Source: a bacterium (GTDB lineage: Bacteria > SZUA-182 > DTGQ01). From it: a stretch of DNA of 64,000 bases. Within the stretch, counting starts at the first letter, position 1. Every line of letters starts with the position of its first letter. Shown piece by piece: positions 1 to 64,000 of the stretch. Below the pieces are notes generated by a model. That model saw only the letters and a list, made by a program, of their open reading frames with translations. It had not been told where the DNA came from and ran no database searches. The stretch is taken from the NCBI GenBank assembly GCA_023512255.1, contig JAILZY010000011.1, forward strand, positions 1 through 64,000. Direction: 5' to 3'. A program made the position numbers and the translations under genes.

Positions 1-208
1 TACTATTGTCTTTTACCTCAATACCCTTACCCTGCGGCTTATCTCCTCCTCCTAATTTAAACATGGGGAACATCTGACATCGATCCATTTTTATTGACAT
101 CACTTCATTTTATTGTATTATATATCATCTATATATATCATCTATTGGGTCCGCGTGATATGATCTTGTTTAGATCAGGCCCCTATCGGTTCTGAAAGGA
201 GAACAACG

Positions 209-472
209 TTGAATACCCAGGCTGACATATCCCGATTAGTCCGTGAGCTTCGGGAACGAACGATGCTCACCAAGGAAAAATTCGTGGCCAAGCTTGGCGA
301 GACCTACACAACCATCAACCGATGGGAGAATGGCCGCGCCAAACCGTCGCCTCTGGCGCTGAAGCAGATCGAGGATTTGCTCAGGGGCCTGGGCGAACGG
401 GACAAGGACCTCCTGCAGGGATTCTTCCCCGTCTGCGTGCAACGCACAGGCAGGTCTGGAGAGGAGAGCTGA
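209..472 (+). CDS. XRE-family helix-turn-helix regulator
   Basis: 87-aa ORF with HTH pattern [28 protein letters not shown], directly upstream of hsdM. Confidence 0.85.
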
Positions 473-473
473 C

Positions 474-2042
474 ATGGCAAAAGAGAGTAACAACGGCGCG
501 AATCTCGGCTTCGAATCCAAGCTCTGGCGCGCCGCCGACGCGCTCCGCTCCAACATAGACGCCGCCGAGTATAAGCACGTCGTGCTTGGTCTGATCTTCC
601 TCAAGTACATCTCCGACGCCTTCGAGGAGCAGCACGCCAAGCTCGTAGCCGAGCAGAACCAGGGAGCCGATCCGGAGGACCCGGACGAGTACCGGGCCGT
701 CAATATCTTCTGGGTGCCCAAGGAAGCCCGCTGGTCGCACCTCAAGGCCAACGCCAAGCAACCCACCATCGGCAAGGTGATCGACGACGCCATGGTCGCC
801 ATCGAGCGCGACAACCCCTCGCTTAAGGGCGTGCTTCCCAAGGACTATGCCCACCCGCGCCTCGACAAGGAGCGGCTCGGCCAGCTCATTGATCTGGTCG
901 GTAACATCGGCTTGGGCGACAAGGAAAACCGCTCCAAGGACATCCTCGGCCGGGTATACGAGTACTTCCTCTCGCAGTTCGCCAGCGCCGAGGGTAAGAA
1001 AGGCGGCCAGTTCTACACGCCCCGCTGCGTGGTCCGGGTGCTGGTCGAGATGTTGGCCCCTTACAAGGGCCGGGTCTATGATCCTTGCTGTGGCTCCGGC
1101 GGCATGTTCGTCCAGTCGGAAAAGTTCGTCGAGGCCCACGGCGGCAGAATTGGCGACATCAGCATCTACGGCCAGGAATCCAACCACACCACCTGGCGGC
1201 TGGCCAAAATGAATCTGGCCATTCGAGGCATAGAAGGCAACCTCGGCAAGGAGCACGCCGACACCTTCCAGCGCGACTTGCACCCTGATCTCAAGGCCGA
1301 CTTTATCCTTGCCAATCCCCCCTTCAATATGTCCAACTGGGGCGGCGAGGGCCTCAAGAACGATAAACGATGGAAATACGGCATCCCTCCCGCCAGCAAC
1401 GCCAACTTCGCCTGGGTTCAACACTTTATTCACCACCTGGCCCCAACCGGCTATGCGGGCTTTGTGCTCGCCAACGGCTCGATGTCCTCCAACCAGTCCG
1501 GCGAGGGCGAAATCCGCAAGAACATAATTGAGGCGGATCTCGTGGACTGCATGGTGGCTCTGCCGGGGCAGCTTTTTTATTCTACCCAAATCCCTGTTTG
1601 CCTGTGGTTCATCGCACGGGACAAAAAGGGTGGGTCGCCAACCCGCCCTTACAGAGACCGGCGCGGCGAGACGCTCTTCATCGACGCCCGCAAGCTGGGA
1701 ACGATGATTGACCGCGTTCACCGCGAGCTGACCGAGGAGGACATCAAAAAAATCGCCAACACCTACCATGCCTGGCGCGGGGATGTAGGGGCGAATCATG
1801 ATTCGCCCTACGAAGACATCCCTGGCTTCTGCAAGAGCGCCACACTGGAGGAGATCCGCAAGCACGGCCACGTGCTCACCCCCGGCCGCTATGTCGGCGC
1901 GGCCGAGGTCGAAGACGACGGCGAGCCCTTCGAGGAGAAGATGCAGCGGCTGGTGGCCCAACTCAGAGAGCAGCAAGCCGAGGCGGCGAAACTAGATGTG
2001 GCTATTGCGAAAAATCTGGAGGAGTTGGGGTATGGCCGCTAA
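474..2042 (+). CDS. hsdM: Type I restriction-modification DNA methyltransferase (M subunit)
   Basis: N-terminal HsdM region plus [11 protein letters not shown] and [12 protein letters not shown] (NPPF) N6-adenine MTase motifs. Confidence 0.95.
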
Positions 2043-3078
2043 ACAAAAAGTCAAGCAACCTGCTACACAATTGCCCAATGGCTATGCAGAACTGCTGGAA
2101 AGTCTCAAAGAGCGCATTCGCCAAGCACAGGTTCACGCCGCCCTTTCGGTAAATCGGGAACTGGTGCTGCTCTACTGGCGCATTGGCAAAGAGATTCTCC
2201 AGAGGCAAGAACAGGAAGGCTGGGGCGCAAAGGTGATTGACCGCCTGGCGCTGGACCTTGGGCGTGAGTTTCCCGAGATGAAAAGCTTTTCGACGCGTAA
2301 TCTCAAATACATGCGGGCGTTTGCCGAAGCTTGGCCCGATGAACCAATTGTGCAACAGCTTGTTGCACAAATTCCCTGGGGGCATAATGTACGCCTGCTT
2401 GACTACGTGAAAGACCCAGCCGAGCGGCTTTGGTACGCACAGCAGACCATTGAACACGGCTGGAGCCGAAATGTGCTGGTGCATCAGATCGAAAGCAAGC
2501 TCTACCAGCGACAGGGTAAGGCTATCACAAACTTTGAGCGCACGCTGCCTGTGCCGCAATCGGATTTGGCGAGGGCACTCATCAAGGACCCCTATGTCTT
2601 CGACTTTCTCACGCTTGGCCCACAGGCACAAGAGCGCGATCTGGAGCGCGCCCTACTGAATCATCTGCGCGACTTTCTCCTGGAGTTAGGCAAAGGATTT
2701 GCCTTTGTTGGCAGTCAGTATCGACTGGAGGTAGGCGGCGAAGAGTTTTACATTGACCTGCTTTTCTACCACCTGCGCTTGCGTTGCTTTGTGGTCATTG
2801 AGCTTAAGATTGGCGAGTTCAAGCCTGAATATGCAGGCAAGATGAACTTCTACCTTTCGGCGGTGGATGAGCTGCTGCGCCATCCCGACGATCGACCCAG
2901 CATCGGGCTGATTCTGTGCAAGAGCCAGAACCGATTGGTGGCAGAGTATGCCTTGCGCGATGTGAGCAAGCCGATGGGCGTAGCGACCTATCGCCTGACA
3001 GGAGCCTTGCCTGCCGATCTACAAGACAGCCTGCCGAGTATTGAAGAACTAAAAAAGGAGCTGGGCTATGGCAGGTGA
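2032..3078 (+). CDS. DUF1016 / YhcG-like PDDEXK nuclease family protein
   Basis: [32 protein letters not shown], and [50 protein letters not shown] nuclease core. ATG at 2032 preferred over the track start at 1996; overlaps hsdM stop. Confidence 0.88.
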
Positions 3079-3406
3079 TGGCTGGAGTAAACTGACCGAC
3101 GAGGATATCCGCAAGATCGCCAACACCTACCATGCCTGGCGCGGGGATGTAGGGGCGAATCATGATTCGCCCTACGAAGACATCCCTGGCTTCTGCAAGA
3201 GCGCCACACTGGAGGAGATCCGCAAGCACGGCCACGTGCTCACCCCCGGCCGCTATGTCGGCGCGGCCGAGGTCGAAGACGACGGCGAGCCCTTCGCGGA
3301 GAAGATGCAGCGGCTGGTGGCGCAGCTTCGCGAGCAGCAGGCCGAGGTGGCGAGACTAGACAAGATCATCTGGGCCAACCTGGAGGACATCGGATATGGC
3401 GGGTGA
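3068..3406 (+). CDS. Duplicated HsdM C-terminal fragment (small ORF or remnant)
   Basis: Nearly identical to the HsdM C-terminus ([61 protein letters not shown]). Confidence 0.8.
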
Positions 3407-4682
3407 GTGGCACGAGGTTACCGTAGGCGACTTCGCACCGTTCGCTTACGGTAAAGGATTGCCTGAACACCAGCGCGATCCGTTTGGCGATATTCCCGTC
3501 TTTGGCTCGAACGGCACGGTCGGTGTTCACTCTGAAGCTTTGACCTCTGGACCGACGGTTATCATCGGACGGAAGGGAACTGTCGGCGCTGTGCACTACA
3601 GCGAGAAGCCATGCTGGCCCATTGATACTACTTTCTACGTGACCGATCCCGACACAAATGTGCTTCGCTTCAAGTACTATTTGCTGAAGTCCCTGGGCTT
3701 GGAGCACATGAACGCGGATAGTGCGGTACCGGGTCTTAACCGTGAGGCGGCACATGCACGCAAAGTGCGGATTCCTCCCCTCCCCGAACAACGCGCCATC
3801 GCCCACATTCTCGGCACGCTGGACGACAAGATCGAGTTGAACCGGCGGATGAGCCGGACGCTGGAGGAGATGGCGCGGGCGATCTTCAAGAGCTGGTTTG
3901 TGGACTTCGACCCGGTGCGGGCCAAGGCCGCCGTCCGCCGCGAACACCCCGACTGGCCCAATGCCCAAGTCAGCCGCGCCGCCTGCCCCAACATGAAACC
4001 CGAAATCGCCGAACTCTTCCCCGACCGCCTGGTGGACTCGAAGTTGGGCGAGATCCCGGAGGGGTGGGAGGTGAAGGCCATCGGCGACTTGGCGGAAGTC
4101 GTCGGCGGGAGTACGCCCAAGACGGAGCGCACCGAGTATTGGGCGGAAGGAACCCATCACTGGGTCACGCCGAAAGACTTGTCGGCGCTTTCGATGCCGG
4201 TGCTGCTCGACACAGAGCGAAAGATCACTGACGCCGGACTGGCGCAGATCAGCTCCGGCTTGCTGCCGAAAGGCACGGTCCTTCTTTCTTCTCGAGCGCC
4301 CATCGGTTACCTGGCAATCTCCGAAGTACCCGTGGCCGTCAACCAGGGTTTCATTGCGATGAAGCCGCGTCCCGGCACATCGAACCTCTTCCTGCTGCGA
4401 TGGGCCGGCGCAGCACATGATGAGATCGTAAGTCACGCCAACGGTTCGACGTTCCTGGAAATCAGCAAGTCCAACTTCAGGCCGATTCGTGTCGTCACGC
4501 CGCCGACCACCGTCATGGACGCCTTTGATCGCGTGACGCGCCCGCTCTATCTCAAGGTTGTCGACCACGAGCACGAATCCCGCACCCTTGCCGCGCTGCG
4601 TGATGCGCTGTTGCCGAAATTGATTTCCGGGGAGATCCGGGTGAAGGACGCGGGGCGGTTTTTGAAGGACCGGGGGTTATGA
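3396..4682 (+). CDS. hsdS: Type I restriction-modification specificity subunit
   Basis: Two target-recognition domains with conserved [35 protein letters not shown]. Confidence 0.93.
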
Positions 4683-5466
4683 ACAAGAACCGGGATGGAC
4701 AACATAAAATCGTAGGGGCACGTTGCAACGTGCCCCAACAGGACAACCCGCAACGCTATCATCGCCGTTCCATCCGTTTGTGCGGATACGATTATTCGCA
4801 GGCAGGGGCGTATTTCGTCACCATCTGCACGCAGGATCGCGCCTGTTTGTTCGGAGATTTGGTGGATGGGGAAATGCGGTTGAACGATGCGGGACGGATG
4901 GTCGAACAATGGTGGTGCGAAATCAACAGAAAATTTCCATGGGTTGAAACCGACTAACATATAATCATGCCAAACCATTTTCACGGGATTATCGTCATCA
5001 ATGCCCCCACCCCCGTAGGGGCGGACCTGCGTGTCCGCCCCTGTGAACCAAACCATTCGGGCGCACACAACGCGTATTCGGGCGCACACAACGCGTATTC
5101 GGGCACACACAACGCGTATTCGGGCGCACACAACGCGTATTCGGGCGCACACAACGCGTATTCGGGCGCACACAACGCGTATTCGGGCGCACACACAGGT
5201 GCGCCCCTACCGGCCATCATCCAATGGTTTAAAACCATGACAACCAACGAATACATCCGCGGGGTGAAAACATCCGGGTAGCCGCCGTTTGCGGGCAAAT
5301 TGTGGCAACGCAATTATTACGAACACATCATCCGGAACGATGAATCGTTACATCGTATCCGGGAATACATTATTAACAACCCGTTGCAATGGGCATTGGA
5401 TCGGGAAAATCCCGATAGGTCCTTGCAAGGGCAACCACATAGGGTTGCCCCGACAGGCGACGAACC

Positions 5467-5479
<13 letters not shown>
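4679..5479 (+). pseudogene. RAYT (REP-associated tyrosine transposase, IS200-like), interrupted by two in-frame stops
   Basis: Continuous frame: RRSIRLCGYDYSQAGAYFVTICTQDRACLFGD...VETD*HIIMPNHFHGIIVI (HFH = HUH motif)...GVKTSG*PPFAGKLWQRNYYEHIIRNDESLHRIREYIINNPLQW. Stops TAA 4955-4957 and TAG 5279-5281. Confidence 0.85.
5056..5196 (+). repeat. 21-bp tandem repeat (TTCGGGCGCACACAACGCGTA), 6 full copies plus partial
   Basis: Read directly; encodes SGAHNAY repeats inside the RAYT pseudogene. Confidence 0.97.
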
Positions 5480-8631
<3,152 letters not shown>

Positions 8632-9273
8632 CCAACGAAGAAATAGCCAAATTCTTCAACACAACGCGGCCACACATCCAGGGCAACCCAAACCTGCGTG
8701 ATCCCCTCAGGGATGGTTCCGCAGGCGCTAGCACTTCCCCAGCAGCGCTGCTCGCAGGTGCGGCAGGTAGCAAGGTGGCTCTGCACGCACCAGCACTTCC
8801 TGTTTTTGGCTCATATAGCCGATGCTAGACTTTACGGTGTTCCGCACGCACCAGCACTTCCTGATCGCGCCAGGGCGTTCAGACGAACCGAAAAAGCTCT
8901 CGAAGCCTTGCTGCAAGGTCGCGGCAGCCAAACAGCACCAAAGACCACCACGGGCGAGTTGAAAAATATCATGCCTGCTCTTATAATCCAGCTGGGGAAG
9001 CTTATGATAAGTAAGCGGAGATATGCCGCAATCCAATTTACCTGTCCGCTAAGTTTGATCGCACTAGGGAGGATCTTGAGGGTAAGCTCTTTGGGACAGA
9101 GCTTAAACGCCAAGTCTGATCGCAAGCGGTAGGATCGCGTTATCAACCTAAGGATGATGGTACTTTTGCGCCAAGTCTGATCGCACGCGGGAGGATCGTT
9201 ATGACCGAGCGAAGCCACCAGGGGACAGGTCTTTAAGGCATGACCGAGCGAGGCCACCCGAGAACAGGTTTTC

Positions 9274-9441
9274 AAGGCATTCCCGGCCATCGCGAACCTG
9301 GCCGACAAATCCGACGGAGGCAAGGTGCGAATCCGCATCGAGGGCTCATCGGCCGCGGGCTTCGATCCTGTCTGGCTGCGCAACGCCGTGGACGAGCCGC
9401 TCGACGAAGCAGACATCGAGCGGAGCAGTGTAGATGGTTAA
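9274..9441 (+). pseudogene. Truncated C-terminal remnant resembling DUF499-type ATPase
   Basis: Frame reads KAFPAIANLADKSDGGKVRIRIEGSSAAGFDPVWLRNAVDEPLDEADIERSSVDG*; no intact upstream ORF. Confidence 0.4.
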
Positions 9442-9506
9442 ATAAATATAAGCGATTTATTTTTAATTATTTTTATATTTTTTTTATTTTTATTATATAA
9501 TATATA

Positions 9507-9618
9507 CGCTCTTATATATCAGACACCATAAACCCTATATCAGAAAACCATAAACTCTCGCAGGGGCTTAGCTCTTATTAGGGTTATGTCTCTCAATGGT
9601 AGCTAATAAATAAGAGCG
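9507..9618 (-). mobile_element. MITE-like palindromic element, family B copy 1 (TIR CGCTCTTAT)
   Basis: CGCTCTTATATATCAGACACCATAAACCC...GGGTTATGTCTCTCAATGGTAGCTAATAAATAAGAGCG; reverse orientation to 18483 and 30439 copies; AT-repeat flanks. Confidence 0.85.
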
Positions 9619-9661
9619 ATAATATATTAATATCCAGCTCCTATAATATGCAGCTCCAGGA

Positions 9662-11794
9662 TTATAGGCTACAGCCGGGCGACGTGGGACAGCCCCCTGA
9701 GTACTCAGCCTCAGCCGTAGTGTACCAGGCCTCCTCTTCTACCTTTTCCTTATACTGCCCAGGCAGGGAGAGAACCTGATCTGGTTTTGAGCCGTAGCGA
9801 TAGATGGTAATTCCCTTGCAGCCAAGATGATAAGCCTGACGGTAGATCTTTTTTACCTCATCCACTGTAGCTTCAGCAGGCAGATTGATGGTTTTGGACA
9901 CAGAATTATCCGTGTATTTTTGAAAAGCAGCCTGAATCTTAAGGTGCCATTCAGGTGCAATATCAAGCGCGGTAACAAACACTCGGCGGACATCCTCAGG
10001 GAGCTCAAGAAGCTGCTTGATCGACCCTAGTCTGGCGATCTGTCCCATAAGCTCCTGGCTGAAAAAGCCGCGCTCTTTAGCCACTTTTTCAAACACCGGG
10101 TTGACCTCGGTCAGCTTGGTCCCATCCATGATGTTGCGGATAAAGCTCAGGGCAAAGACCGGCTCAATGCCGCTTGAGCAGCCGGCAATAATGCTGATGG
10201 TACCGGTAGGCGCAACTGTGGTTGTGGTGGCATTTCTGACTGCAGCCTCACCCCTTCGGGCATAGACTGAGGCCGGGAAATTAGGAAAGGCTCCTCTTTC
10301 TCTAGCCAGGAGTCGAGACTGATTCCAGGCCTCTTCCTGTATATGCCTCATAATCCGCTCGGCCATCTCAACCGCCTGATCAGAATCATACGGTATCCCA
10401 AGCTCAAACAGAAGGTCAGCAAAGCCCATAACCCCAAGGCCTATCTTGCGGTTTGCTTTGGTGATTTTCTCGATCTCGGGCAGGGGAAAGCGGTTTATCT
10501 CGATGATATCATCGAGAAATCGGACCCCAAGATGAACAATTTTAGTCATCTGTTCCCAATCGATCTCTTTTCCCCTAACCAGGCGGGCCAGGTTAATGGA
10601 GGCTAGGTTGCAGCTTTCGTATGGGAGCAGGGGAAGCTCGCCGCAAGGGTTAGTGGCCTCTATCTGGCCAAGCTCAGGCGTGGGATTGGCCCGGTTTATG
10701 GTATCGAGAAAGATCATGCCCGGATCACCACTCTTCCAGGCCATGTGGGCAATTAGGTCAAAAATCTCCCCAGCCGGAACTCGCCTGACTTCCTGACCAT
10801 TTCTGGGATTAATCAGGGGATAATCCCTCCCCGCCTCAAGGGCCTGCATGTAGTCATCGGACGCGGCTACGGAGAGGTTAAAATTTCGAAACTTTCCCTC
10901 CTCTCCCTTAGCAGTGATAAAGTCAATAATATCAGGATGATCTATCCGCAGGATACCCATATTGGCCCCTCGCCTTCTGCCTCCCTGCTTGACCACCCCA
11001 GTGGCGGTATCGAAAATCTCCATGAAGGAAACAGGACCAGAGGCAATGCCCATCGTGGACATAACCATGTCTCCTCGAGGCCGCAGCCGAGAAAAGGAAA
11101 AGCCTGTTCCCCCGCCGCTCTGGTGGATGAGGGCCATATTTTTTACCGCATCAAATATGCTCTCGATAGAGTCTTCTACCGGAATGACAAAACAGGCAGA
11201 CAACTGTCCCATCTGAGTTCCAGCGTTCATCAGGGTTGGGGAGTTGGGCATAAATAGCCGGCTAGCCATTAGTGTATAAAATTCCTCCTCGAAAAACTTG
11301 ACTCTAGACCCAGAGCCATACTGGCGCTCAGCCTCAGCCACAGCCCTAGCTACCCGGCGAAACATCTGAGCCGGTGACTCAATTATCCTCCCTTGCTCAT
11401 CTTTCCTAAGATACCTTCTCTGCAAAACCCGAACGGCATTGACCGGCAGCTTCAGCTCATCCCGCACCCCCATCCAGCTCTTTATTTCCCTAATTTCCTG
11501 ATGCCGCCTTCGGTATAGAATATAAGCTCTAGCCACCTGAGCAAACCCCTCCTTAATCAGCACCTCTTCAACCACATCCTGAATTTCCTCAACAGAGGGT
11601 ACTTCCCCAAACCGCTCCCTGAGCAGGGGAATGATTCTGTCGGCTAGCTCATTGGCTCTCTGCTCAGACTCTGCTTCATCCCGCAAGACTTCAACAAAGG
11701 CCCGATAAAGCACGGATTGAATCTTTTTTCGATCAAAATGCACTAGCTCACCGCTGCGGCGGCGAACCTGCTTGATAGTGGTCTTTTCTTCCAT
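9662..11794 (-). CDS. nrdJ: Adenosylcobalamin-dependent (class II) ribonucleoside-diphosphate reductase with ATP-cone
   Basis: 710 aa; N-terminal ATP-cone, PNSPTLMNAG, HQSGGGTGFSFSRLRP, NPCGE, PTGTISIIAGCSSGIEP. Confidence 0.93.
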   Translation of the reverse strand: MEEKTTIKQVRRRSGELVHFDRKKIQSVLYRAFVEVLRDEAESEQRANELADRIIPLLRERFGEVPSVEEIQDVVEEVLIKEGFAQVARAYILYRRRHQEIREIKSWMGVRDELKLPVNAVRVLQRRYLRKDEQGRIIESPAQMFRRVARAVAEAERQYGSGSRVKFFEEEFYTLMASRLFMPNSPTLMNAGTQMGQLSACFVIPVEDSIESIFDAVKNMALIHQSGGGTGFSFSRLRPRGDMVMSTMGIASGPVSFMEIFDTATGVVKQGGRRRGANMGILRIDHPDIIDFITAKGEEGKFRNFNLSVAASDDYMQALEAGRDYPLINPRNGQEVRRVPAGEIFDLIAHMAWKSGDPGMIFLDTINRANPTPELGQIEATNPCGELPLLPYESCNLASINLARLVRGKEIDWEQMTKIVHLGVRFLDDIIEINRFPLPEIEKITKANRKIGLGVMGFADLLFELGIPYDSDQAVEMAERIMRHIQEEAWNQSRLLARERGAFPNFPASVYARRGEAAVRNATTTTVAPTGTISIIAGCSSGIEPVFALSFIRNIMDGTKLTEVNPVFEKVAKERGFFSQELMGQIARLGSIKQLLELPEDVRRVFVTALDIAPEWHLKIQAAFQKYTDNSVSKTINLPAEATVDEVKKIYRQAYHLGCKGITIYRYGSKPDQVLSLPGQYKEKVEEEAWYTTAEAEYSGGCPTSPGCSL

Positions 11795-11949
11795 GTCTGA
11801 GATCTCCCATTACTCCCCTGGCCAGGCCCCAAATCATCCGCTGACTAGGTGCTCTATTCCCTCTTCTTTCTTGTAGGATCTTGCGCCTAGGCTAACAATC
11901 TGCAATTTGGCTAACAATCTGCAATTTCAATCTTAGTGTTATTTATCCT

Positions 11950-12064
11950 GAATCCAGAGCGAACACCTGAAAAGCTTTATATTCCAGAATGTTAACTAAC
12001 ACATTTTGTGAAAGTTAACTGATTGATTTTAAAATTGCAATCAAGCATTCGCTCTGGCATAAGG
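11950..12064. mobile_element. MITE-like element, family C copy 1, with 8-bp TSD TTTATCCT
   Basis: GAATCCAGAGCGAACACC...GCATTCGCTCTGGCATAAGG flanked by TTTATCCT (11942-11949 and 12065-12072); second copy at 51636. Confidence 0.85.
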
Positions 12065-12165
12065 TTTATCCTTAGCTTTTATTTTATTACCTTAGGTTTT
12101 TATTAATCTTAGGTCGGCTATGAGCAGGGAAAGATGTGAGAGAAATTTCCCCCAAGAGGATTTAG

Positions 12166-12278
12166 TGGTCCTTTCGCTAACAAAGTGCACAAGCTGGGCG
12201 AACATAAGGTCTGCCCCTACAATTGATAGCATAATTGAGCCGCTGCGCACTTGGGTTACGCACTTAGCAAAAGAACCA
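12166..12278 (+). mobile_element. MITE-like element, family A copy 1, TSD TTTAG
   Basis: TGGTCCTTTCGCTAA...TTAGCAAAAGAACCA flanked by TTTAG (12161-12165, 12279-12283). Confidence 0.85.
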
Positions 12279-12331
12279 TTTAGCGAAACTTGCAAAAACG
12301 GCAAAAGCTGGCTAAGCCAAAAGCAACTAGC

Positions 12332-13186
12332 TCAAAATTGGGCAGTCAACCCCAAATAGCCAACTAATACCTGCCCCTCGCCAAAAGTCCCCCTAACCCT
12401 TTGAATAGCCTGCTCTCCCGTGCAGTGGCATGGGATCAGCACCTTAGGCGACAGAAAAGATAGAGCTTCTACAGTGCGCTCAAGGCGCGAGCTATCGGCC
12501 TCAAGTAGATGAAAGCCGCCGATAAGGGCTAAAATCCTGGAATTTGCGCTCAGCCGCCGTATATAGCTCAAGGTATTGATCAGTCCGGCATGACAGCATC
12601 CTACACAGATGACTATACCCTCCTGAGCCTCGATCCAAAGAGCCTGATCATCAGCCAGGCAGTCCCTGCGCTTGCCTTCAGGGTCAAGAAAAAAGTGGCC
12701 CCCTGCTTCATCCTCCTCGAAGGGTATCTGGCGGGGAATCGGCCCGCTGAGGCCAATACGGCTGGTGTAGCTAAGCGGTTGAGTTGCCCAAATCAGCCGC
12801 TGCTCTCTGTCTATCTGCTCCAGGGCAGATCTGCTTTCAGTAGGCATTCCGATTGACCGAGGCGGCCTCCCAGGCTGGAGACTGTAGCGGGATAGCACAG
12901 CATCAGGGTGTAAAACCAGCCGCATCCTGGGTGCAATCCGTACCATATCGGCTAATCCACCCGTGTGGTCATAATGGCCGTGACTTAATACAACCATATC
13001 AGTCTCATCCAGCCGAATCCCAAGCTGATGGGCATTTTCCTGCAGAGCCTTGCCCTGCCCGGTATCAAACAGGATCCTCCTGCCCTCGGCCTCGATCCAA
13101 ACCGATAGCCCGTGCTCGGCAATCAACCCTGCTCGCCCTGGGGTATTATCAACCAGTATGGTGATCTTAATCGACCCGGCGCTCAT
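12332..13186 (-). CDS. MBL-fold metallo-hydrolase
   Basis: LSHGHYDHTGGL metal-binding motif; 284 aa. Confidence 0.85.
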   Translation of the reverse strand: MSAGSIKITILVDNTPGRAGLIAEHGLSVWIEAEGRRILFDTGQGKALQENAHQLGIRLDETDMVVLSHGHYDHTGGLADMVRIAPRMRLVLHPDAVLSRYSLQPGRPPRSIGMPTESRSALEQIDREQRLIWATQPLSYTSRIGLSGPIPRQIPFEEDEAGGHFFLDPEGKRRDCLADDQALWIEAQEGIVICVGCCHAGLINTLSYIRRLSANSRILALIGGFHLLEADSSRLERTVEALSFLSPKVLIPCHCTGEQAIQRVRGTFGEGQVLVGYLGLTAQF

Positions 13187-13650
13187 CCTTTTCTCCTAAT
13201 ATGCTTAAGGGGGCCTAGTATTCTTAACGGGTTGAATCACAAATGACAGCTATATTTTATCTCCTTCGTACCGCAAGTCAACAGAAAGCAGTATCGCCTT
13301 GCCTTCTGCCTTTGGGAACCACCAAAGGCACTGGGGCAGGATCGATTCAAGGAGTGAGAGAGCTTTTTGAAGTATTTCAGAAGATAATCAAAACTCTGGA
13401 GGCTATCTTATTGATTCTTATTGATATATTTATTGAAGTGAATGACTTAAAAATTAGTGTCACTTAATTCGCTGTCCGAATTTCCGAGTCCATTATATTT
13501 ACCCAAATAAGCTTAAAGTCTTATGACCTTGAAAAATAAGGTCTTACCCTTATGAAATAAGGGATTCAGAAATCAAAATTATTTGACCATGAATATCAAT
13601 TGAGGTACAATTATTGTTAATTAAGGTAAAGATTAATTGATGGGGTAACT

Positions 13651-14253
13651 ATGAAACAGCTTGCTAATAAAATAATCAAGAAGATATCACTAGAAATAAT
13701 TTATGAAGCTGTAGAAGAAAAAACGACAGAAATCAGAAGAGATATTGTAGAACTTAAAAATAAACAGGAAGCTGATTTTCGCTATTTAAATACACAAATA
13801 AGCCAAGTCAAAGATGTTCTCGGTCAAAAAATTGATATTCAAATTAATCAATTAAACCAGAAAATTGATAATCAAGCTAATCAATTAAACCAGAAAATTG
13901 ATAGTCAGATTGGACAGCTAAACCAGAAAATCGATAGTCAAATTGGACAGCTAAATAGTCAAATTGGACAGCTAAACCAAAAAATTGATAGTCAGATTGG
14001 ACAGCTAAATAGTCAGATCGGACAGCTAAACCAGAAAATCGATAGTCAGATTGGACAGCTAAATAGTCAAATTGGACAGCTAAACCAGAAAATCGATAGT
14101 CAAACTGGCCAATTGAACCAAAAAATTGATAGTCAAATTGGACAGCTAAACCAAAAAATTGATAATCAAATTGGACAGCTAAACCAAAGACTTGATATTC
14201 TCATTAAAATGTTTATTGAATTTACAAAAAGTGGGAATGAAAATGGGAAATGA
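13651..14253 (+). CDS. Low-complexity coiled-coil repeat protein
   Basis: Repeated QIGQLNQKIDS (11 aa) and QIGQLNS (7 aa) units. Confidence 0.75.
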   Translation: MKQLANKIIKKISLEIIYEAVEEKTTEIRRDIVELKNKQEADFRYLNTQISQVKDVLGQKIDIQINQLNQKIDNQANQLNQKIDSQIGQLNQKIDSQIGQLNSQIGQLNQKIDSQIGQLNSQIGQLNQKIDSQIGQLNSQIGQLNQKIDSQTGQLNQKIDSQIGQLNQKIDNQIGQLNQRLDILIKMFIEFTKSGNENGK

Positions 14254-14346
14254 AAAATTGCGTATTAAATGCTTACAAGTTGAAAATAAAGGCAAAAACC
14301 CTCACTTTTTCTTTTCTTACCTTGAGAGCAATACTGAAAAATCTAA

Positions 14347-14421
14347 TGGTGGGCGATACTGGGATCGAACCAGTGGCCCCTGCCGTGTGAAGACAGTGCT
14401 CTCCCGCTGAGCTAATCGCCC
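14347..14421 (-). tRNA. tRNA-Val (anticodon CAC), CCA encoded
   Basis: Reverse complement GGGCGATTAGCTCAGCGGGAGAGCACTGTCTTCACACGGCAGGGGCCACTGGTTCGATCCCAGTATCGCCCACCA folds as cloverleaf; loop TT-CAC-AC. Confidence 0.93.
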
Positions 14422-14495
14422 TTCATTCACTTTCTGACCTCTATACTTGTATCAAATTTCCCTTATTGTGTCAAGCTGATTAAAAAGACTAGCAG

Positions 14496-14585
14496 ATGTT
14501 CCCCACACCCTTAGATAGAGGTGAGCCACCGGATACCGCACCGATTAGCCGAACGAATGTTCCCCACACCCTTGGATAGAGGAGA
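14496..14585. repeat. Two 29-bp direct repeats separated by 32 bp (CRISPR-like geometry, degenerate)
   Basis: ATGTTCCCCACACCCTTRGATAGAGGWGA at 14496-14524 and 14557-14585 (27/29 identical), period 61 bp. Confidence 0.7.
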
Positions 14586-15179
14586 TTATGGGAGTCTGCA
14601 ATAAAGATGGAAACATCTGGCCCTGACCTATAAGTTCCATTGACAGATAGTTCAGCTTGTGGTAAGAATATAATATATTTTTAAGAGTAGGCATAATTTT
14701 ATATCTTGAGGAGAAGAATAATTATGTATCTGAAAAAGATTCACTTGTATGGATTTGTTGGACAATATTGACCCTGGGGAGCTAACTCTGGCCGGTGGTC
14801 GGGGCAATATGAGGGATGAGACGATGTTTTTATTATCATTTTTTTTAAAACTTCAATCTGTTATCCAAAAAATTAAATCATGCCTTTCAATTAAAGCCGC
14901 GTTTGATTCGGGCACGCAGTCTCAGGTTATCAACTGTGGTCTAAGAGTGCCTCTTTTCTTCTTTTCACCATCCTCCCAGAAAACATCCCCTATTGAAATA
15001 TTCCCTTACCTTATCCGGTCATGGTTTTCTCTTTTTTCAGAAATTACCCGCCCTACAGTGGTAGGAAGTAGGGGTAAATTTTTTCAAAATCAAATCCGAA
15101 TTTCCTGATAAATTTCTTGATAATTTTCATCAGGGAGTCGGAAATTTAAAATTTTTTAAGAATTATTTTGAGAATTATC

Positions 15180-15270
15180 GAGGGTAATGGTACTGGTGTG
15201 CCCCACGGACTTCAAATCCGTCGGTCGGCCTGTGCAAGGGCCGTAGGAGGTTCGATTCCCCTTACCCTCT
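15180..15270 (+). tRNA. selC: tRNA-Sec (anticodon TCA), selenocysteine tRNA
   Basis: GAGGGTAATGGTACTGGTGTGCCCCACGGACTTCAAATCCGTCGGTCGGCCTGTGCAAGGGCCGTAGGAGGTTCGATTCCCCTTACCCTC: anticodon stem ACGGA-CTTCAAA-TCCGT, long variable arm, about 8-bp acceptor, selB downstream. Confidence 0.93.
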
Positions 15271-15331
15271 TTAAATTTTATTCAGAAACTTTATCAAGGG
15301 GGCGAAGCAATGACCTTATCAAAAGTCTAAG

Positions 15332-15446
15332 CGGTCTTTTCGCTAATAAAGCGCGCAAGCTGCGGCGGCACAAGGTCCGCCCCGACAATTGATTGGATAA
15401 TTGATCCGCTGTACGCACTTGTGTTACACACTTGGCGAGGAAACCA
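15332..15446 (+). mobile_element. MITE-like element, family A copy 2, TSD CTAAG
   Basis: CGGTCTTTTCGCTAATAAAGCGCGCAAGC...CACTTGGCGAGGAAACCA flanked by CTAAG (15327-15331, 15447-15451). Confidence 0.83.
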
Positions 15447-15600
15447 CTAAGCAATTACTACACTTTTGCAGAAATTTCTTATCGCCTTGAAATCCTTGAA
15501 AGTTACCTCTAATAGCAAATCCAGTAAAATCAAGGCCTTGGAGAAAAAGTGCAAAAGCATAGCAATTAATAAATTGTAAAAATTCAGGTGATTTATCTCT

Positions 15601-17523
15601 ATGAAAAACGTAGTTATTGGTCTTGCTGGGCATATTGATCATGGCAAGACTGCTCTGGCCAAGGCTCTTACTGGCATAGACACTGATCGGCTGAAAGAGG
15701 AAAAGGAGCGAGGCATATCGATAGAATCAGGCTTCGCACCCTGTCGGCTTCCCAATGGACAGCTGGTGAGTATTGTTGATTGCCCAGGCCATGAAAAGTT
15801 TATCAAGAATATGCTCAGGGGCATCTCTGGGGTCGATGTGGCCATACTGGTTGTCGCCGCCGATGATGGCCCTATGCCTCAGACTAGAGAGCACCTTGAT
15901 ATTCTTGCCCTCCTGGGAATCAGGCGCGGGCTGGTAGTAATCAATAAGATTGATCTTGTGGACAGAGACTGGCTTGAGCTAGTTCATGAGGAAATCATCA
16001 GGCTGATTGAGCCAACTTTCCTTCGACAGGCGCCGATTATCAACTGTTCATGCCGAAGCGGAGAAGGGATTGAACAATTGAAAAAAGCCCTGATGGAAGC
16101 TGTGGACAAGGTTGAGAGAGCTAGCTTAAGGGAGGAATTTAGACTTCCTGTGGATCGGGTTTTTTCAATCCCTGGCTACGGCACAGTGGCTACTGGCACT
16201 TTAGTGGATGGCGAGGTAATGGCTGGATCGACAGCCGTGGTTTATCCTGAAGGTCGCAAAGTCAAAATCCGCGCTCTCCAGGTTCATAATCAGTGGGTAG
16301 AAGAAGCCCAGGCTGGGCAGCGAGTTGGCTTTAACCTGGCCAATATAGGGATATCTGAGCTAAAGAGAGGAGATGTTATCGCCTCACCAGGCTCCCTTCT
16401 GCCTACCACTATCCTGGATGCCAGGCTCCGATATCTGGAATCTAACCTTGCTCCCTTGACCAATAGAACCAGGGTCCGGTTGCATACCGGAACTACTGAA
16501 GTCATAGCTAGAGTGATTTACATGGATAGGGAGAAAATCGAGCCTGGTGAGCAGGCTATTGTTCAGTTCAGGCTGGAAGAGAAGGTTGCACCCGCGGTCT
16601 TTGACCGATATATTATCCGCTCGCTCAGCCCTGCCCATACTATCGGCGGAGGAGTTATCTTGGACGCCTACTCAAGGCGCTATAGTGCCACAGAGGGCAA
16701 CAGCAGAGCGGCTCACCTAAAGCTTCTGGAGGAGGGAAAATTCGAGCAGTTTATCATCGAGACACTTTCACGGTATAAATTTCATCCCTGCACTCGGAGT
16801 GAACTGATTCGCAAGACTGCCCTCTCTCGCAAAGAGCTTGACCAGACCCTGGCCCGGCTACAGGCTGAGGGCGAAATTTGCCCCCTTGATGATGAAGAAT
16901 TTTTGATATCCAGTAGGCAGGCAATCTGTATCAAGGAAAAACTGATCGATACATTGAAAGATTTTCATCGTAAAAATCCTCTTGAAAAAGGGATGGGGAA
17001 AGAGCTCCTCAGGTCAAAGATAGCCGTAGAAATAGATAGCCGGCTTTTCCATCATCTCATCAGGGAGCTTGAGATGAGCCGGACAATCGTCTCTGACGGC
17101 CCAACGATCAGGCTGGCTGACCACAGCCTATCTTTCAGCTCAGGGCAAAAAGAGATTATCAAGACCATGGAACGGGAACTTTTGGCCAGCGGCCTGCGGC
17201 CATTAAAGATAACGCAGCTATATCAGAATATCCCCCATAGGGGAGAGGAGGTGGACAGATTATTAAAGGTGCTCATAGATCAAGGCATTTTCATCCGAAT
17301 TGCTCAAGATACCATTATGCATAGCCAGCCTTTCCATGAGCTCAGAGAGATGATAAAGGCGCATATCAAGGAGCAGGGAAAGCTTACCCTCCATGATTTT
17401 CGGGACCAGATAGCAGATCTTGGTCGAATAAAAACCGTTCAGATTCTGGAATACTTAGATTCTATCGGTTTCACTAGACGAATCGGTGATATTCGAGTGC
17501 TTACAAGATCTGAAAACAAATAA
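15601..17523 (+). CDS. selB: Selenocysteine-specific translation elongation factor
   Basis: GLAGHIDHGKTALAKALTGIDTDRLKEEKERGISIESGFA and winged-helix C-terminus; adjacent tRNA-Sec. Confidence 0.95.
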   Translation: MKNVVIGLAGHIDHGKTALAKALTGIDTDRLKEEKERGISIESGFAPCRLPNGQLVSIVDCPGHEKFIKNMLRGISGVDVAILVVAADDGPMPQTREHLDILALLGIRRGLVVINKIDLVDRDWLELVHEEIIRLIEPTFLRQAPIINCSCRSGEGIEQLKKALMEAVDKVERASLREEFRLPVDRVFSIPGYGTVATGTLVDGEVMAGSTAVVYPEGRKVKIRALQVHNQWVEEAQAGQRVGFNLANIGISELKRGDVIASPGSLLPTTILDARLRYLESNLAPLTNRTRVRLHTGTTEVIARVIYMDREKIEPGEQAIVQFRLEEKVAPAVFDRYIIRSLSPAHTIGGGVILDAYSRRYSATEGNSRAAHLKLLEEGKFEQFIIETLSRYKFHPCTRSELIRKTALSRKELDQTLARLQAEGEICPLDDEEFLISSRQAICIKEKLIDTLKDFHRKNPLEKGMGKELLRSKIAVEIDSRLFHHLIRELEMSRTIVSDGPTIRLADHSLSFSSGQKEIIKTMERELLASGLRPLKITQLYQNIPHRGEEVDRLLKVLIDQGIFIRIAQDTIMHSQPFHELREMIKAHIKEQGKLTLHDFRDQIADLGRIKTVQILEYLDSIGFTRRIGDIRVLTRSENK

Positions 17524-17561
17524 GGGATAACCATAAGAAATAAACAAGGGAGTGATAACCA

Positions 17562-18335
17562 ATGAACAAGCATAGGATTTCGATACCCTTATTCGCCATG
17601 TTAACAGCTTTTTCAATAAGTTATTTTATCCTCTGCCCAGCCCACCAGATTGCAGCCGCACCCCGTATTCTCTTTCCTGTTTCATCGTTCGATTTTGGGG
17701 AAATTTATCAGAATAAGACGGTTAGTCATATTTTTACCTTCCAGAATACCGGCGATGAGGTGTTGAATATTACCGAGGTAAAGACATCTTGCGGCTGTAC
17801 CGCGGCCGTGCTTTCTCAAAAATCGATCAAGCCGACCGAGACAGGAAAGATCGAGGTTAGCTTCAATTCTGCCTATCGCCGGGGTAAGCAGCACAAGATC
17901 ATCTATGTTCATTCTAATGATCCGGCCAATCCGATTACCCAGTTGACTATCGAGGCCCTGGTCAAGGTCGATCTGGAAGCTACTCCAGCCAATGTTTACT
18001 TTAATCAGATAAAAGCGGATCAGGCAGCTAATCAGGAAGTGGTGCTGAAAAATACCGGCCAGGAGAGCATGTCAATTTTATCGATGCAAACCTCTCCTTC
18101 GGCTGGCATATCAGTAAAAATCGCCTCAGAAAAAGCTGCTTCAGAGCAGATTAACCAGCCGCTCAGTCTCAAACCGAATGAGTCTTTGAAGATCATTGTT
18201 TCGGCAAAACCGATAGACAATAATCCCCGCCTGAGCGGACAGGTAAGGATCAAAACAGACAGTAAAACCACTCCAGAGGTAATTATACCGGTATTTTTAT
18301 CCCTAGACACTACTTCTGCTCCCAACAGGAAATAA
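17562..18335 (+). CDS. DUF1573 domain exported protein
   Basis: Signal peptide; FDFGEIYQNKTVSHIFTFQNTGDEVLNITEVKTSCGCTAA. Confidence 0.85.
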   Translation: MNKHRISIPLFAMLTAFSISYFILCPAHQIAAAPRILFPVSSFDFGEIYQNKTVSHIFTFQNTGDEVLNITEVKTSCGCTAAVLSQKSIKPTETGKIEVSFNSAYRRGKQHKIIYVHSNDPANPITQLTIEALVKVDLEATPANVYFNQIKADQAANQEVVLKNTGQESMSILSMQTSPSAGISVKIASEKAASEQINQPLSLKPNESLKIIVSAKPIDNNPRLSGQVRIKTDSKTTPEVIIPVFLSLDTTSAPNRK

Positions 18336-18482
18336 GCTTGGCCATACTATCGACTATATCTATAACCACTATAGATTTTTTCGATATTATTCTTGACTTT
18401 CTGAAACCAGCAAGTATTATTTACTATAACTAGATTATAATTGCATGAATTGCCTGATGCCGGGGTAATTTTTATCCATAAT

Positions 18483-18572
18483 TGCTCTTATTTATTAGCT
18501 ACTATTGAGAGACATAACCCTAATAAGAGCTAAGCTCCTTTGAGGGGTTATGGTGTCTGATATATAAGAGCG
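18483..18572 (+). mobile_element. MITE-like element, family B copy 2, TSD TCCATAAT
   Basis: (T)GCTCTTATTTATTAGC...GATATATAAGAGCG flanked by TCCATAAT (18475-18482, 18573-18580). Confidence 0.87.
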
Positions 18573-18631
18573 TCCATAATTTTTATCCGCTACTTTGAGG
18601 CTTATTATTATGACCTTGAGGCTTATATAGT

Positions 18632-18898
18632 ATGGCTGTCTATGCGATCATCACCTTCCACACTACCCACTTTGCCCTGAAGGCCAAAAAAGTGCTTGAA
18701 AAAACTGACCAGGAGATAGAAATGATCCCGGTGCCGAGGGAATTTAGCTCTAACTGCGGCTTTTGCTGCAAGCTGCCTTGGTCGGAGCGGGAGAAAGCCG
18801 AAAGGGTTTTGCTCGATAGCCAGGTGGAGATCGACCAGATTTATCGATGGGAGCGGGATGATGAGGCAGAGAAGAAAAAAAGGTTTAGGTTTATCTAG
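18632..18898 (+). CDS. DUF3343 domain protein (putative Se/S carrier-like)
   Basis: 88 aa; AIITFHTTHFALKAKKVLE...MIPVPREFSSNCGFCCKLPW. Confidence 0.8.
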   Translation: MAVYAIITFHTTHFALKAKKVLEKTDQEIEMIPVPREFSSNCGFCCKLPWSEREKAERVLLDSQVEIDQIYRWERDDEAEKKKRFRFI

Positions 18899-18958
18899 GT
18901 CAGGCTTATTCAGGTTTATCTAAGTGATAATTTAATTGATTCTTCAAGGAGAGATCGT

Positions 18959-19612
18959 ATGGCGATAACGGTTGATGCTCGGGGGTTGGATTGTCCTAAG
19001 CCGGTAATAAAAACAAAGGAAGCCCTTGAGCAGGCAGCTGGCCAGCCTCTTTTGGTCATGGTCAGCAGCGCGGCTTCGAAGGAGAATGTGATCAGGTTTC
19101 TCAACCGAAACGGGGTAGCGGTTGAGCGGGTAGAAGAACGGGGAGGTGAGTTTCACATCTATACTGCAGGCTGCGAAGGTCTAGGGCAGGATGTTCAGCC
19201 GGTCTCACCCGGCGCAGAGCCCCAGTCCGCGGACTGCTCCTGTAACTCTTCTCAGGCTCCATCTTGGCCTTTGGGTAGAGGCACAGTGCTCTTTATCACT
19301 AGAGATCGGATTGGCTCTGGGAGCGATGAGCTTGGCATGAGCCTTCTTGTGGCTTTTATAGCCACAATTAGGGAACTTTCCGCTCAGCCAAGGACAATCT
19401 GCTTCATGAACAGTGGGGTAAAGCTGACAGTCAATGGAGCCCCGACCCTCTCTTACCTGAAGGAACTTGAGGAAAAGGGAGTCGAGCTTCTGGTCTGTGG
19501 AACCTGTCTGAATTACTTCAACCTTACCCAGGAACTTGGGGTAGGCAAGGTGTCCAATATGTATGACATTTCCGAAACACTGCTTAAGTCAGCTAAAGTA
19601 ATCACCATTTAG
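18959..19612 (+). CDS. yedF: Sulfurtransferase-like selenium metabolism protein YedF
   Basis: TusA-like N-terminus VDARGLDCPKPVIKTKEAL plus DsrE-like C-terminus. Confidence 0.88.
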   Translation: MAITVDARGLDCPKPVIKTKEALEQAAGQPLLVMVSSAASKENVIRFLNRNGVAVERVEERGGEFHIYTAGCEGLGQDVQPVSPGAEPQSADCSCNSSQAPSWPLGRGTVLFITRDRIGSGSDELGMSLLVAFIATIRELSAQPRTICFMNSGVKLTVNGAPTLSYLKELEEKGVELLVCGTCLNYFNLTQELGVGKVSNMYDISETLLKSAKVITI

Positions 19613-19635
19613 TTATAGTTAACATTTAGTTTTAG

Positions 19636-19737
19636 TGGTTCTTTCGCTAAATGCGAGATCAGATCCAATTACCCAATCAATTGTAGGGGCGGACCTTGGG
19701 TCCGCCCAAATTGCGCACTTTATTAGCGAAAAGACCA
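19636..19737 (-). mobile_element. MITE-like element, family A copy 3, TSD TTTAG
   Basis: TGGTTCTTTCGCTAA...TTAGCGAAAAGACCA flanked by TTTAG (19631-19635, 19738-19742); REP-like core GTAGGGGCGGACCTTGGGTCCGCCC. Confidence 0.87.
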
Positions 19738-19834
19738 TTTAGTTAATAAGAGCTGATAGTTAAAAAGGGCTGAACTGTGAGTATTTTAGTATTTTTAGAA
19801 AAACTAGACCGCAAGTTAGCTGGGCAAGCCGCAG

Positions 19835-20983
19835 ATGATCTATTTTGACCATGCAGCCACATCAGGAATTAAGCCTCCCGCAGTGATCGAGGCTATAGTT
19901 GATTGCCTGAAGAACGCCAACGCTAACCCGGGCCGCTCCTCGCATTCGCTGTCGATCAAGGCCGCCGAGATTATCTATCGGACCCGTGAGGTCATCGGTG
20001 AGCTATTCAACTTTCCCGAAACGGAAAATATTATCCTGACCAAAAATGCCACCGAGGCCTTGAATCTGGCTATTTATGGAACGCTGGGATCAGGAGGGGG
20101 AGAAGCAATTACCACCTCGATGGAGCACAATTCTGTCCTAAGGCCGCTCAACCGCCTGAGAGAAAAGGGCTTGATCAGGCTAAAAATAGTTGAGGGAGAC
20201 ACAAATGGCCTGATATCCCCTCAGAAGATCGAGGAGGCCATAAGTGATAATACCCGACTGGTAATCGCTACGGCAGCTTCCAATGTCTGCGGCAGCCGGC
20301 TTGATCTTGAGGGAATCTTGCAGGTCTGCCAGTCCAAGGGAGTGAAGCTTCTGGTCGATGCTGCTCAAGGGGCTGGAGCGATAGAGATTGATTTAACCAA
20401 GACCCCATTTGATTTTTTGGCTATAACCGGACATAAGCATCTTTTCGGACCGCAGGGGACCGGAGCTTTGATTATCAAGGAGCCTGATTCTCTGGAGCCT
20501 TTTATGTGCGGTGGGACGGGCAGCTTATCGGAGAAAACCATCCAGCCTGACTTTCCGCCGGATAAATTCGAGGCTGGGACCCTGAACACGCCAGGGTGTG
20601 CAGGTCTTTGTGCTGGGATCGAATTTATTCTCTCCGAAGGGCTCAATAAAATTATTAGCCGGGAGCAGCATCTAGTGAGCTATCTGCTCGATAAGCTCAG
20701 CGGGATTGAGGAAGCCAAAGTTTATGCAGCCGAGGTCACTGATCGGTTGGCTGTAGTTTCATTCAATTTGGAAGGGGCGATGCCATCAGAGGTTTCTCAC
20801 TATCTTGACCGCAAGTGGCAAATCTATACCCGACCAGGGCTTCACTGTGCCCCCCAGGCTCATCAGACGCTAGGCAGCTTCCCTCAAGGAACGGTTCGTA
20901 TCAGCCTCTCTTACTTTAATACCGAACAGGAGATTGACACAGCCATCGAGGCCCTAAAATCTTATGTATGCACTAGAAGCTAA
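19835..20983 (+). CDS. Class V aminotransferase, cysteine desulfurase / selenocysteine lyase family
   Basis: YFDHAATSGIKPPAV, VDAAQGAGAIEID, TGHKHLFGPQGTG PLP-lysine motif. Confidence 0.88.
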   Translation: MIYFDHAATSGIKPPAVIEAIVDCLKNANANPGRSSHSLSIKAAEIIYRTREVIGELFNFPETENIILTKNATEALNLAIYGTLGSGGGEAITTSMEHNSVLRPLNRLREKGLIRLKIVEGDTNGLISPQKIEEAISDNTRLVIATAASNVCGSRLDLEGILQVCQSKGVKLLVDAAQGAGAIEIDLTKTPFDFLAITGHKHLFGPQGTGALIIKEPDSLEPFMCGGTGSLSEKTIQPDFPPDKFEAGTLNTPGCAGLCAGIEFILSEGLNKIISREQHLVSYLLDKLSGIEEAKVYAAEVTDRLAVVSFNLEGAMPSEVSHYLDRKWQIYTRPGLHCAPQAHQTLGSFPQGTVRISLSYFNTEQEIDTAIEALKSYVCTRS

Positions 20984-21102
20984 TTGTTATATTGTTATAT
21001 AGTTATCCAGAAACTAATTGTTATATAGTTATTTATTATATAGTTATTTATATAGTTATATACCTTAAATAATCACCATGTTTACAGATAAGGAGAGAGT
21101 GT

Positions 21103-21975
21103 ATGTCAGAGCGTATATCTAAGCGGGTATCTATTATAAAGATGAAAAAAATAACTACCGTATTATTGATTATGGCTTGTTTAATCCTGGGCAGTGCGGG
21201 AGAGGGGGTGCAGGCCGGAGCCCTAGATTCTTTCAAGGATGAGAAGGGAGTATTAAAAATAGCTGGTGGTACAGCCCATATCCCAGTGATGCAAGAGGTG
21301 GCTAAGCGGATTATGGAGATTAATCCAGAGATCCAGATAACCATTGCTGGTGGTGGCTCTGGGGTTGGAATCAAACAGGTAGGGGAAGGGCTGGTTCAGA
21401 TAGGTAATTCTGGACGAAAACCAACTGATGAGGAGATCCAAAAGTATAATCTCAAAATGTTCCAGTGGGCCCTTGATGGCGTAGGTATTATTGTTCATCC
21501 TGATAATAAAGTTAGAAATCTGACCAAAGCCCAGGTTATAGATATCTTCTCAGGCAAGATCGACAATTGGAAACTCGTTGGCGGTCCAGATAAAGGGATC
21601 AATGTCTACACCAGAGATGAGGCCAGCGGCACCCGTGAAGTTTTTTGGGAAAAGGCTTTGGATAAGGGAGCGATTAGTCCAAAAGCTAATTTCGTCGCCT
21701 CAAACGGAGCCATGAAATCAGCCATATCAAAGGATCCTTATGGCATAGGATATGTTTCCGTTGGCCATATTGATGAGACGGTAGCTCCGGTTGCTTTCGA
21801 TGGAGTGTTGCCGACTCTGGATAATGTGAAACAGGGTAAGTATACTATTAGTCGAGGGCTTTATAGTAATACTAAGGGAGAGCCTTCAGGGTTGACTAAA
21901 AAATTTATTGATTATCTTTTTACGCCCGAAGGTCAAAAAATCGTTGAAAGTAATGGCTTTATCTCAATCAAATGA
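21103..21975 (+). CDS. pstS: PstS-like phosphate-type ABC transporter substrate-binding protein
   Basis: Signal peptide; GGGSGVGIKQVGEGLVQIGNSGRKPTDEE, YTRDEASGTREVFWE. Confidence 0.85.
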   Translation: MSERISKRVSIIKMKKITTVLLIMACLILGSAGEGVQAGALDSFKDEKGVLKIAGGTAHIPVMQEVAKRIMEINPEIQITIAGGGSGVGIKQVGEGLVQIGNSGRKPTDEEIQKYNLKMFQWALDGVGIIVHPDNKVRNLTKAQVIDIFSGKIDNWKLVGGPDKGINVYTRDEASGTREVFWEKALDKGAISPKANFVASNGAMKSAISKDPYGIGYVSVGHIDETVAPVAFDGVLPTLDNVKQGKYTISRGLYSNTKGEPSGLTKKFIDYLFTPEGQKIVESNGFISIK

Positions 21976-22835
21976 TCAATATCCCCGAAAAGGCGGCTGA
22001 GAAATTATTTCTTCTGCCGACAGTGATTAGTATTGCTATAACTATCGGTATATTTGGATTTATGCTCCTGCTGGGCCTTCCTCTGATCATCAGAGGAGGG
22101 CATTTTTTAAATCTACTGGCTCAGTCGTGGGCGCCAGGTTCTGGTTTATACGGCATTTATCCTATGATCGTGGGGAGTCTGAGCATTGCCAGTTTGAGTC
22201 TTGTCTTTGCCTTTCCGCTGAGTTTGGGATGTTCTGTCCTGATTAGTGTAGTTGGCCATGAGGTCTTCGGTCGCTTCTTGAGAGGAGTAGTTCAGCTCAT
22301 GACCGGCATACCTACGGTTATTTATGGATTTGTGGGTGTTTTTCTGCTGGTTCCCAGAATAAGAGAAATATTTCAACGCGGCTCTGGAATGTGTATTCTG
22401 TCTGCTTCACTGATGCTGGCAGTGCTAATTTCTCCGACCATGATTCTCTTTTTTACCGACAGCTTTGATCATGTCCCCAAATCCTATGGCCAGGCTGCTG
22501 AGGCCTTAGGGGCGAGCAAGGGGCAAAAATTCCTTTACGTCACGCTACCCTGTGCCTGGCGGGGTGTGCTGACCGGGCTCATCCTGGCAGGGGGCAGAGC
22601 CCTTGGAGATACCCTTATCGCCTTGATGCTTGCTGGGAATGCGATTCAGATTCCTGGCTCTGTTTTAGACTCAGCCAGAACATTAACCTCTCACATAGCC
22701 TTAGTGTTTGCTGCCGACTATGAAAGCCTGGAATTTAAATCGATATTTGCCTGTGGAATGTCGCTCTACCTATTGGCGACTTTGCTTGTCTTGGGGGCCA
22801 GGGGCCTATGGCATAGGAATGAAGGAGAAAAATAA
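21972..22835 (+). CDS. pstC: PstC-like ABC transporter permease
   Basis: Permease with GIPTVIYGFVGVFLLVP and EALGASKGQKFLYVTLP. Confidence 0.85.
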   Translation: MINIPEKAAEKLFLLPTVISIAITIGIFGFMLLLGLPLIIRGGHFLNLLAQSWAPGSGLYGIYPMIVGSLSIASLSLVFAFPLSLGCSVLISVVGHEVFGRFLRGVVQLMTGIPTVIYGFVGVFLLVPRIREIFQRGSGMCILSASLMLAVLISPTMILFFTDSFDHVPKSYGQAAEALGASKGQKFLYVTLPCAWRGVLTGLILAGGRALGDTLIALMLAGNAIQIPGSVLDSARTLTSHIALVFAADYESLEFKSIFACGMSLYLLATLLVLGARGLWHRNEGEK

Positions 22836-22844
22836 GGGAGAAAA

Positions 22845-23729
22845 ATGATGAATCGGCTCGGTGAGAAACTGCTTATCGCCTTTTCGTGGATCAGCGGGAT
22901 AACCCTAGTCAGCGTTGTTTTTTTCATAGTTGGCCATTTGATTTTCAAAGGCATAAGAGCCATAAATCTTAAGCTTATCTTTGGTGAAACCAGACCCCTT
23001 GATGCGCTCCTGCTCAGGAAACAGGTCTTTCACGGCCTATTTCCAGCTATGATGGGGACCTTTCTGTTAGTTGTTTTATCGGTCGGTTTGGCAGCTCCAG
23101 TTGGCCTGGCCTCGGGTATTTATCTGGCAGAGTATGCCCAGGGTAAGGTGAGAAAAATAGTTAATTTCTTTTTTGATATTCTGGCCACCATTCCCTCGAT
23201 TGTCATAGGTCTTACTGGATTTTCTGTGGCTGTTTTTCTACACCAGCACTATTCTAAGCAGATCTATCCTTGTCTTTTAATCTCTAGTCTATCACTCTCT
23301 TTTCTAGTTTTACCCTATATTATCCGCAGCACTCAGGTTTCTCTGGAGAGTCTGCCCTTGAATACACGCCTGACAGCCTTGGCGCTTGGGGGCACAAGAG
23401 TGCAAAATATTTTATATGTTCTTGTCCCTCAATCTCTCTCAGGCATTTTAAGTGGTCTTATTCTGGCCATTGGCCGATGCGCTGAAGATACTGCAGTGAT
23501 CATGCTCACTGGTGTAGTGGCCACAGCCGGCTTGCCTAGATCTGTGCTCGCACCATATGAAGCTCTTCCATTTTACATCTACTATATTTCCTCTGAATAT
23601 TCGAGCCCAGAGGAACTTTTGACTGGATACGGCGCCTCGATCATCCTCTTAATTATCTGTATGACATTATTTTTATTTGCTTTTATTGTTAAGCGGCGGA
23701 TAATCTGGCAGACTTTTTATCATCTTTGA
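22845..23729 (+). CDS. pstA: PstA-like ABC transporter permease
   Basis: ATIPSIVIGLTGFSVAVF; APVGLASGIYLAEYA. Confidence 0.85.
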   Translation: MMNRLGEKLLIAFSWISGITLVSVVFFIVGHLIFKGIRAINLKLIFGETRPLDALLLRKQVFHGLFPAMMGTFLLVVLSVGLAAPVGLASGIYLAEYAQGKVRKIVNFFFDILATIPSIVIGLTGFSVAVFLHQHYSKQIYPCLLISSLSLSFLVLPYIIRSTQVSLESLPLNTRLTALALGGTRVQNILYVLVPQSLSGILSGLILAIGRCAEDTAVIMLTGVVATAGLPRSVLAPYEALPFYIYYISSEYSSPEELLTGYGASIILLIICMTLFLFAFIVKRRIIWQTFYHL

Positions 23730-23741
23730 CAAGAGGTCCTT

Positions 23742-24476
23742 TTGATGAATAAGCCAGTAAAAATAAGAACTACAAACTTGTGTTTTTCATACTATAATCA
23801 CCCTGTCCTTCAGGATGTTACGCTCCAGTTTTTTGAAAATTCTCTTACTGCTATTGTTGGCCCCTCCGGGGTCGGCAAATCAACTTTTCTGATGACTCTC
23901 AATCGATTATGGGAAGAAATCCCCGGGGCTCGGATGAAAGGTAGGATAGAAATTAAATTCAACGGAAGCTTTCATGATATTTATGCTCGATCTTATTCTC
24001 TGCCGCAATTGCGGCGAGCAGTGGGGATGGTTTTTCAGGTGCCTAATCCCTTACCAATGAGTATTTTTAAAAATATTGCTCTTCCCTTGAAACTGGCTGG
24101 TATAAGAGACCGAAGTCTTATCAGTTATAAAGTGGAGCAAGCTCTCAAGAGAGCCTATCTGTGGGAGGAGGTCAAGGATCGGCTGACCGACAGTGCTCTT
24201 AAGCTATCCGGTGGACAGCAGCAGCGTCTTTGTATTGCCCGAGCCCTGATTTTAGAACCTGAGGTTTTGCTTGTCGATGAGCCTACTTCATCCTTGGACG
24301 GCAAAGCCGCATCTGTGATTGAGGAGTTATTACTCAGCCTGCGAGAGCACTGCACCATCCTAGCAGTTTCCCATTATTGGGACCAGGTGAAGAGGATTGC
24401 TGATGTCGTAGTTGAACTGTCAAATAGTCATCATCAGTCAAATATTTATCATCATCAAAAGCCTCAGCCTGTCTAA
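23742..24476 (+). CDS. pstB: PstB-like ABC transporter ATP-binding protein
   Basis: GPSGVGKST Walker A, LSGGQQQRLCIARAL, LLVDEPTSSLD. Confidence 0.88.
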   Translation: MMNKPVKIRTTNLCFSYYNHPVLQDVTLQFFENSLTAIVGPSGVGKSTFLMTLNRLWEEIPGARMKGRIEIKFNGSFHDIYARSYSLPQLRRAVGMVFQVPNPLPMSIFKNIALPLKLAGIRDRSLISYKVEQALKRAYLWEEVKDRLTDSALKLSGGQQQRLCIARALILEPEVLLVDEPTSSLDGKAASVIEELLLSLREHCTILAVSHYWDQVKRIADVVVELSNSHHQSNIYHHQKPQPV

Positions 24477-24539
24477 AGAGCAGGATATTAAGATAATCTG
24501 AAGAGCATGATATTAAAATAAGATTAAGGATTTCCCACT

Positions 24540-25463
24540 ATGAATATCGATCTCCATCACCTTGAGGTTTTCTGCAGGTGCGCTGAGTTAGGCAGCTTCT
24601 CACAGGCCGCGGCCTCACTTGGCATCAGGCAGTCCACAATTAGCGCCCACATCAAAGCGGTTGAATCTGAACTTGGCACTCAGGTTTTTGACCGCCGCAA
24701 AGGCCGTATTCATCTTACTCCAGCCGGCGAAATTCTATACCGGCAGGGATTGAAGGTTATCGCCTGCCGCAAGGAAGCCTTGGGTGAGGTCAGCCGCTTT
24801 TTGGGCAGAATTGAGGGCAAAATCTCCTTGGCCGCGAGTACGATTCCAGCCTCCTACATTTTGCCTGAAATCATTGCTGGTTTTATTAAAATTTACCCAA
24901 AAGTCATGGTACACATGGCTACAGGAAATACGAGCAGTGTTTTCCATGATCTGTCTTTGGGGAAAATAGAGCTTGGCGCAGTAGGTAGCTCGCCTGATGA
25001 GCGGCAATTTGCCTCTTGTATCTTAGGTAATGATGAGCTTGTGCTCGCCTACTCTCCTGTTCATTTTCCACATATACCTAAAGAGCCGACTCTAGCCCAG
25101 GCGATAGAGTTTCCTCTAATTCTGAGGGAGAAGGGATCAGGGACCAGGCGCCTTTTTGAGAACGTATTGTCCCAGATGAATCTTACTCAAGATAGGATTA
25201 AAGTTGTCGCTGAGATGGGCAGCCTCGAGGCGATAAAGCGGGCTGTTATGGCAGGCCTTGGCATCTCATTTATCCCTAAGACTGCTCTTTTATTTGAACT
25301 AGAGGGGAGGAGTATAGGGGCTGCTACACTCTCTGATGTTCAAATTACCCGCAATTTCTATCTGGCTCGCCTCTTGTGGAAAACTCTCTCTCCGCCAGCT
25401 CAGGCTTTTTGGGATCTAGTGAGCAATTCAGCTGATAAGTGCCGATCATTAAAAATTTTATAA
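24540..25463 (+). CDS. LysR family transcriptional regulator (possibly selenium-metabolism associated type)
   Basis: N-terminal LysR HTH (LHHLEVFCRCAELGSFSQAAASLGIRQSTISAHIKAVESELG). Confidence 0.88.
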   Translation: MNIDLHHLEVFCRCAELGSFSQAAASLGIRQSTISAHIKAVESELGTQVFDRRKGRIHLTPAGEILYRQGLKVIACRKEALGEVSRFLGRIEGKISLAASTIPASYILPEIIAGFIKIYPKVMVHMATGNTSSVFHDLSLGKIELGAVGSSPDERQFASCILGNDELVLAYSPVHFPHIPKEPTLAQAIEFPLILREKGSGTRRLFENVLSQMNLTQDRIKVVAEMGSLEAIKRAVMAGLGISFIPKTALLFELEGRSIGAATLSDVQITRNFYLARLLWKTLSPPAQAFWDLVSNSADKCRSLKIL

Positions 25464-25608
25464 CTTGAAAAATTTTATAACTTGCCATTTTTATTACTCT
25501 AAATTACCTAATCACTCTGAATCATTACCCCATCACTCTGAATCACCTCGAATCATACCTCGAATCATACATGGAAGATTTTAGTAAACTCGCCTCTTTA
25601 AAATTTAG

Positions 25609-25731
25609 TGGTTCTTTCGCTAAGTGCGTAATACAAGTGCGCAGCAGATTAATTACGCTATCAACTGTAGGTGCGACCTTAGGTCCGCCCAGCTTGCGCA
25701 CTTTATTAGCGAAAAGACCTCTTAAAGACCA
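25609..25731 (-). mobile_element. MITE-like element, family A copy 4, TSD TTTAG
   Basis: TGGTTCTTTCGCTAAGTGCGTAA...TTGCGCACTTTATTAGCGAAAAGACC... flanked by TTTAG (25604-25608, 25732-25736). Confidence 0.86.
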
Positions 25732-26162
25732 TTTAGTCACTTAAGGGTAAAGATTTTCGCTATTGTGTCGCTATTGTGAATAAAATTTCATTCGTTTTTT
25801 AATTTAACTTATTAATTTAATTAATATTTTAACTCCAGTTGCAAAAATTTTCATAGATAAAATCATTATTTTTATTCTTTTAGTTGCTATTTTTCACTTC
25901 TTTTCTCTTTTTTTCCTTTCTTATCAATTCAAAATTTATTTTTTATGCTAGTTGTCTTCATATTTCAATCAGTAAATTATAAAAATATCTTATTGGTATC
26001 TTATTTGCAAGATATAAATAGGTTATAAAAATTACTCAATATTTAGGTTATATTTTGAAGATAAAAGCTCACAAGTGGCTACCTTAAGATACATTATCTT
26101 ATCGAGATAGCCTAATAAACTTTAGCGGAATAGATACGGGATAGATAACGACATTATAAACT

Positions 26163-27128
26163 ATGCTCTTATTGGAAAAAGGTATTGGAGGGAAAAGTCT
26201 GTTAGACATCGTAAAAGTAGTTCATCTGACCAAAGGGATAATTTCTCTTTTTTGGGGGGCTTTCTTATCCATTTTTATACTTTTTTTACCTGGCCGTGTT
26301 TGGGCGATACAGAACTCTTATAAGGTAGGAACAGAAGACGTATTATCCATTACTGTTTGGGGCGAGCCTGAACTGGATAAGACTGTAGTTGTTGCTCAGG
26401 ACGGGACAATCAATTATCCACTGCTAGGAAACATTGCGGTTGCTGGTTATACGGTCAAAGAGATCGATGAGCTGATTACCCGGCTATTGGCTGCGGATTA
26501 TTTGGTAAATCCCCAAGTTGATGTCATGGTTAAGGAATATCGAAGTCAGAAGGTATTAGTTTTGGGAGAGGTTTTACGCCCTGGTCTCTATATCCTTACC
26601 GGGCCGACCTCCCTTCTGGAAATTATCTCCATGGCTGGTGGGGTGAGTGATAAGGTGGGCAATCAGGTAAGTATCCTTCGATCTCCTGTTGAGGATAGGA
26701 AAATCAAAGATAATAAACACGCTTCCAAAGCCATAGAGGAGAAAGAGGCTAAATCTATTTTAATTGACCTTGAAGAATTGCTCAAAGGAAGGGATCTAGC
26801 CAAAAATATTTACCTTGAGCCAGGGGACATCGTTTTTTTAGCTGGCAAAAAGGACACCAATATCTCGGAGCAGCAAGTATATATTTCTGGCCGGGTACAG
26901 AAGCCTGGCGCTTATGAATATCAAAAGGGGCTGACGGCTCTAAATGCCTGCATTATGGCTGGAGGTTTTGATAAGTCCGCAGCCTCGAATCGGACTATTT
27001 TGACCCGCAATTTCGCTGGGCAGCAGCAGATATTTAAAATTAATCTTGACTTAGTCAAAGAAGGAAAGCGCCCGGATATTCAATTGCAGCCTGGAGATCG
27101 TCTATTTGTGCCAGAGAGCTTCTGGTAA
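26163..27128 (+). CDS. Polysaccharide biosynthesis/export protein (Wza-like, SLBB)
   Basis: YKVGTEDVLSITVWGEPELDKTVVVAQDGTINYPLLGNI; SLBB segment. Confidence 0.9.
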   Translation: MLLLEKGIGGKSLLDIVKVVHLTKGIISLFWGAFLSIFILFLPGRVWAIQNSYKVGTEDVLSITVWGEPELDKTVVVAQDGTINYPLLGNIAVAGYTVKEIDELITRLLAADYLVNPQVDVMVKEYRSQKVLVLGEVLRPGLYILTGPTSLLEIISMAGGVSDKVGNQVSILRSPVEDRKIKDNKHASKAIEEKEAKSILIDLEELLKGRDLAKNIYLEPGDIVFLAGKKDTNISEQQVYISGRVQKPGAYEYQKGLTALNACIMAGGFDKSAASNRTILTRNFAGQQQIFKINLDLVKEGKRPDIQLQPGDRLFVPESFW

Positions 27129-27221
27129 GAAGCCTAGGATAAAAATCTAAGAATCAAGAGAAGGTTTTAAGTTCTATAATTTTAAGTTCTATTAAGAAGG
27201 TTATAAGGAAGGTTCTAAATA

Positions 27222-28784
27222 ATGATGGACTTGCATTCAAAAGAGATCCATTTGCTCGACTATCTTTATCTTCTGCGCAAGCGAAAATGGTTCGTTTTGG
27301 CCAGTCTGCTCATAACGGTTACCACAGTTATTATCGGCAACTATGTCACTGCGCCCATTTATGAGGCTCATTCCCAACTGGTGATTGAAAAAGAGAATGC
27401 TAGGTCGGTGGTTAGTGGCCAGGAGCTTGAATATCTGGATTATGAGAGCTATCTGTCTGAGAGTCTGACCTTTAATACCCAGTTTAAAATGGTGGTCAGC
27501 TATCCTGTGCTTGAGCGGGTAGTCAGGAATCTACATCTAAAAGAGCGTGCTCTTGATCAGGAAAAACATCAGGCTGCTCGAGGTGGCCCAGTTTATTTCA
27601 AAAAGTTCATCCATGATAACATCACCAAGCTCCAAGAGCTTTTGAAAAGCTATGTTCCCTTTATAGATGAAAAAACAAAAGAGGCCTTCCCCCTGCCGAA
27701 CATTTCTCCTGAGCAGGCGGAGGAGCTAGAGATGATCGCTCTGGTTAATGACTTGAAGCAAAAAATTACTGCTGAGCAGGTCACAGACACCCGTTTGGTC
27801 AATATAACAGTCAGAGATGAGGACCCTGTCTGGGCGCAGAAGATAGCCAATGGAGTAGTGGATGCCTACATTGAATATGACCTCCATACCCGAGGTAGTG
27901 CCGCTCAGAAGTTTGTGGATTGGATCTTATCGCAAATCAATGACATGAAGCGAAAGTTAACTGAATCAGAGCAGGCTTTTTACCGTTTCAAGACCGAGAA
28001 TAAAATTTTCTCTTTGAGCGGAAAGCAGGGTATTGATACTCAAAAGATTGGCGAGTTAAGCGCCTCGTATATCAAGCTTCGAACAGAGCACATGGAGCTG
28101 AAGGCTAGGCTGGCTGAGCTAGAAAAAATCATGGCCAGGCGAAATGAGAAAATACTGAGTAGCCGACTGTTCGGTGATCCAGTTCTGGTAGATCTGAGCA
28201 AGGAGTTGACCGAGGCTCAGATTGAGTTGTATGACCTAAAAACTCGCTACAAGGACAAGCATCCCAAGGTAGCTAATCTGGCCAGTCGGGTAGAAATTCT
28301 GCGGAATGAATTCAATGATAAGTTGGAAAAAGTATATAAGAATCTTCTGATTGAGGATAGTATCCTTCAGTCTAGGGAGGAAGAGCTGCAGAAGGCCATC
28401 AAAAAGTATGAGGAAGATGCGCTTTTAACTAATCAGAACGAGCTTCGCTATGCGGTTCTGGAAAGGGAGGTTGAAACTAATAAAGGTCTTTATGAAATTA
28501 TGCTGAACAAATTGAAAGAAACCCAGATCAATGAAAGTTCAGGTAAATCAAACATCAGGCTCATTGAACCTGCTGACCTGCCGCGATCTCCTATCAGGCC
28601 TAGAAAGGCGCTAAATATCATCCTGGCAGTAATTGTCGGGCTTGTGTCCGGGGTAGGTTTGGCCTTTTTGATGGAATATATGGAAACTAACATTAAAACA
28701 GAAGAGGATGTGGAAATCTATCTTCGTCTGCCGGTGCTGGGAATCATACCAGAAGTAGAAAGGGTAAAAAATTATCATGAGTGA
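27222..28784 (+). CDS. Wzz/GumC-type chain-length determinant protein
   Basis: N-terminal Wzz domain, coiled coil, C-terminal GNVR-like and PxxP TM region (PADLPRSPIRPRKALN). Confidence 0.9.
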   Translation: MMDLHSKEIHLLDYLYLLRKRKWFVLASLLITVTTVIIGNYVTAPIYEAHSQLVIEKENARSVVSGQELEYLDYESYLSESLTFNTQFKMVVSYPVLERVVRNLHLKERALDQEKHQAARGGPVYFKKFIHDNITKLQELLKSYVPFIDEKTKEAFPLPNISPEQAEELEMIALVNDLKQKITAEQVTDTRLVNITVRDEDPVWAQKIANGVVDAYIEYDLHTRGSAAQKFVDWILSQINDMKRKLTESEQAFYRFKTENKIFSLSGKQGIDTQKIGELSASYIKLRTEHMELKARLAELEKIMARRNEKILSSRLFGDPVLVDLSKELTEAQIELYDLKTRYKDKHPKVANLASRVEILRNEFNDKLEKVYKNLLIEDSILQSREEELQKAIKKYEEDALLTNQNELRYAVLEREVETNKGLYEIMLNKLKETQINESSGKSNIRLIEPADLPRSPIRPRKALNIILAVIVGLVSGVGLAFLMEYMETNIKTEEDVEIYLRLPVLGIIPEVERVKNYHE

Positions 28785-30063
28785 GTCAGCTCGGGAAGAT
28801 CGTAAGAGAAATACTCATCTAGCCAGACGACCATACCCGTTGGTTTTAGGAAAGGATTTATCCCCTTCTTTTGCCGAATCTTATCGAACGGCCCAGACCA
28901 ATATTCACTATGCTCTAAACGGGAAATTCGGCAAACTCCTCCTGGTAACTAGCAGTCTCCCCCAAGAGGGGAAAACAACTACGGCCGTAAATTTGGCTTT
29001 GACTATGGCTGAGGGTGGACAGAGGGTACTTTTGGTAGACACAGACCTTAGAATCCCCTCGATATATAAAATCTTCGGTCATGATCGAAATCGAGGTTTG
29101 ACCAATATCCTGATGGAGATGTACGGTGCTGATTTGACTGGAGGAGACTTGTCTCAATATGGGCCTGGTGATTTGGTTTCTATCCTGGGAATCCAGGGGA
29201 AAAGCGGTCTTTTGAATATTTCAGCCAACGGGGATATTTACCATCTTATATTTCGGAATGGGAATCTGGTTGATGTTCAGTGGAAAAATCGTCCGGTGGA
29301 AGATCGGCTTGGATCGATACTGGTGGAAAGCGGTCGAATCACGGCAGATCAGCAGGCTCGGGCTCTAAAGAGACAGGTAGGTACGCAAAAAAAACTCGGC
29401 TCGATTCTGCTGAACATGAATCTTATTTCTCCCCAGGAGATCGAAGGGCCGCTGAAGCTACACTTGTCTGAAACCCTACAGCGTGTCTACTCTTTGAAAA
29501 GCGGTGCATTTTATTTTCAAGATAAGAGTCTGCCTGATGATTATCAGATCCTTGATCCTCATCAGGGAGGCAATGGTTTTTCTCTCTTCAACGGTATACG
29601 TGAGGTAGCTGTCGAGAAGAAAAACACTCCCTTTATTGATCAGAGAATATCTATGTATCTGCAGAATAGCCCGGTTGATAATTTGAAGGTTTTAAATTCT
29701 GGTCCGATTCCCTCTAACCCTATGGAGCTACTCGGGTCAAGAAGGCTATCGGAGCTAATCAATATTTTAAAGGAAAAGTTTGAGGTCATCATTTTTGATT
29801 CGCCTCCCCTGAATTCGGTCAGTGATGCTTGTATTCTTTCATCCCGGGTCGATGGAGTGATCCTGGTTGTGCGGGTGGGCCGGACAAATCGCCGTGGGGT
29901 GAAAAAGGCCAAGCAACACCTTGAGAATGCAGGGGCAAAAATTTGTGGAGTAATTCTCAATCGTCTGGATCTCAGAAAGGGCGGTTATTATTATAACTAT
30001 TACTACCGCTATTATTATAGCCATTACCAACAGCCCAAAAATGGCTCACGGGATGGGAAATAA
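28777..30063 (+). CDS. CpsD/CapB-type tyrosine autokinase with DUF4388-like domain insertion
   Basis: LPQEGKTTTAVNLALTMA Walker A, LLVDTDLRIPS, FDSPPLNSVSDA; inserted SILGIQGKSGLLNISANGDIYHLIFRNGNLVDVQW; Tyr cluster GGYYYNYYYRYYYSHY. Confidence 0.88.
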   Translation: MSESAREDRKRNTHLARRPYPLVLGKDLSPSFAESYRTAQTNIHYALNGKFGKLLLVTSSLPQEGKTTTAVNLALTMAEGGQRVLLVDTDLRIPSIYKIFGHDRNRGLTNILMEMYGADLTGGDLSQYGPGDLVSILGIQGKSGLLNISANGDIYHLIFRNGNLVDVQWKNRPVEDRLGSILVESGRITADQQARALKRQVGTQKKLGSILLNMNLISPQEIEGPLKLHLSETLQRVYSLKSGAFYFQDKSLPDDYQILDPHQGGNGFSLFNGIREVAVEKKNTPFIDQRISMYLQNSPVDNLKVLNSGPIPSNPMELLGSRRLSELINILKEKFEVIIFDSPPLNSVSDACILSSRVDGVILVVRVGRTNRRGVKKAKQHLENAGAKICGVILNRLDLRKGGYYYNYYYRYYYSHYQQPKNGSRDGK

Positions 30064-30317
30064 GAGCCCTTTTTTAAGCTGAAAAGAGCTGTTGTTTTTT
30101 GATTCGGCAAGAGAGCAAAAGGAGCCCAAGGGAGGCATCTTTTTCCTTATCTTTTGGGCTCGATAGAATTTTTGTCTCAAATTAATAAATTGACAATCAT
30201 TGATTATCAGAATCCTCAAAATCTGAAAGTAGGCACCTTAATCTTGGTACTGAGAGGGCGAAGCTATACTCATAATTTTCTTATTCATAATTTTTTGAGG
30301 CATAGTTATAGTTTTAG

Positions 30318-30421
30318 TGGCCCTTTGGCTAACAAAGCGCGCAATTTTGGCGACCACAGGGGGCCGTTCCTGTGATTGATTGGGTAATTTGATCTGCTAT
30401 CGCACTTGGTGAGAAAACTAC
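30318..30421 (+). mobile_element. Degenerate MITE-like element, family A copy 5
   Basis: TGGCCCTTTGGCTAACAAAGCGCGCAATT...CGCACTTGGTGAGAAAACTAC; no clear TSD. Confidence 0.6.
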
Positions 30422-30438
30422 TTCGGTACTTTTTTGAT

Positions 30439-30544
30439 CGCTCTTATTTATTAGCTACCATTAAGAGACATAACCCTAATAAGCCTCTTCGAGGGTTTAT
30501 GGTTGTTCTGATATAGGGTTTATGGTGTCTGATATATAATAGCG
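30439..30544 (+). mobile_element. MITE-like element, family B copy 3, TSD TTTTTGAT
   Basis: CGCTCTTATTTATTAGCTACC...GATATATAATAGCG flanked by TTTTTGAT (30431-30438, 30545-30552). Confidence 0.9.
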
Positions 30545-30600
30545 TTTTTGATTTGGTCGCGCTAGGTAAGGTGTGGTGAATGATTTTGGCATACGGGGCC

Positions 30601-30660
30601 AAGTGTCCTCGTAGAGCGTACCAGGCGCACAAGTGCTCTCGTTGAGCGTACCAGGCGCAA
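30601..30660. repeat. 30-bp tandem duplication
   Basis: AAGTGTCCTCGTAGAGCGTACCAGGCGCAC / AAGTGCTCTCGTTGAGCGTACCAGGCGCAA. Confidence 0.9.
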
Positions 30661-30775
30661 GCAGTTTGGGGCGAATAGGGAGAAATTTGAAAAAATCTGC
30701 TGATATCCTTATGGAAAAATGCCCTTTAACTGTGGTATGTTATCTTTCTCAGACAACAGCCAATCTTAGGCTTAA

Positions 30776-30877
30776 TGGTCTTTTCGCTAATAAAGTGCGC
30801 AAGCTGCGGCGGGCACAAGATCTGCACCTACAATTGATCAGCTGCGTATTTGTGTTACGCACTTAGCCAAAGAACCA
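30776..30877 (+). mobile_element. MITE-like element, family A copy 6, TSD CTTAA
   Basis: TGGTCTTTTCGCTAATAAAGTGCGCAAGC...GTTACGCACTTAGCCAAAGAACCA flanked by CTTAA (30771-30775, 30878-30882). Confidence 0.88.
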
Positions 30878-30927
30878 CTTAATTCTTAAGGAGTAAGGCT
30901 AATCCAGGGAAAGGAGACATACCATCA

Positions 30928-31866
30928 ATGGCACTTTTTTTAATTACCGGAGGAGGAGGATTTATAGGTTCAAATCTGGTCAAGGCTCTCATCTCTCAGG
31001 GAGAGAAGGTACGGGTATTGGATAATTTTTCCACTGGTAAGAGGGAAAATATCGCTGAGGTTCTTGACCAGATCGAATTAATCGAAGGGGATATTCGAGA
31101 TTTCGAAATAGTCAAACGCTCAGCTCAGGGAGTAGATTATATTCTACATCAGGCGGCCTTGCCTTCTGTGCCTCGCTCGATTGCCGATCCGATCTCTTCC
31201 ACCTCGGTCAATATTGATGGGACGGTAAATCTTTTAGTGGCCGCCAAAGACTGTGGCGTGAAAAAATTTGTCATGGCCTCTTCTTCTTCGGTTTATGGAG
31301 ACAGTCCGACGCTTCCCAAACATGAAGAGCTTCCCCCTCGGCCCCTCTCCCCCTATGCCTTGACTAAACTGGCTGGGGAGCAGTATTGCCAGATATTTTC
31401 GCGCCTTTATGGGCTCAAGACTGTCTGCTTGAGATACTTTAATGTATTTGGCCCAGGGCAGGATCCCAACTCGCAGTATGCGGCGGTGATACCAAAGTTT
31501 ATAATTTCTCTCCTGCGAAACACTCCTCCCACAGTATTTGGTGATGGAGAGCAATCACGAGACTTTACCTTTGTTGAAAATGTGATTCAGGCTAATCTCC
31601 TTGCCGTCCGAAGTGAGGTAAGTGATGGGAGCCCAATAAATATTGCCTGCGGGCAGAGAATCTCACTTAATGAGCTGTTGAGAGAGCTAGGGGCCATTTT
31701 GTCAAAAAAGATTGAGCCTATCTATCAACCACCCCGGCCCGGTGATGTCAAGCATTCGCTGGCGGCTATTGAGCGAGCCAGAATTTATTTGGGTTTCAAG
31801 CCAGTGGTAAATACCCAAGATGGGCTTAGGAAAACTGTTGACTGGTTCTCTCGCACCCTATGCTGA
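30928..31866 (+). CDS. NAD-dependent epimerase/dehydratase (UDP-sugar 4-epimerase type)
   Basis: ITGGGGFIGSNLVKAL; SSSSVYGDSPTLPKHE; SPYALTKLAGE. Confidence 0.9.
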   Translation: MALFLITGGGGFIGSNLVKALISQGEKVRVLDNFSTGKRENIAEVLDQIELIEGDIRDFEIVKRSAQGVDYILHQAALPSVPRSIADPISSTSVNIDGTVNLLVAAKDCGVKKFVMASSSSVYGDSPTLPKHEELPPRPLSPYALTKLAGEQYCQIFSRLYGLKTVCLRYFNVFGPGQDPNSQYAAVIPKFIISLLRNTPPTVFGDGEQSRDFTFVENVIQANLLAVRSEVSDGSPINIACGQRISLNELLRELGAILSKKIEPIYQPPRPGDVKHSLAAIERARIYLGFKPVVNTQDGLRKTVDWFSRTLC

Positions 31867-31968
31867 AAAAATGACGTTGCTGAAAAATAATGGCTAAAAA
31901 GAGCTAGAAAACCAATAAGAGGCAAGGGCTTGAAGCAAGCTAGGCATTATTTAGACTTAGGCATTATT

Positions 31969-33276
31969 ATGAAAATACTTTTGATTTTCCCCTCCCGAAG
32001 TCGAAAAAGGACATATTCAAGTGCTAATCCGCGGCTTCAGGAGTTTTTCGATACTAATCGGTATCTTCCGACATTTTTCCTCCCTAGCCTTGCTCTTTTG
32101 ACCATTGCTGCCTGTACGCCGCAGGAAATTGAGGTGAAACTGATTGATGAGCGGATCAGTCCGATCGATTTTGAAGAGCAGGCTGATCTTGTCGGCATCA
32201 GTATCATGACCGAGCAGGCCCTTCGGGGATATGAGATTGCCAGGGAGTTCAAAAGAAGAGGAGTTTTTACCGTAATTGGTGGCATCCATGCAAGTGTTCT
32301 CCCTGAGGAGGCGGCAAGCCATTGTGATTGTGTGGTTATTGGTGAAGGAGAGACGCTCTGGCCAAAGCTTTTGGAAGATTTCAAAAAGGGGGAGGTAAAG
32401 AGATTTTACCTGAATGACGGTCAAGTCGATCTTTTACACTCTCCTATTCCACGCTATGATCTTTTGGATAGGGACGTATATAATCTTATCCCTATCCAGA
32501 CTAGCCGAGGCTGTCCCAGGGATTGCTCTTTTTGTACTGCTACCAAGGTATACGGACCTCGGTTTAGAACTAAAACTGTGGGGCAGGTAATTAATGAAAT
32601 CGAGGCCATCGAGGAGGTATTAAAAAATCACAGGATCGTGTTCAATGACGATAATATGTTTTTTGACCGCCAAAGGTCATATCAACTCCTCTCAGCACTT
32701 ATTCCATTAAGAATAAGGTACTTTGCTGAGTCGGATGTCTCCATAGCTGAAGATGAAAAACTGCTTGATTTGATGCAAAAAAGCGGCTGTGTTACTGTAT
32801 TCATCGGTTTTGAGAGTCTGGTGGCTGAAAATTTGACTTCTCTTCACCATAGCCAGTGGAAGTGCAAACGGGTGGCAGGGTATGCCGAAAGCTGCCGAAA
32901 GATTCAAAGCCACGGCATTCAGGTGTTGGGATCCTTCATTGTCGGGTTTGATCATGATGATAAAAGCGTTTTTCAACAGCTTATTGACTTTGTCCTTGAA
33001 AATAAAATCTTGGCCCAGTTTCATTTTTTAACCCCTTTCCCTGGTAGCCAGCTGAGGGCATCCCTTATCAGGGAAGGTAGGCTCAGGCAGGATGATAGCC
33101 ACTGGGATGCCTATAGCTGTTTTGACGTTGTCTTTGCTCCCCTCAGGATGTCGTCCCAGGAGCTTGAGGAGGGGCTTCTTTCTGTCTACCAGGCAGTGTA
33201 TAGTCAAGGGGCTCATCTTTCAAGATCTCGCCATATGATCAATATTTTTAGGCATCTTAGGCAGCAGCAGGATTGA
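31969..33276 (+). CDS. B12-binding domain radical SAM protein
   Basis: N-terminal B12-binding fold, TSRGCPRDCSFCTATKVYGPRFR; start at MKILLIFPSRS preferred over track start 31930. Confidence 0.88.
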   Translation: MKILLIFPSRSRKRTYSSANPRLQEFFDTNRYLPTFFLPSLALLTIAACTPQEIEVKLIDERISPIDFEEQADLVGISIMTEQALRGYEIAREFKRRGVFTVIGGIHASVLPEEAASHCDCVVIGEGETLWPKLLEDFKKGEVKRFYLNDGQVDLLHSPIPRYDLLDRDVYNLIPIQTSRGCPRDCSFCTATKVYGPRFRTKTVGQVINEIEAIEEVLKNHRIVFNDDNMFFDRQRSYQLLSALIPLRIRYFAESDVSIAEDEKLLDLMQKSGCVTVFIGFESLVAENLTSLHHSQWKCKRVAGYAESCRKIQSHGIQVLGSFIVGFDHDDKSVFQQLIDFVLENKILAQFHFLTPFPGSQLRASLIREGRLRQDDSHWDAYSCFDVVFAPLRMSSQELEEGLLSVYQAVYSQGAHLSRSRHMINIFRHLRQQQD

Positions 33277-33426
33277 AGTCTCTCATCTTGAATTAGATCT
33301 TATCTCTTATCTCTTATAAAACTTGGGATATCGTTTATTCTTGTAAATTATCTGTGATAATGGTTAAAATAATATAATATATAAAAAATAATTTAAGTTT
33401 TTAATATAATAATTTTAATAAGGATA

Positions 33427-33702
33427 ATGATTATGAAAGAAATTGAAAAACAAATTAAAGATTTCATTTTTGAAAATTTTCTTATTGGCCAAAGCACTCG
33501 TGATTTAAAGAACGATGTTTCTTTCCTTGATGAAGGGATTATCGATTCTACCGGTATGCTGGAATTAGTGGCTTTTATTGAAAATACCTATGGGATTGTG
33601 GTCGAAGATGAGGAGCTAATACCTGAGAATCTAGACTCTATCAACCGAATCATAGCCTATCTTGAGAGGAAGGGATGCCTTTTTGCAAAACTCAGAGGCT
33701 GA
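33427..33702 (+). CDS. Acyl carrier protein
   Basis: 91 aa; FLDEGIIDSTGMLELVAFIENTYGI (DST attachment-site region). Confidence 0.85.
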   Translation: MIMKEIEKQIKDFIFENFLIGQSTRDLKNDVSFLDEGIIDSTGMLELVAFIENTYGIVVEDEELIPENLDSINRIIAYLERKGCLFAKLRG

Positions 33703-33705
33703 AAA

Positions 33706-35274
33706 ATGCTACTGCAAGATTTTCTCACCGAGAGCACTGAAAGATTTCCTGACAAAGTGGCCGTTATCTTCAGAGGACAGCGGTTTACCTACGGGGAATT
33801 AGAACGTCAGGCTAACAGGTTAGCTTGGGCCTTGCTCGACCTTGGGGTTAAACGAGGCGAGCGGGTGGCAGTATTTCTCGATAACTCTCTGGAATCGGTA
33901 ATTGCCCTGTTTGGAATTTTAAAGGCCGGAGCTGTCTTTGTCATCCTGAGTGCGGCCGCAAAAGCTGCCAAAGTTGAATATATCTTAAGCCACTGTGGAG
34001 CCAGGGTATTGATAAGTCATGGCAATAAACATGAGGTCTTGCGGGATCTAAAGTTGCCTGGGTTGGTTAAAATTATGATTGGAGAAGATGAAGCTGGGCA
34101 AAGTCCACCAGATGTTTCATGGTCTCAGGTTATGACTGCTGGTGAGGCTGATCATTGTCCGCCGAGGAGAAATATTGATCTTGATCTAGCTGCTCTTATC
34201 TACACCTCAGGCTCGACTGCGGATCCAAAAGGGGTTATGTTGACTCATCTCAATATGGTTTCAGCGGCCACTTCCATTATCAGCTATCTGAAAAACACAC
34301 CAGATGACATTATCATGAATGTTTTGCCTCTATCCTTTGATTATGGTCTCTACCAGGTGCTTATGGCCGTTAAGTTCGGAGGGACGGTTGTGTTGGAAAA
34401 GTCGTTTGTCTATCCCTACGCGGTAATTGACAAAATGATTAGGGAGAGGGTATCAGGTTTTCCCCTGGTTCCGACCATTGCGGCTATCCTATTGCAGCTT
34501 GAGAGCTTGAAAAATTATACCTTTTCTTCACTAAGATACATCACCAATACGGGAGCCGCCCTTCCTGAAAGTCATATAAGGAAGTTGCGCGACCTGTTTC
34601 CCCAGGTAGCTATTTATTCTATGTATGGGCTGACTGAGTGTAAGCGGGTATCTTATCTTCCACCTGAGGAATTGGACCGAAGGCCGAATTCTGTGGGCAA
34701 ACCGATGCCGAATGTGGAGGCGTTCATCGTTGATGAGCAGGGAAATGAAATTGATGAGCCTGGCAGGATTGGTGAGCTGGTGGTCAGGGGGAGCAATGTC
34801 ATGCGAGGCTACTGGCAAGATCCTGAAGAGACAGCCAGGGTTCTGAGACCTGGTCGGTATCCTGGGGAGGTGGTTCTTTATACTGGTGACTATTTTAAAA
34901 TGGATGAGGAAGGCTATCTTTTCTTTGTGGGCAGAAAGGACGATCTTATTAAAACGCGGGGTGAGAGGGTATCTCCGCGGGAGGTGGAAAATGTTCTTCA
35001 CCAGATAGATGGGGTTTTGGAGGCTGTAGTCATTGGAGTTCCTGATGATCTTTTAGGCCAGGCGGTCAAGGCCTTCATTATGCTTCAGGAAGGTAAGATC
35101 TTGAGTGAAAAAGAGATTATTGCCTATTGTATGGATAAATTAGAATTTTTTATGGTACCAAAATTTGTAGAGTTTTTGACTGAATTTCCTAAAACTGCTA
35201 CTGGAAAGATTGATCGCAGAGCAATGGCCATGAGAGAGGAGAGACTAAATGGTCTTTTTGCTAATAAAGTGTAA
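33706..35274 (+). CDS. AMP-dependent acyl-CoA/ACP ligase
   Basis: IYTSGSTADPKGVMLTHLNM, YTGDYFKMDEEGYLFFVGRKDDLIKTRGERVSP, KTATGKIDR; 3' end lies in a family A MITE. Confidence 0.9.
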   Translation: MLLQDFLTESTERFPDKVAVIFRGQRFTYGELERQANRLAWALLDLGVKRGERVAVFLDNSLESVIALFGILKAGAVFVILSAAAKAAKVEYILSHCGARVLISHGNKHEVLRDLKLPGLVKIMIGEDEAGQSPPDVSWSQVMTAGEADHCPPRRNIDLDLAALIYTSGSTADPKGVMLTHLNMVSAATSIISYLKNTPDDIIMNVLPLSFDYGLYQVLMAVKFGGTVVLEKSFVYPYAVIDKMIRERVSGFPLVPTIAAILLQLESLKNYTFSSLRYITNTGAALPESHIRKLRDLFPQVAIYSMYGLTECKRVSYLPPEELDRRPNSVGKPMPNVEAFIVDEQGNEIDEPGRIGELVVRGSNVMRGYWQDPEETARVLRPGRYPGEVVLYTGDYFKMDEEGYLFFVGRKDDLIKTRGERVSPREVENVLHQIDGVLEAVVIGVPDDLLGQAVKAFIMLQEGKILSEKEIIAYCMDKLEFFMVPKFVEFLTEFPKTATGKIDRRAMAMREERLNGLFANKV

Positions 35275-35369
35275 AGTGCGCAAGCTGCGGCGGCAAAAGG
35301 TCCGCATCTACAATTGATAGCAGAATTGATTCGCGGCGCACTTGTGTTACGCACTTAGCGAAAGAACCT
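35250..35369 (+). mobile_element. MITE-like element, family A copy 7, TSD CTAAA
   Basis: TGGTCTTTTTGCTAATAAAGTG...GTTACGCACTTAGCGAAAGAACCT flanked by CTAAA (35245-35249, 35370-35374). Confidence 0.88.
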
Positions 35370-35418
35370 CTAAATCGCTACGAAAGAAGAGAGATACTTA
35401 TGAAAGAAGGGATAACTA

Positions 35419-36453
35419 ATGAACAGCTCTTTGATGTCGAAAAGTGTTGAGCAGCAAGCAAAGGGAGATGGATATTCACCGCAAGAGGTGCTTCGCATTG
35501 ACCCAGAGAGTGAGTGTGCTCGCATTTGCGCCTTTATTCGGGAGCAAGTGGTGGCTAGGTTTAAACGCCAGGGGGTGGTTATTGGCCTCTCAGGGGGTAT
35601 AGATTCAGCCCTGGTCTCAGAACTATTGGTTCGGGCACTTGGCCGAGAACGGGTGCTAGGGTTGATTTTGCCAGAGCGCGAGTCAAATCCCGTAAGTGAG
35701 ATCTATGCCAAAAAGCAGGCCGCAAAATTGGGTATCAGGGTTGAGATGGTGGATATTAGCGGTCAACTTGAGGCTTTTGGGGTTTATGAGCGCAGAAACG
35801 AGGTTATCAAGTCTATTTTCCCAGATTTTGATGACTCGTATGTTTTCAATATTTCACTTCCCCAGAATATCCTTGAGAAAGACAGGCTTAATTACCGGTT
35901 CATAACTGTGGTGGATAAACACCAAAACAGGAAAACTGCTCGGCTATCCTATCAGCAGTGGCTAGTCATCTCTGCCTGTCAGAATATCAAGCAGCGGGTC
36001 AGAATGATAAATCTTTATTTTTGGGCTGAGCGCAGCAACTACCTGGTGTGTGGAACAACTAACAAATCTGAGGCAGAGGCAGGCTTTTTCGTCAAGTTCG
36101 GCGACGGCGGTGTCGATATTGAGCCAATAGCTCATCTCTATAAAACGCAGGTCTTCCAACTGGCCAGATATCTTGGGGTGATTGATGAGATTATCAATCG
36201 GACACCAAGCCCTGACACCTACAGTCTGCCGGTGAGCGATCAGGAATTCTACTTCTGTCTCCCCTATTCTATGCTTGATCTGGCCCTTTATGCTCGTGAA
36301 CATGGGGTTTCGATCGAGCAGGCGGCTGAGCTATTATCCATTTCCAAAGAGCAGCTTTCCCGAATTTACAAGGACCTTGAGGCTAAAGTGCGAGCCACCT
36401 GGCACCTTCGTTCCCTTCCCCCCTCAGTTGAGCAGGAGAAAGCCTGCCTGTGA
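35419..36453 (+). CDS. NAD(+) synthase-like PP-loop ATPase
   Basis: IGLSGGIDSALVSELLVRAL; CGTTNKSEAEAGFFVKFGDGGVDIEPIAHLYKTQVF. Confidence 0.85.
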   Translation: MNSSLMSKSVEQQAKGDGYSPQEVLRIDPESECARICAFIREQVVARFKRQGVVIGLSGGIDSALVSELLVRALGRERVLGLILPERESNPVSEIYAKKQAAKLGIRVEMVDISGQLEAFGVYERRNEVIKSIFPDFDDSYVFNISLPQNILEKDRLNYRFITVVDKHQNRKTARLSYQQWLVISACQNIKQRVRMINLYFWAERSNYLVCGTTNKSEAEAGFFVKFGDGGVDIEPIAHLYKTQVFQLARYLGVIDEIINRTPSPDTYSLPVSDQEFYFCLPYSMLDLALYAREHGVSIEQAAELLSISKEQLSRIYKDLEAKVRATWHLRSLPPSVEQEKACL

Positions 36454-36485
36454 GGCACAAGGGAGGGCGAGAAAGACCCACGCCT

Positions 36486-37490
36486 ATGCGATACTGTAGC
36501 CGTTGTACACTTCCCGCGACCTTTCCTGGTGTTACCTTCGATGCTCAGGGTATTTGCCAATATTGTCTAAGATTTCAGCCATCCTTAATAAGGCAACAGA
36601 TGAATAGGTATCAGTTAAAATTTGCTGCCTTAATTAAAAAATATCGGGGTCGAAGTGAATATGACATCCTGGTTAGCTATAGCGGCGGCAAGGACAGCAG
36701 CTTTATCCTTGATCTTTTGAAGAATGAGTTTGGTCTTAAGGTCCTGGCTTTCACTTTTGATAATGGATTTATATCGAGCGCGGCGCAAGAAAATATCCAC
36801 CGGGTGGTGGAAAAACTGGGTGTTGACCACATCCTGGTTAAGCCACGGTTTGACGTGCTTAAGAAGATATTTGCCACTGCCGCCTCATCTGATGAGCTTT
36901 ATAGTCGAAAGAGCCTTGAGCGGGCAAGTCCGATCTGCACTGCCTGTATCAGCTTGGTCAAATCTATCGGCTTGCGAATGGCTATTGAGAAACGGATTCC
37001 TCTCTTAGGATTTGGCTGGTCTCCTGGTCAGGCTCCTATTCAATCATCGGTGATGCGGCTAAACCCTAGTTTTGTTAATCTTAGCCAAAAAAAACTTCTG
37101 GCTCCCTTGTGCACTATTCTCAGCAAGGAAGAGCTTGGACCATACTTTTTAACTGATACCAATCTTGCTCTTGGAGCTCAGCATTTTCCCTGGAACGTCC
37201 ATCCCTTGGCCTTTCTTGAATACAGCCAGGAGAGGATTTTTCAGCGAATTGAGGCTCTTGGCTGGCAAAGGCCGGCTGATACTGGAGTGCACTCCACCAA
37301 TTGCCTGCTCAATTCCCTGGCTATTGAGAACCATAAGGCCAGGTATCATTTTCACCCCTATGCCTGGGAAATAGCCAATCTTGTCCGCTCTGGCAGGATG
37401 TCGAGGGCGGAGGGGCTTGAGAGAATAAGGGCAACTGAGCCCTCTTCGATAGTTGATTATGCCAGAGAGCGGCTAGGGTTAGTATCGTAA
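36486..37490 (+). CDS. N-acetyl sugar amidotransferase-like PP-loop protein (WbpG/PseA-like)
   Basis: CSRCTLPATFPGVTFDAQGICQYCLRF; DILVSYSGGKDSSFILDLLKNEFGLKVLAFTFDNGF; ATG at 36486 preferred. Confidence 0.8.
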   Translation: MRYCSRCTLPATFPGVTFDAQGICQYCLRFQPSLIRQQMNRYQLKFAALIKKYRGRSEYDILVSYSGGKDSSFILDLLKNEFGLKVLAFTFDNGFISSAAQENIHRVVEKLGVDHILVKPRFDVLKKIFATAASSDELYSRKSLERASPICTACISLVKSIGLRMAIEKRIPLLGFGWSPGQAPIQSSVMRLNPSFVNLSQKKLLAPLCTILSKEELGPYFLTDTNLALGAQHFPWNVHPLAFLEYSQERIFQRIEALGWQRPADTGVHSTNCLLNSLAIENHKARYHFHPYAWEIANLVRSGRMSRAEGLERIRATEPSSIVDYARERLGLVS

Positions 37491-37497
37491 TTTAATC

Positions 37498-37636
37498 GCT
37501 CTTATTTAATTAGACGCCATGCATTATATGACGTGCTCACCAGAATAACAATATAAAGAAACTCTTATGAAGTCAGAAGCTCTAGACATCTTTCTAGACG
37601 GGGTTTCCCCTCATCTAGTATTTGCTTATAAGAGCG
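37498..37636. mobile_element. MITE-like element, family B-related (same TIR, different interior), TSD AATTTAAT
   Basis: CGCTCTTATTTAATTAGACG...GCTTATAAGAGCG flanked by AATTTAAT (37490-37497, 37637-37644). Confidence 0.85.
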
Positions 37637-37709
37637 AATTTAATTATTTATTCAATGACTTTGGTACATTAGGTTTCACAGTAGGCATTAATACAGGAGG
37701 CATTAAATA

Positions 37710-38756
37710 ATGAAAAAAGCAGATGCCGCAGGAAGCGATAATTCATCAATGAGTCTTAGGAAATATGAACAGAGCGACATACTCAGCTATCCACACTTTT
37801 TTATTGTTGGAACTCAGCGATCTGGAACAACCCTGCTCAGGCTTATTCTCAACAGTCACTCATCAATAGCCATCCCAGAGGAAGCCGCTTTTTTCATGCC
37901 TTTTCTCACTCGAAAAAAGCTCTTAGATCCAAAGCCTCTTCCTCTTTCTGTCAGAAAGAATCTGGTAAATTATTTAATCAATAATTATCAATTTAAGAAA
38001 TGGAAATTAGATGAATCCAAGCTGCTTCCGATCCTTGAAAACAGCTTCTCTTATCATCAGGTGATAGGATTTCTATATAAAACCTTTGCCCAAAAGTATG
38101 GCAAATCAATATGTGGTGATAAATCTCCGGCATTTATTCGTAAACTTAACCTTCTTTTGGAAGCATATCCAAAGGCTAAAATTATCCATATTATTCGAGA
38201 TGGGAGAGATGTTTATCTAAGTTTTAAGAAAAAGAACCATCCCGCTGCCTCAAGCATTGCTGGGGCGGCACTTGAGTGGAGAATTAAACTTTTCTTGATT
38301 TCTCGGGCTATAAAAACCAGGCAAGGCTCGGTGATCGAAGTTAAATATGAGGACTTACTACAGCATCCTGTATCGGTAATAGAAAAAATATGCGCATTTT
38401 TGGGTATTGCGTTTGAAAACGAGATGCTGGAATTCTGGAAACAGAGCAGTGAGTTTATCGATCAACAGCATTCAGATCTCATATTTAAACCGATTCAGAC
38501 ATCTAACATTAATAAGTGGGAAACTCTCATGAGTTCTGCTGAGTTAGCTCAATATGAGTTTTTTGCCCAAAAAGGGCTTAAAGAGTATGGATATCCCATC
38601 TCGCAAGGAAATCCAAATTTTATAAAAAAGCTAATTTTTATCAGCAACATACTCTCATTCTTACCCAAGAGAATATGCAAAATTATGCAGATTGCCTTGC
38701 GCATGCGAATCGCCAGTATGTATGGGCTGGAGGTTTCTTCTCAATATTATGAATAA
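37710..38756 (+). CDS. Sulfotransferase family protein
   Basis: FFIVGTQRSGTTLLRLILNSHSSI (5'-PSB loop); AKIIHIIRDGRDVYLSFKKKNHP (3'-PB motif). Confidence 0.9.
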   Translation: MKKADAAGSDNSSMSLRKYEQSDILSYPHFFIVGTQRSGTTLLRLILNSHSSIAIPEEAAFFMPFLTRKKLLDPKPLPLSVRKNLVNYLINNYQFKKWKLDESKLLPILENSFSYHQVIGFLYKTFAQKYGKSICGDKSPAFIRKLNLLLEAYPKAKIIHIIRDGRDVYLSFKKKNHPAASSIAGAALEWRIKLFLISRAIKTRQGSVIEVKYEDLLQHPVSVIEKICAFLGIAFENEMLEFWKQSSEFIDQQHSDLIFKPIQTSNINKWETLMSSAELAQYEFFAQKGLKEYGYPISQGNPNFIKKLIFISNILSFLPKRICKIMQIALRMRIASMYGLEVSSQYYE

Positions 38757-40389
38757 AGATAGCTACTACTGCTGCAAGCATCAGGAAATTTCTCGGCCAG
38801 AACTTCATACAAATACAAATAATAGCCAAAATAGCCAAAAGAGGGTAAATAGCCAAAATCAGGCTGAAGAAGCCTGTTTTTCTGAATTGCCCAAAATCGT
38901 TAAAGGAGGAGGCATTAGTTTAGTGGGTTCTGTAGGGGCCAAGGGGATGCTTTTTCTTCTGGCTCTCTTCATCGCTAAGGCATTAGGTCCTAGTGATGTT
39001 GGCATCTATTTTTTAGCCATAACTATTTGCGAACTGCTCACGCTTTTATCCCTTCTTGGGCTTCCAAATGGAGTAACAAGATATGTGGCTGTTTATAGGG
39101 AAAGAAACGATGTCCAAAGAATGAAAGGCACGGTTTTAGGGGCAGCTTTTTTAAGTCTCCTCATAAGTTTGCTGAGTGCGGCTTTGCTATTTCTCTTGGC
39201 TGGTCCTATCTCTTCTCTTCTCCATAAACCGAGTTTGGCTCTCGTGCTAAAACTTTTTGCCATATCAATTCCTTTTGAGTGTCTGATGAAAATTTTTACT
39301 GCCTCAACCCGGGGGCTGAAGATCATGGAGCACACAGCCTATATCGAGCAAATCTCCTGGATTGGCTTGAGACTTGGCTTGGCCCTCTTCTTTGTATCCG
39401 TGATGAAAAGCGGGCTTGCTGGAGTTATCCTGGCCTATGTTGGAGCATCTTTTATTTCTGCGGTCTTGGCTTTCTCCTATGCCAGTAAGTGGATGCCATT
39501 GGTCGATAAGCGAATATACCCTATTTTTGAAATCAGAGAGCTGTTCAGGTTTTCCTTTCCGATGCTGCTGTCAACATTAATCCATGACATAATGATGAAG
39601 GAAGATATTGTGATGTTGGGCTATTTTGTCAGTGCAGCCGAAGTAGGAATTTACAGTGTGGCGGTAAAGGTTCTCAATCTAGCTGAGGTTATTTTTCAAA
39701 CCTTCAGACCAATATTCAATCCTTTGGTTGCCGAGCTGCATGAAAGAAAAGAATTTAGTAGGCTGGGTCATCTCCTCAAGCTAATCACCCGGTGGGATAT
39801 TATGGCAGCTTGCCCGATTTTTCTATGTCTCTTCCTATTTCCTGGGTTTTTCCTTAGCATTTTTGGTAAAAAGTTTGCTGCTGGCTCTTCCTGTCTGCGA
39901 ATTCTCATTTTCAGCAGTGTAGTAAATGCCTTATCGATCTATCCAGACTCGATCATTTATATGTCTGGTAGGTCCGAGATAACTATGATGAATGGTTTTT
40001 TGGCTCTAATTGTCAATTTTATTGGCAATTGTCTGCTCATCCCATCCCAAGGAATACTAGGAGCAGCCCTGGCCACTGTGGCCGCTTTATTAGTGGCAGC
40101 GTTATTGAGGATATCAATTCTATTTTGGATGATGAATATTCACCCTTTAAGCAAAGCTCTCTGGAAGCCATTGACTGCGGGATTCATCTCTCTTTTTCTT
40201 ACTTTTACCATAAGCAAAATTATTCCAGGCAGTATCCATCCAGAAAGTCATAGTCTGACCATAGTATTCCTCATATCTATTTTCATGATGTCTTACTCAC
40301 TTATCATATATCTTTTAAAATTTAACCAGGAAGAGTTGTATCTAAAAGATAGAATAAAAGAAAAAATTATGGCAGCCATCAAACACTGA
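38749..40389 (+). CDS. Oligosaccharide flippase (Wzx-like)
   Basis: Multi-TM MATE/Wzx-type protein; ATG at 38749 overlaps the sulfotransferase stop. Confidence 0.85.
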   Translation: MNKDSYYCCKHQEISRPELHTNTNNSQNSQKRVNSQNQAEEACFSELPKIVKGGGISLVGSVGAKGMLFLLALFIAKALGPSDVGIYFLAITICELLTLLSLLGLPNGVTRYVAVYRERNDVQRMKGTVLGAAFLSLLISLLSAALLFLLAGPISSLLHKPSLALVLKLFAISIPFECLMKIFTASTRGLKIMEHTAYIEQISWIGLRLGLALFFVSVMKSGLAGVILAYVGASFISAVLAFSYASKWMPLVDKRIYPIFEIRELFRFSFPMLLSTLIHDIMMKEDIVMLGYFVSAAEVGIYSVAVKVLNLAEVIFQTFRPIFNPLVAELHERKEFSRLGHLLKLITRWDIMAACPIFLCLFLFPGFFLSIFGKKFAAGSSCLRILIFSSVVNALSIYPDSIIYMSGRSEITMMNGFLALIVNFIGNCLLIPSQGILGAALATVAALLVAALLRISILFWMMNIHPLSKALWKPLTAGFISLFLTFTISKIIPGSIHPESHSLTIVFLISIFMMSYSLIIYLLKFNQEELYLKDRIKEKIMAAIKH

Positions 40390-40539
40390 CTAGATAAAAA
40401 TCTTTCTGTAATTTCTAAGTTCGTACAATAAAGCGAAGAGAGGATGGCTGTAATTTTTTGATCAAAAATATAGGGGAAAGCCTAAATAGTCTTATGCTCT
40501 ATTTCATCATTTAAAGCTCGTTATGTTTAACCAAACCTT

Positions 40540-41754
40540 TTGTGGGAGCATGTTATGCCTAGGTTAGCACTACCGCAAAATTACATAAAAAATCAAGGAA
40601 GTTTGATTGAGGATTTTGAAACACTTAGTGAATGGAGCACAACAGGGGCTGTGGCTATATCTGCCGATACAGAGAATTTTAAATGCGGCACTAAATCAAT
40701 TCGCTTTACTCATACTTCAGCCTCTTGGGGAGCAATGACAAAAACTATCAATCGGTCATTTTGGGGGACAAGATTTTTCCATGTGTGGGTATATATTCCC
40801 ACAACTCAAGATCGAGATGGAATCGTACAGGTAGTTTTGCGCCTGTCCTCCGTATCTAATTTTTCAAAATATATGCAGATGGCCTGGTTTGGATTGAGTA
40901 ATTTATCTGTAGGCTGGAATTGTTTGGGCTGTCATCGGGATAATTTTACCAGCACTGGCGGAGAATCTTGGGCTAATACCATGATCAGAATGCGATTTGA
41001 ACTTAATCGCACAACTGGAGCCGCACCACAACTATCATTCGATAGCTTCTATGTAGATATGGAATCCCTGCCGCGCTGTATTATTATGTTCGATGACGGA
41101 TATGCTTCTACCTACAGTGTGGCTTATGATTATATGCAGCCGCGGGGCTTGAAGGGCACGGTATATATGATCTCTAACGTAATTGGGACATCAGGGTGGC
41201 TCACGCAAGAAGATTTAACCACTATGTATAATGCAGGATGGGCAATAGCAAATCATACATCGGATCATTCTAATCTTTCTTTATTAACCCAAGAGCAAGC
41301 ACAAGAGAAGCTTATTGCCTGTCGCAATGTTTTAAATGTTTTAGGATTTACCAGATCAAGTCGGCATGTAGCTTATCCCTATGGAACATACAGCAGTGAG
41401 ACGCTTTTGGCCATGTCAGCCTGTGGGATGTTGACTGGCAGGGATACGGCTTCAACATATAATTTCCCGCCGGTTGAAGATTTGCGCTTGTTACATGTTA
41501 AATCATGTCAGGCTTCTATTCCGCTATCCACTGCTAAAGGGTGGATAGATTATACCATTAAATCAGGAGCAACTCTTTGTTTATTATTCCATGATTTAGT
41601 TGAATCCCCTACTGGTGTGAGTTGGGCAATTTCAGATTTCCAAGCCTTAATGGATTATATTGTAGCACGAAGGCTTCAGTGTGTAACCATAGATGAATGG
41701 TATGAGGGGTTAACTAATCCAAGGTATCGTTCTGTGCCACTTGACAGAGGATAA
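40540..41754 (+). CDS. Polysaccharide deacetylase-like protein with N-terminal beta domain
   Basis: IIMFDDGYASTYSVAYDYM, NHTSDHSNLS, HVAYPYGTYSSE NodB motifs. Confidence 0.85.
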   Translation: MWEHVMPRLALPQNYIKNQGSLIEDFETLSEWSTTGAVAISADTENFKCGTKSIRFTHTSASWGAMTKTINRSFWGTRFFHVWVYIPTTQDRDGIVQVVLRLSSVSNFSKYMQMAWFGLSNLSVGWNCLGCHRDNFTSTGGESWANTMIRMRFELNRTTGAAPQLSFDSFYVDMESLPRCIIMFDDGYASTYSVAYDYMQPRGLKGTVYMISNVIGTSGWLTQEDLTTMYNAGWAIANHTSDHSNLSLLTQEQAQEKLIACRNVLNVLGFTRSSRHVAYPYGTYSSETLLAMSACGMLTGRDTASTYNFPPVEDLRLLHVKSCQASIPLSTAKGWIDYTIKSGATLCLLFHDLVESPTGVSWAISDFQALMDYIVARRLQCVTIDEWYEGLTNPRYRSVPLDRG

Positions 41755-41760
41755 GCAGGG

Positions 41761-43233
41761 ATGGAAAGATATAGGGCATTGTCTATCAACTTAAAAGATG
41801 CTCTCATAGCCTTTGGTGTCAGCCTGCTCTGCGGAATTTTAATTGTTAGGTATAATCTATTAATAATACCTGCTATCGCCGGAATTATACTTTTTCTTCT
41901 ATCACTTTGTAAATATGAATTTATCTTTTACTTTGGTATATCTTCTTGTGTTTTTTATAATCTTGCCATAATACATTTTGGTTCATTTGATGGGAAGCCT
42001 TACCAGATTATATGGAGTATGGTATTTATCGCCTATATCCTAAAATCGCTTTACCATCGAGAACAGATTTTAAAATTCGACAAAATTGATATTCCACTCT
42101 TTACTCTTCTGGCTGCCTATATGTTATCCCTGATTAACTCGATCAATTCAGGAATAACTATCAAAGAGACCATACAGCTTTTTTATTTCATTCTTACTTT
42201 TAAGATTATCTGTACATCAATAAAAAATAAGAAAGAAATGATTAGGGTTTTTCACCTTGTGATTATATTTGGGCTAATATTTATCGGCATAGGGCTGTTA
42301 ACAGTTTTTATTGGCCGGGCTCCTTTCCCTCAGCTTTTGATCGACGTATCTAGAAAAAAGATAAGCTTGAATACTCATGGAATACTTTTCCAGGAAGCCA
42401 TGAGGTCCGCAGGACGAGCAATTTTCACTAGGGTAAGCAGTTGCTTTCTCGGCTATGTTGAAACTGCTAATATTTCATGCCAGATGCTGATTATCCTCCT
42501 TGTACTTATTGGCGGCAAGCACCTTGGGGTACAAAAAAAAGTTCTTCTTTCCCTTGCCTTCCTTTTAGGAGGAATATTATTGATTTTTACCTTTTCAAGA
42601 GCTGGGATAACTGTTTTTACCTTTTCTGCCATGCTAGTCATGTATTTCAGAAGGCAATTTAAAAGTATCCTCATTTTCTTGCTTATTCTGGTATGCGTTA
42701 TTACCTGTTACCAGCCCTTCAAGGCAAGAATGAAAGAGGCTAGTACCCTGGAGCAGCACTCTACTAAAGGTCATCTGGCATTGTATTGGGGAGCATGGAA
42801 TATATTCCTGAAGTCGCCACTGTATGGAATAGGAGCTGGCACATTTAAAGAGTTAGATAAATTTGATTTAGTAAGAGATATTAAAAAAAAATTTAATATC
42901 TGGGGCTGGCCCGATGCCCATAATATGCTTCTCCAATGTGCGGCTGAAACAGGTATTCTGGGGTTAATAAGTCTTATTTCGATCATAGGAATATATTTCC
43001 ATTCGCTCATAAAAGCTATCCGTATTCAAGAGGATAGTTACTATCGGGACCTTCTCATTGGTCTGACACTTGCGAATTTATGCGCCTTCCTTATGAATCT
43101 TACCATGAATGCTTTTGGTGTGGATACATTTTGGATAATAGCTGGCGTAGGCTATGCTGCAGCATCTCTTGTCAGTGCTAGACCTGTAGACGTAATATTC
43201 AGCAATAATGAAAATTATCCTGGTCAACACTAA
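41761..43233 (+). CDS. O-antigen ligase/polymerase family membrane protein (Wzy-like)
   Basis: Multi-TM; GIGAGTFKELDKF...DAHNMLLQCAAETGILGL. Confidence 0.82.
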   Translation: MERYRALSINLKDALIAFGVSLLCGILIVRYNLLIIPAIAGIILFLLSLCKYEFIFYFGISSCVFYNLAIIHFGSFDGKPYQIIWSMVFIAYILKSLYHREQILKFDKIDIPLFTLLAAYMLSLINSINSGITIKETIQLFYFILTFKIICTSIKNKKEMIRVFHLVIIFGLIFIGIGLLTVFIGRAPFPQLLIDVSRKKISLNTHGILFQEAMRSAGRAIFTRVSSCFLGYVETANISCQMLIILLVLIGGKHLGVQKKVLLSLAFLLGGILLIFTFSRAGITVFTFSAMLVMYFRRQFKSILIFLLILVCVITCYQPFKARMKEASTLEQHSTKGHLALYWGAWNIFLKSPLYGIGAGTFKELDKFDLVRDIKKKFNIWGWPDAHNMLLQCAAETGILGLISLISIIGIYFHSLIKAIRIQEDSYYRDLLIGLTLANLCAFLMNLTMNAFGVDTFWIIAGVGYAAASLVSARPVDVIFSNNENYPGQH

Positions 43234-44440
43234 GCACTTCCCAGGCGGGGGAGACAGCACTTACACCTTTAACCTCGCTCGGCTGCTCAGGGAAAAGGGT
43301 CATGAGGTGGCCCATTTTGCCATGCAGGATCCAAAAAATATCCCTGATGTTAATAGCGATCTTTTCGTCAGCTACATTGACTTCAAGGAGCTGAATCGCC
43401 GGAAAAACCTCTCAAGCGGCCTCAAAACGTTAGGCCGAGCCATTTATTCTCGTGAGGCTAGGAGAAATTTCGGCCATCTTCTCGACCGTATCCAGCCGGA
43501 TATTGTGCACCTGCAAGGGATTCATGCTCATATTACCCCATCGGTTATTTTTGAGACTAAAAGCCGCGGACTGCCCGTAGTCTGGACTCTTCATGACTAT
43601 AAGCTGATTTGCCCCAATACCCACTTTCTGATAGATGGTAGCGGTAAGATCTGCGAATCTTGCGGGAGGTGGTCTTTTTGGCCTGCGATAGTGAAAAGAT
43701 GCAAAAAAAATTCTCTTTTGGCAAGTAGTATGGCTGTTTTAGAGACCTACATTCACCGGCTGATAGGAGTATGGAATAGGGTTGATTTTTTTCTCTCACC
43801 AAGCGCTTTTTTGAAGGATAAATTAGTGCGCCGTGGCCTGCCAGCATCGCGGATAGAACATCTGCCGCTCTTTTTACCAGATGAGTTATTTCTTGATGAG
43901 CGGGGCGATGAGGGATATCTCCTTTTTATGGGCAGACTCGATCCGATAAAGGGGATTTATCCCTTGCTTAAGGCTGCGCATCTTGCGACCAAGACCCGCC
44001 TTGTTCTGGCAGGCAGAGCGGAAGGATCGGTGGCCGATCAGCTCACTGGACTTCTGCCGCCAAATGCTCAGTATGTGGGTATGAAACAGGGAGTAGAGCT
44101 TAGACGACTTCTCAGCAGGGCAAGGGCAGTAGTGCTTCCATCTTTATGGTATGAGAATCAGCCCTTTAGCCTCACCGAAGCCTTTGCGGCGGCAAAGCCG
44201 GCCATTGTCTCTGATCTTGGGGGAATGACTGAGCTGGTTACCAAAAGCCAAGGCGGTATTTTGGTTCCGCCTGGTGATGTTGATGCCTTGGCCAAGGCTA
44301 TGGACTGGATGAGCCTGCATCCTGATGATGCGCGTGAGATGGGGCAAAAAGCTCAAAAATATGCTCTTTGTGTTCATTCCGCGAATGTACATTATCGAAA
44401 ACTTATGGAAATCTATCAACTTTCAATTAAGGGAAAATAA
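43208..44440 (+). CDS. Glycosyltransferase family 4 protein
   Basis: FPGGGDSTYTFNLARLLREKGHEV; VLPSLWYENQPFSLTEAFAAAKPAIVSDLGGMTELV. Confidence 0.9.
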   Translation: MKIILVNTKHFPGGGDSTYTFNLARLLREKGHEVAHFAMQDPKNIPDVNSDLFVSYIDFKELNRRKNLSSGLKTLGRAIYSREARRNFGHLLDRIQPDIVHLQGIHAHITPSVIFETKSRGLPVVWTLHDYKLICPNTHFLIDGSGKICESCGRWSFWPAIVKRCKKNSLLASSMAVLETYIHRLIGVWNRVDFFLSPSAFLKDKLVRRGLPASRIEHLPLFLPDELFLDERGDEGYLLFMGRLDPIKGIYPLLKAAHLATKTRLVLAGRAEGSVADQLTGLLPPNAQYVGMKQGVELRRLLSRARAVVLPSLWYENQPFSLTEAFAAAKPAIVSDLGGMTELVTKSQGGILVPPGDVDALAKAMDWMSLHPDDAREMGQKAQKYALCVHSANVHYRKLMEIYQLSIKGK

Positions 44441-44455
44441 GTAAAGGAGAAAGAG

Positions 44456-45028
44456 ATGTCATCAATAAGTGCTCAAATCATAGGGATTAATGCTGGGGCG
44501 TCTGACGATATTGGCGCTAAATGTGTAGATGCGGTATGCGATCCAAATGCGGAGGCTAGTATTATTGCCTTGCTCAAGGGGCTACTCAAACAGCTTCAGG
44601 GCGATGGCTCAGGATCTGCACCGGTAAACCTTGCGGGATGCTTGTCGCACGAATATGACACCATTGATGTGGCTAAGCAGAGCAAGGGGGGGGTAACAGT
44701 AGCCCATAACGCTATTACTGCTACTGCCACCAGCGATGAGATTGACTGCCGGGGCTATAATGCCATTTCGGTTGAGTGTGAGGTATCGAATATTACCTCC
44801 GGTAATTGGGTAGTAGAGATTTTGGGAAGTGCCATATCTGGGGGAACATTCGGCAACTGTTACCAACCCAAGGATGATGGTGATTTTGCTCAGCAGAAGA
44901 CCCCCACGCTAGATGCTAATGGCAATAAAACCTTTTATTTTCGCGGCGTTCCAAATTTCGTCAAGATTCGGGCTACCCGCACAACCGACGGTACCCTAAC
45001 CTGCCGAGTGACCCCGATGAATCTGTAG
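44456..45028 (+). CDS. Hypothetical protein with phage-structural-like beta composition
   Basis: 190-aa ORF with SD (AAAGGAGAAAGAG) and no enzymatic motif. Confidence 0.6.
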   Translation: MSSISAQIIGINAGASDDIGAKCVDAVCDPNAEASIIALLKGLLKQLQGDGSGSAPVNLAGCLSHEYDTIDVAKQSKGGVTVAHNAITATATSDEIDCRGYNAISVECEVSNITSGNWVVEILGSAISGGTFGNCYQPKDDGDFAQQKTPTLDANGNKTFYFRGVPNFVKIRATRTTDGTLTCRVTPMNL

Positions 45029-45148
45029 ATGAATCTGTACTACGACAAGACATACACTACAACAAGGCTGTGGCTAGTTTTTACCCACGGCTAGAGTAAG
45101 TTATAGATTACAGTAGGTTATAGTATAGAGTAAGAGGTTATTGACAGG

Positions 45149-46147
45149 ATGGAATGCGCGGTTATTACTACATATCGCTGTAATGCTCGATGCCAGATGT
45201 GCAATACTTGGCAGGCACCTACCTCAAAGAGCGAAGAGTTTAATCCAGCCATTTTGGAGAAAATCCCTGGCGGCATGATTCGACTCAACATTACCGGTGG
45301 TGAGCCGATGCTGAGGGATGACATCATGGATATCGTAAGCATTCTGGATAAAAAGACCAAAAGGCTAGAAATCAGCACCAATGGCTATTTCACTGACCGG
45401 ATCATCAAGGTGTGCGAGCGGTTTCCTAATATCACCATTCGGGTAAGTGTCGAGGGGCTGCCAAAGCTCAATGATGAGCTTCGGGGAATCAAGAACGGCT
45501 TTGACCATGCTCTGCGGACTATTTTAAAACTCAAAGCTATGGGCATAAGAGACATTGGCTTTGGCATTGTGATCTCGGATCGCAACTGCTCTGATCTTTT
45601 GGAATTATACACGCTCTGCTCCAGTATGGGGATAGAATTCGGGAATGCCACGATGCATAACTCATTCTATTTCCATAAACTTGACAACAAGATAGAGGAT
45701 GTGGATAAGGCTGTCGGCCAGATGAAGCGCTTCATCCAAGCTCTTCTCCAAAGCCACAGGAGCAGCTTGCGGATGCGGCTTAAAGATTGGGCCCGAGCAT
45801 ACTTGAATCTTGGAACCCTTGGTTATATTCAAGGCAAAGCCAGGCCGCTTGGCTGTGGTGCAGCTACGGATACCTTTTTCATTGATCCCTGGGGTAGGGT
45901 TATGGCCTGCAATGGCTCGGCTGAGCCCTGGATCATGGGGGATCTGAAAACCCAATCATTTGATGATATATGGTATGGCCCACAAGCAGAAGCAGTGCGG
46001 CAGAAGGTGCGAGAGTGCCGGCGCAACTGCTGGATGACCGGCACTGCCGTGCCAGCTATGCGAAAGAATATCTGGGTGCCGCTTATCTGGATCATCAAAA
46101 GTAAACTTAATCTTGCTCTCGGCAAGGAGGTTGTGCCCGAATGTTAA
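45149..46147 (+). CDS. Radical SAM/SPASM protein
   Basis: TTYRCNARCQMCNTW (CxxxCxxC); C-terminal CGAATDTFFIDPWGRVMACNGS and CRRNC. Confidence 0.88.
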   Translation: MECAVITTYRCNARCQMCNTWQAPTSKSEEFNPAILEKIPGGMIRLNITGGEPMLRDDIMDIVSILDKKTKRLEISTNGYFTDRIIKVCERFPNITIRVSVEGLPKLNDELRGIKNGFDHALRTILKLKAMGIRDIGFGIVISDRNCSDLLELYTLCSSMGIEFGNATMHNSFYFHKLDNKIEDVDKAVGQMKRFIQALLQSHRSSLRMRLKDWARAYLNLGTLGYIQGKARPLGCGAATDTFFIDPWGRVMACNGSAEPWIMGDLKTQSFDDIWYGPQAEAVRQKVRECRRNCWMTGTAVPAMRKNIWVPLIWIIKSKLNLALGKEVVPEC

Positions 46148-47250
46148 AGATCGCTTATCTTGGGATCAAGGGACTGCCCTCAAAGGGCGGGGCTGAGCGG
46201 GTGGTTGAGCCGATTGTCCATGCACTTTCAAGCAGGCAAAAGTTGACTGTTTACTGCAATAGCCGCTATACCCCGCAGGGTACAAAGATAGGGAGAGTAA
46301 GGCTGGTTCGCATTCCGACCTTGCCGGGCAAATATCTTCAGCCGGTGTCATTTTTTATCCTGTCCGCGCTTCATGCCCTATTTAAGGGGAATTATGATCT
46401 TATACATGTCCATAACGTTGAGGCCTGCTTTATTTTGCCCCTTTTGCGAATTAGGTATCGGGTAATTGCAACCTCCCACGGAAGCCCAATCAGGGCTGCT
46501 CGAAGCAAGTGGGGTCCCTTGGCCCGCACTCTAATGGGATTGACCGAATACCCATACCTGCTGCTGTCAAATTGTGCGACCAGTGTCTCACGGGCTGATG
46601 CTGAGTATTTTAAACAGGTGCGGGGGCGCAAGGTAGTTTATCTGCCTAATGGGATAAGAGAATACCCAGTTGATCATAAGCTGGCCAGGCAAAACTTGAA
46701 AGAAATGGGGTTATCCCCTAGTAGGTATATTCTTTTTGCTGCTGGCCGTATCGATCCTACCAAGGGATGTCATCTGGTTCTTGAAGCCTTTAATAAGCTC
46801 AATCTAAATCTACCGTTGGTTATTGTCGGTGATCTGGCCCAGGTGCCGCATTATGCTCAAGGTCTTCGGCAGATGGCTGATGAGCGAGTGGTGTTTATTC
46901 CCCACATTGCGGACAAAGAAAAGCTGTTTGGCCTTGTCCGCAACTGCCGCTTATTTATCTTCCCCTCGCTGGTTGAAGCCATGTCAATGATGTTATTAGA
47001 GGTAGCGGTCATGGGGGTTCCCTTGATCTGTAGTGATATTCCCGAAAATAAAGATATTTTGGATAAGCATGCTGTTTACTTTCAATCTGGAAATGCCGAG
47101 GACCTGGCCCGAAAAATGCGCTGGGCTTTAGACCACCCTGACCTTATGAACAGCTATGCTAAAGGAGCCCAAGCATGGGTCAAAAGCCACTACTCTTGGG
47201 AAAGAATGGTCAAAGGATATGAAACACTCTATGAGAAAATAGCCGGGTAA
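46141..47250 (+). CDS. Glycosyltransferase family 4 protein
   Basis: GIKGLPSKGGAERVVEPI; AAGRIDPTKGCHLVLEAF. Confidence 0.9.
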   Translation: MLKIAYLGIKGLPSKGGAERVVEPIVHALSSRQKLTVYCNSRYTPQGTKIGRVRLVRIPTLPGKYLQPVSFFILSALHALFKGNYDLIHVHNVEACFILPLLRIRYRVIATSHGSPIRAARSKWGPLARTLMGLTEYPYLLLSNCATSVSRADAEYFKQVRGRKVVYLPNGIREYPVDHKLARQNLKEMGLSPSRYILFAAGRIDPTKGCHLVLEAFNKLNLNLPLVIVGDLAQVPHYAQGLRQMADERVVFIPHIADKEKLFGLVRNCRLFIFPSLVEAMSMMLLEVAVMGVPLICSDIPENKDILDKHAVYFQSGNAEDLARKMRWALDHPDLMNSYAKGAQAWVKSHYSWERMVKGYETLYEKIAG

Positions 47251-47351
47251 GACAAAGTACGGGTAAGACACAGTATAAAGACAAGAAAATAAAGACAAGA
47301 ACAGCGGGTTAAGAGACAGAGAGTGAAGTAAAAGACAAAGAGTGAGGTATT

Positions 47352-48944
47352 ATGATGCTTTCTAAACATAAAATCTGCATGGCCATATTAGATGTTTTGC
47401 TCATCTTTGCTGGCTTCCATAGCGCTTTTTGGTTTGTTTTTGCCTCAGGGCTATACAATGGCGGTGGCGGCGTGCCGCAGCAGCGGTTTCCGACCTATTA
47501 TGCCCCTTCCATAGTGCTGATCACTGTTATCTTCCTCATTGTATTCCAGCTTGAGGGCTTATATAAGTATCAGGCAATCACCAATCCTATTCATCAGCTT
47601 CAGTCGCTTTTGAAATGCTATCTCAGGTGTCTGGCTGCCTTTATGGTAATCGTTTTCTTTCTTAAAACAGAATACATTGCCACAAGCCGACTAACGATAG
47701 GGCTTGGTTTTTTGATCAGTTTTATGCTCATGGTTCTAGCCAGGACCCTGATTGTACCCAAGTTGTTCTACTTTCTGGTCAGGACAGGTAGGGTAAGAAA
47801 ACGAACCCTAATCATAGGAGCTGGACGGCACGGGAGCAAGATCTGTAGCTATCTTGAGCATAATCCCAAAAGTTATTTTGAGGTGGTTGGCTTTGTCGAT
47901 GATTTTAAGAAAGCAGGCACTGTGGTGTGTGGTCATGAGGTTTTGGGGAATAGCTATGAGCTAGAGCATATCATTTTAAAACATAAAATAAAAGAAATCA
48001 TTTTGGCTATCAATAACATCGGCAAAGGAGCATTGATCGCGCTGATTGATCGGTGCAAAGGGGCAGGGGTGGTAATTCATGTGGTTTCAGACCTATTCTC
48101 CAAGGTAGTTGAGAAAATGGAAGCTGAGGAGTTTAGCGGGTTAGTTACTTACCGAATAGTGCCCCGGCAGATGGGAATTATTCAGCGGACAGTCAAACGA
48201 GCGGTTGACCTGCTAGGGTCGGCTATTTTGCTTACCCTTTTTTCTCCATTTTTTTTGATCATTGCCCTGGCTATAAAGTGGGATTCAGAAGGTCCGGTTT
48301 TTTACAAAAGCCAGGTAGTTGGCCAAGGAGGCAAACCTTTTGTGGCTTATAAATTTCGGAGTATGCTCAATCATCAGTCAGCCAATGAAGAAGAGAGGCA
48401 AAAATATGAAGCTGGCAAAAAGCGCCATCTTCAATTTATGGAGAGCTTTATTCAGGGACGAATCAGCGGAAAATATTTTGTTAAGGATGAATCTCGGGTT
48501 ACCAGGGTAGGCCGCTTTTTACGCAAGCACTCCCTGGATGAGCTTCCGCAGTTAATCAATGTCTTTCGGGGAGAGATGAGCCTGGTAGGACCGCGGTTTT
48601 GCTCGATTGAGGAATATCAATTTTATAAGCCTTGGCATAAGCGGCGGCTTCAGGTAAAGCCTGGGATTAGTGGGCTGTGGCAGGTTAGAGCTCGAAGTGA
48701 GGTCAGCTATGATGATATGGTTATCCTCGATCTTTACTATATAGAAAATTACTCTCTTTTGTTTGATCTTGAGATTTTATTGAGAACGGTATCAGTTGTT
48801 ATTACTGGTAAGGGAAGCAGAATAAACAGAATATCAGGAGGAGATTTTGAACAAGGGGAAAGGGATGAACAAGTATCTATGCAAGTAGATATGAATAAAT
48901 CAATGGTTGCAAGTTTAAGCTTTAAGGGAGTTGATAACCGATGA
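47352..48944 (+). CDS. Undecaprenyl-phosphate sugar phosphotransferase (WbaP/WcaJ type)
   Basis: N-terminal TM plus C-terminal KRAVDLLGSAILL...FYKSQVVGQGGKPFVAYKFRSM...LRKHSLDELPQLINVFRGEMSLVGPR. Confidence 0.93.
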   Translation: MMLSKHKICMAILDVLLIFAGFHSAFWFVFASGLYNGGGGVPQQRFPTYYAPSIVLITVIFLIVFQLEGLYKYQAITNPIHQLQSLLKCYLRCLAAFMVIVFFLKTEYIATSRLTIGLGFLISFMLMVLARTLIVPKLFYFLVRTGRVRKRTLIIGAGRHGSKICSYLEHNPKSYFEVVGFVDDFKKAGTVVCGHEVLGNSYELEHIILKHKIKEIILAINNIGKGALIALIDRCKGAGVVIHVVSDLFSKVVEKMEAEEFSGLVTYRIVPRQMGIIQRTVKRAVDLLGSAILLTLFSPFFLIIALAIKWDSEGPVFYKSQVVGQGGKPFVAYKFRSMLNHQSANEEERQKYEAGKKRHLQFMESFIQGRISGKYFVKDESRVTRVGRFLRKHSLDELPQLINVFRGEMSLVGPRFCSIEEYQFYKPWHKRRLQVKPGISGLWQVRARSEVSYDDMVILDLYYIENYSLLFDLEILLRTVSVVITGKGSRINRISGGDFEQGERDEQVSMQVDMNKSMVASLSFKGVDNR

Positions 48945-50071
48945 TTGTGCCTTTTGTGGATTTGAAGACTCAGTATCAAAACATCAAGCCTGAAATTGAT
49001 CTTGCCATTCAGGAGGTTTTAGACAGTGCCGCCTTTATCATGGGGCCGAAGGTAAAAGAGTTTGAGGAGGGTTTTGCCAGGCTTCATGAGGCAGCATACT
49101 GCATTGGGACCAGCTCAGGGACAGACTCACTGCACCTGGCTCTTTGGGCTGCCGGCATTCAGCCTGGCGATAAGGTGATTGTTCCGGTCAATACCTTTAT
49201 TGCTACTGCCGAGGCGGTGAGCCTGTGCGGTGCAGAGCCTGTTTTTATCGACTGTGATGACTACTATAACCTTGATGTTTCAAAGCTTCGGCAAAAGCTG
49301 TCAGCAATGAGTGCAAAGGAGCGGACTAGACTGCGGGGAATCATCCCGGTTCATCTCTATGGCCAGCCAGCAGATATGGATGAAATTATGGCCCTGGCCA
49401 AAGAGTATAACCTTTTGCTGGTCGAAGATTGTGCTCAGGCCCATTGCGCTCGATTTAACGGCCAGCCGGTCGGAACGCTCGGCCTGGTCGGCTGCTTTTC
49501 CTTCTATCCTGGCAAAAACCTTGGAGCCTATGGAGAAGCAGGAGCGGTGATTACCAATGACCGTAGGCTCTATGAAGCCATGAGGCTGATCCATGATCAT
49601 GGTGCGCCGGTGCGCTACCAGCACGATGTGGTTGGCCATAACTACCGGATGGAGGGGATTCAGGGAGCGGTCCTGGCAGTTAAGCTGAATTATATCAGCG
49701 CCTGGACAAGGATGCGGCAGGAAAATGCAAATCTCTATAGCCAATGGTTACAGGATGTGACCGAAGTGACTGTGCCTCGGATAAAATCAGGCCGCACGCA
49801 CTCCTTTCACCTTTATGTAATCAGGGTCAAGGAGCGGGATGCCTTAATGAAATATCTGGCAGATCATGGGATCAGCACCGGGCTCCATTATCCTGTTCCT
49901 CTTCATCTTCAAAAAGCTTACGCTCATCTTGGGTATCAGCGGGGAGACTTTCCAGTAGCCGAGAAGATGGCCAAAGAGATCCTTTCCCTGCCGATGTATC
50001 CAGAATTGACCGAAGAGCAGATTCGTTTTGTGGTCGATCAAATCAAGAACTTTTTTGCCAGCAGAAGATGA
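48941..50071 (+). CDS. DegT/DnrJ/EryC1/StrS aminotransferase (WbpE-like)
   Basis: VPFVDLKTQYQNIKPEI...GTSSGTDSLHLAL...VEDCAQAH...FSFYPGKNLGAYGEAGAV. Confidence 0.93.
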   Translation: MIVPFVDLKTQYQNIKPEIDLAIQEVLDSAAFIMGPKVKEFEEGFARLHEAAYCIGTSSGTDSLHLALWAAGIQPGDKVIVPVNTFIATAEAVSLCGAEPVFIDCDDYYNLDVSKLRQKLSAMSAKERTRLRGIIPVHLYGQPADMDEIMALAKEYNLLLVEDCAQAHCARFNGQPVGTLGLVGCFSFYPGKNLGAYGEAGAVITNDRRLYEAMRLIHDHGAPVRYQHDVVGHNYRMEGIQGAVLAVKLNYISAWTRMRQENANLYSQWLQDVTEVTVPRIKSGRTHSFHLYVIRVKERDALMKYLADHGISTGLHYPVPLHLQKAYAHLGYQRGDFPVAEKMAKEILSLPMYPELTEEQIRFVVDQIKNFFASRR

Positions 50072-50081
50072 GGACAAATCC

Positions 50082-51044
50082 ATGTTGAAAATAGCAGTCT
50101 TGGGCTTGGGATGGTGGGGATCAAAGCTGTTTCGGAATGCGTTTCGACATCCAGCGGCTGAGCAGGTGATAGGGGTTGATCCTTCAGCGGCTCGTCGTCA
50201 GGAGTTGGCCGCAAGCCTCGAAACTTCGGTGCTGGCTGATCCTGAGGAGGTGTTGGCTGATCCTACGGTTCAGGCCGTTATCATCGCTACTCCGCCAAAA
50301 ACGCATTTCAATCTGGCTCAACAGGCACTGAGAGCTGGAAAGGATGTCCTAATAACCAAACCGCCGACCAAAACTATTGAAGAGCTGGAATGTCTTACCG
50401 CTTTGGCTAAAGCCAATCGGTGCATCTTTATGATGGATTCTACCTTTGTCTACAGCGAGCCGGTTAGGAAAATAAAAGAGCTATTTGATCAACATCTTTT
50501 TTCAGAGATCTTATTCATACAATCCCTACGGTATGGTAACGACCTTCGGCTGCACCATGTAAGCCGGCTGCGGCAAACCATGCTGGCCAATGGGATCAAT
50601 GTAGTCGAAGACCTTGTGTTTCATGATCTGGCTATGCTCAATTATCTACTGCCGGAGGAGAATTTTCGACCCAAAGCAGGCCATAGGGTAAACCTCCTGT
50701 CGGATGAGCTTTGCGATACGGCCTTTATTCGCCTGGAAACCGATACCTTCCCTGTCCATATTGGATTGAGTTGGACTTTGCCCGAGCGCCGGCGTGAGCT
50801 ACTGGTCTGTGATCGAGACAAGCAATTAATTTTTGATGATCTGGCAGCAGAGCATAAGCTCAAACTCTTTTGGATCGAAGACAAGCGGGAAGAGTTGATT
50901 GAGCATGGACATGAGGAGCCGCTTTTTCGGGTCATCAATCACTTTTTCCATTGTATTGAAACCAGACAGACCCCATTTACTGATGGAGCTTATATGTTAA
51001 AACTTATGAAAATTTTTCAATCAGTGCTGGAGCTTTTCCCATGA
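50082..51044 (+). CDS. Gfo/Idh/MocA family oxidoreductase
   Basis: MLKIAVLGLGWWGSKLFRN Rossmann; DVLITKPPTKTIEE; ATG at 50082 preferred. Confidence 0.88.
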   Translation: MLKIAVLGLGWWGSKLFRNAFRHPAAEQVIGVDPSAARRQELAASLETSVLADPEEVLADPTVQAVIIATPPKTHFNLAQQALRAGKDVLITKPPTKTIEELECLTALAKANRCIFMMDSTFVYSEPVRKIKELFDQHLFSEILFIQSLRYGNDLRLHHVSRLRQTMLANGINVVEDLVFHDLAMLNYLLPEENFRPKAGHRVNLLSDELCDTAFIRLETDTFPVHIGLSWTLPERRRELLVCDRDKQLIFDDLAAEHKLKLFWIEDKREELIEHGHEEPLFRVINHFFHCIETRQTPFTDGAYMLKLMKIFQSVLELFP

Positions 51045-51631
51045 GCAGCCAATCTGCCACTTTACCTTTACCCTTCATTCACCCCTTAGCCATCGTTGAA
51101 ACAAAAAATATTGGTTATGGCACTCGCATCTGGGCCTGGACCCATATTCAGGAGGAGGTTATGGTCGGAGCCTATTGCAATATCGGAGAGCACTGTTTTT
51201 TGGAAAACGGTGTTTCGATAGGCAATCGGGTAGTGATCAAAAATGGTAACTCCCTATGGCAGGGAGTTACGGTTGCTGATCAGGCTTTCATCGGGCCACA
51301 GGTTATTTTTACCAATGAGCGGTTTCCCCGATCAGGGTTTCGCAAGCCCTTTGAGGCAATTACTATCGGCCGGGGAGCAAGTATTGGCGCCGGCGCGGTT
51401 ATTGTTCCTGGGGTCAGAATAGGCTGCTACGCAACCATAGGGGCAGGCTCAGTGGTTACCCGCTCGGTAGCTGACCATGCCTTGGTGTTTGGAAATCCGG
51501 CCAGGTTTCAGGGCTGGATGTGCGTATGTGGTTTGAGACTTAAGATGAGCAACTCGACGGACTTGGCAAAGTGTGAATGCGGAAGAAGGTATGAGATATT
51601 GCCAGATATATGTCGACTGGCTATTGATTGA
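51041..51631 (+). CDS. Acyltransferase, left-handed beta-helix (WbpD/FdtC-like)
   Basis: Hexapeptide repeats; VIFTNERFPRS; C-terminal Zn-ribbon-like CVCGLRL...CECGRRYE. Confidence 0.87.
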   Translation: MSSQSATLPLPFIHPLAIVETKNIGYGTRIWAWTHIQEEVMVGAYCNIGEHCFLENGVSIGNRVVIKNGNSLWQGVTVADQAFIGPQVIFTNERFPRSGFRKPFEAITIGRGASIGAGAVIVPGVRIGCYATIGAGSVVTRSVADHALVFGNPARFQGWMCVCGLRLKMSNSTDLAKCECGRRYEILPDICRLAID

Positions 51632-51635
51632 ACAT

Positions 51636-51749
51636 GAATCCAGAGCGAACACCTGAAAAGCTTTATATTCCAGAATGTTAACTCACACATTTTGTGAAAG
51701 TTAACTGATTGATTTTAAAATGCAATCTGGCATTCGCTCTGGCATAAGG
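51636..51749. mobile_element. MITE-like element, family C copy 2
   Basis: Near-identical to 11950-12064 (GAATCCAGAGCGAACACCTGAAAAGCTTTATATTCCAGAATGTTAACT...CATTCGCTCTGGCATAAGG). Confidence 0.85.
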
Positions 51750-51818
51750 TCGAAATAATTTCATAGCTTTTTTCATAACGCTTTTTTCTTCATAGTTTTT
51801 CCAAGGAGAGTTAAAGAG

Positions 51819-52886
51819 ATGATCATTACCAGAACACCATTTAGAATAACTCTGGGGGGAGGAGGAACCGATTTACCATCATACTACACTCAATACGGAG
51901 GATTTGTTTTTAGCGCGGCCATCAACAAGTATATGTTCATTAACTTGAATCGACCAGTGGTCGACGATCTGGTCAGGGTAAAATACACCAAATCTGAAAC
52001 CGTCAAACACCGGGATGATCTACAGCATGAAATTGCCAAGGGGGCCCTGAGGATGTTGGGCATTGAAAGGGCTATCGAGATTATCTCCTCAGCCGACATT
52101 CCAGACGGGACAGGGCTCGGTTCATCAAGCTGTTATGCCGTTGGGCTGCTGAACGCCATTCATGCGCTAAAGCGCGATTATATCAGCCTTCCTGAGTTGG
52201 CTGAGGAAGCTTGCTATCTTGAGATTGAGTTATTGAAAAAACCGATTGGCAAGCAAGATCAATACATTGCTACCTTTGGTGGATTGACTGCCTTTGAGAT
52301 CGCTAAGGATGGCCGGGTTACTGTGATCAGGGCTGATGTCTCATCGAGTGTGTTAGATGATTTGAAGCGAAATTTGCTGATTTTCTACACCGGAGTATCG
52401 CGTCAGAGTATGGATATCTTGAGTGAGCAGAACAAGGGCGCTCAGACTAATAAGAAAACGGTTTTAGAAAGTCTCCATTATATTAAAGAGAGCGGCTATC
52501 GGATTAAGGAGCTGATCGAAAGTGGCAACTTGACCGATTTTGGCCTGATGATGGATAAGCACTGGGAGTATAAGAAAAAGATGTCTTCTAAGATCTCTAA
52601 TCCGGAATTTGATCGGATTTATGAAGTGGCTAAAGAGTGCGGTGTTCTCGGCGGCAAGATTACCGGTGCCGGTGGAGGAGGATTTTTCCTGTTTTACATC
52701 GAGAAAGGGCATGAGCGGCTGCGAACAGCAATGCATATGATGGGGCTTCGGGAAATGAGATTTAACTTTGAATTTGAAGGCTCAAAGGTTTTGGTCAACC
52801 TGATGAATAGCGAAGATGAAGGTCAGAGTCGCTATGTATGGACTCCTTCGCGGCTAGAGAGAATGGCGGTAATTCATGCGGTATAG
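51819..52886 (+). CDS. hddA: GHMP kinase, D-glycero-alpha-D-manno-heptose 7-phosphate kinase-like
   Basis: RTPFRITLGGGGTDLPSYY; IPDGTGLGSSSCYAVGLLNA; GKITGAGGGGFFLFY. Confidence 0.87.
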   Translation: MIITRTPFRITLGGGGTDLPSYYTQYGGFVFSAAINKYMFINLNRPVVDDLVRVKYTKSETVKHRDDLQHEIAKGALRMLGIERAIEIISSADIPDGTGLGSSSCYAVGLLNAIHALKRDYISLPELAEEACYLEIELLKKPIGKQDQYIATFGGLTAFEIAKDGRVTVIRADVSSSVLDDLKRNLLIFYTGVSRQSMDILSEQNKGAQTNKKTVLESLHYIKESGYRIKELIESGNLTDFGLMMDKHWEYKKKMSSKISNPEFDRIYEVAKECGVLGGKITGAGGGGFFLFYIEKGHERLRTAMHMMGLREMRFNFEFEGSKVLVNLMNSEDEGQSRYVWTPSRLERMAVIHAV

Positions 52887-52962
52887 GTATAGTTCTTGGG
52901 TATGGGTATATTATGGGTATAGAGATTATGGGTATAGAGAAAGAACCATTTAGAGCAAGGCT

Positions 52963-53796
52963 ATGAAACTTAAGGGTAAAATTGCCATTATTACTGGCGG
53001 CAGCCGGGGGATAGGGAAAGCCATAGCCAGGGCATTTTTGGCTGAGAGCGCCTCGGTAGCCATTGCTGGTCGGAATCAGGATGAGCTGACCAAGACTAGC
53101 CAAGAGTTGTCAAGGTTTGGAGTTATTCGCAGCTTTCGGGCTGATATCTCGGAGGAAAAGGACATACAGAAGCTTGTGGCCGAGGTTTTGGATACTTTTG
53201 GCACCATTGATGTGCTGGTGAACAATGCAGCTGTGCAGGGACCGATCGGGAAATTTTGGGAAGTAGGCTTTGATGATTGGGTTAACAATATCAATATTAA
53301 TCTGCTGGGTACTGCCCGATGTATCCGTGAGGTATTGCCTATTATGATAGCCAAAAAGGCAGGTAAAATCATCAACCTGTCAGGTGGTGGAGCCACTGCC
53401 CCAAGAGCCTACTTTTCAGCCTATGCCGCGGGGAAGGCGGCTGTTGTTCGGTTCACAGAAACTCTGGCCGAAGAGCTTAGAGAGTATCATATCGATGTCA
53501 ATGCTATAGCTCCGGGGGCGGTAAATACAAGGATGCTGGATGAGGTATTGGCTGCAGAAGATAGAGCTGGGGATAAAGAGCTGCGGGAGGCTAAGAAGAG
53601 AAAAGAAAAAGGGGGTACCCCACCTGAGCTAGCAGCCGCTTTGGCGGTATTTTTAGCCTCCTCGGCCTCTGACGGTCTGAGCGGGCGTCTTATCAGTGCG
53701 GTTTGGGATGATTGGATGCGGTTTGGACCGGATCGGATTCAAGAGGTTATGTCGGGAGATTTATATACCCTGAGAAGGGTTAGCCAAAAGGGATAG
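52963..53796 (+). CDS. SDR family oxidoreductase
   Basis: AIITGGSRGIGKAIARAF; NNAAVQGP; YFSAYAAGKAAV. Confidence 0.9.
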   Translation: MKLKGKIAIITGGSRGIGKAIARAFLAESASVAIAGRNQDELTKTSQELSRFGVIRSFRADISEEKDIQKLVAEVLDTFGTIDVLVNNAAVQGPIGKFWEVGFDDWVNNININLLGTARCIREVLPIMIAKKAGKIINLSGGGATAPRAYFSAYAAGKAAVVRFTETLAEELREYHIDVNAIAPGAVNTRMLDEVLAAEDRAGDKELREAKKRKEKGGTPPELAAALAVFLASSASDGLSGRLISAVWDDWMRFGPDRIQEVMSGDLYTLRRVSQKG

Positions 53797-53845
53797 TAAT
53801 CGGGTCTTGTGGAGTTGATGAGATGATGAGGGAGAAGATCAAGAT

Positions 53846-54850
53846 ATGCAAGTAGCCATCATAGGAGCAGGTTTAATCGGGAATAAGAGAGCTGCGGCCA
53901 TAAGGAAGTTGCCAGAGTGCAAACTGGTGGCGGTTTGTGACCTCAATCTTGAACGGGCCAAGAAATTGGCTCAAGAGTTTGGTGCAGAGGCCTATCAGAG
54001 TTGGGAAGAGATGGGGACACGGCGAGACGATATCGAGTTAGTAATCGTGGCTACCATAAACAAGTTTTTAGCTCCTATCACTCTATTCTTTCTAGAGCGG
54101 GGAAAGCATGTTTTGTGTGAAAAGCCTCTGGGGAGAAATGCCTCAGAATCCAAGCTCATGGTAGAGGCGGCCAGAGAGAGAGGAGTAAAGCTTAAAACCG
54201 GCTTTAACCACCGCCATCATCCAGGCATAGCCAGGGCGCGGCAGCTGGTGGCTGAGGGTCAGATTGGTAAAATTAGCTTTTTGCGCTGTAGGTATGGTCA
54301 CGGAGGTAGGCCAGGATATGAGCATGAGTGGCGGGCGGATAAGGACCTTTGCGGCGGGGGTGAACTCCTGGATCAGGGAGTGCATGTGGTAGACCTCTTC
54401 CGCTGGTTTGTCGGGGAATTCCATGAGGCTTTTGGCTATCTTTCAACCTATTTTTGGAAGATGGAGGTTGAGGATAACGCCTTTGCTTTGTTTAAGACTA
54501 AGGCTGGACAAATTGCCTTTATGCATACTAGCTGGACTCAGTGGAAAAACCTGTTCTCTTTTGAGGTTTTTGGCTCTGAGGGGTATGTGGTTGTGGAAGG
54601 GTTGGGCGGAAGCTACGGCCCACAGAGGCTAAGAATAGGCAGAAGGAGACCAGAGGGCTGGGTGCCGGAAGAGGAGTTTATCGATTTTCCCGGTGAGGAT
54701 ATTTCCTGGGAAGAGGAGTGCAAGGAACTGGTGCAGGCCATTAAGGAAAATCGTGAGCCCCTGGGAAGCGGCTGGGACGGGTATCAGGCTAATCGAATGC
54801 TTGGAGCGGTGTACGAGTCAGTCCGGCTTGGCAGGCCAGTAAATTTATAG
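53846..54850 (+). CDS. Gfo/Idh/MocA family oxidoreductase
   Basis: AIIGAGLIGNKRAAAI; HVLCEKPLGRNASE; GGGELLDQGVHVVDLFRWF. Confidence 0.9.
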   Translation: MQVAIIGAGLIGNKRAAAIRKLPECKLVAVCDLNLERAKKLAQEFGAEAYQSWEEMGTRRDDIELVIVATINKFLAPITLFFLERGKHVLCEKPLGRNASESKLMVEAARERGVKLKTGFNHRHHPGIARARQLVAEGQIGKISFLRCRYGHGGRPGYEHEWRADKDLCGGGELLDQGVHVVDLFRWFVGEFHEAFGYLSTYFWKMEVEDNAFALFKTKAGQIAFMHTSWTQWKNLFSFEVFGSEGYVVVEGLGGSYGPQRLRIGRRRPEGWVPEEEFIDFPGEDISWEEECKELVQAIKENREPLGSGWDGYQANRMLGAVYESVRLGRPVNL

Positions 54851-54872
54851 GCCTTTTACCTTCAAAATAAAG

Positions 54873-55521
54873 ATGATTTTCTTCTGGCTATTGATTTTTA
54901 CTCCTCTACCCAAAGGAACAATAACCTTTTGGCCTTCTGCTACAGTTCACCACCTTGTCTGCCTCGGGCTATTGATCAGTCTTCTGGTTGAGATGAGATG
55001 GAGGATGGGTAAATCAAACGGAGGCTGGCAAAAGGCGCGAACCTGTTTGGATCTGCCCATCCTGATCTTTTTCCTCCTCCTTACCCTGTCGGCTGTATTC
55101 TCGATTGATCGCAAGCACAGTCTTTTTTGAATTATTGAAGTTTATTGATTGTGTAATTATTTACTACACGGTAGTATTTCGGTGTGATAACCAAAGAGAT
55201 ATAAATTTATGCCTCTATCTCATCATGGGCGTAGGATTTTTCTTCTCTGTCCGGGGCATTATTCAATACCTCGGAGGAGCAGACCGCTCTTTTTGGCTCC
55301 TCGCCAACGAGCTTTCAGGGCCGTTTGATAATTCTGATGTTTTCGCTGGCTATCTGATTATGGTCATATTGCCTGGGCTTGGGGTAATGACTGCTCCCTT
55401 GCTCCATTTTATGTCAAATACTATCCTTCTGGCTACCTTAAGCGGCCTGGCTATGAGCAGATATTTTCAAGAGAAAAGCCGGCTGAAGGAGCCTTCCTAT
55501 ATCAGAGATAGCAGTTTTTGA
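54873..55521 (+). pseudogene. Frameshifted, truncated O-antigen ligase-like gene
   Basis: ORFs 54873-55130 and 55105-55521 join across T6 run at about 55122; GPFDNSDVFAGYLIMVILPG is Wzy/WaaL-like; too short for full length. Confidence 0.7.
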
Positions 55522-55611
55522 AAAAATCTTAGGTCTCTCTTTTGAGCAATAGCCACATTTTGATAACCACCCCCTTTTTGATAACAACACCATTTGCGAG
55601 GACCAATCAAG

Positions 55612-56553
55612 ATGAACAAAAAAACCATTCTGGTTACTGGCTGTGCAGGCTTTATCGGCAGCAACCTGTGTAGATGGCTCTGCGATGAAGGGTATATGGT
55701 AGTGGGGATTGATAACCTCTCTTACGGTACCCTTGAGAATATTGATCCACGGGTGATCTTTCACCGGAAAGATATTCGGGATCCGGAGATTTATCCCTTA
55801 TTTGAAGGGGTAGATACCGTGTTTCATCTGGCGGCTAAAAATTGCCTGATCGATTGCCTGCGAAATCCTCTTGAAACGAGCGAAATTAATGTCTATGGAA
55901 CAGTCAATGTTCTTGAAGGAGCACGAAGAGCCGGGGTGAGAAAATTTATCTACGCCGATACCTCGGCTGAATATGAAGGGATCATGGATTTTCCCTCTAG
56001 GGTAGACAGGGTGTGTCCTATAAGCACCTATGCTGTGAGCAAGAGGGGGGCGGCTCTCTTTTGTGAGAGCTACCGCAAGCTTTTTGGCATGCGCATTACG
56101 GTCTTGAGATATTTTAATGTCTATGGTCCGGCTCAGGATTGGCGCCGAGTGGTGCCTCCAGTAATGAGCTCTTTCATTATGAAAATGCTCAAAAGGGAAA
56201 GGCCGGTGATTTATGGAAATGGAGAAAAGAGACGTGATTTTATCTATGTGGATGATGTCAACCGGTTTCATCTTATGGCCATGAATGATGAGCGGCTAGA
56301 TGGCGGTACATTTAATGTGGGCAGCGGGATAAATTACTCGATTAATGATATCTTTTCAGCCATCGAAAATATTCTGCGCACTGGGCTGACTCCAATCTAC
56401 CGAGAGGACCTGCCCGGGGAGGCACAAATCACCTTGGCGGATATCTCCCGGGAGAGAACCCTCGGGTGGGAACCAAAGGTAAGCCTGGAAGAAGGGTTGA
56501 AAAGGTCAATAGAGTATATTCAAAGCAAAGTGCTTGGGATGAGTCTGCTATGA
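55612..56553 (+). CDS. NAD-dependent epimerase/dehydratase
   Basis: TGCAGFIGSNLCRWLCDEG; ISTYAVSKRGAALFCE; start at MNKKTI, slightly inside the track ORF. Confidence 0.88.
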   Translation: MNKKTILVTGCAGFIGSNLCRWLCDEGYMVVGIDNLSYGTLENIDPRVIFHRKDIRDPEIYPLFEGVDTVFHLAAKNCLIDCLRNPLETSEINVYGTVNVLEGARRAGVRKFIYADTSAEYEGIMDFPSRVDRVCPISTYAVSKRGAALFCESYRKLFGMRITVLRYFNVYGPAQDWRRVVPPVMSSFIMKMLKRERPVIYGNGEKRRDFIYVDDVNRFHLMAMNDERLDGGTFNVGSGINYSINDIFSAIENILRTGLTPIYREDLPGEAQITLADISRERTLGWEPKVSLEEGLKRSIEYIQSKVLGMSLL

Positions 56554-57263
56554 AGGGGATCATTTTGTCTGCTGGCAAAGGAACAAGGCTTGGCTCATAT
56601 ACCCGAAACATACCTAAGGTGATGATGGAAGTTGGAGGAAAGCCGGTTCTGGAATATGGAATTCTTCTCTTCAAACAGCATGGGATTGAGGAGATTTTTA
56701 TCAATCTTCACCACTGCCCGCAGGTGATTCAGAACTACTTCGGGGATGGTCGAGCGTGGGGGGTGAAGATTCGGTATCATTTTGAAGAGGAGCTTCTCGG
56801 CACAGCCGGAGCGGTAAAGGCTTTTGAGGATTGGATAGGAGCGGATGATGAAGTTTTTGTTTTATATGGAGATAATTTGACTAATGCTGATCTGGCTGCT
56901 ATGAGACGTTTTCATCAGGAAAAGAGAGGAGTGCTGACTGTAGCCTTTATTGAGGAAGAGGATGTACTGAAAAGCGGCATTATTGCCTTTGATGATCATT
57001 ACCGGATAGTGAAAATGCTCGAAAAACCAAAGCCGGATGAGGTTTTCAGCCATTTTGTGAATGCAGGGCTGCTCTTGATGGAGCCTGCAGTGCTTGACCT
57101 GATTCCAAAGGGTGTATTCTATGATTTCGGCTATCATCTTCTTCCAAGAATGATTCTGGAAGGAATGGAAGTCTATGCTTATCCACTCGATGGATACGTA
57201 ATTTCTATTGATACACCGGAATATTATCTTCAGGCTAAGGAAAAATTTAGACTTAAGGGTTGA
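56550..57263 (+). CDS. hddC: Nucleotidyltransferase, D-glycero-alpha-D-manno-heptose 1-phosphate guanylyltransferase-like
   Basis: KGIILSAGKGTRLGSYTRNIPKVMMEVGGKPVLEY; ATG at 56550 overlaps previous stop. Confidence 0.82.
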   Translation: MKGIILSAGKGTRLGSYTRNIPKVMMEVGGKPVLEYGILLFKQHGIEEIFINLHHCPQVIQNYFGDGRAWGVKIRYHFEEELLGTAGAVKAFEDWIGADDEVFVLYGDNLTNADLAAMRRFHQEKRGVLTVAFIEEEDVLKSGIIAFDDHYRIVKMLEKPKPDEVFSHFVNAGLLLMEPAVLDLIPKGVFYDFGYHLLPRMILEGMEVYAYPLDGYVISIDTPEYYLQAKEKFRLKG

Positions 57264-57321
57264 AAGATTAGAGGTCAACAATAATCATCACACCGTCAGA
57301 AAAGGGGATATATAAGGTAAC

Positions 57322-58050
57322 ATGGAAGAAATAAGAAGAGCAGTATTTTTAGATCGGGATGGGGTGATCAACGAGATTATCTACCATCAAGATATCGGGG
57401 TGATTGATAGTCCCTTTACACCTGAGCAGTTTCACCTGATGGATGGAGCGGCGTGGGCTATACAAGAGATCAATAGAATAGGCTTGCTGGCTATTGTGGT
57501 TACCAATCAGCCTGGGATTGCTAAGGGACATTTGAGTAAGCGGGTTTTAGACTTGATCACAGAGAAAATGATTAAAGAGCTGGCTCTTGGTGGGGCCTGT
57601 CTGGATGATATCTACATGTGTCTTCACCACCCGAAGGGGAGCGGCAACGGGAGCGGAGATCAGCGCTACGTGATGGACTGTAGCTGCCGAAAGCCAAAAC
57701 CTGGTTTGCTCATCGAGGCTGCCAAGAAGCATCAGATAAATCTGGCTGCCTCCTACATGATCGGCGACAGCATTACGGATATCCAGGCCGGGGCTTCTGT
57801 CGGATGCACTACTTTTTTGATCGGCCATCCAAAGTGTGATTTGTGCCGGATTATGGAAAAAAGCGGAGTGAGGCCAGACTTTATTGTACCAAGTCTTCTG
57901 GAAGCAGTAAAGGTTATCAAGTACCAGGAAAATTTAAAAAACAGTTTCCAAGGCTCATCTTCTGAGCAGTTATGTTTGAGTGAAATATTTATTGATGACA
58001 ACTTTTACGCTCATGAGAATCCCTTGTCAATTGAGAGAAAATTTTGTTAA
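57322..58050 (+). CDS. gmhB: HAD-IIIA D-glycero-manno-heptose bisphosphate phosphatase-like
   Basis: AVFLDRDGVINEI; VVTNQPGIAKG; CSCRKPKPGLL; MIGDSITDIQAG. Confidence 0.87.
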   Translation: MEEIRRAVFLDRDGVINEIIYHQDIGVIDSPFTPEQFHLMDGAAWAIQEINRIGLLAIVVTNQPGIAKGHLSKRVLDLITEKMIKELALGGACLDDIYMCLHHPKGSGNGSGDQRYVMDCSCRKPKPGLLIEAAKKHQINLAASYMIGDSITDIQAGASVGCTTFLIGHPKCDLCRIMEKSGVRPDFIVPSLLEAVKVIKYQENLKNSFQGSSSEQLCLSEIFIDDNFYAHENPLSIERKFC

Positions 58051-58214
58051 CCTAATATTTTCGCTTTTTCTCTAAGTCTTTGATTTTACTAAGGTTTGGT
58101 ATGAAAGATAACTTCAAAAGAATTTCAAGGTATGGAGAGATTTTCCGCAAAAGTGTAGACTTAACCCAGGTTATAAGAAAAAATTTTAAGGAAAGTTAAG
58201 GAGAGAACAACAGC

Positions 58215-58811
58215 ATGGCTTACACAACTGATTACTTTTTGGAGATACAGGAAATTATACGGCGGATCAATCTTTCAGACATAGACAAAATGATAGACCT
58301 TTTAGCTGAAATAAAAACAAGAGGCGGAAGACTTTTCTTCCTAGGCGTTGGCGGTGGGGCAGGAAATGCCTCTCATGCAGTGAATGATTTTCGCAAAATT
58401 GCCGGCTTTGAAGCCTATAGCCCAACGGATAACGCTTCTGAGCTTACTGCTCGCGTCAATGACGATGGTTGGGAGACGGTATTTGTAAACTGGCTTAAAG
58501 GAAGCAGGCTTAGGGCTTGGGATGGGCTATTTATCTTTTCGGTCGGCGGTGGAAATCTGGAAAAGAAGATCAGCGCCAATCTGGTATCTGCTATTCAATA
58601 TGCCCGTGAGACTGGAGCCAAAATCCTTGGCATTGTGGGCCGTGATGGCGGCTATACAGCTCAGGCCGCAGATGCCTGTGTGATTATTCCTACCATTAAC
58701 CCCCAAACAGTTACTCCGCATACCGAATCATTCCAAGGAGTAATCTGGCATTTGATCGTCTCTCATCCCAAAATGAAGGTCTCGGAAATGAAATGGGAAT
58801 CGGTCAAATAA
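58215..58811 (+). CDS. gmhA: SIS-domain sedoheptulose 7-phosphate isomerase-like
   Basis: GRLFFLGVGGGAGNASHAVNDFRK; FSVGGGN. Confidence 0.82.
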   Translation: MAYTTDYFLEIQEIIRRINLSDIDKMIDLLAEIKTRGGRLFFLGVGGGAGNASHAVNDFRKIAGFEAYSPTDNASELTARVNDDGWETVFVNWLKGSRLRAWDGLFIFSVGGGNLEKKISANLVSAIQYARETGAKILGIVGRDGGYTAQAADACVIIPTINPQTVTPHTESFQGVIWHLIVSHPKMKVSEMKWESVK

Positions 58812-58935
58812 GGATACCTAATAACGCAAAGACTAACCATTTGCGCCCCTTGACCTGTTTGCCGGCATTATAAAAACCTATCGCACCTATCGCAGTAGAA
58901 TACCTATACGCAAGGATTAACCATAACTTAAATAG

Positions 58936-59070
58936 CGGTCTTTTCGCTAATAAAGTACGCAAGCGGCGACGGCACAAGGTCCGCACCTACAATTAGCTTA
59001 TCCGCCCCTACAATTGATAGCGTAATTAATTCGCTGTGCAACTTGTGTTACGTACTTAGCGAAAGAACCA
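58936..59070 (+). mobile_element. MITE-like element, family A copy 8 (internal duplication)
   Basis: CGGTCTTTTCGCTAATAAAGTACGCAAGC...GTTACGTACTTAGCGAAAGAACCA; internal CGCACCTACAATTAG / CGCCCCTACAATTGATAG. Confidence 0.85.
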
Positions 59071-59117
59071 CTTATAGGAAGATCAGCATAGTAACCACAA
59101 CTTTAGGGAGATCAGCG

Positions 59118-59789
59118 ATGAAGATTTTTATTGATTCAGCTAACTTGAAAGATATCGAAGAGGCCTTGAAAAGAGGATTCGCCAGTGGGATTACCACTAA
59201 TCCCTCGATTTTAGCCAAAGAGAAAAAATGTGATTTTAAGGAGCATATTCATAAAATTATCAGCCTAGTCAGGGAGTTTGGCTTGCGGGATATCCCTCTC
59301 AGTGTGGAGGTTTTCTCCACCGAGCCTGACGAGATGGTCAGGCAGGCTGAGCAGTTTGTTAAGGAATTTCGCTATGAGGGGCTTAACATTAAAATTCCCA
59401 TCGGTTGGGATGAATTATCTGTAATCAAGAGATTGAAGGATAAAGGTATCAAGGTGAACTGCACCTGCTGTATGTCCTATAATCAGGCTATCATGGCAGC
59501 AGATGCCGGCTCTGACTTTGTAAGCCTCTTCAGCGGTCGAATCAGAGACATCGGCTACAATTCCACAGCGGTTATCAGCGCCGTAAAACGAACCCTGGCC
59601 GACTGGGAATGTCCATCAAAGATCATTGTCGGCAGCATTCGTCATATAGCTGATATTAATGAGGCCCTGCAGGCTGGAGCAGATATTGTGACTGTTCCGC
59701 CCAAATTCTTCACCCAGATGTGTTCCCATCCCAAAACTACCGAGGTGGTCAATCAATTTATCACTGATTTCAGGGAGTGGCTAGAGTAA
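59118..59789 (+). CDS. Transaldolase (fructose-6-phosphate aldolase-like)
   Basis: MKIFIDSANLKDIEEALKRGFASGITTNPSILAKE; ATG at 59118, since the track start at 59043 lies in the MITE. Confidence 0.9.
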   Translation: MKIFIDSANLKDIEEALKRGFASGITTNPSILAKEKKCDFKEHIHKIISLVREFGLRDIPLSVEVFSTEPDEMVRQAEQFVKEFRYEGLNIKIPIGWDELSVIKRLKDKGIKVNCTCCMSYNQAIMAADAGSDFVSLFSGRIRDIGYNSTAVISAVKRTLADWECPSKIIVGSIRHIADINEALQAGADIVTVPPKFFTQMCSHPKTTEVVNQFITDFREWLE

Positions 59790-59833
59790 GAAGTGAGGCT
59801 TGATCAGGTTTTCAGTTAGGATACAAAAGAGAG

Positions 59834-61036
59834 ATGGCTGAAGAAGAAAAATTATTCCTGGCTTGTTTGCGCTTTTTTTTCAGGAAAATGGATTCAGTAG
59901 CTGAAATCCGAGCTTGCCTTGGGAAAGAGATAGACTGGGATCTTATTCTTTCCTGGGCGCAATGGCATGGGGTAAGTCCTCTGCTGTATCACATCCTGAA
60001 AGAAATAGGCTGGTCAGGGATACCAAAGCAGGTCAGGGAGAGATTAGAGCATAGTTTTCGGCTGAATATGGCCAGAAACCTTTTCCTGTGGGCAGAAACA
60101 AGCAAGGTTTTGACTGCCCTAGAAAAGCAGAGAATAATCAGCCTTCCACTAAAGGGTATTTTTTTGTCGGAGGAAGTCTATCCAGACATATCATTTCGGG
60201 TGGTAACTGATATTGATCTGCTGATTCGGCAAGAGGATCTGGCCGCAGCCGAAGCCTCACTGATAGAGCTGGGGTATTGCCGCGACCCTTTTATCAGAAA
60301 GGGGCTTCTACCAGATAACTGTTATACACTACATATGGAGAAGGGAGAAAGAGTCGGGCAGAGACTATGTGTTGAGTTGCACTGGGGGCTAGCTAACCCT
60401 CGGGATTATGCCCTGCCAGTGAAAAGCTGGTGGGAGGAAATCTTTCATAACAGTCGCAGCGCCTATTCTTGGAACGGAATAAGCTGTTTGCGGATGGGAC
60501 CTGAGATAACCCTACTCTATCTGACTATCAATGCCCATATGTCCCGCTATTCATTCCTCAAGCAGTTGATTGATATCGGCCAGGTTATCAACCATTATGA
60601 GCATGAGATGGATTGGAAAAAAGTAGCTGGCATGGCTAGTGAGCTTGGCCTTCTCGATAATCTGGTTTTTGCCTTGGGACTGGTTCAGCGAATGTTTGAC
60701 CTGCGGATAGGAAGCGAATTGATTAATTGGCCACTCTCATGGAAGCAGAGGATGCTTCGGTCGATCTTTAGGGAACACAGGCTTGTGCAGGGCTTGATAG
60801 GCCAAGATTTGAGACAATTTCTTCTGCTGTTTTTACTCGATGAGAAGATGATCATCAGCTCGATCTTTAAGGTGTTATTCTCCTCACGACAGACCATTGC
60901 TTACCGCTATGGTCTGCCTCCTCAGTCATGGAGTAATTACTTCTATCTTATTCTCAATCCCTTGCTTTCTATCTATCGTTTGTTTCGAGGGGCAGTTGTG
61001 GATTGCTGGTCAGGTAAGGGGGTGGGTAAAACATAA
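59834..61036 (+). CDS. Nucleotidyltransferase family protein (PF14907-like)
   Basis: LPLKGIFLSEEVYPDISFRVVTDIDLLIRQEDLAAAEASLIELGY...VELHWGLANP. Confidence 0.82.
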   Translation: MAEEEKLFLACLRFFFRKMDSVAEIRACLGKEIDWDLILSWAQWHGVSPLLYHILKEIGWSGIPKQVRERLEHSFRLNMARNLFLWAETSKVLTALEKQRIISLPLKGIFLSEEVYPDISFRVVTDIDLLIRQEDLAAAEASLIELGYCRDPFIRKGLLPDNCYTLHMEKGERVGQRLCVELHWGLANPRDYALPVKSWWEEIFHNSRSAYSWNGISCLRMGPEITLLYLTINAHMSRYSFLKQLIDIGQVINHYEHEMDWKKVAGMASELGLLDNLVFALGLVQRMFDLRIGSELINWPLSWKQRMLRSIFREHRLVQGLIGQDLRQFLLLFLLDEKMIISSIFKVLFSSRQTIAYRYGLPPQSWSNYFYLILNPLLSIYRLFRGAVVDCWSGKGVGKT

Positions 61037-61233
61037 GAGATGTTTGCATCCGATGTATTTTAATAATTAATTATAAAAAATATTTTTTACCTTATTGTTT
61101 AAATTAAAATTATCAGTAATAAATTTTATTTTATGTTTTATATTGAAATTCGATTTAATCTTGGATATAATAGGAAGGAAAGTAGAAATTTTCATATTAC
61201 CAGATTATCAAGCATACTATCAGGGAGATTTAT

Positions 61234-61530
61234 ATGCTCGCAAAATATATCGCCAGAAATGAAAATACAGCTTCAAGGATAATTGATGGGCAAGCCGTAA
61301 TCATGACCCTGACAGACAATACCTTACACACGTTGAATGCAGTAGGCTCAAGAATATGGGAATTATGTACTGGCCAAAAAACCATGGAAGAAATTATTCA
61401 GATAATCCAGGAAGAATATATATCCTCAAGACCCGATGAGATCAGATCAGATTGTGAGATTTTCTTTAAGGATTTGTACAGTAAGGGGATGGTGGTTATA
61501 TTGGATGAGAAGGCCCAAGGGAATAATTAG
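61234..61530 (+). CDS. PqqD family peptide chaperone
   Basis: 98 aa; NTLHTLNAVGSRIWELCTGQKTMEEIIQIIQEEY. Confidence 0.88.
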   Translation: MLAKYIARNENTASRIIDGQAVIMTLTDNTLHTLNAVGSRIWELCTGQKTMEEIIQIIQEEYISSRPDEIRSDCEIFFKDLYSKGMVVILDEKAQGNN

Positions 61531-61539
61531 GTACCGATC

Positions 61540-62661
61540 ATGAAAGATATTATATCCTACGTCCAGGAGAAGAAGATCCCCCTTGCAGTACACATTAATT
61601 TAACTAGGCGATGTAATCTCCACTGCCTTCACTGCTGTGTGGGGAAGGGAAGAAAGACCGCATCTGGCCAAGCAGGAACGACTGAGGCTGGTTTTGAGCT
61701 AGGGCTGATGCACATTCAGCGAGTCTTTGAGGAGCTGGCTCAAGTTGGCTGTCTTCTTCTCACCCTTTCAGGCGGGGAAGTTTTGCTTCGAGATGATCTG
61801 CTTGAGATTATAAGCCGGGCGAGGGAGTTGGATTTTGCGGTTAAGATTTTTACTAACGGAACCTTAGTTGGTAGAAAGGAGGCCCAAGCATTTCATAGAC
61901 TACGTATTCAGGAAGTGCATGTCAGCCTATATGGGGCAGATGCAAAGATACATGATCTGATCACCGGTGTTTCCGGCTCCTGGACGAAGAGCATGGAAGG
62001 GATTCGGTGGCTGAGGGAGGAAGGCGTAGCGGTTAAGGTAAAGTGCCCCATAATGAAGCAAAACCTGGCCGAGTATCGTAAGGTATATGAGCTGGCGGTG
62101 AGTCTTGGAGCTGATTATGCTTTTGACCCGATGATTACCGTCCGGGATGATGGGAACCGAGATCCGCTCAACTACCGAATAAGTCAAGAAGATTTGCAGA
62201 TGGTCCTAGCTGATCCTATTTTTCAGACTAAGCGCAAAAGCTATAGGGAAAGAGAGGAGAGTTTTGCCTGCTCAGCCAGTATGATGAGTGAAATAAGTGA
62301 AGAGGTCCTCTGCAGTGCCGGTCATTATATCTGCTTCATTTCTCCAGAGGGTGATATTAACCCTTGTGTTCAGTTGCCTATTTTCTGTGGCAATGTCCTA
62401 GAGCATGATTTTCAATGGATTTGGTATCATTCACCGCAGATGCTTAGAATTCGGAATCTGCGGATGAAAGATGTTCGGAGCTGCAATAACTGTAGGTACC
62501 TCCCCTGGTGTGCCAGATGTCCTGGCTTAGCCTATCTTGAAGATGGCGATCTCCTTGGTCCTTCCAGTGCTGCCTGTTGGATGGTGCAAGCAAAAGAGGG
62601 AGACAGACAGTTTAATAATCAGATACAAGCCAATAATCAAATACAACCTATTGTAACTTAA
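61540..62661 (+). CDS. Radical SAM/SPASM peptide-maturase-like enzyme
   Basis: LTRRCNLHCLHCC (CxxxCxxC); LTLSGGEVLLRDDL; SPASM cysteines CSAGHYICFISPEGDINPCVQLP...CNNCRYLPWCARCPG. Confidence 0.9.
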   Translation: MKDIISYVQEKKIPLAVHINLTRRCNLHCLHCCVGKGRKTASGQAGTTEAGFELGLMHIQRVFEELAQVGCLLLTLSGGEVLLRDDLLEIISRARELDFAVKIFTNGTLVGRKEAQAFHRLRIQEVHVSLYGADAKIHDLITGVSGSWTKSMEGIRWLREEGVAVKVKCPIMKQNLAEYRKVYELAVSLGADYAFDPMITVRDDGNRDPLNYRISQEDLQMVLADPIFQTKRKSYREREESFACSASMMSEISEEVLCSAGHYICFISPEGDINPCVQLPIFCGNVLEHDFQWIWYHSPQMLRIRNLRMKDVRSCNNCRYLPWCARCPGLAYLEDGDLLGPSSAACWMVQAKEGDRQFNNQIQANNQIQPIVT

Positions 62662-62714
62662 GTTATTTTTGTAAACTAGGTTAACGTTCATCTATAAGTT
62701 AAGGAGGTAGAATC

Positions 62715-62879
62715 ATGGAAGAAAAAAAGACAACAGTCGCAAAACCAGCAGTCAAAAAGGTTTATGAAAAACCCCAGATAGTTTCCGAAGAAGTATTTGA
62801 GACCTTGGCTCTTGCCTGCTGCAAGAGTAATAACTGTAAGAATTACGGCCTTCCGAAGGGGATGCACGCTGTAAGTTAA
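62715..62879 (+). CDS. Candidate RiPP precursor peptide (54 aa), absent from the ORF track
   Basis: SD AAGGAGG at 62701-62707; MEEKKTTVAKPAVKKVYEKPQIVSEEVFETLALACCKSNNCKNYGLPKGMHAVS*; follows PqqD and rSAM/SPASM genes. Confidence 0.85.
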   Translation: MEEKKTTVAKPAVKKVYEKPQIVSEEVFETLALACCKSNNCKNYGLPKGMHAVS

Positions 62880-62991
62880 TAGATCAAGGTTCCAGCCTGC
62901 TGACCCTTTGTTCAGTGTAAAAATTCTCGATTGAGTTATAATTTTTAATATTTTTTACAAAATTCAGCACTTCATATAGCATAAGATGCAG

Positions 62992-63011
62992 GCTCATCCT
63001 CCAGGATGAGC
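62992..63011. other. Perfect 8-bp hairpin GCTCATCC-TCCA-GGATGAGC
   Basis: Read directly. Confidence 0.7.
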
Positions 63012-63014
63012 ACT

Positions 63015-63060
63015 AATCACACACGTCTCTTCTTTGGGGGGAGGAAGAGTGGTGATTTTT
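63015..63060 (+). terminator. Putative rho-independent terminator
   Basis: AATCAC...CTCTTC-loop-GAAGAG..GTGATT followed by T run. Confidence 0.6.
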
Positions 63061-63200
63061 CCCTAAAAGTGCCACTTTGGCTCTTCATTCATCTTTTGGC
63101 CTAAGGCTAGCTCTGATGGGACAAGGGGACAGTAGCGCGGCTTTTATAAACATGGAGACCTAACTTTTCCTAAATCTGCCTTTAATGAGGAAAAAGAAAA

Positions 63201-64000
63201 ATGAAACGAAAGTCTTTTACGATCCTGACATCATTATTGTTTGGATTTATACTCAGTTTATGCCTATTTTTTTGGCATACGCCGCCTGCCTATTCCCAGG
63301 ATAAGGCAGCGGAGAGTACTACTTTGAGTCCGTCGCCCAGAAAAACTTCTGGCGCCTACGTTATCGAAGATATAGCCTATGATCCTGAAACCCAAATTTA
63401 TACCTATACATATGTATTGCATAATCTGGGAAAACAGCAAGTTTGGTGGTGGGGTATATGGTATGAGGAAGATCCTCAAGCTATACTTGATGACTCTTCG
63501 GTAGATGAAAATGGCTTTGCCCCTACTGACTTGACTGACTGCTCGCCTGGATGGAAAAATTCTGCCCCTGAGAGACGGATGGGGTTTTATTTATACAGTG
63601 GTCCTAATGGGGAGCTAGGTTTTTATTCCACCTATGCCAGCGACTCTCGGTCGGGAAATAGCCCGATCGTTCCTGATTCTATCAATGTTCCCCGACTTGG
63701 AGGCCAGTGGGGATGGAATGGGCCAGGAGCGAATATTATCACCGCCTATGGAATCCAAAAAGGACAAACAGGCTATTATGTGATTCGGTCTAAAAAGTAT
63801 TTTCCAGATAATAAGATGTTTTTCTACAATACCAAGGATTACTGGAATTCCTACTTCGATCCTCAGACCGGGCAACTTGTCATCAGGGGGTTGGAATTTG
63901 TCTCTATAACTCAGCGGTCCTATTCGATATCAATGTCTCTGACCCGGGGGTATAATCTTATTTCGCAACCCCTTGAGGAGCTGATAACCTCAGACAATCT
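63201..64000 (+). CDS. Secreted hypothetical protein, 3' truncated by window end
   Basis: MKRKSFTILTSLLFGFILSLCLFFWHTPPAYSQ signal peptide, then open frame to the window end. Confidence 0.8.
   Translation, partial: MKRKSFTILTSLLFGFILSLCLFFWHTPPAYSQDKAAESTTLSPSPRKTSGAYVIEDIAYDPETQIYTYTYVLHNLGKQQVWWWGIWYEEDPQAILDDSSVDENGFAPTDLTDCSPGWKNSAPERRMGFYLYSGPNGELGFYSTYASDSRSGNSPIVPDSINVPRLGGQWGWNGPGANIITAYGIQKGQTGYYVIRSKKYFPDNKMFFYNTKDYWNSYFDPQTGQLVIRGLEFVSITQRSYSISMSLTRGYNLISQPLEELITSDN

Follow-up and report, generated by a model that had tools for sequence, protein, structure and literature searches.

The closest described systems are the paeninodin/pseudomycoidin lasso peptides and the linear polyphosphorylated peptides (LPPs) of Popov et al. 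(2026, Nat Commun, PMC13381572). PadeK and PsmK were shown experimentally to phosphorylate the C-terminal Ser of paeninodin and pseudomycoidin, and PsmN adds hexoses to the phospho-Ser of pseudomycoidin (PMC9266682). In LPPs, the HprK-like kinase LppK phosphorylates the core, with LppS beside it as an experimental precedent, and an SpI peptidase cleaves off the LppA leader behind Phe-Glu-Thr (PMC13381572). The same paper defines the RRE-binding leader motif as [Y/W]xxPx[L/V/I/F/A]; it makes no mention of radical enzymes and holds that LPPs are restricted to Bacillota. Lasso and LPP clusters include "NTP transferases" as a standard component (PMC9266682, PMC13381572). Both kinds of cluster, LPP and paeninodin, are located in capsule loci (PMC13381572). 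The locus described here was found in a stretch of 64,000 nt (the window) from a bacterium of a poorly studied lineage. It is quite probably a RiPP cassette related to these phosphopeptide clusters, in which the primary modification falls to a radical SAM/SPASM enzyme. The analysis shows that the precursor gene is real, how the cassette is composed and that it recurs, that leader and RRE pocket are conserved and that C-terminal Ser is enriched, whereas each chemical step is what we infer. In the best reading, the locus would be a radical-SAM counterpart of the phosphopeptide-type RiPPs in which the radical SAM enzyme takes the place of the lasso cyclase. The predicted product is a radical-SAM-modified peptide that is phosphorylated and probably glycosylated at its C-terminal Ser and released from its leader by a cut after Phe-Glu-Thr.

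Four consecutive genes on the plus strand (the strand of all window coordinates below) encode a PF14907 protein, a PqqD-family protein, a radical SAM/SPASM enzyme and a 54-aa peptide. The original prediction had placed these genes, with a strong Shine-Dalgarno sequence before the last, at the same positions, and reading of the sequence and Pfam matches confirmed them. The system is larger than the PqqD and radical SAM pair of that prediction: the pair is present as described, and the set was incomplete without an HPr-kinase-like gene that lies beyond the window and the gene for an SpI-type peptidase found in related genomes. The contig extends 4.4 kb beyond the window, and the kinase gene lies at contig positions 66860-67718 (L019, 8861-9718), 2.9 kb past the window end. 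The gene order in this genome is NTP5-PqqD-rSAM-precursor-(secreted protein)-HPrK. The inserted gene encodes a secreted 1149-aa protein with chitobiase/Fn3-type repeats; its start is at 63201..63998 and the ORF continues to contig position 66651. Its homologue in the same-genus relative G001 (locus L011) matches PF13290/PF13287, and it is missing between precursor and kinase in locus L015. Its role in the system is uncertain. A consensus scan found a promoter-like TTGAAA-17-TATAAT upstream of the PqqD gene (61143..61171, 11/12 matches), which is weak because such sites are as frequent in the region as expected by chance. Rfam gave no match near the locus.

The 54-aa precursor gene (62715..62879) is preceded by the perfect Shine-Dalgarno sequence AAGGAGG (62701..62707), 7 nt before the ATG at 62715, and this element is kept in G001. 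Five precursor homologues were found in three related genomes (one each in G001 and G002, three in G003), with E values of 1e-16 to 1e-22 and 57-72% identity. Weak first-pass matches with E >0.05, such as that in G031, were unsupported and were set aside. The alignment of the six sequences has 26 invariant columns, among them all of SEEVFETLAL, three Cys, Tyr44, Pro47, His51 and the C-terminal Ser54. The dN/dS ratio is 0.04-0.35 where computable (pairwise, last 38 codons), synonymous sites being otherwise saturated, and the gene is under purifying selection. Because of its homologues, the 26 invariant residues, the low dN/dS and the conserved Shine-Dalgarno sequence, the 54-aa ORF is a real gene, far beyond chance. 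The non-coding sequence 3' of the precursor is unconserved in G001, and candidate hairpins there were dropped for this reason. The peptide has no matching model in Pfam or NCBIfam. The core LALACCKSNNCKNYGLPKGMHAVS (residues 31-54, 62805..62876) carries the three invariant Cys together with Lys37, Tyr44, Pro47, Gly49, His51 and Ser54, all invariant in the alignment. The main claim of the original prediction, a radical SAM RiPP locus with this precursor, is thus well supported by the conserved homologues and the cassette; homologous small ORFs, the lack of which near related PqqD-rSAM pairs it had named as the evidence against it, are present.

The PqqD-family protein (98 aa, 61234..61530, PF05402 E 2e-15) is a predicted discrete RRE, the leader-binding protein of the locus. 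Its nearest solved structures are the lasso RRE TbiB1 (5v1u) and LppB (9x8z). In LppB, residues N33, V35, I56, Y60, D70 and F74 hold the leader Tyr and Pro, and they are matched here by N35, V37, I58, Y62, D73 and F77. The precursor leader carries YEKPQI at residues 17-22 (62763..62780), in which Y17 and P20 are invariant and which fits the published RRE-binding motif. As a first step, the RRE would bind the leader at Tyr17-x-x-Pro20-x-Ile22 and present the peptide to the enzymes. The generic make-up of an RRE-dependent RiPP locus is a conserved precursor with a leader suited to RRE binding, adjoined by genes for an RRE protein and for a modifying enzyme, and all of these elements were found.

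The radical SAM/SPASM maturase (373 aa, 61540..62661, Pfam Radical_SAM E 2e-21, SPASM E 4e-7) has the conserved CxxxCxxC at C25/C29/C32 and seven conserved SPASM cysteines (C265, C276, C315, C318, C324, C327 and C346). It falls under every NCBIfam equivalog cut-off. The best models are AhbD, NirJ2, TIGR04053, ScmE and WgkB, well above the sactisynthases StsB (66 bits against a cut-off of 625), SkfB (63/300) and AlbA (62/850), and the best solved relative is PqqE. In the second step, this enzyme would modify the core CCK[SG]xxC, most likely by introducing at least one cross-link that starts from a Cys. Such Cys-centred chemistry is favoured because at least two Cys recur in otherwise dissimilar cores of related cassettes, and we put its probability at a little over one half. 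Thioethers, which had been suggested before, are possible; we infer them with reserve because the enzyme's scores lie closer to AhbD/NirJ/PqqE/ScmE than to the sactipeptide synthases. The reaction type is the weakest point of the whole reading. An enzyme in the same RiPP system that spares the cysteines is a real but less probable alternative. It would form a PqqE- or Wgk-like C-C cross-link, for example at Tyr44/Lys37, or make another change such as epimerisation, and the Cys would serve in a disulfide or in metal binding. Higher scores to AhbD, NirJ2, ScmE, WgkB, mycofactocin and PqqE models than to StsB, SkfB and AlbA, PqqE as the best solved relative and the invariance of Lys37, Tyr44 and His51 in the close precursor family all fit such an enzyme. 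However, Tyr and His are lost in distant cassettes, where at least two Cys are usually kept, and subfamily scores of 60-160 bits cannot decide a reaction type.

The similarity to PqqE and to the mycofactocin maturase, the PqqD protein and the strong conservation of the core within the family would also fit the precursor of a small redox cofactor rather than a peptide product. We regard this as very improbable: the cores vary widely between cassettes, with only the Cys and Ser features kept, and G003 has three precursor variants, whereas cofactor precursors keep a fixed core. The scores for PqqE (107 bits against a cut-off of 381) and PqqD (29/46) did not pass, and a PQQ- or mycofactocin-type cofactor was considered and rejected.

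The distribution of the cassette was surveyed in two samples. In the first, a kinase profile search of 384 genomes, followed by reading the neighbourhoods of the matches, found kinase relatives in 37 genomes. Kinase, PqqD and radical SAM genes stand side by side in 29 loci, of which three belong to the family of the window. The second sample comprised 286 genomes of one other phylum; the kinase was found in 64 of these, and 34 of the 40 loci read had all three genes. Cassette precursors were picked as small ORFs with Y-x-x-P near cassette genes, a rule blind to the C-terminus. With the window's family entered once, a C-terminal Ser is found in 14 of the 20 precursors of the first set, compared with 45/367 small ORFs of the same loci (12%; P ~3e-9). 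In the second set it is found in 9/19 against a background of 20/123 (16%; P 0.0015), and both precursor lists contain some chance ORFs and related loci that are not fully independent. A C-terminal Ser is therefore the usual ending but not an obligatory one, and the exceptions in the second set count against the best reading. Most cassette precursors have at least two Cys and often "CK" at the core start, and those tested are without a matching model in Pfam/NCBIfam. The residues equivalent to the LppB pocket are kept in most cassette PqqD proteins (N33 in 56/68, D70 in 55/68, F74 in 52/68).

A plain sactipeptide or ranthipeptide locus, with a distant kinase unrelated to the peptide, is unlikely in the light of these counts. 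The three core Cys and the adjoining PqqD-rSAM pair would suit it, as would the secreted-protein gene between precursor and kinase; this 3.5-kb separation counts against the best reading. On the other hand, in tens of distant loci the kinase gene is an immediate neighbour of PqqD and rSAM, the cassette precursors are enriched in C-terminal Ser, and the kinase lies immediately 3' of the precursor in L014 and L015. The locus shares with sactipeptides and ranthipeptides the SPASM enzyme, the Cys-rich core and an RRE, and differs in its low similarity to sactisynthases and in the kinase and PF14907 genes, which are foreign to that class.

For the phosphopeptide-type reading, the HPr-kinase-like enzyme is the next component. 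The same kinase is found 3' of the precursor in G001, G002 and G003. The nearest NCBIfam model of the G001 and G003 homologues is ScmC of SynChlorMet, below cut-off, and no solved structure is recognisably related to the kinase by sequence. Its D179-E180 corresponds to the Asp-Asp of the His-Lys-Asp-Asp motif in lasso kinases, a difference that counts against this reading; Asp-Glu is common to many cassettes but could change kinase activity. As the third step, the enzyme would phosphorylate the C-terminal Ser54 (62874..62876), which is invariant in the alignment and belongs to the residue class enriched in HPrK cassettes. The kinase gene past the window and the peptidase gene in relatives make Ser54 phosphorylation a prediction no weaker than that of the radical chemistry.

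The PF14907 (NTP_transf_5) protein (400 aa, 59834..61036, Pfam E 4e-52) is a homologue of LppN/PsmN-type enzymes with conserved K107-G108 and D126-x-D128; no solved structure is recognisably related to it by sequence. It had been thought an unusual member of such a locus. That view was not borne out: PF14907 is a normal component of the cassette, because it is present in 19/29 HPrK+PqqD+rSAM cassettes of the first sample and 22/34 of the second. It is also tied to the peptide, since the two extra precursors of G003 each adjoin a PF14907 gene, the other enzymes being missing from that contig. PF14907 searches of plasmids yielded one useful lasso cluster. In the paeninodin-like cluster of Paenibacillus cellulosilyticus, a PF14907 gene adjoins the cyclase, an HPrK kinase and a WxxP precursor, which by family membership would link PF14907 to PsmN-type activity. 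In the proposed fourth step, the PF14907 enzyme would add a sugar or nucleotide group to the Ser54 phosphate. Deletion of LppN had no visible effect in the published LPP system (PMC13381572), which counts against this tagging step. Plasmid matches of the radical SAM protein were distant and belonged to other systems, such as a YcaO/TfuA cluster, and were rejected.

The fifth step would be removal of the leader by an archaeal-type SpI peptidase after Phe-Glu-Thr30, which would give a 24-residue product. F28-E29-T30 (62796..62804) is invariant in the six sequences, and a cut after Thr30 is predicted from the LppA precedent. In L011 and L015, an archaeal-type SpI gene with a weak TIGR02228 match and the kinase gene are convergent. 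On the contig of the window only a C-terminal piece of the SpI gene, with an in-frame stop, is found at the contig end. S24/SpI-like peptidases recur in the cassettes (e.g., L018 and L098) and one is fused to PF14907 in L055.

The locus shares several features with LPP clusters. A discrete RRE, an HprK-like kinase and an NTP transferase occur in one cluster, two relatives of the locus have a weakly matched archaeal-type SpI gene, the setting is a polysaccharide locus and no lasso cyclase was seen among the neighbours examined. The LPP leader pattern YxxPx[V/I]...FET has its counterpart in YEKPQI and the invariant FET, although the spacer is two residues shorter than in the LPP consensus. The locus differs in having a radical SAM/SPASM enzyme and a Cys-rich core, and core +3, the place of the experimentally shown phosphosite Ser of LPPs, is occupied by Leu33 in all six family members, which carry a C-terminal Ser instead; this difference at core +3 counts against the best reading. 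Its close relatives are records labelled Pseudomonadota, whereas LPPs are said by Popov et al. to be confined to Bacillota. No MsbA-like exporter, an LPP feature, was seen among the cassette-near genes examined, part of which were classified. Because it lacks the Ser at core +3 and has a radical SAM enzyme in addition, the locus was not accepted as an LPP as defined. With the paeninodin and pseudomycoidin clusters it shares the HPr-kinase-like enzyme, the PF14907-type enzyme, the RRE and the C-terminal Ser target; it differs from the paeninodin type in the YxxP rather than WxxP leader and in the radical SAM enzyme instead of the cyclase. The B2 protease PF13471 is absent from the whole genome and no Asn-synthase-type cyclase was found among the cassette neighbours examined; a lasso peptide locus was rejected for these reasons. 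The SynChlorMet (Scm) cassette of NCBIfam (TIGR04248-TIGR04251) has comparable parts, in that ScmC resembles the kinase, ScmD the PqqD protein and ScmE the radical SAM enzyme. It has two radical SAM proteins (ScmE and ScmF) and the locus has one, and all Scm matches are far below the NCBIfam cut-offs (ScmE 122/400 bits, ScmD 26/100 and ScmC 46/125, the last in L011), so this assignment was also rejected. The combination of HPrK-like kinase, PqqD and radical SAM is not categorically new, because the SynChlorMet models show that such sets were noticed before. In the open-access literature, to which the search was confined, RiPPs with both HPrK and radical SAM are described in no paper that we found.

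Upstream of the cassette lie glycosyltransferase, sugar-transferase, aminotransferase, GHMP-kinase, nucleotidyl-transferase, HAD and SIS genes. Judged by these families, the gene set is a polysaccharide-type locus, and this setting suggests a surface or capsule-associated product. In L015 a Wzy-type ligase gene adjoins the cassette. The kinase and the PF14907 enzyme could attach the modified peptide to a polysaccharide of the cell surface, with the C-terminal phospho-Ser of the peptide as the link. We hold this to be rather doubtful: glycosyltransferase, sugar-nucleotide and heptose-type genes and the ligase gene of L015 adjoin the cassettes, PsmN adds hexoses to phospho-Ser and the LPP and paeninodin clusters are in capsule loci, but gene proximity is the basis for every member. 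Equally speculative is a large, undescribed class of RiPPs outside Bacillota, whose peptides would combine a cross-link made by a radical SAM enzyme in a Cys-rich core with a sugar-bearing C-terminal phospho-Ser that ties the peptide to a surface polysaccharide. If this is true, one tagging module would also underlie LPPs and paeninodin lasso peptides, as two variants in which the primary modifier is a different one. Under the phosphopeptide-type reading, the kinase/PF14907/SpI tagging module would seem portable, being coupled also to radical SAM enzymes well beyond Bacillota. PF14907, still named "uncharacterised", would gain a phosphopeptide as its natural substrate, together with a compact system for tests.

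Scanning the proteins of genome contigs with the alignment matched just two records, each of which bears the label "Pseudomonadota bacterium isolate CSMAG"; the same scan with the radical SAM protein alone gave no matches, and no relative of the locus was found in viral contigs. In a tree of 60 radical SAM proteins, many enzymes group by precursor type, and enzyme clades thus tend to follow the precursor. The cassettes provide tens of precursor sequences with a simple signature, namely a Y-x-x-P leader, a Cys-rich core and a frequent C-terminal Ser. One of them, the L149 precursor (VFETFVKTCCKSGAC...NTS), is strikingly like the peptide of the window though it comes from another phylum.

Two additional precursor copies are found in the related genome G003 (loci L012 and L013), and each adjoins one gene of the PF14907 (NTP_transf_5) family. 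No PqqD, kinase or cassette-type radical SAM gene is present on the contigs carrying these two loci. Because the L012 and L013 precursors adjoin PF14907 without the other enzymes on the contig, this arrangement suggests that PF14907 is paired with the precursor and that the remaining enzymes act in trans. The source genome encodes three more PF14907 genes (contigs C153, C32, and C88), with no kinase, PqqD or precursor nearby.

In another genome, G111 (loci L044, L053, L054, L058, and L059), nine small ORFs match the model of the precursor leader. Several are arranged in tandem; they carry three Cys and most have a C-terminal Ser. This genome has three kinase genes, and none of those sampled adjoins PqqD or radical SAM genes.

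A remnant of the gene for SpI, the archaeal-type signal peptidase predicted to be the leader peptidase, is located on the minus strand at the end of the window's own contig (67957–68393; 9958–10394 in locus L019). It consists of the C-terminal part only and contains an in-frame stop; it may be either a broken gene or an assembly edge. No further SpI copy was found in the source genome.

A second, distinct cassette is found in the source genome on the minus strand of contig C8 (locus L141, 4360–10976). It includes an SpI/S24-like gene, a PqqD gene, a 428-aa HPrK-like protein, a 465-aa PqqD-radical SAM fusion and a small ORF with the C-terminal end YEPPRMISYSEEELIEEMEGMAIQACSGFQGAVMSCSG.

Downstream of the precursor gene in the window, two strong hairpins (62993–63049) have no Rfam match and are not conserved in the same-genus relative G001. 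The glycosyltransferase region of the window encodes another protein of the radical SAM/SPASM type (45149–46147; 332 aa), which is not close to PqqD. Directly upstream of the RiPP genes is a GDP-heptose-synthesis-like set (GHMP kinase, nucleotidyl transferase, HAD phosphatase, and SIS isomerase) followed by a transaldolase (51819–59789), and the gene order is the same in G001.
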